Source: Actinomycetota bacterium
GTDB lineage: Bacteria > Actinomycetota > Actinomycetes > Nanopelagicales > Nanopelagicaceae
Direction of reading: 5' to 3'
Assembly (NCBI GenBank): GCA_009701305.1
Contig: WLKK01000005.1
Span: 1 to 35,213 of the forward strand
DNA length: 35,213 nt
The number at the start of each line of letters is the position of its first letter. The first letter of the stretch is position 1. The position numbers were made by a program, and so were the translations under genes. The notes beneath the pieces were generated by a model. It ran no database searches. It was not told where the DNA came from and was given only the letters and a program-made list of their open reading frames with translations. This document shows positions 1-35,213 of the stretch, in pieces.

Positions 1-224
1 TAACCGAGTGCATGTTCGGCTGAAGATAGCTCTGGGGCGGCGAGCATGAACTTGATCAACGCATCTTGGACCACTTCTTCGGCGCGATTGGTGTCCTTGA
101 GAATGCGAGTGGCGTGGGCACGAAGCTCAGCAGCATTTTTGGTGTAGAAAACACCAAAATCCGCAACACTCCACGAGGTGGGAGCGGCGGATGCCGTTGA
201 AACTTTCATACCTTTACGCGCCAT
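1..224 (-). CDS. ECF/sigma-70-like RNA polymerase sigma factor, N-terminal part (runs off left edge)
   Basis: Reverse-strand translation from ATG at 224: MARKGMKVSTASAAPTSWSVADFGVFYTKNAAELRAHATRILKDTNRAEEVVQDALIKFMLAAPELSSAEHALGY; the 'RAEEVVQDALIKF' segment resembles sigma region 2. Not in the ORF track because it is partial. Confidence 0.6.
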   Translation of the reverse strand, partial: MARKGMKVSTASAAPTSWSVADFGVFYTKNAAELRAHATRILKDTNRAEEVVQDALIKFMLAAPELSSAEHALG

Positions 225-620
225 TTATTACTTACCCCTAGGTCTTGCTTTTATTACTCAGGCCACCGTCGCGGCCCTACAACCACTACTACGGATTGAT
301 CACAGCTTTGTAGCGCTCACCGGACAAATTACCCATATCGGACATATACTATGGGTCCTGCTGGAATCTTGCTGCATTTGCGCACAAAGCGCTTTGTTCT
401 TCAGGCGGATCGAACTCAAATAGGGCGCAATCACTTAGCTTCAAGAGATTGCTTGCGGGAAAGCCCACTATATATAGGTGTAATTCTATCTGTAAGCAAA
501 GAAATCTGCGGGAACTCTAAAGGGCGTGTTGAGAGTGAAAGCCCAGATCAGAGGCTTTTCATGAATATGTGCTGAGACTCACCGGAGATTCTCACGGGCG
601 TTATAGATATTTTTAAATGA

Positions 621-651
621 GTGGGCCCTCATGGGCTCGAACCGTCGATCC
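621..651 (-). pseudogene. tRNA-Lys 3' fragment (equivalent to nt 44-74 of the intact gene)
   Basis: gtgggccctcatgggctcgaaccgtcgatcc matches 7045-7075 at 28 of 31 positions; similarity stops abruptly at 652. Confidence 0.8.
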
Positions 652-1032
652 GGTTTTCGATTTTAGGTGAGGACCGGGGAAATGCATTCGGCCATGTCCC
701 GAGACTTCCAGAGATTTGGAACTGAACCTGACAATGCTGCAAGAGAGAAATATCAAGAGTTCGGTGGGGTGGTTTGGGATTCTGCATCCTCTGCTCTTAA
801 AACTGGATTAACATGTTACCTGGTCACAATGTTCCACGTAAATGAGCATCTTTATGAACCGTTTGAAGAATTGGATTTACTTCAACCGACTAGTTTGTCG
901 CCGAGATACATAAAGAGAATCAGATTTGAGAGTATTTTTGTGCGGTCTTTCTGGTGAGTCAACTATTTCGCCATCCTGGCGGCTTTCAGTGCGTATGATT
1001 ACTCTTACATTAAAGAAAGAGACTTCAGCTTC

Positions 1033-1887
1033 ATGAATCCAAATTTCGATATCTTCATTATTGCCGAGGCGGGTATAAACCATAATGGTGATATTGCTCT
1101 AGCCAAAAGACTCATGGACATAGCAAAGTCTGCAGGATGCGACGCAGTAAAATTTCAAAAACGTGCGCCCGAGATTTGTGTTCCCAAAGCAATGCGAAAC
1201 GTCATGCGTGAAACGCCTTGGGGAGACATGACCTACTTTGATTACAAGAAAAGAATTGAATTTGGGTCTGATGAGTATGATGAAATTGATCGTTACGCAA
1301 AGGAAATAGGAATTGCCTGGTCCGCTTCTGCTTGGGACTTACCAAGTTTGGATTTCCTTGAAAAGTATGAGATTCCTTTTCATAAAGTTGCCTCTGCCTT
1401 AGCGACCAATATCCCGTTTCTCAAGGCAGTAGCAAAAATAGGGAAACTGACATACGCATCCACTGGAATGTGTACTTGGATGGACATCGACACTATCGTC
1501 AGAATATTTGCTGAAGCACAATGCCCGATGGTCCTTATGCACACGATTTCTACTTATCCAGCGGATGAATCACAACTAAATTTAAGAATGATCCAAACCC
1601 TGGCGGAACGATATGGACTCCCAGTCGGCTACAGCGGCCATGAGGCTTCAATTTCACCTTCAATTACAGCTGCCGCATTGGGTGCAGTGGCGGTGGAACG
1701 TCATATAACTATTGACCGCACTATGTGGGGTACTGACCATTCCGCTTCACTTGAACCGGCTGGCCTCACTAATTTAGTTGGAGCTCTCCGTAAAGTTGCT
1801 GGTTCTTTAGGTGACGGGGAACGTAAAGTTGTGCCTGGTGAAGCATCAGTGGCAAAGAAGATGCGTTACTGGGAAACCGATGAGTGA
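1033..1887 (+). CDS. NeuB-family (N-acetylneuraminate/nonulosonate) synthase, TIM-barrel domain only
   Basis: FIIAEAGINHNGDIALAKRLMDIAKSAGCDAVKFQKR and STGMCTW...MHTISTYPA...GYSGHE...ERHITIDRTMWGTDHSASLEP are NeuB motifs; the 284 aa length leaves no room for the usual C-terminal SAF domain. Confidence 0.88.
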   Translation: MNPNFDIFIIAEAGINHNGDIALAKRLMDIAKSAGCDAVKFQKRAPEICVPKAMRNVMRETPWGDMTYFDYKKRIEFGSDEYDEIDRYAKEIGIAWSASAWDLPSLDFLEKYEIPFHKVASALATNIPFLKAVAKIGKLTYASTGMCTWMDIDTIVRIFAEAQCPMVLMHTISTYPADESQLNLRMIQTLAERYGLPVGYSGHEASISPSITAAALGAVAVERHITIDRTMWGTDHSASLEPAGLTNLVGALRKVAGSLGDGERKVVPGEASVAKKMRYWETDE

Positions 1888-2647
1888 GATACCAGTAGCA
1901 CTGGTTACAGTTCGCACTTCAAGTGGAAGGCTTCCGAACAAATGTTTTCTCCCTCTAGGAGGAATATCAGTGCTGGAGCATGTAATTCGTCGTGTTCAAA
2001 CTGGTGAATTACATCCAATAGTGTGCACCAGTGTTGAGGCTAGCGATGACCTGATAGAAAATTTAGCCACTCGCCTAGGTGTCGAAGTTTTTCGCGGAGA
2101 CCTTGAAAACAAGCTGAATCGGTGGAAGGCCTGCATGCAGGAATTTGGCTTAGATACTGCACACATAGTTGATGCAGATGACCCATATTTTGACCCAGTT
2201 GAAATACATGAGAGCTTTGAGCTACTCACTAAGACGCCTTTGGATTTAGTACTTACATCGGCAAGATCAGATTCGGGATTCGCTAGCGTGGGTACTTCGA
2301 TTAGGTTTAGATTTATCGAAGAGCTTGTAAATCGCGCAACTCAACTTAGGGGAGACAATTTTGATGTTATTCCATGGGATCTACTACTTCGATCGGACGA
2401 CTGCATGACTTCTATGCCGGATAAGAATTTAGGGATACCTGCTGATGTTGAACTCCGCCTTACTCTTGATTATCCAGAAGATTATGAAATGCTGACCGTC
2501 CTTGGCAATACATTTGAATATGATGTCCCAAGGTTTAGCATCGAAAAGCATCTTTTAGCCAATCCTGAATTGACGAAGTCAAATTTGTTTAGAAATGAGG
2601 ATTTCCTTAAAAATAAACAAGATTTTAAAAGAACTCAGTTCCAGTAG
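1880..2647 (+). CDS. CMP-sugar cytidylyltransferase-like protein (SpsF/NeuA type nucleotidyltransferase)
   Basis: PVALVTVRTSSGRLPNKCFLPLGGISVLEHVIRRV with a VDADDPYFDP motif; ATG at 1880 overlaps the neuB-like stop. Confidence 0.75.
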   Translation: MSEIPVALVTVRTSSGRLPNKCFLPLGGISVLEHVIRRVQTGELHPIVCTSVEASDDLIENLATRLGVEVFRGDLENKLNRWKACMQEFGLDTAHIVDADDPYFDPVEIHESFELLTKTPLDLVLTSARSDSGFASVGTSIRFRFIEELVNRATQLRGDNFDVIPWDLLLRSDDCMTSMPDKNLGIPADVELRLTLDYPEDYEMLTVLGNTFEYDVPRFSIEKHLLANPELTKSNLFRNEDFLKNKQDFKRTQFQ

Positions 2648-2681
2648 AATGTCAGAAATTAGGGATATGGAAGTGTGAGTT

Positions 2682-3866
2682 ATGCACCCAAATAAGTATT
2701 CAGATGCTGCAAGAACTAAGGCCATGGAGGCGTTATTTTCTGAAGTAAATAATGACGATGGCCTGGACTGGCCGAGTTCATTTGAGGAGCGCTTCCTAAC
2801 TGTATCAAAGCAAAAATATGCCGTGGCGGTAAATTCCGGCACATCTGGACTTCATGTTGCTCTCATGGCCCTTGGTGTTGGACCCGGGGATGAAGTAATA
2901 TCACCGGCTCTTACGGTCATCATGGACACATTCGCGACCCTATATGTTGGTGCTACTCCAGTTTTTGCTGATGTCCTTCAGGATACATGGAACATCGACC
3001 CCGCCTCCGTTGAAGCGCTTATCACGCCACGAACGAAGGCGATAATTTCAGTTTCTTGGTTTGGGCTACCAGCAGATCTCGTAAGCTTACGGAGGATAGC
3101 TGATAAATATGGCATTGCTCTGATTGATGATTCAGCTGAAACTATCTTGGTGGGAGATTATCAACCGAATAAAGCTTCCGCGCCTGATATACGAGTTTTT
3201 AGTTTTGAATCGAAGAAGCATCTGTCAACTGGCGGTGAAGGAGGTATGGTCACTACCGATAGCGCTGACTTAGCAAAAAGGATTAGGCAAGCTGGTGGCC
3301 TAGGTTATAGGCATTTATCTGCGATGAAAGGCCGTACAAGTCTCGCCGCAAGAACCTTTCAAAGTCCCGAATATATGCGGTTTGATGCTATTGGTTTTAA
3401 TTACCGTATGACTCCAGTAACTGCTGCAATCGGTATTGGTCAGCTAGAGGATCTCCCTGAGAAACTTCAAGCAAGATTGGATTGTTCTACTGCCTTTTCA
3501 AATGCGATTACTGGTTGTAGTTGGCTTATCCCTCAATCGACACCGGAGGGACTTGTTCACAGTTACTACTCGTTCGGAATTCTTTACGATGGGGAAGCAC
3601 AAAAAGGGGTGACGTGGCAGGAGTTCTATGATCGATATGCTGAAAAGGGCGGAGATGGATACTATGCCAACTGCTCAAATCCATATCTGGAGCCTGTTTT
3701 CAAGGGAAAACACTTTGGAGTGCAGAAATGTGAGTTCGGCTTGGCGCCAGTAGCTGAACTGCTTCAAAAGAACATCATGGCATTCAAGACTAACTATCTG
3801 GATATGGAACGTCTCGCAGAAAATGCAAAGATTTTAGGTGAACTCATCGACGAGATTGGAAGATGA
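2682..3866 (+). CDS. DegT/DnrJ/EryC1/StrS family PLP-dependent sugar aminotransferase
   Basis: NSGTSGLHVALMALGVGPGDEVISPALTVIMDTFATLYVGATPVFADV; catalytic-Lys region SFESKKHLSTGGEGGMVTT. Confidence 0.88.
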   Translation: MHPNKYSDAARTKAMEALFSEVNNDDGLDWPSSFEERFLTVSKQKYAVAVNSGTSGLHVALMALGVGPGDEVISPALTVIMDTFATLYVGATPVFADVLQDTWNIDPASVEALITPRTKAIISVSWFGLPADLVSLRRIADKYGIALIDDSAETILVGDYQPNKASAPDIRVFSFESKKHLSTGGEGGMVTTDSADLAKRIRQAGGLGYRHLSAMKGRTSLAARTFQSPEYMRFDAIGFNYRMTPVTAAIGIGQLEDLPEKLQARLDCSTAFSNAITGCSWLIPQSTPEGLVHSYYSFGILYDGEAQKGVTWQEFYDRYAEKGGDGYYANCSNPYLEPVFKGKHFGVQKCEFGLAPVAELLQKNIMAFKTNYLDMERLAENAKILGELIDEIGR

Positions 3867-4686
3867 CGTGAGTCAGAAGAGACTTCTAAATAAGGTAATT
3901 GTGATTACTGGGGGTGCGGGCCTGCTTGGGCAAGAGCATGCAAAAGCAGTTTTATCCGAAGGTGCAACTGCAATTCTCCTAGATATTGATTTTGATGGTT
4001 TAGTTCATGCCTCAATCGATTTGGTCGCCGAATACGGCACAAAAGTTGTTTTGCGTCAGTGCGATATAACAAATGATGAAGCAGTTTCAAAGATTTCCCT
4101 TGAAATAAATTCCTCCGTTGGGGTTCCATGCGGACTTGTTAATAATGCTGCAATAAATCCAAGTGTCGAAAAGAATACAGCGACCTTTAGCCGCGTGGAA
4201 TCCATTAACTACGAAGAATGGAAACTTCACTTAGACGTGGGGCTTTACGGCGCATTTCTTTGTTCTAAGGTTTTTGGCGCAGCAATGATTGAAAATGGGA
4301 TTTCTGGATCAATCGTAAATATTTCTAGTGATCATGGAATTATGGCGCCGAACCAAAGCCTTTACAGGGTATCTGGGAAACCAGATAGCGAACAACCAGT
4401 GAAGCCGGTTATGTACTCCGTAGTCAAACATGGACTCATTGGCCTAAGTCGGTACTTTGCCACTTATTGGGCTACGTCAGGCATTAGAACGAATTCTCTC
4501 TGTCCTGGTGGTGTCCTCAACGGTCAACCTGAGGAGTTTCTCCAGCGATTCAATCAACTTGTCCCTCTTGGTCGTCCCGCTAACCCTAATGAATACCATG
4601 GAGCACTATTATTTCTCCTCTCTGATGACTCAACATACATGACAGGCAGCACATTAGTTATAGACGGCGGCAGATCTATCTGGTAA
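3838..4686 (+). CDS. Short-chain dehydrogenase/reductase (likely start GTG at 3868)
   Basis: VIVITGGAGLLGQEHAKAV, LVNNAAINPS, YSVVKHGLIGLSRYFA, SLCPGG, GSTLVIDGG: complete SDR motif series. Confidence 0.88.
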   Translation: MNSSTRLEDDVSQKRLLNKVIVITGGAGLLGQEHAKAVLSEGATAILLDIDFDGLVHASIDLVAEYGTKVVLRQCDITNDEAVSKISLEINSSVGVPCGLVNNAAINPSVEKNTATFSRVESINYEEWKLHLDVGLYGAFLCSKVFGAAMIENGISGSIVNISSDHGIMAPNQSLYRVSGKPDSEQPVKPVMYSVVKHGLIGLSRYFATYWATSGIRTNSLCPGGVLNGQPEEFLQRFNQLVPLGRPANPNEYHGALLFLLSDDSTYMTGSTLVIDGGRSIW

Positions 4687-4700
4687 CCGAAGGATAAGGA

Positions 4701-5003
4701 ATGATTTATTGTTTTGATTTGGATGACACTCTCTGTTCTGGCACATCAATGAAATATGAAGAAGCCGAGCCTTTCATTGACCGAATCAATCGAGTCAATC
4801 AACTTTATGACACCGGACACACAATAAAAATCTTCACTGCCCGAGGAAGCGAAACCGGAATTGATTGGAGGCACGTCACAGAGGAGCAACTTTCGAATTG
4901 GGGTTTGCGATACCACATCCTCTTGCTTGGCAAACCGGCCGCCGACGTTTATGTTGATGACAAAGCATGTCATGAAAAAGACTTCGCTTGGCGCTTAGAT
5001 TAA
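4701..5003 (+). CDS. Small HAD-superfamily phosphatase (capsule-biosynthesis phosphatase type)
   Basis: CFDLDDTLC (DxDxT), KIFTARGSE, KPAADVYVDDKA; last gene of the + strand operon. Confidence 0.7.
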   Translation: MIYCFDLDDTLCSGTSMKYEEAEPFIDRINRVNQLYDTGHTIKIFTARGSETGIDWRHVTEEQLSNWGLRYHILLLGKPAADVYVDDKACHEKDFAWRLD

Positions 5004-5245
5004 AGAGCTTCTTGGGATGCATAGGTTTCTTTATTCTGAGTTATTCAAGAAATTCTTACATGACTACTATTCTTTAGTTGATCCAGGATATTAGGACTCA
5101 GCTAATATGAAAGGGTCAAACTAGTAAGAGGTAACCCTGAAGTGCGTGTTGCGAGTTCCACAGGGGTAAGTAAGTGCAACCCCCTAAATTTAAGAAGCAG
5201 TACCCGCCATGTCCAGCCATAAAATTTGGCTAGCGCGGTATCAAT

Positions 5246-6205
5246 TCAGATATATGTGAAAGGTATTGCTAATCTCTCTAGAAAAGGAATCTGATCCAAA
5301 AATTTTCTCCTAAATAAATCACGATCCTTAGGTGCGTGGACAATAAGCCTGTCTACTTCTGCAAAAGCTAATGAAGACGATGGGATGCTCACCGAATATT
5401 TCACTTGATGCGATTGCAAAAAAAATTCAGCCGGGATGTGCCTCTCGGACACGTCTTGGTGAAAGACGATCTGCTCTTTCTCCGGGAAATAATTCGAATA
5501 GTCATAAATATCATTTGGATGGTTCTTTAAAACAACTTCCAAATTTCTTTCTCTAGCAATATCTTTAACGCTTAAAAAAAAGTTCTTACTAAATTCTTCA
5601 TCAATTCTGTCATGTCTATAAGGCATCACTAATAAATAGTTTTTTTCAGTGTTATCTTTAAAAAAATTCACTAAGCCGCACTTTTTTTTATCATTTATAC
5701 CTCTAGTAATTTTCTTTAGTACTGGAATATTTAAATTAAAAGTATTGTGAATAGTTCTTGAATTTTTTTTATAACCCTCAATGTTGTATCCATAAAGCAA
5801 ATCTTCTTTAGCAAAATCTACTACCTGCCAAGAATTCCTTAATTGGTATTTAGTGTATGGAAAATTTATATAATTTTTAAATCCGAATCTGCAGTAATTA
5901 TCACTCCCATACATGATTAAAGTTTGCCCACTAGGGAAAAAATCCCTTTTCATATTTGACTCAATTATTTTTGATGGATTTGCTAAGTGCTCCTCATATT
6001 TAATAACTTCGAAATCAATCCCTAGAGCTTCAGCCACTTGTGAAGAGATTAAAGTAGTTTTATTAGCGTTACGATTGCTATCAATTAAGAAACGATCATT
6101 TTCAACAAATTGAACGAATTTAGCTCTTTTAAGATCTGCACCTAAAATACTGCTGCCAAGTATCAAAGATATCGGGTTAGTAAAATGTAATTCATTTGCA
6201 ATCAT
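5246..6205 (-). CDS. Putative sialyl/polysialyltransferase-like glycosyltransferase
   Basis: VVLKNHPND...IPAEFFLQSHQVKYSVSIPSSSLAFAEV resembles the KxHP / PxE / SxxSS pattern of sialyltransferase-type GTs; adjacent to the NeuB operon. Confidence 0.42.
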   Translation of the reverse strand: MIANELHFTNPISLILGSSILGADLKRAKFVQFVENDRFLIDSNRNANKTTLISSQVAEALGIDFEVIKYEEHLANPSKIIESNMKRDFFPSGQTLIMYGSDNYCRFGFKNYINFPYTKYQLRNSWQVVDFAKEDLLYGYNIEGYKKNSRTIHNTFNLNIPVLKKITRGINDKKKCGLVNFFKDNTEKNYLLVMPYRHDRIDEEFSKNFFLSVKDIARERNLEVVLKNHPNDIYDYSNYFPEKEQIVFHQDVSERHIPAEFFLQSHQVKYSVSIPSSSLAFAEVDRLIVHAPKDRDLFRRKFLDQIPFLERLAIPFTYI

Positions 6206-6888
6206 TTTTTTAAGTAAACATTTCCATTAGTGTTGGTACGACTAAGCCAAAACTCTTGGACTCCTTCAAGATTGACAATATTGGTAAAAGATGAAGACCA
6301 AGAGATTTTATTAAGATATTTCGAATTTCCTATTAGATTTGTTATATCTTGTCTTTCTATTTCATTTAATGCCCCTATTCCTACTGACGCCGCGTATGTT
6401 CTTTCCCATATCCTTTTGTTCAATCTAGCAAGAACTTTTGCATCAAACTCTTGCAAATCACTCTTAATTACAAAGTGATCATTAGTTGCGAGATATTTGT
6501 TGGAAAACTTTTCGGAATTTAACATTTGAGTTCTAATCTCAGTAATTTGATCACTGGGAACAACTCTTACTGAAAGACTTGTATTTCCCAATTCTCTTTT
6601 AAGATCTCTGATGCAAGATGAGAGAAAGTTACTTACATCTTTTTTCCATTCGCCTCTATGTCTGAATTCTTCATACATCATTTCATCTTTAGGCACTTCT
6701 ATCACGGTGCCTTTTGGTCCCAAGCTAGAAGAAGGATTCAAACTAATTAGCACATTTCTATTTTGTAATTCTACAAACTTTCGTGCAACTTTAATGTGAA
6801 AAAATGGGAGCAGTCTATTATTGATTAGAAATTTCCATTTTTTATAGATTCCTATGTGGAAAGATTTGAGTGGGGATAGAGTTATCAC
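6202..6888 (-). CDS. Hypothetical protein, family not recognised
   Basis: 228 aa ORF whose TGA stop overlaps the ATG of the 5246-6205 gene (ATGA), implying translational coupling. Confidence 0.6.
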   Translation of the reverse strand: MITLSPLKSFHIGIYKKWKFLINNRLLPFFHIKVARKFVELQNRNVLISLNPSSSLGPKGTVIEVPKDEMMYEEFRHRGEWKKDVSNFLSSCIRDLKRELGNTSLSVRVVPSDQITEIRTQMLNSEKFSNKYLATNDHFVIKSDLQEFDAKVLARLNKRIWERTYAASVGIGALNEIERQDITNLIGNSKYLNKISWSSSFTNIVNLEGVQEFWLSRTNTNGNVYLKK

Positions 6889-7045
6889 CGGAGGGTAAGA
6901 TTTTGATAAATCTAAAATAATTTCTCTCCCTTTGATAGAAGAATCGAATATAGGGTTTGATCTTATCTAATTTATATTGATAAATATTATGACCTTTTAA
7001 GTGACGTAAGGACCCTGAATTAAAATGCAATTTATCGAATGAAAG

Positions 7046-7118
7046 TGGGCCCTGACGGGCTCGAACCGTCGACCCACGGATTAAAAGTCCGTTGCTCTAC
7101 CGACTGAGCTAAAGGCCC
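7046..7118 (-). tRNA. tRNA-Lys (anticodon TTT)
   Basis: GGGCCTTTAGCTCAGTCGGTAGAGCAACGGACTTTTAATCCGTGGGTCGACGGTTCGAGCCCGTCAGGGCCCA folds into a full cloverleaf; acceptor GGGCCTT/AGGGCCC. Confidence 0.97.
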
Positions 7119-7185
7119 CAATTGTGCCCAAGAAATCTTAAAGATCCCTCGCGCGCTGGTGAAGTCTAGACCAGAAATCTCCCAC

Positions 7186-9252
7186 TCATTTCTTCTTGTA
7201 CCCAGTCGGGCATATAGGGTCTACGGCACTTACTTTCTTAGTTACAGCCCCTTTGCCGCATGAAATCGTCTTAGTCTCAGATTTAGCTGCTGTTGATTTC
7301 TTTGGCATTGAGTAGCCAGAATTATTTTTTAAGAAAGTGGCGATTTGGGGAATTGTCAACTCTGCCCCAACTACGGAGAAGTGATCATCATCTCCATACA
7401 ACCACCCTTTATCAGAGTATCTACTGCAAACTCCCTTTTTACAAAAAAGTGAATCAATACTTATGGTAGATATTAAATTGCTTCTTGCCCAGTTTGCTAA
7501 TAAGTCAGAAGCATTCTTATCCACTGTTTGCATTTTTGATTGCTGAAAACTCTTTGGTGGTTTATACGGAGACATAACTATTGGTCGCGCAATCATAAAA
7601 TCCTTCTCATCCGGGAAAATAGGATTATTCTCGATAAGTAATATGTTTGGAACTATCGATCGGAGAGTCGATAGGGCATCTCTTAAATCATCTTGAGATG
7701 AATCAGAATATACAAACTGAGAAACTATAATCGCGTACGGTTTATTCTCCTCAACCCATTTTTTCATCGAATTGTTAATATCAATACATTTGTCTAAAAC
7801 TTGCTCGGGAATACTTCGTTGAAACTGGACATGGCAACCGGCATGAGCCCAAGTTACGGCATTCCACTTCGTGCTCCGCGCAGCATCAACAACCGCCTGT
7901 GAAATATGAAGGGCATGTGAATCACCTATCAAAAGTATTGTCTTGGTAGCGCCTGTAGTTTTATAAACACATGGTGGACCCCATTGTAAATCCTTAACAC
8001 ATTTAGGATCTGATGGGGTTGCGTATGTCGGTTGCTGAATATTTCTATCTAGTCCCCAATATTGCGCTTTTTTGCCAATATCCATTGATATGAAAAGGAA
8101 TAAGGGAAGAACGAGGGTTAGAACTATGGCAGCCGAGATAGTTTTGAAACCACTGGCGATACTCCTGCCTCTGCCTCGAAATCTATTTTCTATTTTTGAA
8201 TAACTTAAAGCCCCAAGCAATATTGAGGCAACCACAGCTATTGCTGATTGAACTATGCGATTTTCACCCTTCCCGATTTGTGTCACGGGTGAGTATTTTG
8301 CAATACATAGCAAAGGCATGTGGACTAAGTAAATCGAGTACGACCGATCACCAACCCATTCAAGTTTCTTAATTAGAAAATCCGGAAGTACATCAAGAGA
8401 CTTAAATAAAATTAGAATCACTGCAAACAAACTAGCGAGTATTGAACTGACCTTAAGGTTCATGTGTAAGGGGCCGAATAGAATCATGACCACAGCAATT
8501 ACGGTCAGTAAATGAATACCTTTTGGGATATTAATTGCGCGATTTTGGTATCGATCTAACAAGAGGAATGCAAGGCCACCTGCGGTAAATTGCCAGATCC
8601 TATCAATCGGCGAATAGAAAGAAATTTGAGATGCGAGCTGAATTCCTGCCCGAGAATATATAGGTTCTAAGATTGCTGGAAATTGAAATGAAACAAAACT
8701 TATTGCTGAAATGCACCCAAGTACCAATGCTGTAGTTTTCTTAATTCTCCTGCGATTATGAAGAAAAAGCATCAAAACAACTGGCAGAAAGATATAGATT
8801 TGTTCTTCCACGGACAGTGACCAAGTATGAACAAGTGGATTTGGATTGGGCGAGAAATAGTCCCCTGAATATTTATAGGCACCGACATTGCCTGCAAGAA
8901 GTAGTGTTGCAATACCCTGTCTGTATACCCTCTGATGATCGGCAATTGGCCCAAGCAAAAAGATTGTTAACGCTGAAATAGTAAGCGTCACTGCTAAGGC
9001 GGGTGCTAGGCGATAGAAACGTGTCTTGTAAAAATATCTTAAATTAGATAAACGCCCCCCACCGTTGACTTGGTCAGTAAATATTCGCAAGATCAAAGGT
9101 GTGACTACGAAGCCAGAGATTACAAAAAATACATCCACCCCAAGATAGCCAAGTGGGAAGTAACTCTCGTTGGCATGGAATAGGACAACAGCCAGTACGG
9201 CTAGACCTCTAAGAACTTGGATGTCTCTGCGGTATTTTGTGTCACTGAACAT
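7186..9252 (-). CDS. OafA/YrhL-like acyltransferase 3 family protein with C-terminal SGNH domain and a Lys-rich tail tag
   Basis: YRRDIQVLRGLAVLAVVLFHANESYFPLGYLGVDVFFVISGFV (acyltransferase 3); TILLIGDSHALHIS and DDDHFS (SGNH); ends TISCGKGAVTKKVSAVDPICPTGYKKK. Confidence 0.92.
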   Translation of the reverse strand: MFSDTKYRRDIQVLRGLAVLAVVLFHANESYFPLGYLGVDVFFVISGFVVTPLILRIFTDQVNGGGRLSNLRYFYKTRFYRLAPALAVTLTISALTIFLLGPIADHQRVYRQGIATLLLAGNVGAYKYSGDYFSPNPNPLVHTWSLSVEEQIYIFLPVVLMLFLHNRRRIKKTTALVLGCISAISFVSFQFPAILEPIYSRAGIQLASQISFYSPIDRIWQFTAGGLAFLLLDRYQNRAINIPKGIHLLTVIAVVMILFGPLHMNLKVSSILASLFAVILILFKSLDVLPDFLIKKLEWVGDRSYSIYLVHMPLLCIAKYSPVTQIGKGENRIVQSAIAVVASILLGALSYSKIENRFRGRGRSIASGFKTISAAIVLTLVLPLFLFISMDIGKKAQYWGLDRNIQQPTYATPSDPKCVKDLQWGPPCVYKTTGATKTILLIGDSHALHISQAVVDAARSTKWNAVTWAHAGCHVQFQRSIPEQVLDKCIDINNSMKKWVEENKPYAIIVSQFVYSDSSQDDLRDALSTLRSIVPNILLIENNPIFPDEKDFMIARPIVMSPYKPPKSFQQSKMQTVDKNASDLLANWARSNLISTISIDSLFCKKGVCSRYSDKGWLYGDDDHFSVVGAELTIPQIATFLKNNSGYSMPKKSTAAKSETKTISCGKGAVTKKVSAVDPICPTGYKKK

Positions 9253-9257
9253 GAAAG

Positions 9258-9267
9258 CCCCCCCCCC
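9258..9267 (-). repeat. G10 homopolymer 5 nt upstream of the acyltransferase start codon
   Basis: catgaaagCCCCCCCCCCgcaaatc on the + strand; sits at the Shine-Dalgarno position of the minus-strand gene. Confidence 0.85.
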
Positions 9268-9483
9268 GCAAATCGAGCGGCATTAGGTAGTTATCGTATT
9301 GCTTGCGCTCACTATTTATTCTTAACTGATGAAATTTTCGTGCCACTGCTGTGCCACAATTTTTAGCTTGAAGGGAGAACCAATGGACACAAACAGATGC
9401 CCTAACTTGGCGAAATTGCGCTCAAATTAGGGCATTCAAGGTTTAGGGGTGGATAATATTGGTGTTCGGGGAAAATTGAAGCA

Positions 9484-9524
9484 GGATTAAAAGTCCGTTG
9501 CTCTACCGACTGAGCTAAAGGCCC
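9484..9524 (-). pseudogene. tRNA-Lys 5' fragment (nt 1-41)
   Basis: ggattaaaagtccgttgctctaccgactgagctaaaggccc is identical to 7078-7118; the remaining 3' part of the tRNA is absent. Confidence 0.88.
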
Positions 9525-9591
9525 CAATTGCGCTCAAGGAATCTTGAAGAGCCCTCGCGCGCTGGTGAAGTCTAGACCAGAAATCTCCTAC

Positions 9592-11307
9592 TTATTTCTT
9601 CTTATATCCAGCCGGACATTTAGGGGTAACAGCGGTTACTTTCTTGACCAACTTGCCTTTAATGCATGTAATGGTGGTTTTCTTAACTACGGGTTTAGTG
9701 ATTACGGCTGGCTTTGGATTAATCACAGGCGTTTGTATCAAAGTCTTGGGAGTAGTAGTAATTTTTACCGGGACGATGTCGCTAAATGCAACAGAACTTT
9801 GCGAGACTATCCAATTTTTAACTCGTAGATATTTGTCGATGTCAGTTGTCTGCGCAATGTAATCTGGCTGAGTGGCCCCGGTGATGTCAGCACAAGTGGC
9901 AACATCGAATGAAACACAATTTTGCCATTGATAGCCAAATTTTGGAGCCTCGGCACCAACCCATGTTCCAGGAGTTGCTGACCATTTCTGCCCGACTTGT
10001 GCAAAGCCAATAACAAATGGTGCTGTTTGCAATTGAGTGGCATACATAATTTTACTGGTGTTTGCACTAACAATTGTTCCGACTCCAACACGGTTGGTTG
10101 ATTTTACGGTGACCCTAATAAAATTATTTACATCATCAAAATTTAGAGTGTAAGAAGTTTTTGTGTCACCTTTTAAATCTATGCACTCTACTTGGCTCAT
10201 TGCTGAGCATCTTTGCCATTGATAGTTCAGCACTCCGATAGGAGTGCCAGTCCATCCAGTCGAAGAAACAGTTAGTACCTGTCGATCTTTTACAATGCCA
10301 GAAATTACGGGAAGGGCACTTGTATTCGGGACTGATGTCCCTAATACAACAGTCGTTAATGCACTTGGAGTCCCACGAAGGCCTAAGTTGTTGGTAGCAG
10401 TCACCATTACCCTGATAAATTTACCAATATCTACAGTTAACAATGTGTACGTTGCCTGTAATGCCCCCGAAATTGGAGTACACGTTGACAATTCTATAGT
10501 TGTGCAACTCTGCCACTGATAGGTATAGGTTGCCACTGGGAAAGCGTTATAAGTACCAGTAGTAGAGGTGAGCATTTCATCGACAATTGCTAATCCTGAT
10601 ATCTCTGGAGAAGTGATAAGAGTTGGTTCAGCATTTAATCTGGAAGTTGCGTCTGAAATGGATTCCGCAGTTAAATTATTAGCAGTAGCAACTACTGTTA
10701 CTACACCACGGATATACCTTCCAATTTCTGAAACAGAGATTGTATAAGTTGAATTTGTTGCTGATGGGATATCGGTGCAACTGCTAATTTCTAATGAAGC
10801 GCATCGCTGCCATTTGTAACTGTACATCGGAGTTACTACATCAATCCAAGTACCGGAGGTAAGCGTCAGAGTTGAACCAAGCTGTGCGACTCCAGTTATT
10901 ACTGGGATTACTGTTGCAAGCGGTTGAACTAGCACTCTTCCTGAAATCGCAGTTGCCGCAGTAGTTCCTCCGCCTGCAGATAAAGCGGTCACCTGAAGTT
11001 GCAAATAATTTCCACCATCAGCTGCAACTAATTTTAACGCAGAAGTTGTTGCGCCAGTAATTTGCGCGCAACTTACCAACGCCGCAGTAGAGCAGCGATA
11101 CCACTGATAACTAATACTCGATGGCGTAACGTCCCAAATGCCTGATCCGGCAGTAACAGTTTGACCGACAGCCAGAGTGCCGGCGATTGTTGGCAATGCC
11201 GTATTTGTTGGACCAGCCGCGAGCGCGCCACTTGGAGTCATAAAAGTTGCCATAAGAGTCAAAGCGATAGGCTTTGACATGGAGCGAATTAATTGACGCA
11301 ATTTCAT
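9592..11307 (-). CDS. Secreted protein with about five Ig-like repeats and a C-terminal Lys-rich tag
   Basis: N-terminal signal peptide (MKLRQLIRSMSKPIALTLMATFMTPSGALAAG); repeated YQWxRC...C..I.GAT..Y...D.G.Y.RV.VTA units; ends TITCIKGKLVKKVTAVTPKCPAGYKKK. Confidence 0.85.
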   Translation of the reverse strand: MKLRQLIRSMSKPIALTLMATFMTPSGALAAGPTNTALPTIAGTLAVGQTVTAGSGIWDVTPSSISYQWYRCSTAALVSCAQITGATTSALKLVAADGGNYLQLQVTALSAGGGTTAATAISGRVLVQPLATVIPVITGVAQLGSTLTLTSGTWIDVVTPMYSYKWQRCASLEISSCTDIPSATNSTYTISVSEIGRYIRGVVTVVATANNLTAESISDATSRLNAEPTLITSPEISGLAIVDEMLTSTTGTYNAFPVATYTYQWQSCTTIELSTCTPISGALQATYTLLTVDIGKFIRVMVTATNNLGLRGTPSALTTVVLGTSVPNTSALPVISGIVKDRQVLTVSSTGWTGTPIGVLNYQWQRCSAMSQVECIDLKGDTKTSYTLNFDDVNNFIRVTVKSTNRVGVGTIVSANTSKIMYATQLQTAPFVIGFAQVGQKWSATPGTWVGAEAPKFGYQWQNCVSFDVATCADITGATQPDYIAQTTDIDKYLRVKNWIVSQSSVAFSDIVPVKITTTPKTLIQTPVINPKPAVITKPVVKKTTITCIKGKLVKKVTAVTPKCPAGYKKK

Positions 11308-11337
11308 ATCTTAATTATCGCTGTTAAGAGCCAAAAA

Positions 11338-11565
11338 TTAGCGGAGTGAACCGCCTTCAAAGGTGGCTCTTTGCAATTTATCCCGATTCGCAATTGCTAC
11401 GACGTCGCCCGATGGAGGGATTACATAAATGAAAGGAAGATTGGTGATATCTCCTTCGCGCAGGGCTCCAGAAAGCCCGAGGACAAACTCATCGTTAACG
11501 ATGGGAGCAGCAGGACGGACTGATCCAATGACAGCCGACAAGAACCTGGAAGATATTTGTCCCAA
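11338..11565 (-). pseudogene. Truncated duplicate of the sua5/tsaC 3' end
   Basis: AAPIVNDEFVLGLSGALREGDITNLPFIYVIPPSGDVVAIANRDKLQRATFEGGSLR aligns with the C-terminus of the 12514-13524 product (about 42 of 57 residues by eye); the N-terminal catalytic domain is missing. Confidence 0.88.
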
Positions 11566-11566
11566 C

Positions 11567-12340
11567 TTATCTTTCTATTTTTTTAAGTAACACAAAATAC
11601 CAATTTAGCAGTAGTGGTCCCGAAATTTGTAATCTTTTATAATCCAAACTTCCATTTACTATTTCCGTAAAAGTGCCCATTATGTCTTTATTTTTGGGTT
11701 TAGGAACATCTATATCAATCTCAAATCGATCTGAAGTAACAACTTCGTAACCATAATCATTTGCTAATCTATTTAGTTTTTTTAATGAATACACATTATA
11801 AAAAGTTTTGCGAGGTTTACAATGTTCGAAAACTTCAATTCGAGCAGAAATATCTCCTTCGTAAAATAGACTACTTAGCCCAATCCAGTTAGGTTTTATC
11901 ATTTCGAAAATTTGCTTCATGGGCGTCTGGATTTCTGGTAGCCAGCTTAAGGTTTGTATACTTATGACTCCATCAACCCCCCCCCACTTGTTTCCTAAAT
12001 CGAACCAATCTCCCGTATCAAAATCGAGGTTTTTTAACTTGAAGTTTTTTGAAGTTTCTTTAGCTTTAATAATTAAATCACTAGATTGATCTACTCCCAC
12101 AAAATTAGTACTCGGAAATTTACTAGCTAAGAAAAAGGTTGCAGCACCAGCACCCGCTCCTAGATCGACAACTTTTTTTGAATTTGCTAATTCACGTTTA
12201 AAAAAATCATAAAATGCCTTCGTACTTTGTTTCGGATCGTCCCACTGCTTAATGTGGTATTCCATTGATACGGGATCAATCCATGATGTTTGGCCAATAT
12301 TGGGATCTACCCACTCAGAATTAATCTCTTTACTTCCCAA
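11567..12340 (-). CDS. Class I SAM-dependent methyltransferase
   Basis: VVDLGAGAGAATFFLASKFPSTNFVGVDQS (SAM-binding motif I/II); ends just upstream of the sua5 fragment. Confidence 0.85.
   Translation of the reverse strand: MGSKEINSEWVDPNIGQTSWIDPVSMEYHIKQWDDPKQSTKAFYDFFKRELANSKKVVDLGAGAGAATFFLASKFPSTNFVGVDQSSDLIIKAKETSKNFKLKNLDFDTGDWFDLGNKWGGVDGVISIQTLSWLPEIQTPMKQIFEMIKPNWIGLSSLFYEGDISARIEVFEHCKPRKTFYNVYSLKKLNRLANDYGYEVVTSDRFEIDIDVPKPKNKDIMGTFTEIVNGSLDYKRLQISGPLLLNWYFVLLKKIER
11977..11985 (-). repeat. G9 homopolymer inside the methyltransferase coding sequence
   Basis: + strand catcaaCCCCCCCCCacttg; encodes W-G-G-V (TGG GGG GGG GTT) in the open frame. Confidence 0.85.
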
Positions 12341-12513
12341 ACCGTAATCCTTTCGTAACGGATCAAATAACTTAAGATTTTTTTATCAGTTTATTTCATA
12401 GGAGTTACAATCAAAATATAATGTATCAGGATATGTGCGCTTTTCGTGAAAACTGCTTAGGGAAGTTGGCATAATTTTGTGACTAATTGCAGATTACTGT
12501 TTATTGTCAATAG

Positions 12514-13524
12514 TTAGCGGAGTGAACCGCCTTCAAAGGCTGCTCTTTGCAATCTATCCCTAATTGCAATCGCCACTCCATCCCCTGCTGGTGGGATCAC
12601 ATAAATGGCCGGAAGGTTTTTACGGTCGCCTTCGCGCAACGCTTCATAGAGCCCGCTCGCATACTCATCATCACTGATCGGCGCAGCTAGCCTAATCGCT
12701 CCATCAGGAGTTGGGTGATTCGCTGCTGCGATAAAACCCACACCGGCAATACATGCAACTACTGGGTTTATCGGATCTAATAAAAATACTTTTGCTTTTG
12801 GTGCGTAATGAGCATCGAGCAAGCCAGATGCGCGAGTTTGCGATTTTGAACTTTCAATTTTTAAGCCTGTTGTTTTCTCAATCATTTCAGCAGTGATTGC
12901 GCCGGGGCGAAGTATCCGTGGAGAATCTTCAAGACATTCAATAATCGTTGATTCGACTCCAACCAGAGATGGCCCACCATCAAGAATTACATCCCGATGC
13001 ACATCTAAAAATTCACCAATCTCCTCTTTTACCGCTTGCGCTGTTGTGGGCGAAATCGCACCGAAGCGATTCGCACTAGGAGCGGCAATCCCGCCAGCAA
13101 ATTCACGCAATAACGCCAATGCAATTGGATTGGCTGGAATACGAATCCCGACGCTATCTTGCCCGCCAGTAATGAAATCTTTTGCCTTCTCTGATCTTTT
13201 TAAAATCAAAGTCATCGGCCCTGGCCAAAAATCGCGGGCTAATGCAATTGCATAATCTGGAATATCAATTGCCCACTGATCTAATTGTGACAATTGCCCA
13301 ATATGAACTATTAATGGATGGTCGGCAGGGCGGCCTTTCACTCTATATATATGCGCAACTGCAGATTCATTTGTGGCATCTGCCCCGAGTCCATAAACCG
13401 TCTCCGTTGGGAATGCCACTAATGCCCCGAAATGTAAGGAGGCGGCGGCATTAGAGATGACGTCTGCGGTGCAATTAGATAGCAGGATTGAATGCTTAGC
13501 ACCTTCGGAACTTTTGGAACTCAC
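12514..13524 (-). CDS. sua5: L-threonylcarbamoyladenylate synthase (Sua5/YrdC/YwlC family)
   Basis: GALVAFPTETVYGLGADATNESAVAHIYRVKGRPADHPLIVHI; SVGIRIPANPIALALL; APSANRFGAISPTTA; GPSLVGVESTIIE; C-terminal Sua5 domain. Confidence 0.95.
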   Translation of the reverse strand: MSSKSSEGAKHSILLSNCTADVISNAAASLHFGALVAFPTETVYGLGADATNESAVAHIYRVKGRPADHPLIVHIGQLSQLDQWAIDIPDYAIALARDFWPGPMTLILKRSEKAKDFITGGQDSVGIRIPANPIALALLREFAGGIAAPSANRFGAISPTTAQAVKEEIGEFLDVHRDVILDGGPSLVGVESTIIECLEDSPRILRPGAITAEMIEKTTGLKIESSKSQTRASGLLDAHYAPKAKVFLLDPINPVVACIAGVGFIAAANHPTPDGAIRLAAPISDDEYASGLYEALREGDRKNLPAIYVIPPAGDGVAIAIRDRLQRAAFEGGSLR

Positions 13525-13579
13525 GGAACTATCTTCTCACTCAAAGGCATCTCTAAGGAAAATGAGAGAGAATAAAGCC

Positions 13580-14290
13580 ATGAAAATCAAATTTCCCACC
13601 ACAGCTTTACTCATCCTCTCCCTTACTGGCTTATCAATATCACCAGCAAGCGCAGCCACCGATGCTTCACCTAAGGGAATAACGGTTTCGGCGACTGGCA
13701 CTGTCAAAGTTACGCCGGATACAGTGCGCTTAAGCGCAACTATCAGCGCGCTGGCCCCAACAAATAAAGAGGCGCTAGCAAAAGCAAATGAGAGTGCAAA
13801 TACTTTTCGAACAGTTCTATTAGCCACGAAAATTGCAACAAAAGATATCAAGACCCAATCTTTTTCAGTATCCCCAGAATATAACTACACCCAAGATAAA
13901 GGCCAAGTTCTATTGGGATATCGCGCCAGTCAAAGTAGTGAAGTAATTATTCGAGATGAAAAAAATGCTGGACCAATTATTGATGCAATCATCGTTGCAA
14001 GTGGAGATGGTTTAGTAATTAATTCTGTTTCACCATTTGTTTTAGAAAGTACAAAAGCAACTACTTCTGCACGTACTGCTGCAGTTAAAACCGCAAAAAC
14101 AAAAGCGAGCGCTTATGCAAAATTGTTGGCTGTAAAACTTGGCAGAGTTGCTTACTTAAATGAAAACTCATCCCCGGTTTACACCGGACCGGTTTATGCC
14201 ATGGCAAAAGATTCTGTCGCTGCAACTCAAATTGATTTAGGTCAACAAGAGATCACAGTGACCGTTGAGGTACGCTGGAATATCGGCTGA
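13580..14290 (+). CDS. Secreted SIMPL-domain (DUF541) protein
   Basis: Signal peptide MKIKFPTTALLILSLTGLSISPASAA; GITVSATGTVKVTPDTVRLSATISAL...QEITVTVEVRWNI. The ORF track start at 13457 is probably too early. Confidence 0.85.
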   Translation: MKIKFPTTALLILSLTGLSISPASAATDASPKGITVSATGTVKVTPDTVRLSATISALAPTNKEALAKANESANTFRTVLLATKIATKDIKTQSFSVSPEYNYTQDKGQVLLGYRASQSSEVIIRDEKNAGPIIDAIIVASGDGLVINSVSPFVLESTKATTSARTAAVKTAKTKASAYAKLLAVKLGRVAYLNENSSPVYTGPVYAMAKDSVAATQIDLGQQEITVTVEVRWNIG

Positions 14291-14397
14291 GGTAAAGATT
14301 TAGCCACCATTTAGGCCAAGAATTACCCTCGAGATTAGCCGGTTTTGGAGCCAACCCAATCTGCCGTTACTCTTAGCAGGCTCCACAACGGTAGTAA

Positions 14398-14470
14398 GTC
14401 CCCATCGTCTAGTGGCCTAGGACATCGCCCTTTCACGGCGGTAACACGGGTTCGAACCCCGTTGGGGGCA
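14398..14470 (+). tRNA. tRNA-Glu (anticodon TTC)
   Basis: GTCCCCATCGTCTAGTGGCCTAGGACATCGCCCTTTCACGGCGG...GGTTCGAACCCCGTTGGGGGCA cloverleaf. Confidence 0.96.
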
Positions 14471-14499
14471 CGTAGGTCAATTTATCGAAAGATAAATTT

Positions 14500-14573
14500 G
14501 GCCCGGTAGCGCAGTTGGTTAGCGCGTCGCCCTGTCACGGCGAAGGTCGCGGGTTCAAGTCCCGTCCGGGTCG
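14500..14573 (+). tRNA. tRNA-Asp (anticodon GTC)
   Basis: GGCCCGGTAGCGCAGTTGGTTAGCGCGTCGCCCTGTCACGGCGAAGGTCGCGGGTTCAAGTCCCGTCCGGGTCG; discriminator G. Confidence 0.96.
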
Positions 14574-14582
14574 CGTAAAGCG

Positions 14583-14617
14583 CGCGCTGCTTTGAGAAAT
14601 CAAAGGAAGCGCGTTTT
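14583..14617 (+). terminator. Rho-independent-like terminator after tRNA-Asp
   Basis: CGCGCT-gCTTTGAgaaaTCAAAGga-AGCGCG followed by TTTT. Confidence 0.6.
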
Positions 14618-14641
14618 ATCTGTAGCAAGTAATTGTTATAG

Positions 14642-14715
14642 GGCTGGGTAGCTCAGTTGGTACGAGCGTGCGACTGAAAATCGTGAGGTCGACGGTTCGA
14701 TCCCGTCCCCAGCCA
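14642..14715 (+). tRNA. tRNA-Phe (anticodon GAA)
   Basis: GGCTGGGTAGCTCAGTTGGTACGAGCGTGCGACTGAAAATCGTGAGGTCGACGGTTCGATCCCGTCCCCAGCCA. Confidence 0.96.
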
Positions 14716-14752
14716 CTTCACATTCTTGATGATAAGTATGATCGGAAAATCA

Positions 14753-15820
14753 ATGAGCGAAATTAATTTATTTACTCCATTAAAAATTCGTGGAGTTGAA
14801 TTCGCTAATCGTCTTTGGGTAAGTCCGATGTGTATGTATTCCGCTAACGATGGCCTAGTTTCAGAATGGCACAGAGTCCACCTTGGTGCTTTTGCAACTG
14901 GTGGTGCAGGACTTGTTGTAGTTGAAGCAACCGGTGTAACACCAAAAGGGCGCATCAGTATTGGATGTACTGGGATTTGGAATGATGAACAAGCGCAAGC
15001 GTTTAAACCAATTACCGAATTCTCAAAATCAATGGGCAGCAAAATCGGAATTCAACTTGCCCACTCTGGTCGCAAGGGAGCCACAACAAGGCCAGGCAGT
15101 GATCATCAAATGGCAACCGAAGCTGAAGGTGGATGGGTCGCCGAAGCACCATCTGCGATTGCTTATGGAAATATGCCAATTCCACAGGCACTTACCGTTT
15201 CAGAAATTCAGCAGTTAGTTCAAGATTTTGCTGCTGCAACTAAGCGTGCAGTAAACGTTGGTTTCGATGTAATTGAATTACATGGTGCTCATGGATATTT
15301 GTTGCACCAGTTTTTATCACCACTAAGTAATTTACGTAACGATGAATACGGTGGCTCATTTGAAAATCGCGCCAGATTTTTACTTGAAACAGTTAAAGCA
15401 GTGCGCGATGCGATGCCAGATTCGATGCCATTATTTGTGCGAATTTCAGCCACAGATTGGGTAGAGGGTGGTTGGGATCTTGAACAATCAACTCAACTAG
15501 CAACTTTGCTTAAAAATAACGGTGTGGATTTAATTGACGTCTCATCTGCTGGACTTTCAGATAAACAAAAAGTTGTTGCCGGAGCTGGCTTTCAATTGCC
15601 GTTTGCAACTGCAATCCGTAAAACAACTGGGATTCTCACATCAGGGGTTGGATTGATCACGACCGCTGAGCAAGCAGATGCAGTGATTCGCGAAGGAAAA
15701 GCGGATGCGGTTTTTGCTGGACGAGCATTTTTGCGTAATCCAAGATGGGCACTCGAAGTTGCACATCAATTAAATGCCAAAGCAAAGTGGCCTCACCAGA
15801 TCGAACGTGGAAAGCTTTAA
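14753..15820 (+). CDS. NADH:flavin oxidoreductase / Old Yellow Enzyme family (YqjM-like)
   Basis: LFTPLKIRGVEFANRLWVSPMCMYSANDG...IQLAHSGRKGAT...DVIELHGAHGYLLHQFLSPLSNLRNDEYGGSFENRARF. Confidence 0.92.
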   Translation: MSEINLFTPLKIRGVEFANRLWVSPMCMYSANDGLVSEWHRVHLGAFATGGAGLVVVEATGVTPKGRISIGCTGIWNDEQAQAFKPITEFSKSMGSKIGIQLAHSGRKGATTRPGSDHQMATEAEGGWVAEAPSAIAYGNMPIPQALTVSEIQQLVQDFAAATKRAVNVGFDVIELHGAHGYLLHQFLSPLSNLRNDEYGGSFENRARFLLETVKAVRDAMPDSMPLFVRISATDWVEGGWDLEQSTQLATLLKNNGVDLIDVSSAGLSDKQKVVAGAGFQLPFATAIRKTTGILTSGVGLITTAEQADAVIREGKADAVFAGRAFLRNPRWALEVAHQLNAKAKWPHQIERGKL

Positions 15821-15825
15821 TTAAA

Positions 15826-17040
15826 TTAAAAGTTCTTCTTTTGAATTAACTTTAGACTTTGTCCAAGAAACTCAACTTGCGCATCCGTTAAATCATGGTG
15901 ACAAGCAACCAAAAAAGTAGAGCCTGAAATTTTATCCGCTACAGGGTAATTATTCCCTAAACCAAGAGTTGGTAACAATTTTTTCAATGCTGGCTGCTTC
16001 GTAAAATTTCCCGTGAGTGGTGGTCTGGTATCTATTTCAAGATTTTCCAGTGATCTCATATAAGATTTTAAATCTTTTAGATTAGAATCGGTTGCTCTGA
16101 TTGATAATAGCATCCATGTATGACGGTTAAGCTCTTCATCAGATTTTAAATACTCATGGCCAATAAGTTCGAATTTAGAATCTTTAATCTCATTATGAAT
16201 GTATCTAGCAATTTCTTGCCTTCTTTGAATGTTTTCTGGAAGTCTCTTTAATTGACTTAAGCCGATAGCTGCTTGGATTTCCATTGGCCTAATGTTGTAC
16301 CCGGCAGATACAAACATAAATCGGGAATCAATTTCTGGATTTTCTAACTCCCACTTCTTGTGATCTGTTCGATTTCTTGACCATCCATGAGACCTGATAG
16401 ATTGTAAGTCTTGTGCTACCTCGAAATCATTAGTGGCAATTCCACCACCTTCCATAGTTGTTAAGTGGTGGGAAAAGTAAAAAGAGAAAGATCCAGCTTT
16501 CCCTAACGTGCCAGCCATCTCGCCATTGAATGCACTGCCTAGAGATTCACAATTATCTTCAAGTAAAATTAATCCAAAATCTTCACATAACTTTTTTAGT
16601 TCTTCCCCATCAAGACACAAACCCAGTGGATGGATAATCATTAATGCCTTAATGCTTCTATCTTTTTCAAGTACTTTCCGAACTTCTTTTAAATCAAGAC
16701 CTAATGTTCTTTGATCGATATCTACAAATACTGGCTCTAAACCTAATTGGATGATCGGCCAAACTGTGGTGGGCCACGCTATTGCAGGGACGATTACTCG
16801 AGATCCAGTCGGCAATAATGGCTCACCGCTTGAAGGTCTTACCAAGCTTTCAATAATCGCCAGATTTGCTGAAGAGCCTGAGTTGACCATAATGAAATGC
16901 TTTACTTTGAGGTATTCAGCCATTGCCATTTCAAATTCCGCTACTTTTTTACCGATTGTTAACTCGCCAGTACGCAAGACATCGATTGCTGCTTCTATAT
17001 CAGATTCTGTAAATCCCAGAGAAGCCAATGGTATTTTCAC
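15826..17040 (-). CDS. DegT-fold PLP enzyme, probable sugar 3-dehydratase (ColD/RfbH-like) rather than aminotransferase
   Basis: NSGSSANLAIIESLV; active-site segment GSFSFYFSHHLTTMEGGGI carries His-His where aminotransferases have the catalytic Lys. Confidence 0.75.
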   Translation of the reverse strand: MKIPLASLGFTESDIEAAIDVLRTGELTIGKKVAEFEMAMAEYLKVKHFIMVNSGSSANLAIIESLVRPSSGEPLLPTGSRVIVPAIAWPTTVWPIIQLGLEPVFVDIDQRTLGLDLKEVRKVLEKDRSIKALMIIHPLGLCLDGEELKKLCEDFGLILLEDNCESLGSAFNGEMAGTLGKAGSFSFYFSHHLTTMEGGGIATNDFEVAQDLQSIRSHGWSRNRTDHKKWELENPEIDSRFMFVSAGYNIRPMEIQAAIGLSQLKRLPENIQRRQEIARYIHNEIKDSKFELIGHEYLKSDEELNRHTWMLLSIRATDSNLKDLKSYMRSLENLEIDTRPPLTGNFTKQPALKKLLPTLGLGNNYPVADKISGSTFLVACHHDLTDAQVEFLGQSLKLIQKKNF

Positions 17041-17110
17041 TATTGAAATATAGCCGATTCAAACCAATGTGCCACTTTTATCTAATCATTTTTATGACTA
17101 GAGTTGACCC

Positions 17111-18082
17111 ATGAAATATAAAAACCTTGGTCGTTCTGGTCTATCCGTAAGTCGTATCTGTCTTGGAACCATGAATTTTGGTCCCGAAACTGATGAAGCG
17201 ACCTCACATTCAATTATGGATTCCGCGCTATCTGGCGGACTTAACTTTTTCGATACTGCAAATCGTTATGGTGGATTAAACCAATGGGGCCGTACCGAGG
17301 AAATCCTCGGACGCTGGTTTGCAAAAGGTGGAGCACGTCGAGAGAAAGTTGTGCTTGCCACAAAACTTTATGGTGAGATGGATCCTTGGCCAAATAACAA
17401 AGGTGTCTCTGCACTTAACATTCGCCGTGCATGCGATGCGAGTTTAAAGAGAATGCAAACTGATTACATTGATCTTTACCAAATGCACCACATCGATCGC
17501 ACAACGCCATGGGAGGAAGTTTGGCAAGCGATGGAAATTTTGGTCGCGCAAGGAAAAATTCTCTATGTCGGTAGCAGTAACTTCGGTGGTTGGCACTTAG
17601 CACAAGCACAAGGTGCGGCTGCGAAACGTAACTTTATGGGCTTAGTTTCTGAACAATCTATTTACAACTTAGTCGTCCGTGATATTGAGCGCGAAGTCAT
17701 TCCAGCAGCAGAACATTATGGAATTGGAATTTTGCCTTGGTCGCCACTTAATGGTGGACTCTTAGGCGGTGTTCTTAAGAAAGAACGTGATGGCAAACGT
17801 CGTCTTGAAGGTCGTTCTAAAGACGCATTAGATGCTGTCCGGCCTCGCGTCGAAGCTTATGAAAATTTCTGTGCTGAAATTGGACAAGAACCTGGCGACG
17901 TGGCACTGGCTTGGTTACTTGCTCAACCTTCAGTTACTGCGCCAATCATTGGACCTCGTACACAAGATCAACTGGATTCAGCATTACGTGCTTTGGATGT
18001 CGAATTAACCACTGAACATCTAACAAAATTAAATGAAATTTTCCCAGGTTATAAAACTTCACCAGAAGACCACGCCTGGTAA
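17111..18082 (+). CDS. Aldo/keto reductase
   Basis: MKYKNLGRSGLSVSRICLGTMNFG...FFDTANRYG...DYIDLYQMHHID...YVGSSNFGGW...ALAWLLAQPSVTAPIIGPRT. Confidence 0.93.
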   Translation: MKYKNLGRSGLSVSRICLGTMNFGPETDEATSHSIMDSALSGGLNFFDTANRYGGLNQWGRTEEILGRWFAKGGARREKVVLATKLYGEMDPWPNNKGVSALNIRRACDASLKRMQTDYIDLYQMHHIDRTTPWEEVWQAMEILVAQGKILYVGSSNFGGWHLAQAQGAAAKRNFMGLVSEQSIYNLVVRDIEREVIPAAEHYGIGILPWSPLNGGLLGGVLKKERDGKRRLEGRSKDALDAVRPRVEAYENFCAEIGQEPGDVALAWLLAQPSVTAPIIGPRTQDQLDSALRALDVELTTEHLTKLNEIFPGYKTSPEDHAW

Positions 18083-18098
18083 CGTTTAAGAAGATAAT

Positions 18099-19643
18099 TC
18101 ATTGGCTTTTGCTAAAAAACTCAGTTTCGCTTAAACGACTAGCTAGGGCCAATGTCGTAAATGTAGGATTCGAATTCGAACCAGTCGGGAAAACAGACGC
18201 ACTCAGCACGTAACAGTTTGGCGTTCCGTGTATTTGCAAATCAGAATTCACAATTGAGTTTGAAATACTACTACCCATTCTGGTTGTCCCCATCGGATGC
18301 CAATTCGAGCCAAATATAGTTCTCAATCCAGTCACAGATCTGGCTTTTTTATAAAATTTAATCTTAGCTCTAAAGTGACTATTAAATACCATTTGAAAAT
18401 TAGAAATTGCATCACATAATTTCTCATATGTTGCATCAGAAACTTGATGTTCGTAAATTAACAAATTGTCATCGGCATCTGCAAGGCAACCCTTTGATTC
18501 TTTGAATGGGATTTCCTCAGCTTTAACATACACACTATAAAGATTCACTCTAACTATTTTATACAAAATACTTCTTAGGCGGCGTAGTACATAGGAAACT
18601 GCTCTTTCAAAAAAAATAATTATTCTAAAGAATGTATCTCCGAGTGATCCAATTGAAAATGTGTACTTTTCTTTCACTTCTTGGAAATAAAAAATAGGCA
18701 TTGGCTTACGGAACTCAAAATGTACGTTGATTTTTCTAGCATGGGCACCCTTCTGGCTTCTTAAAGCTAAGGCCACCCCAGCACCATGAAATGCCTTAAT
18801 TGCCCTGTTTTCATTATCGAGTTCCATAGATTCAAAAAATTTTCTATCTTCTTTACGAAATACCCACACTTTTCCCACATATCCCTCAAGATGCTCCATC
18901 AAATATTTACCCAGTACGTTAGAAAAGCCTGGCGTAACCAAACTCTCAGATCTCTCCAATAACGCCGCAGATTGTAGAGTTCCACATGAAATAACCACAG
19001 AATCAAATGATTGCATTATTAGGTTGCTGCTTTTTTGTAATAACTCTAAGTTTATTTCACTTCCGAATTCAGATTTTGAAATTTTTTTACATAAATGTCC
19101 TTCTAGTACGTCGAGGTTTGGATGATCTTGAATACTTTTGAAAAGTTTAATAAAGAAGTCTGCTTTACAAAATCTAAAAATTCGCATTTCAAGACTTTGC
19201 GGTAATAGATTTGATTCTCTAGAGAAATGTCTAGCTAAAAATTCTTCATCTGAAAAGTCACCAGCCCCCAACAATTTGTAAAGATTTGCATAGTGTGAAG
19301 CTAATTCATCTTTGCCGAAAGGCCATTGTTCAAATTCCTTATTATCTTTATTTTCAAAATCTAATTGCTGAAATTCACTAATCCTTGCTCTCCAGAGCGT
19401 ACTCCCTCCACCAATTCTGTGAACACCGGCAGGCATTGCACTTGGAGAGTTAAAGACATAATTTTTTTTATTCAAAAGTTTTGACTCTTCGTGCAAATTC
19501 CCTGATTCAATCAAAGTAACATTGTGGCCTTGATCTAAGCATAATTTGGCAAAATATATTCCTACTGGTCCACCACCTACTACCGCAACCTTCACACATG
19601 CAAGCCTACACCTAAAGAATCTATCAAATAGTTTCCCACGCAT
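18099..19643 (-). CDS. GMC-type FAD-dependent oxidoreductase (probable start GTG at 19595)
   Basis: VKVAVVGGGPVGIYFAKLCLDQGHNVTLIESG dinucleotide-binding fold; GGGSTLWRARISE; C-terminal HPMGTTRMG...NCYVLSASVFPTGSNSNPTFTTLALASRL. Confidence 0.85.
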   Translation of the reverse strand: MRGKLFDRFFRCRLACVKVAVVGGGPVGIYFAKLCLDQGHNVTLIESGNLHEESKLLNKKNYVFNSPSAMPAGVHRIGGGSTLWRARISEFQQLDFENKDNKEFEQWPFGKDELASHYANLYKLLGAGDFSDEEFLARHFSRESNLLPQSLEMRIFRFCKADFFIKLFKSIQDHPNLDVLEGHLCKKISKSEFGSEINLELLQKSSNLIMQSFDSVVISCGTLQSAALLERSESLVTPGFSNVLGKYLMEHLEGYVGKVWVFRKEDRKFFESMELDNENRAIKAFHGAGVALALRSQKGAHARKINVHFEFRKPMPIFYFQEVKEKYTFSIGSLGDTFFRIIIFFERAVSYVLRRLRSILYKIVRVNLYSVYVKAEEIPFKESKGCLADADDNLLIYEHQVSDATYEKLCDAISNFQMVFNSHFRAKIKFYKKARSVTGLRTIFGSNWHPMGTTRMGSSISNSIVNSDLQIHGTPNCYVLSASVFPTGSNSNPTFTTLALASRLSETEFFSKSQ

Positions 19644-19826
19644 TACTCGATCACTCTCGCCAAATTTTTTTTAGTTTTGCTAAAAGGTCATGCCCAAGTA
19701 AAAAATCTTATGAATCAAAGCATTCAGCGATCTCTTTTTCGTAGAGAAGAAGAATCTACATGCAGGGTCATGAAATAAGATACGTCCAGTTTTAAAACTT
19801 TATCTGAAGATTACAAATAAAGAAAT

Positions 19827-20600
19827 TTATTGATTATATCGCGAGTCTGAGAATTTTTTTCGCCCCAACTGCCTAATGGTGTCGTGTAACTGAGAACCGT
19901 ATTGAATAAATCGAGCTTCAGAGAAAAAAGAGTTTCCGACACCATAAGTACCACTTAATCCGGCTCTGACTGGAGCCGAATTCCAAACAAAAACACTTTG
20001 GCCACATTCTAATAAATAAGATGCCAGAAAAGTATCTGAATTAAAACTGATAATTTCTCCATTTTTTTTATTTTTTATTTCCTCTGTATAAGCTTCTCTT
20101 GCTTTATATAAAAAATCTAAAAACACTTCTTTGTTTATCAGAAAAAGTAGTGGGTCTATTGCACGTGTATGTTTTACAAACCAGATTGCGTTTTCCGCAT
20201 GATTTGGCAATCGCTTTAAAAGATATTGCCAATTTGAAATATAATTTTTTGAATTAGCACACAAAATTAGATCGCCTTTTGGAAAGGCATCCGATTCTAA
20301 GGTAAAAATTGTTTCGTCTACCCAACATGCAGCTTTTCCAGCAGAAATCAATTCTGGGTTGGGTGGTGGACAAGCAATAATCTGAACATTTTTATTCACT
20401 CTTGACTTTAATAAATTCGCGCAGCCGGTATTTTCACCTACCACAATTTTTATACTACTATGTAAGTTTTTTGCAAATTTATTTATTCCACGACTAGATT
20501 CTCGTAAGCGAACTTCTGAGTCTATTAATTTCAACTGTGGCATTATCGGGGATACTTTTATCGACGCAGTTAAGTAAATAACTACAGTTTTTGCTAGCAC
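19827..20600 (-). CDS. Hypothetical protein, possibly glycosyltransferase-related
   Basis: Long ORF (257 aa) in an AT-rich glycan context; no motif recognised with confidence. Confidence 0.55.
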   Translation of the reverse strand: MLAKTVVIYLTASIKVSPIMPQLKLIDSEVRLRESSRGINKFAKNLHSSIKIVVGENTGCANLLKSRVNKNVQIIACPPPNPELISAGKAACWVDETIFTLESDAFPKGDLILCANSKNYISNWQYLLKRLPNHAENAIWFVKHTRAIDPLLFLINKEVFLDFLYKAREAYTEEIKNKKNGEIISFNSDTFLASYLLECGQSVFVWNSAPVRAGLSGTYGVGNSFFSEARFIQYGSQLHDTIRQLGRKKFSDSRYNQ

Positions 20601-21008
20601 ACTCTGAGTGTACCAGTATTGATTTTGATTTTCAAATACGATCCGCTTTCAAAATATAAATCCACCAATATCGAAGTTTGCAAAAACAATTCTCTCTAGC
20701 GAGCAGTAACTAACCCTAGAAAACTACATTATTGCCATTTATTGTATTTTTGGTAAATAAATATTATAAAATAATTTATTGTATTTTTGAAAATAGATTC
20801 ATTCGGGTATCTTTTTATTTTTGAAGATAGTTTACATTTCGTAAGACATGGATTAGTACATTCTATAATCTTTTCTACATCATCGTACATTTGTGTATTG
20901 TGTATATTGTATTCAGTCTTCTAAAAGATCTACTTCCTCAATTTAAATTATTGTACATTCTTCAAGATGACACTCTTATTTAATGCGCCTTTTATTATTC
21001 AAATTTAG

Positions 21009-22046
21009 TCAAAATTTACTCTTGATTATTTTCAGAAATGCATTGCCAATTACTCTCTCCAACGCAACCTCCTCGAATTTATTTCTAACATTTTTAGCCA
21101 ATTTAGCCCGATAATCATGGTTTAACTTAAGTTCTTGAATGTGTTGTACCAAGTCCACTGGATCACCCGCCTGAAAATACTCTGCCTCAACTCCTTCCAA
21201 TAGAAATTCTTGGATCCCAGCCGCTCTTGCTGTTAAATAGGGTTTTCCCATCGCGGCTGCCTCAAAGGCTTTGTGTGGAATCGTTACGTTTAGTCTAGGG
21301 TGATCAGAGAGTTGGCCTAATAAAAGATCACACTCACTTAGCATGTCTGCTATTTCTCCTTTACTTGCATAAGGCTTATTTTGTAAAATGGTGTTTCCTC
21401 CAAACTTTACATGTTCAGGCATGTTTGAACTAATTACTAAAAAAGTTATGTCACTGTCAGCGCATAGTCGGGTTGCCTCCGCCAAAATTTCTAGGCCCGC
21501 TTCAATATTGTAACGGCCACGAAAGCCGACTTTAAATTTTTTGTCAATTGCTTTTCTGCTAGTCACGCCCTGTGTAAATGCTACCTCATCTACACCTGTA
21601 AGAGAAACCTCTAATTTCCTTAGGCTAATTTTAAACTTTTTTGACGTTTTTTCTTTTTGCAATTTTGATTCAAGTAAAATTAAATTTGCTAGGTGCATAG
21701 ATGTGAAATCAACAGTCCAAGATTTGGCTCTTTGTAATTTTTCTTTTGTTGAGATTTTTTTAGCTTTACTTTTTTCGGTTAAGGGCCAGCCCGAATCCAA
21801 TATGATCTTCTTAAACGTTAAAAATCTTACTATTGGTGTTAGAAATTGACTTGGATTCATTATTACGTAGTAGTCAGTTTTCTTATTTGCTTTCAAGATC
21901 TGCCGCGCAAATGAAATGAGAGATTCCCAGGAATTAAATTTAATGACCTCTCTTACTAAATCTTTTTTTGAGAGATACGAAAGCAACACCCCAGATCGTG
22001 AATAATCTATTTCATAAGAGGTTATAAAAGTAAATCTTGGCTCCAT
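21009..22046 (-). CDS. Glycosyltransferase (GT-B, GT4-like)
   Basis: FKVGFRGRYNIEAGLEILAEATRLC...NVTIPHKAFEAAAMGKPYLTARAAGIQEFLLEGVEAEYFQAGDPVDL (GT-B C-terminal donor site). Confidence 0.78.
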   Translation of the reverse strand: MEPRFTFITSYEIDYSRSGVLLSYLSKKDLVREVIKFNSWESLISFARQILKANKKTDYYVIMNPSQFLTPIVRFLTFKKIILDSGWPLTEKSKAKKISTKEKLQRAKSWTVDFTSMHLANLILLESKLQKEKTSKKFKISLRKLEVSLTGVDEVAFTQGVTSRKAIDKKFKVGFRGRYNIEAGLEILAEATRLCADSDITFLVISSNMPEHVKFGGNTILQNKPYASKGEIADMLSECDLLLGQLSDHPRLNVTIPHKAFEAAAMGKPYLTARAAGIQEFLLEGVEAEYFQAGDPVDLVQHIQELKLNHDYRAKLAKNVRNKFEEVALERVIGNAFLKIIKSKF

Positions 22047-22049
22047 AAA

Positions 22050-23090
22050 TTAATCCTGCGCTGGAATTCTCAAGAACCAAATTAATAAACTCAATCCTAG
22101 AATGGTTTCTAGGATTGCAAGTTTTGTGTCATAAACGTTTCCACGCATATTAATTAAAAATCCGATCAAAATTGAGATGCTTTCTAGCAAGTAGAGGGTT
22201 GATACTGCTTGACGCACTGACATACCTTTGCGACGCAACCGATGTGACAAATGATCAAGGCCGCCTTCAAAAGGAGAAACACCTCTGCGCAAACGATCAA
22301 TCACTACGGTAGTTGTGTCAAGAATTGGAAGGGCCAAAACGCAAATAGGAACAAAAAATGCTGTGGCTCCATTTACCGAAACAGGATCCACGCGCACCGC
22401 AAGGGCAGCCAGAATGATGCCAATAAACAGCGCTCCCGCATCACCCATGTAAATCTTTGCTGGGTTCCAATTCCAAAATAAGTACCCGATGCAAGCACCA
22501 CTCAAAACTAGCCCAAATGCGGCGACTAAGTATTGATCATTTTGCAAACCTATTACTGCGAATCCAAATCCGGCGAGCGCACTAATTCCACCAGCAGCTC
22601 CATCCATATTGTCAAAGAAATTTATAGCATTACAAATTCCAACGATCCAAACAATGGTCAACAACACATCAAGTACTAAGTAGCTAGTCGGATTGCCGAC
22701 GGTATTTGTGAGAATTAAAACCAAAGCGGTAAATACTCCAGCAAAAGTTTGAGCGATAAATCTAGAAAGGGGAGTTAAATGTTTCTTATCATCAATGAAT
22801 CCAATTAACCCTAGCGCCATAGCTGGAGCTAAGACACTTAACGCCAAAAGATAATTTTCAGTTGAGGCATCAGAAATAGTTATTGCAATTAAAGTGGTAG
22901 CAACAACTGCTAAAGCAATTCCAAATCCCCCAAGGTAGGGAACCGCTGTTCTTTGAATTTTGCGCTCTGAATTTGGCGTATCAAGGATCTTACGTTTCAC
23001 CGCAAGGTTACGAAATAGTGGCGTAGAGGTCGCGGCGATAATTAGCGATGCAACAAAAAGCCCGAAGTATCCAATCAAATCTATTTTCAT
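22050..23090 (-). CDS. wecA: Undecaprenyl-phosphate sugar-1-phosphate transferase (MraY/WecA/TagO family)
   Basis: TPNSERKIQRTAVPYLGGFGIA; GFIDDKKHLTP; NFFDNMDGAAGGISALA; KIYMGDAGALFIG; DHLSHRL. Confidence 0.92.
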   Translation of the reverse strand: MKIDLIGYFGLFVASLIIAATSTPLFRNLAVKRKILDTPNSERKIQRTAVPYLGGFGIALAVVATTLIAITISDASTENYLLALSVLAPAMALGLIGFIDDKKHLTPLSRFIAQTFAGVFTALVLILTNTVGNPTSYLVLDVLLTIVWIVGICNAINFFDNMDGAAGGISALAGFGFAVIGLQNDQYLVAAFGLVLSGACIGYLFWNWNPAKIYMGDAGALFIGIILAALAVRVDPVSVNGATAFFVPICVLALPILDTTTVVIDRLRRGVSPFEGGLDHLSHRLRRKGMSVRQAVSTLYLLESISILIGFLINMRGNVYDTKLAILETILGLSLLIWFLRIPAQD

Positions 23091-23108
23091 CGAAGGTGAG
23101 ATTACTTG

Positions 23109-23309
23109 TTAGTTGCTTGAATTTCCCGGAAGCGACTTAAGAAGGGCCTTCACTTCATTCTCGCGATAACGACGGTGACCGCCAAGTGTTCTGATCGATG
23201 TTAACTTGCCAGCCTTTGCCCAACGTGTGACCGTTTTTGGGTCAACACGGAACATAGCTGCAACTTCTGCCGGGGTAAGCAGAGATTCATTCTCAATGTT
23301 TCGATTCAT
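23109..23309 (-). CDS. bldC: BldC-type MerR-like DNA-binding protein
   Basis: LLTPAEVAAMFRVDPKTVTRWAKAGKLTSIRTLGGHRRYRENEVKALL: characteristic BldC wHTH sequence and length. Confidence 0.92.
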   Translation of the reverse strand: MNRNIENESLLTPAEVAAMFRVDPKTVTRWAKAGKLTSIRTLGGHRRYRENEVKALLKSLPGNSSN

Positions 23310-23392
23310 AGTTGCATTCCCCTCTTGCGGCTACTTTGGTCTTGGCATTTGTCTGAACTCTTACGAACAAGTTATTGAGGAGTATTCTCCCG

Positions 23393-23430
23393 TTTTGGGG
23401 TAATTAACAAGGGGGTTTAGTACCCCAAAA
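23393..23430. promoter_or_regulatory. 10-bp perfect inverted repeat upstream of bldC
   Basis: TTTTGGGGTA (23393-23402) / TACCCCAAAA (23421-23430), 18-nt spacer. Confidence 0.5.
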
Positions 23431-23548
23431 TCGTATTTTTTCGAGAAAAGTAATACAAATCACCTGTGAATTTACCATTTATTTCAAATCTCAACCTAAA
23501 TGCCTCGAGGCGCTGAGCATGAAATGTTATTCCAAGCACTCCTGCACC

Positions 23549-24691
23549 CTAAATATCACGTACGAATTCTTCTACAATCGTATTCATGTGTTTTTCTATA
23601 GAAATAGCACCAAAAAGATGTTTTGCCTCTTTCATTCGCTCTTGAACGTCTAAAGTTTTTGCTTTTTCAAAAGCAATCTTCACATCGCTTAAAGATTCCC
23701 AATCCACTACATAAATCAGTGGTGAATTTTGCAATTCTGGGAAAGTTAAAAAACTTTCCTGAGAAATCAAACTAGGGATGCCAAGTGCAAGAAACTCCAG
23801 CACATTCAACCCAATAGACTGTGGATAGCGGACTTTTTCTCCGTAATTTGTTGGATAAAAGTGAACCAGACTACTATTGGCATAAATGGCTGAAGGACTA
23901 ATGTTGAGAGCTGAATGTTCTAAGCGATTAACTTCAGGACTTAAATAGTTATTCTCTTTCGAGCCAATTCTCATAACAATTGAATGGGTTTCATCATCAA
24001 TCAAATTGGTGCAAATATCATTGAATTTTTCAAACCCCTTCCAGCTAGACATTCTAGATGCAAAAATTATGTGAGAGCACGAAGGTAGATTTCCACAAAA
24101 ATTAACTTGTTCGTGTCCGGCCCAAATAACTCGAGGTAAAAACACTCCAATTCTATCAAAATGTCCACGCTTAAAATAGAAAAATTTCCAAATCGAGCTT
24201 TTGACAAAATCAAACCATTCTTCCTGAAAATGTCTTGCTCCAAAAAATAATTTCTTCGCAAATAGGCTATAGAATACCCTTTTGTGGGCTTGCCCCCGTT
24301 CTGAAAGCGTTATTGCTTGATGAATCCATAAAAAAACTTTTATTTTTTTTAAAGTAAAAATTCTACTTAAGAAAATAAGAGGTGTGCCTCCTGCTGAATG
24401 GGAGACTACTACTGTATTTTTTGAAGTCTTCCTAAACGTTTTAATTAAATTAGAAAATTGAGTTGCCTTGCTTTTACCTAAATAAATTATTTCAATTTTA
24501 TTCATGTTGAAGTAGTAACCATCTATATCTATTATTGTGGTCTCTTGACTAGATTCTCCAAGAACCAATATTGAATTTTTAAAATCTTTTTCCTTTAACC
24601 AATAGGATTCATCCATAGATAATCTTTGTATCCCACCTACATTCAGATTATCAACTAAAATATAGATAGATGCTAACCTCTTAACTTTCAA
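23549..24691 (-). CDS. Glycosyltransferase (GT4-like)
   Basis: IYILVDNLNVGGIQRLSMDES N-terminus; IIFASRMSSWKGFEKFNDIC; YPQSIGLNVLEFLALGIPSLIS. Confidence 0.78.
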   Translation of the reverse strand: MKVKRLASIYILVDNLNVGGIQRLSMDESYWLKEKDFKNSILVLGESSQETTIIDIDGYYFNMNKIEIIYLGKSKATQFSNLIKTFRKTSKNTVVVSHSAGGTPLIFLSRIFTLKKIKVFLWIHQAITLSERGQAHKRVFYSLFAKKLFFGARHFQEEWFDFVKSSIWKFFYFKRGHFDRIGVFLPRVIWAGHEQVNFCGNLPSCSHIIFASRMSSWKGFEKFNDICTNLIDDETHSIVMRIGSKENNYLSPEVNRLEHSALNISPSAIYANSSLVHFYPTNYGEKVRYPQSIGLNVLEFLALGIPSLISQESFLTFPELQNSPLIYVVDWESLSDVKIAFEKAKTLDVQERMKEAKHLFGAISIEKHMNTIVEEFVRDI

Positions 24692-25575
24692 AGTCTTAAA
24701 TCCGTAAGTATAGAATTTAAGTAAACGCCATAAGATGTATCACCATACTTTGACGTAGAGGCAAGCAACTCTTTGCTACTTATCCATCCATTTCTCCAAG
24801 CTATCTCCTCGGGACTTCCAAACCTTAATCCTTGTCGCTCTTGCAGAACCCTGATCAATTCTCCAGCAGAATAGAGTGATTCCACGGAACCGGCATCCAT
24901 CCATCCTATTCCTCTTCTAAATATTTCAATTTCAAGTTTATCTTCTGACAAATAAGAATTTAACACGTCTGTAATTTCAAACTCCCCTCGTGATGATGTC
25001 TTCAAATTTCTAGATCTATTTACAACATCACTGTTTGTGAAATACAAGCCTGGAATCGCTAAGTTTGATTGCCTTATTTTTGGTTTTTCCACTATCTTGA
25101 TTATTTTGTTAGTTGCCTCGTCAAGCACGACAACTCCATAATCTTCTGGATTCTTCACAGGAAAAGCAAAAATTTCAGCATGTAAAGTCTGGGACGCCTT
25201 CTTTAAGAGATTACCCATACCTTGTCCCAAAAAAATGTTGTCTCCAAGAATTAAACCAACATTTCTGTTTCCGATAAACTCTGACGAGATTTGATACGCT
25301 TGAGGAATACCCTTAGGTTCCTCTTGCTCTAAGTACGTTAATGATATTCCTATTTGTCGGCCCGAGCCCAGAAGTCTTTCGTATGCGGCGCGATCGTCTT
25401 TTCTTGTGATAATTGCAATATCTCGTATACCAGACATCATTAATGTTGAGAGTGGGTAGTAAATCATGGGTTTGTCATAAACGGGAAGCAGGTGTTTGTT
25501 AACTGAAATTGTTAGTGGAGATAACCTTGTCCCGTTCCCTCCAGCCATGATTATTCCACAGCACTCTTTGGTCAT
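24688..25575 (-). CDS. rfbA: Glucose-1-phosphate thymidylyltransferase
   Basis: GIIMAGGNGTRLSPLTISVNKHLLPVYDKPMIYYPLSTLMMSGIRDI...LGDNIFLGQG...GWMDAGS. Confidence 0.95.
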   Translation of the reverse strand: MTKECCGIIMAGGNGTRLSPLTISVNKHLLPVYDKPMIYYPLSTLMMSGIRDIAIITRKDDRAAYERLLGSGRQIGISLTYLEQEEPKGIPQAYQISSEFIGNRNVGLILGDNIFLGQGMGNLLKKASQTLHAEIFAFPVKNPEDYGVVVLDEATNKIIKIVEKPKIRQSNLAIPGLYFTNSDVVNRSRNLKTSSRGEFEITDVLNSYLSEDKLEIEIFRRGIGWMDAGSVESLYSAGELIRVLQERQGLRFGSPEEIAWRNGWISSKELLASTSKYGDTSYGVYLNSILTDLRL

Positions 25576-25576
25576 T

Positions 25577-26539
25577 TTACCTTTTCTCCCTATTGTACAA
25601 ATCTCGATACCAATTAATTGTTTGCACTAATCCTTCTTCAAATGAAACCATTGGCACCCATTCTGTTTCTTTTCTGATTTTTTCACTATTCAATGCATAA
25701 CGAAAATCATGACCAGGTCTGTCCTCGACATATGTTATTAGATCCATGCCTCTATTTAAAGTATTTATCAAAAATTCCGTTACTTCTAAATTAGTTTTAA
25801 ATACGCCACTTGCCACATTAAAAACTTCATTACGTCGAGCATTTTCCATTACTTGGATAATGGCTCTGGCAAAATCAGATACATGAATCCATTCTCTAAC
25901 GTTCTTTCCAGTACCGTAAATTGGTACCGATTTATTCTCGAGAATTCTGTTAATAAAAAATGGTATCAATTTCTCAGGATATTGAAAGGGACCGTAGTTA
26001 TTAACGCTTCTTATAATATTGTAGGGAAGATTATAAGTTTTTCCGTAGGAAGCTACAATAAGATCTGCTGCTGCTTTTGATGCTGAATAAGGTGATGAAG
26101 GGTTTAGCGGATCAACTTCTGAGGCAAAATTAGTGCTGATGGAACCATAGACTTCATCTGTGGAAATTTGCACAAATAATGGTAATCCGTTTCTTACACT
26201 TGCATCCAATAGATTTTGTGTTCCAAGAATGTTAGTTTCGAGAAATATTGCAGGCGTGATTATGGAATTATCCACATGACTTTCGGCAGCCAAATTAATT
26301 ACTATTTCAAATTTTTTATTTTTAAAAATCTCCTGAACTTCACTATTGTTTCGAATATCAATTTTTTTGAAATCAATTGATTCTATTACAGTACTAAGAT
26401 TATCTTTATTGCCAGCATACGTTAAGCAATCTGCTACGGTTATCTGGTAATATTCGTTTTGGCACAACTGCCGCACAAATTCAGAGCCAATAAAACCTGC
26501 CCCGCCCGTCACTAAAACTTCTTTCCTGCGCACCTGCAA
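25577..26539 (-). CDS. rfbB: dTDP-glucose 4,6-dehydratase
   Basis: VLVTGGAGFIGSEFVRQL; AAESHVDNSI; STDEVYG; PYSASKAAADLIV; NNYGPFQYPEKLIPFFI; GRPGHDFRYAL-like VEDRPGHDFRYAL. Confidence 0.95.
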   Translation of the reverse strand: MQVRRKEVLVTGGAGFIGSEFVRQLCQNEYYQITVADCLTYAGNKDNLSTVIESIDFKKIDIRNNSEVQEIFKNKKFEIVINLAAESHVDNSIITPAIFLETNILGTQNLLDASVRNGLPLFVQISTDEVYGSISTNFASEVDPLNPSSPYSASKAAADLIVASYGKTYNLPYNIIRSVNNYGPFQYPEKLIPFFINRILENKSVPIYGTGKNVREWIHVSDFARAIIQVMENARRNEVFNVASGVFKTNLEVTEFLINTLNRGMDLITYVEDRPGHDFRYALNSEKIRKETEWVPMVSFEEGLVQTINWYRDLYNREKR

Positions 26540-26569
26540 AATCTATCAGAAAAACAACTTTATGCGGAT

Positions 26570-27754
26570 CTACACATCCGAGTGCTTACTTTCTCGAATT
26601 TGAAATTCGTCTCGGAGCGCATTTTTAATGGAAGAAAAAAATTCATTTTTGATGGTCTTGCTCAGCCTAGGAAGTATCGGAAGGCACAGAATCGTGTTAC
26701 TTACATCAGTCGAATTTGAAAGATCTGACACCGCATATAAATGATTTTTTCCTGAATAGCCTGAAAAAAGCGCGGGTCTGTAATACCTTCGACTCAAAGT
26801 TATATCTTTAATTTTTTCCTGAAATTCCAGTAGTTGATCTTCATGTTCAAATTTTATGGGATAGAAGGACCAAGAAGTATCTCCGGTGCGTACCGGTAAA
26901 GTAATTTTCTTGAAGGGCTCAAGTAATTCTGTCAATTCTCTAGCGAAATTTTGCCTAAGCTTTCCATTTGATTTGAATTTTTCAAACGCTGCTAGCGCTC
27001 TTGCTGCCGCGAATTCATCTGCTTTTGCATTAATTCCATCGCTAAAAGACTCATTTGATTTTTCTAATCCAAAATTTCCAGCTTTTCTAATTTTTTTAAT
27101 ATTTTCATCGTTTCCAACGACCAGCCCTCCTTCCCCTATTCCCAGTGGCTTAGTCGCATGCAATGAAAATACTTCAACGACTTCCGAATTCAAGATATTT
27201 TCTTTAACTTCTCTCACAGGGAAAGCAGCTGCTGAATCTATAATTAAAGTGAGTGAATTGTTTTGACAATACTTGACTAACTCAGATAAATCTCTAATAA
27301 ATCCAAACACCCGCGTGTGTAATATTATTTTTATTTCCGGATGCATCTTTCTTGCCTTCTCTAGTTCTTCAACAGACAATTCCCATGTGCTCGGATCTAC
27401 ATCGCATGCAATTGGAATTCCTCCAGCAGCAAACACCGCTTGCAAGGTTGCTGGGAATGTAAAATTTGACAGTGCAATTTTTTTATCCTTTGCACCTAAA
27501 GCAATTAGCGTCACGATTAAGCCCGAGGTGTTGCTAGAACATAGGTAGCCCCTTCTGTCTTTTCCATTCCAATTCGCCATTAGCTCTTCTGCACTTGAAG
27601 CTAATTTTCCCCCATTTGTAAATGTTTTACTTTTATAAGGTGATTTTAATATTTTAATCCACGATTTAATTGAAGGGACAGATGGATCTATAAGTGGGAG
27701 TGGGAAGCTTTTAATGACTTCCTCCCGCCTAAGAAATTTTCTTACTATTCCCAT
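26570..27754 (-). CDS. DegT/DnrJ/EryC1/StrS sugar aminotransferase (VioA/PglE-like)
   Basis: SSNTSGLIVTLIALGA; FTFPATLQAVFAAGGIPIACDVDPSTWELS; VFSLHATKPLGIGEGGLVV with catalytic Lys. Confidence 0.82.
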   Translation of the reverse strand: MGIVRKFLRREEVIKSFPLPLIDPSVPSIKSWIKILKSPYKSKTFTNGGKLASSAEELMANWNGKDRRGYLCSSNTSGLIVTLIALGAKDKKIALSNFTFPATLQAVFAAGGIPIACDVDPSTWELSVEELEKARKMHPEIKIILHTRVFGFIRDLSELVKYCQNNSLTLIIDSAAAFPVREVKENILNSEVVEVFSLHATKPLGIGEGGLVVGNDENIKKIRKAGNFGLEKSNESFSDGINAKADEFAAARALAAFEKFKSNGKLRQNFARELTELLEPFKKITLPVRTGDTSWSFYPIKFEHEDQLLEFQEKIKDITLSRRYYRPALFSGYSGKNHLYAVSDLSNSTDVSNTILCLPILPRLSKTIKNEFFSSIKNALRDEFQIRESKHSDV

Positions 27755-27797
27755 AAAGAGTAAGTATAGTATCGGAACAGGGTAGATCTCAGTATGA

Positions 27798-28460
27798 GTG
27801 AGGATTATAATGATTTATGGTGTTTATGGAGCTGGTGGCCATGGTACTGAAGCGATGCAAGTCTTTAAGTCAAATCTCGCTTCGGTTCAAGATCTAAACA
27901 AAATTGAGCTTTTTTTCGTTGAAACTAATCCTTTTTTAAAGTCAATTAACAACATTCAAATTATTTCTGAAGAAACTTTCTTAAAAAAGGAAAATATTCC
28001 TTTAAATTTTACAATTGCTATTGCAGATTCAGAAGTTAGGGAAACTATCTCAAACCGTATGTCTTCTTTTGGTTGTGTCCCATTTGCAATAATCTCCGAT
28101 TTAGCTTCAATTTCTGATGAGTCCCAAATTGGGAAGGCTCCTTTGTTTTCGCAGTTTTCACTTGTATCACCTAATGTGACAATTGGAGATTTTGTTCATT
28201 TAAATTATTTTTCTTCTGTTTCTCACGACAGTAGTATCGGAAATTTTGTAACTATAGGCCCGGGGGCGCGTATAAACGGTCATGTTTTAGTTGAAGATCA
28301 TGTTTATGTAGGCGCCCAAGCTACAATTCTTCCCGGGACTAAAAATAAAAAAAGAATAATAGGAAAAGGCGCGACAATAGGTATGGGGGCTGTAGTTATA
28401 GAAGATGTACCTCCGTTTGTCACGGTAGTTGGAAACCCCGCGAGAATATTGAAAAATTGA
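27798..28460 (+). CDS. PglD/NeuD-family sugar O/N-acetyltransferase (left-handed beta-helix)
   Basis: IYGVYGAGGHGTEAMQVF; hexapeptide repeats VTIGDFVHLNYFSSVSHDSSIGNFVTIGPGARINGHVLVEDHVYVGAQATILPG; start may be the ATG at 27810. Confidence 0.85.
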   Translation: MRIIMIYGVYGAGGHGTEAMQVFKSNLASVQDLNKIELFFVETNPFLKSINNIQIISEETFLKKENIPLNFTIAIADSEVRETISNRMSSFGCVPFAIISDLASISDESQIGKAPLFSQFSLVSPNVTIGDFVHLNYFSSVSHDSSIGNFVTIGPGARINGHVLVEDHVYVGAQATILPGTKNKKRIIGKGATIGMGAVVIEDVPPFVTVVGNPARILKN

Positions 28461-28489
28461 ACCTCTAATTCTTAAACAACTTCATAGAT

Positions 28490-29290
28490 TTATGTCGCAT
28501 ATTCAAATGCAGCAATCCGGCGCCAGCGGCTAACTAATCGCTCGTACCCGCGACCGGCAGCCACACCATCGCCAGCGATTAAACCCTGAATTGATGAATG
28601 CACATCCTCAACTGAAGTATCTAAATCAAGTGAGCCATCAAGCTGTACGAGAAAACCAGCAAGTCCACCATAATCTAATTCCACAATTGAGCGTGGATGA
28701 AATAAATCTAACCATTCAAGTAAATCTTTTACTTCGTCAGAAACTTCGCCATCGCCAAAAGCCTTTAACACGGCAGCGTATGTAACTGCGATGCGCTCAC
28801 GTGCATGGTTCATTTTGGTACGCATAATTGTAAAAGGACCATCAGGTGAATCTCCACGCAATCTTTCTTTTGGAACAAAGAGTGAGAACCAGCGGGGAGG
28901 TATCGCCCAAGTTTCAGTCAAAATATGTGGAGCACTTGGTTGCCAATCTTCAGACCCAGCACTTATTGCCTCTTCAACATTTTGCGGTAAAAAGAAAGGA
29001 AATACAGTGCTTGGAAGCATTGTTTTAAAATCGGCGAGCGCCGCCCAAGTGCGGATTGCAGTTGACCAAGGCGCTACAAATCTTTCACCATCATGTTCCA
29101 AAATATGCGCACCATCTTTTTGGGCGAATGGTGGCTCTGGTCTTATGACTCTACGCAATGCTAATTTTTGTTCATCATTACCGGTATGAATATTCATTGG
29201 AATTTGTTTCCAGCGAACGCGATCTACCGGATCAAATGCTTCAATTGGTTCGTATATGCGCAACGAAGCAACATACGGCGTGGGTCTCAT
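28490..29290 (-). CDS. Conserved actinobacterial hypothetical protein
   Basis: 266 aa, MRPTPYVASLRIYEPIEAFDPVDRVRW...; sits next to DUF3073-purM-purF. Confidence 0.75.
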   Translation of the reverse strand: MRPTPYVASLRIYEPIEAFDPVDRVRWKQIPMNIHTGNDEQKLALRRVIRPEPPFAQKDGAHILEHDGERFVAPWSTAIRTWAALADFKTMLPSTVFPFFLPQNVEEAISAGSEDWQPSAPHILTETWAIPPRWFSLFVPKERLRGDSPDGPFTIMRTKMNHARERIAVTYAAVLKAFGDGEVSDEVKDLLEWLDLFHPRSIVELDYGGLAGFLVQLDGSLDLDTSVEDVHSSIQGLIAGDGVAAGRGYERLVSRWRRIAAFEYAT

Positions 29291-29317
29291 AAAGTAATAC
29301 TGCTACTAATTCAAAAG

Positions 29318-29494
29318 TTATGCGCGACGGATGTAATTGCCCTCAGCAAAAGGATCGATGTCATCCTCTTTGCGTCGGTCGCTGCCATCGCTATGAAGTT
29401 CGCGGCTTAACTTTTCAACATCAATCTCTGCCGATGAGTACTTCAGATCGCGAGCTACTTTTGTCTGTTTCGCTTTTGCACGGCCGCGCCCCAT
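29318..29494 (-). CDS. DUF3073 family small protein (absent from the ORF track)
   Basis: Reverse-strand translation MGRGRAKAKQTKVARDLKYSSAEIDVEKLSRELHSDGSDRRKEDDIDPFAEGNYIRRA*. Confidence 0.9.
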   Translation of the reverse strand: MGRGRAKAKQTKVARDLKYSSAEIDVEKLSRELHSDGSDRRKEDDIDPFAEGNYIRRA

Positions 29495-29558
29495 AGCGTG
29501 ACCCCCTTACACAGTTCGCCCCGGGGTATACCCGGTTGATTTATACGTAGGCGTGAGT

Positions 29559-30620
29559 TTATAGCCTTCGGTACATACCTTCCAATGCGACCCCACCGGG
29601 GGCATTTTGAGCCTGAACTACCTCTCCGGCGACCCAGGATTTCAGGCCGCTATGACCTTTCCCGGCCAAGCGAGCGATTGCAGCATCCACCGAGCTGGGT
29701 GGAACCAGCAAAACCATGCCCACCCCACAGTTAAAGGTCCGTTCCAAATCAGGCTGTTCTACTTTGCCTTCGGCCGCTAAAAATTTAAATAACTCGGGCA
29801 ATGCCCATGTTGATCGGTCCATTGTTAGGCGTAAATCTGTTGGCATAACTCGCGCTGTATTGGCGGCCAATCCGCCACCGGTGATGTGTGCCATCGCGTG
29901 AACTTCAACATCGGCAATTAAGTCGAGCAATTTTGGAGCATAAATTGTTGTTGGAGTCAGTAGCGCCTCGCCAAGTGTGGTCCCAAGTTCGGCAACATTT
30001 TTACTTAAATCTAATTTTGCATTTTTCAAAATATGCCGAACAAGTGAAAACCCATTTGCGTGCACGCCACTACTTGCGATGACAATAGCCACATCGCCCG
30101 CTTTTACTAAATGCTCGCCTAATAACTTTTCATGTTCGACAACACCGGTAGCCGCTGCAGCTAAATCAAATTCATCTTCCTTTAAAAGTTGTGGGTGCTC
30201 AGCTGTCTCGCCGCCAATAAGTGCAGTTCGCGACCATGCACATCCACGCGCAATTCCGCTAACAATTTCTGCAATTCGTTCTGGAATAACTTTTCCAACG
30301 GCAATGTAATCGGTAAGAAAAAGTGGTTCGGCGCCACAAACCACTAGATCATCAACAACCATCGCAACTAAATCTTCACCGATGGTGTCATATTTTCCGA
30401 GCGCACGGGCAATTTCAGTTTTAGTGCCGACTCCATCAGTAGATGTAGCAAGTAATGGTCGATTAAATTTCTTTAATGCACTCGCATCAAATAATCCGGC
30501 AAATCCACCGATGCTGCCCATTACTTCAGGTCGCGATGCCTTTGCGATTGAACTTTTCATCAATTCAACTGCAAGCTCCCCTGCTTCAATACTTACACCT
30601 GCTGCTTCATAACTACTCAC
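29559..30620 (-). CDS. purM: Phosphoribosylformylglycinamidine cyclo-ligase
   Basis: SYEAAGVSIEAGELAVELMK; STDGVGTKTEIARALGKYDTIGEDLVAMVVDDLVVCGAEPLFLTDYIA; GGETAEHP; MAHITGGGL. Confidence 0.96.
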   Translation of the reverse strand: MSSYEAAGVSIEAGELAVELMKSSIAKASRPEVMGSIGGFAGLFDASALKKFNRPLLATSTDGVGTKTEIARALGKYDTIGEDLVAMVVDDLVVCGAEPLFLTDYIAVGKVIPERIAEIVSGIARGCAWSRTALIGGETAEHPQLLKEDEFDLAAAATGVVEHEKLLGEHLVKAGDVAIVIASSGVHANGFSLVRHILKNAKLDLSKNVAELGTTLGEALLTPTTIYAPKLLDLIADVEVHAMAHITGGGLAANTARVMPTDLRLTMDRSTWALPELFKFLAAEGKVEQPDLERTFNCGVGMVLLVPPSSVDAAIARLAGKGHSGLKSWVAGEVVQAQNAPGGVALEGMYRRL

Positions 30621-32074
30621 GCCTGCTCCAACAAGAACTTGCCCGCGGTTGTATCTGCTGGAACTGGTATTGGATAAACACCATCAAAACAGGCTTTGCA
30701 CAATTTATCCTCCGCCAAAGTCGTGGCTTCTACTAAACCTTCTAGCGATACATAACCGAGGGAATCCGCACCTATAGAACGTCGAATCTCTTCAATTTCA
30801 AGCCCGGCCGCAATTAATTCGGCACGGGATGCAAAATCAATTCCATAAAAACATGGCCATTTAACCGGTGGTGAAGAAATCCGGACATGTATTTCATGAG
30901 CACCGGCTTCACGCAACATTCGCACTATTGCACGTTGAGTGTTGCCACGCACAATTGAATCATCAACGACGACAATTCGCTTTCCTGCAACAACATCACG
31001 CAATGGATTTAACTTTAAGCGGATACCAAGTTGGCGAATGGTTTGACTTGGTTGAATAAATGTTCGGCCGACATATGAGTTCTTTACAAATCCTGCGCCA
31101 TAAGGAATTCCAGATTCTTTTGCAAAACCAATTGCAGCAGGTGTACCTGATTCTGGAACTGGGATGACCAAATCAGCGTCCGCTGGAAACTCTTTCGCTA
31201 AACGCTCACCAATAGCAACTCTCGTTGCATAAACACCGCGACCGGCGATAGTTGTATCGGGACGTGCAAGATATACATATTCAAATAGACAACCGCGTGG
31301 TTCGGCTACCGCCCAATTATGTGAACGCAAACCATCTTCATCAATTGCGATAAATTCGCCAGCCTCAACTTCTCTAATAAAACTAGCGCCAACAATATCT
31401 AGCGCTGCTGTTTCGCTAGCAACAACCCAACCACGTTCTAATTTTCCAATTACAAGTGGTCTGATTCCATGTCGATCACGTGCTGCATACAAAGTAGTTT
31501 CATCCATAAAGACAATCGAAAAAGCACCCTCTAAAGTTGGCAGTACAGCGAGTGCACTTGCTTCGACGCTCTCACCATGTTGGCCGGCAATAAGTGCGGT
31601 CATAATTTCTGTATCAGTTGTTGCTCGTTCTTTATCTCCAGATTTGCTGCTGTTTTTTTGAACGCGCTCTGCTAAATCTCCGGTATTAGTTAGATTTCCA
31701 TTGTGCGCTAAAGCAAGAGTGCCGCTATTTGTAGAGCGCAGAGTAGGTTGGGCGTTTGCCCAAGTGCTTCCACCCGTTGTGGAATACCTCGCGTGGCCTA
31801 TAGCTAATTTGCCAGTCAGTGTTTCTAAATCGCTTTCGGTAAATACTTGGGAAACCAAGCCCATATCTTTATATACAAATATTCGCTCGCCATCACTTGC
31901 CGCAATTCCGGCAGATTCTTGTCCGCGATGTTGAAGTGCATAAAGTCCGTAAAAAGTTAATTTGGCAACTTCTTCACCTGGTGCCCATACTCCAAAAATT
32001 CCGCAGGCATCTTGCGGGCCTTTTTCACCCGGCAGCAGGTCATGCGATAACTGACCATCTGCTTTACGCGCCAT
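30617..32074 (-). CDS. purF: Amidophosphoribosyltransferase
   Basis: DACGIFGVWAPGEEVAKLTFYGLYALQHRGQESAGIA; RYSTTGGSTWANAQPT; VDDSIVRGNTQRAIVRMLREAGA; overlaps purM by 4 nt. Confidence 0.97.
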   Translation of the reverse strand: MARKADGQLSHDLLPGEKGPQDACGIFGVWAPGEEVAKLTFYGLYALQHRGQESAGIAASDGERIFVYKDMGLVSQVFTESDLETLTGKLAIGHARYSTTGGSTWANAQPTLRSTNSGTLALAHNGNLTNTGDLAERVQKNSSKSGDKERATTDTEIMTALIAGQHGESVEASALAVLPTLEGAFSIVFMDETTLYAARDRHGIRPLVIGKLERGWVVASETAALDIVGASFIREVEAGEFIAIDEDGLRSHNWAVAEPRGCLFEYVYLARPDTTIAGRGVYATRVAIGERLAKEFPADADLVIPVPESGTPAAIGFAKESGIPYGAGFVKNSYVGRTFIQPSQTIRQLGIRLKLNPLRDVVAGKRIVVVDDSIVRGNTQRAIVRMLREAGAHEIHVRISSPPVKWPCFYGIDFASRAELIAAGLEIEEIRRSIGADSLGYVSLEGLVEATTLAEDKLCKACFDGVYPIPVPADTTAGKFLLEQA

Positions 32075-32083
32075 TACGTAATC

Positions 32084-33106
32084 CTAGTCAACGTCCAAGG
32101 TCAAAAATACCTTGCCACGAGGAGCGTTGTTTTTATGATTTCCGCCACGGACAGTCGCTAGGGCCGACTCCCATTGGCTTAATGGGAATTTATGAGTTGC
32201 GATGAAAGATAGATCAATTTTGCCACTATTTAATAGCGCAACTATTTCTCCCCAAGATTTTTGAGTGTAGCTAAAGGAAGCATGAATTGTTAAATCATTA
32301 TTGATTAAATCATCAATCACAATTGGCAACTTTGCGCCATGATCTGGATACCCAAGCAAAAGAATATGCGCCCCTCTGCGGGAATGATTTAATGCAGCCG
32401 CCACGGCCGTTAAGGCCCCTGCACCTTCTATTATCAAATCATATTTTTCAGTTAACTGTTCTTCTGAAGTATAAAAATGATCCACTCCAGCTATTTTTAC
32501 TAACTCCCTCTGTTCTTGACGCAAACCTAAAAGTGAAACCGATTCAGGCTTATACAATCGAATCAACTTTGCGGCCAATAAACCAATCGTTCCATCTCCG
32601 ATAACTAAAACTTTTGAGCCAGCCTTAGGTGAGACTCGGTGGAATCCTTGCAACACGACTGCTGCAGGTTCAACAAGGACTGCTGACTCGACAGTTACGG
32701 AATCTTTTATAGGGTGAGCAAGTTTTGCAGGTGCAGTAATTTCTTGAGCTGCTGCACCATCACGCGTAAAGCCAATTTCATCATAAAGATCACATCTATT
32801 TGTTGCACCACTCTTACATTCACTACACATCTCGCATGGAATTACACCTTCTACAACTACGCGAGTTCCGATTTCAGGATTTGTTACGCCGATACCGTGA
32901 CCGATCACTCGGCCAACCCATTCATGTCCAATAGTTACTGGATAAGTTATAAAAGCTGGATCTAAACCACCTTCAATGATCGCCAAATCTGTCCCGCAAA
33001 TTCCAGTTGCAATCGGAGCAAGTAGAATTTCACCTGGTTCTGCTTTCTTACTTGGCAGATCAAGTAAATCTATCTTATTTACTCCAGTGACTCTAAGTGC
33101 TTTCAC
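32084..33106 (-). CDS. Zinc-dependent medium-chain alcohol/sugar dehydrogenase
   Basis: GICGTDLAIIEGG; IGHEWVGRVIGHG; CEMCSECKSGATNRCD; VLVIGDGTIGLLAAKLIRL. Confidence 0.9.
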   Translation of the reverse strand: MKALRVTGVNKIDLLDLPSKKAEPGEILLAPIATGICGTDLAIIEGGLDPAFITYPVTIGHEWVGRVIGHGIGVTNPEIGTRVVVEGVIPCEMCSECKSGATNRCDLYDEIGFTRDGAAAQEITAPAKLAHPIKDSVTVESAVLVEPAAVVLQGFHRVSPKAGSKVLVIGDGTIGLLAAKLIRLYKPESVSLLGLRQEQRELVKIAGVDHFYTSEEQLTEKYDLIIEGAGALTAVAAALNHSRRGAHILLLGYPDHGAKLPIVIDDLINNDLTIHASFSYTQKSWGEIVALLNSGKIDLSFIATHKFPLSQWESALATVRGGNHKNNAPRGKVFLTLDVD

Positions 33107-33157
33107 TCTATTCCTCTCATCAATCGGGAATACTTGACACCGGTGCGACCTATGGAA

Positions 33158-33171
33158 GGCTAACGCTAGCC
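33158..33171. promoter_or_regulatory. Candidate operator palindrome in the divergent adh / dehydratase promoter region
   Basis: GGCTA-acgc-TAGCC between the two divergent starts; LacI-like operator appearance. Confidence 0.35.
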
Positions 33172-33214
33172 AATAAAATTATGCAATGTTTAATAATGTT
33201 GAACGGAGAAATCT

Positions 33215-34930
33215 GTGCGAAGCAGTGAATGGTTTGCTGGCAATGATGAAACAACGCTATCGCATCGAGTTGTCATGCGCTCTGTGGGAGTTGAAGTAAG
33301 TCCAGATAATAAAAAACCCATAATCGGAATAGCAGACTCTTCAAGCGATTTAAATCCATGTAACTTACCGCTCAGAGCACTTGTTGATGAGGTTAAAGCT
33401 GGAGTTTTAGAAGCAGGTGGATTGCCATTGTCATTCCCAGTTATGTCTCTGGGCGAAGATTTGATGAAGCCAAGTGCGATGCTTTACCGAAATTTGCTAT
33501 CAATGGAAGTGGAAGAATATTTACGTTCTTATCCATTAGATGGTGTTGTGTTACTAGCCAATTGCGATAAGAGTGTTCCGGGTTCGCTAATGGGTGCATT
33601 CAGCGCAAACTTGCCATCAATTATGGTTATTGGTGGTGCCCGGCCTGCTCCTTTTTTTAAAGGTAAGCGAGTTGGCACTGGAACTGATCTTTGGCGCAAT
33701 TGGGAAGCATTTCGTTCTGGCGAATTATCCGAAAGTGAATGGAAAGAATTTGAGAACTGTTTAAATTGTGGTTTGGGATCTTGCAACACGATGGGGACTG
33801 CAAGTTCGGTGGCACTGATGATCGAAACACTTGGATTCGCGATACCAGGAACTTCGACGATTCCTTCTGGTACTCCCGAGCGGGCAGAAGCGGCTCGAAA
33901 TTCGGGACGAGAAATTGTGAGAATGGTAAATGAAGATTTAACGCCAGCAAAGATTCTTTCCCCGGCCTCTTTTCGAAATGCAATCAGAGTTTTACATTCC
34001 GTCGGTGGCTCAACAAATGCAATTTTACATTTGTTGGCTTTATCTGGCCGAGTAGGTGGTGAATTAACACCAGAACAAATTAATTCACTTGGTGAAAATA
34101 TCCCGGTACTTGCTGACGTCGAGCCATCTGGAGAATTCTTGATCCAGGATTTCCATAACGCCGGAGGATTACCCCAACTTCTAACAGCACTAGGAGATCA
34201 CATCGAAGGCGATGCATTAAACCAGAGTGGAAAATCTTGGAAGAGTCAGTTAACAAAAGAATTTATTCCCAGCCCAGCCATAAGAGCTTTGAATAATCCA
34301 TTAAAAGAAGGTGGTGCCTTCACATTAGTAAAAGGAAATCTTGCACCTAATGGCGCCTTACTCAAAACTTCTGCTGCTTCACCACATTTGCTTGTTCATA
34401 AAGGACCAGCGGTTGTTTTTAATGGTTATGAAGAGATGAGAATAAAACTTGATGACCCAGATCTCGAAATTGCCCCTGATTCAATTTTGGTCTTGCGTGG
34501 CTGTGGCGCGGTAGGCGTTCCCGGAGCACCTGAGTGGGGGATGATGCAAATTCCAAAAAAATTAGCATTACAAGGAATTACAGATATGGTGCGAATAACT
34601 GATGCCAGAATGTCTGGCACCTCTTTTGGTACCTGCTTGCTACATGTCTCACCTGAAGCAGCTGTTGGTGGACCTTTGGCACTAGTTGAAAATGGCGATC
34701 TAATCTCTTTGGATGTTCCCGCTGGACGACTGGATTTGCTAATCAGCCCAGATGAAGTTGAAAAGCGCCGGGCAAATTGGATTCCGCCGAAATCAGAGCA
34801 CCTTCGAGGCTGGCCAGCCCTTTACCAAAAGCATGTCTTGCAACCAGACTTAGGTTGTGACTTCGATTTCCTACGTGCGCCAACCCCGGAGCATCGTAGG
34901 TTTGTGCCACCGATTGTTGGAAGATCTTAA
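33215..34930 (+). CDS. IlvD/Edd family dehydratase, likely sugar-acid (arabonate/xylonate-type) dehydratase
   Basis: PIIGIADSSSDLNPCNLPLRALVDEVKAGVLEAGGLPLSFPVMSLGEDLMKPSAMLYRNLLSMEVEE; LLANCDKSVPGSLMGAF; CGLGSCNTMGTASSVALMIETLG. Confidence 0.9.
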   Translation: MRSSEWFAGNDETTLSHRVVMRSVGVEVSPDNKKPIIGIADSSSDLNPCNLPLRALVDEVKAGVLEAGGLPLSFPVMSLGEDLMKPSAMLYRNLLSMEVEEYLRSYPLDGVVLLANCDKSVPGSLMGAFSANLPSIMVIGGARPAPFFKGKRVGTGTDLWRNWEAFRSGELSESEWKEFENCLNCGLGSCNTMGTASSVALMIETLGFAIPGTSTIPSGTPERAEAARNSGREIVRMVNEDLTPAKILSPASFRNAIRVLHSVGGSTNAILHLLALSGRVGGELTPEQINSLGENIPVLADVEPSGEFLIQDFHNAGGLPQLLTALGDHIEGDALNQSGKSWKSQLTKEFIPSPAIRALNNPLKEGGAFTLVKGNLAPNGALLKTSAASPHLLVHKGPAVVFNGYEEMRIKLDDPDLEIAPDSILVLRGCGAVGVPGAPEWGMMQIPKKLALQGITDMVRITDARMSGTSFGTCLLHVSPEAAVGGPLALVENGDLISLDVPAGRLDLLISPDEVEKRRANWIPPKSEHLRGWPALYQKHVLQPDLGCDFDFLRAPTPEHRRFVPPIVGRS

Positions 34931-34977
34931 GATCTTTTTTCAGTCGCATACAGCCCGATAAACCCTTTGGAGGGACA

Positions 34978-35213
34978 GTGAAAAGAAAAGCCATCTTTGC
35001 GAGTGCAGTAATTGCAGCACTCATACTTGCAGGTTGCAGCAGTGCTTCTGAGGAAGAAGCAGCTCCTGCAGCAGATACGCCAGTTACCGTAACAATCTGG
35101 CACAACCTTGGTGACACTCAAAATGCAACAGCGACAAAAGCGCTTACAGATGCTTACACCGCTGCACATCCAAATGTCACTTTCGATTTGGTAAGTCAAC
35201 CCGGAGATAACTA
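34978..35213 (+). CDS. Extracellular sugar-binding lipoprotein of an ABC transporter (N-terminal part, runs off right edge)
   Basis: GTG start after GGAGGGA; VKRKAIFASAVIAALILAGCSSASEEEAAPAADTPVTVTIWHNLGDTQNATATKALTDAYTAAHPNVTFDLVSQPGDN; LAGC lipobox. Confidence 0.88.
   Translation, partial: MKRKAIFASAVIAALILAGCSSASEEEAAPAADTPVTVTIWHNLGDTQNATATKALTDAYTAAHPNVTFDLVSQPGDN

Follow-up and report, generated by a model that had tools for sequence, protein, structure and literature searches.

A nine-guanine tract inside a cargo methyltransferase gene as a candidate on/off switch in the Nanopelagicaceae

Gene content between Sua5 and tRNA-Lys

The window, by which we mean the whole stretch of 35,213 nucleotides analysed, is one entire contig of a 1.48-Mb draft genome (110 contigs, 88% complete). 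Genome size, GC and gene content suggest an acI-type (Nanopelagicaceae-like) family, probably from fresh water. Comparison of 16 genomes of the family revealed a fixed frame of tRNA-Phe, tRNA-Asp, tRNA-Glu, SIMPL and Sua5, followed by a variable part and then by tRNA-Lys. The content between Sua5 and tRNA-Lys changes from genome to genome, and the length varies between about 60 bp and about 8 kb (family loci L166-L181); the corresponding interval here is 7045-13524. Judged by gene order, this interval is a variable-content insertion site conserved across the family, with the methyltransferase and acyltransferase genes described below as its cargo. The features of the interval are as follows.

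7045..7118, minus strand: tRNA-Lys (TTT), from ARAGORN and synteny; one fixed edge of the variable interval
7186..9252, minus strand: AT3-SGNH membrane acyltransferase (OafA/SucT-like), 688 aa; Pfam PF01757 and PF19040
9258..9267, minus strand: G10 tract, 5 nt upstream of the acyltransferase ATG; likely a Shine-Dalgarno element
9484..9524, minus strand: remnant of tRNA-Lys, keeping the 5′ half to just beyond the anticodon; part of the direct repeat 9484-9645/7078-7239 (89%)
9592..11307 (start probably 11280), minus strand: Ig-like repeat protein, probably surface-located, with a CPAGYKKK tail; weak Ig matches
11338..11541, minus strand: remnant of the C-terminal 67 codons of Sua5, between the methyltransferase and Ig-like genes; 44/67 residues identical to the intact tail
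11321-11511/12497-12687: direct repeat, duplicate of the Sua5 tail
11567..12340, minus strand: class I SAM-dependent methyltransferase, 257 aa, TTG start; Pfam Methyltransf_31/25/12; in frame (ON) as assembled
11977..11985, minus strand: G9 homopolymeric tract, codons 119-122 (W-G-G-V) of the methyltransferase gene
12514..13524, minus strand: Sua5 threonylcarbamoyl-AMP synthase, long-form, intact; PF01300 and PF03481, and synteny; the other fixed edge

The Pfam matches of the methyltransferase lie above the gathering scores, and the protein has the Rossmann fold, the DxGxGxG motif I and the acidic end of beta-2 that define class I; its invariant residues are D59, G61, G63, G65, D84 and D123. 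The fold was predicted with a mean pLDDT of 67, and the PDB matches agree with class I. At 34% GC, compared with 48% for Sua5, the gene is foreign-looking. It is absent from the four other genomes of the genus, and no close relative was found in the genus, the 296 family genomes, genome_contigs, IMG/VR, phages or plasmids; matches in a sample of the phylum reached only 25-36%.

The acyltransferase scored 98.7 bits with PF01757 and 97.7 bits with PF19040, giving an AT3 domain with a C-terminal SGNH domain; its match to NCBIfam SucT was below the cut-off. The first-pass annotation had described two long G-runs, 2.7 kb apart, in putative surface-modification genes. The distance is correct, but the G10 tract lies 5′ of the acyltransferase gene rather than inside it. 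A part in surface modification is plausible for the acyltransferase and unproven for the methyltransferase, whose predicted fold and relatives suggest no more than a class I enzyme of generic small-molecule type. The G10 tract is likely to be the ribosome-binding site of the acyltransferase, able to pair with the anti-Shine-Dalgarno sequence, and a change in its length would alter the spacing and strength of translation initiation and not the reading frame. The acyltransferase (7186-7230) and the Ig-like protein (9592-9640) have in common a CPxGYKKK C-terminal tail, which may serve to anchor or sort both proteins. A 47% identical orthologue of the Ig-like protein lies directly behind Sua5 in another family genome (G040).

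The acyltransferase gene is bounded by tRNA-Lys on one side and on the other by the duplicated segment that carries the 5′ half of tRNA-Lys, a direct repeat that suggests tRNA-directed insertion of this gene. Because a decayed copy of the Sua5 tail and half of tRNA-Lys are both present as duplicates, the two tract-associated genes probably came in by edge-duplicating events, which would have involved homologous or tRNA-directed recombination.

The G9 tract and changes in its length

On the plus strand, positions 11977-11985 read CCCCCCCCC (C9), corresponding to G9 on the minus, coding strand. The codons are AAC AAG TGG GGG GGG GTT GAT (NKWGGVD), in frame within the open reading frame 11567-12340. 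Sequence and codons are thus as the first-pass annotation gave them, and its expectation that gain or loss of one G would frameshift the gene was also borne out. With −2, −1, +1 or +2 G the product is 121-126 aa long, compared with 257 aa for G9, and out-of-frame translation stops within about 5 codons. The number of codons after the tract had been put at about 120; about 135 remain. The truncated product stops before beta-strand 4 and so lacks the invariant D123 as well as the C-terminal half of the Rossmann domain. The tract therefore has two attributes of translational-type SSR contingency loci, namely a long in-frame G/C tract (about 8 or more) and truncation of the product upon gain or loss of a unit. 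A frame-specific coding signal is present on either side of the tract, so that the methyltransferase gene is intact as assembled, and the flanks are ordinary coding DNA.

Homopolymer tracts can make polymerase or ribosome slip, and programmed transcriptional or ribosomal slippage at the G9 tract could set dosage or give two products with the DNA unchanged. The out-of-frame stops within 5 codons would suit such an arrangement, but there is no second product of any length and the 0 frame already yields the full enzyme, and we regard programmed slippage as very improbable. A role of the tract as an internal ribosome-binding site was rejected, as the downstream open reading frame (TTG ATG GAG TCA TAA) is 4 codons long.

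Distant homologues vary at the W-G-G site, and D123 directly behind it is invariant. Protein constraint therefore does not force two GGG codons at this site, and a protein motif as the cause of the tract was rejected. GGG makes up about 11% of glycine codons in the coding DNA of the family, and with family codon use a given W-G-G-V peptide yields G9 with a probability of about 0.013.

Long G tracts in the window, the genome and the family

Apart from G9 and G10, the window contains one G/C run of 6 and otherwise runs of 5 or fewer, confirming the earlier remark that no further run exceeds 6. Markov simulations of order 1-4, trained on the window itself, gave 0.02-0.03 expected G/C runs of at least nine per 35-kb window, and two were seen. 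The 1.48-Mb genome has 59 G runs of six or more bases. Three of these have eight or more and two have nine or more, the latter both in the window, 2.7 kb apart. With the usual five-fold decay per base, the 59 runs predict about two G runs of at least eight and about 0.4 of at least nine. The genome count of two is therefore mildly unusual, and the closeness of the two tracts, which has a chance of about 0.4% from position alone, is the stranger part. These counts led us to reject the idea that the genome is rich in G tracts as in Campylobacter. Many equally long and randomly placed G-runs, which the first-pass annotation had named as evidence against a contingency locus, were not found in the genome, and in coding sequences of the family such tracts are strongly under-represented, as described below.

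The third-longest G run of the genome is a G8 (G000:C78:10836-10843, L011). It lies in frame, at codons 22-24, in the gene for DruM, which is the DNA cytosine methyltransferase in a Druantia defence system of type II (DruK, DruE2, DruF2, DruM2). The L-G-G-E motif at this site is common in C5 methyltransferases, so this G8 may be due to chance.

All 296 family genomes (375 Mb) were searched for G runs of at least nine, and the context of every match was read. Matches at contig ends (G036, G155:C32, G188, G241, G264 and G274), which are artefact-like G/C runs of 10-25, were left out as possible assembly artefacts. Such runs, and the error-prone nature of homopolymers, would be in keeping with an assembly or sequencing artefact at the G9 tract too, the true length or sequence being different in a metagenome-assembled genome of draft contigs. 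However, the tract lies 12 kb inside a 35-kb contig and is flanked by ordinary coding DNA, and a length of nine keeps the frame open over 257 codons; an artefact is thus unlikely.

After removal of contig edges, 46 tracts were left outside the focal genome, only two of them in predicted coding sequences, each of which has an uncertain start. One is a G19 close to the beginning of a response regulator, and the other is a C10 at codon 21 in a short open reading frame for DUF4160. By comparison, 712/885 G4 runs lie in coding sequences (P = 3e-27). Shuffling of synonymous codons in 364 kb of coding DNA from the family gave an expectation of 0.75 G/C runs of at least nine per Mb of coding DNA, or about 250 for the family if 91% of the 375 Mb is coding. 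The share of 2/46 and the expectation of about 250 together indicate that the family purges long G tracts from its genes, G runs of at least nine being depleted about 100-fold in coding sequences. Among the 296 genomes, the focal G9 is the only tract deep inside a secure gene, the two doubtful cases above being N-terminal.

The remaining family tracts are nearly all intergenic, many of them directly 5′ of a start codon. A G-sense tract at most 12 nt upstream of a start was found for 11 of the 44 non-coding tracts, compared with 13/173 G4 runs (P = 0.002). The start-proximal share of intergenic tracts of at least nine did not differ from that of G5-6 runs (P = 0.45), and it therefore appears that the intergenic tracts are in part G-rich Shine-Dalgarno sites. 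Tracts of G9-G19 recur 5′ of LuxR/GerE-type regulator genes in genomes G051, G059, G060, G098, G124, G285 and G269 (loci L052, L055/L122, L056/L124, L074/L123, L075/L133, L063, L066, L094 and L090), and on the basis of this recurrence they are possibly a class of phase-variable regulators. Three species have tracts of G10, G13 and G9 at 4-7 nt 5′ of genes for Caa3_CtaG, which acts in cytochrome oxidase assembly (L043, L044, L077). Other long C/G tracts (L046, L047, L080) comprise a C9 at −1 of a rhodopsin-like gene, one about 90 nt 5′ of the gene for a nickel superoxide dismutase, and a G14 before a UbiA prenyltransferase gene that lies about 2 kb beyond the tRNA-Lys edge.

Tract instability and the case for possible switching

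The Pfam models MutS_V (MutS domain V) and NucS_C were run against five genomes of the genus (G000-G004); neither gave a match, appropriate controls were positive, and the incompleteness of the drafts (78-89% complete) leaves some doubt about absence for each genome and less for all five. The genus may be without both known mismatch repair systems. As MutS and NucS were not found, slippage should go uncorrected; NucS itself does not correct indels of 1-2 nt (PMC11551767). Tract lengths were also compared between orthologous intergenic loci. The tract upstream of CtaG is G10 in G007 and G13 in G013, and the one before a LuxR gene has lengths of G11 (G059) and G9 (G051), in both cases with near-identical flanks. 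Tracts of this family do change length between related species.

We consider it about evenly probable, and marginally favour, that the G9 tract is a slippage-driven, reversible on/off locus for translational phase variation of the methyltransferase. Replication slippage would add or remove Gs in the tract. Nine Gs would leave the frame open and give the 257-aa enzyme (ON, the assembled state), and 7, 8, 10 or 11 would bring in a stop within about 5 codons and leave a 121-126-aa fragment lacking the second half of the SAM-binding domain (OFF). The acyltransferase, with G10 in its putative ribosome-binding site, and the methyltransferase, with G9, could vary independently between cells. The tract, its frame, the truncation, its rarity, the cargo position and the lack of matches to MutS and NucS are observations, and the slippage rate, the mixture of ON and OFF in nature, the selection or benefit and the substrate are matters that we infer.

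Switching is the best explanation because long tracts are depleted within genes, MutS and NucS were not found and orthologous tract lengths differ. In favour of it, an intact gene keeps a G9 although G runs of at least nine are normally purged from genes; against it, the genome is not enriched for G tracts. Set against codon-choice expectation, the G9 tract combines a 1.3% chance for W-G-G-V with about 100-fold depletion in family coding sequences for G/C runs of at least nine, in a genome without G-tract enrichment. The near-absence of tracts inside coding sequences also argues that coding-region switches are not the usual device of the family.

The main rival, not far behind switching in probability, is a recent mutational accident. 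By this reading GGG GGG arose by chance behind TGG, and the tract has not yet been purged from a dispensable, AT-rich gene that was acquired recently. The tract would then slip and inactivate the gene, with no selection for switching, and the gene would be on its way out. A cargo gene of 34% GC that the four other genomes of the genus lack, with decayed duplicate pieces on its flanks, fits this description; the probability of about 0.013 makes chance possible, and the G-run counts of the genome follow geometric decay up to G8. On the other hand, the sole two such long runs of the genome lie in or at neighbouring cargo genes, and the open reading frame is unbroken, with a coding signal before and after the tract. 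We regard an accident of this kind as a serious possibility, though one we would put at rather less than even.

Poly-G phase variation has been described mostly in host-associated bacteria, and a literature search found no paper joining 'Nanopelagicales' with 'phase variation'. In Campylobacter, SAM-methyltransferase genes with variable G7-13 tracts are among the common phase-variable genes (PMC6321876). UbiE_3 and Cj0170 (PhasomeIt) resemble the present case in having a G8-13 tract associated with a SAM-methyltransferase gene, where slippage causes frame loss and truncates the enzyme (PMC6321876). Campylobacter differs in its many G tracts, mostly in open reading frames and of demonstrated length variation, whereas here there are two runs of at least nine, one of them in an open reading frame, known from assembled sequence. 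Cutibacterium (Propionibacterium) acnes, also an actinobacterium, has 54 polymorphic tracts across 90 strains, almost all G/C and two thirds of them upstream of genes (PMC4746626), as in the family studied; its variation is clade-linked across the 90 strains, whereas here one genome represents each species and tracts are far fewer. In M. tuberculosis, glpK and ESX-1 genes are reported to be switched through homopolymers (PMC6667613, PMC11898584), an actinobacterial on/off switching by small homopolymer indels that escape NucS (PMC11551767). M. tuberculosis is a host-adapted pathogen with NucS present and switching documented, whereas neither NucS nor MutS was found in the present genus, where switching is a proposal. 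Orsi et al. argue that homopolymers in coding sequences are a device of general use, though their case concerns runs of A and T (PMC2831843).

For the family as a whole, we tentatively propose, at well short of even confidence, that these small-genome, probably free-living freshwater actinobacteria, which may lack MutS and NucS, purge long G tracts from their genes and keep a few as population-level expression switches, mainly upstream of regulators and of envelope or accessory genes, with one inside a cargo methyltransferase gene. The family-wide depletion offers a clean route to real switches, since almost any in-gene G run of at least nine is an outlier. A case in an environmental small-genome actinobacterium without known mismatch repair would carry poly-G phase variation into the plankton, with pressure from phages and grazers on surface structures as a possible driving force.
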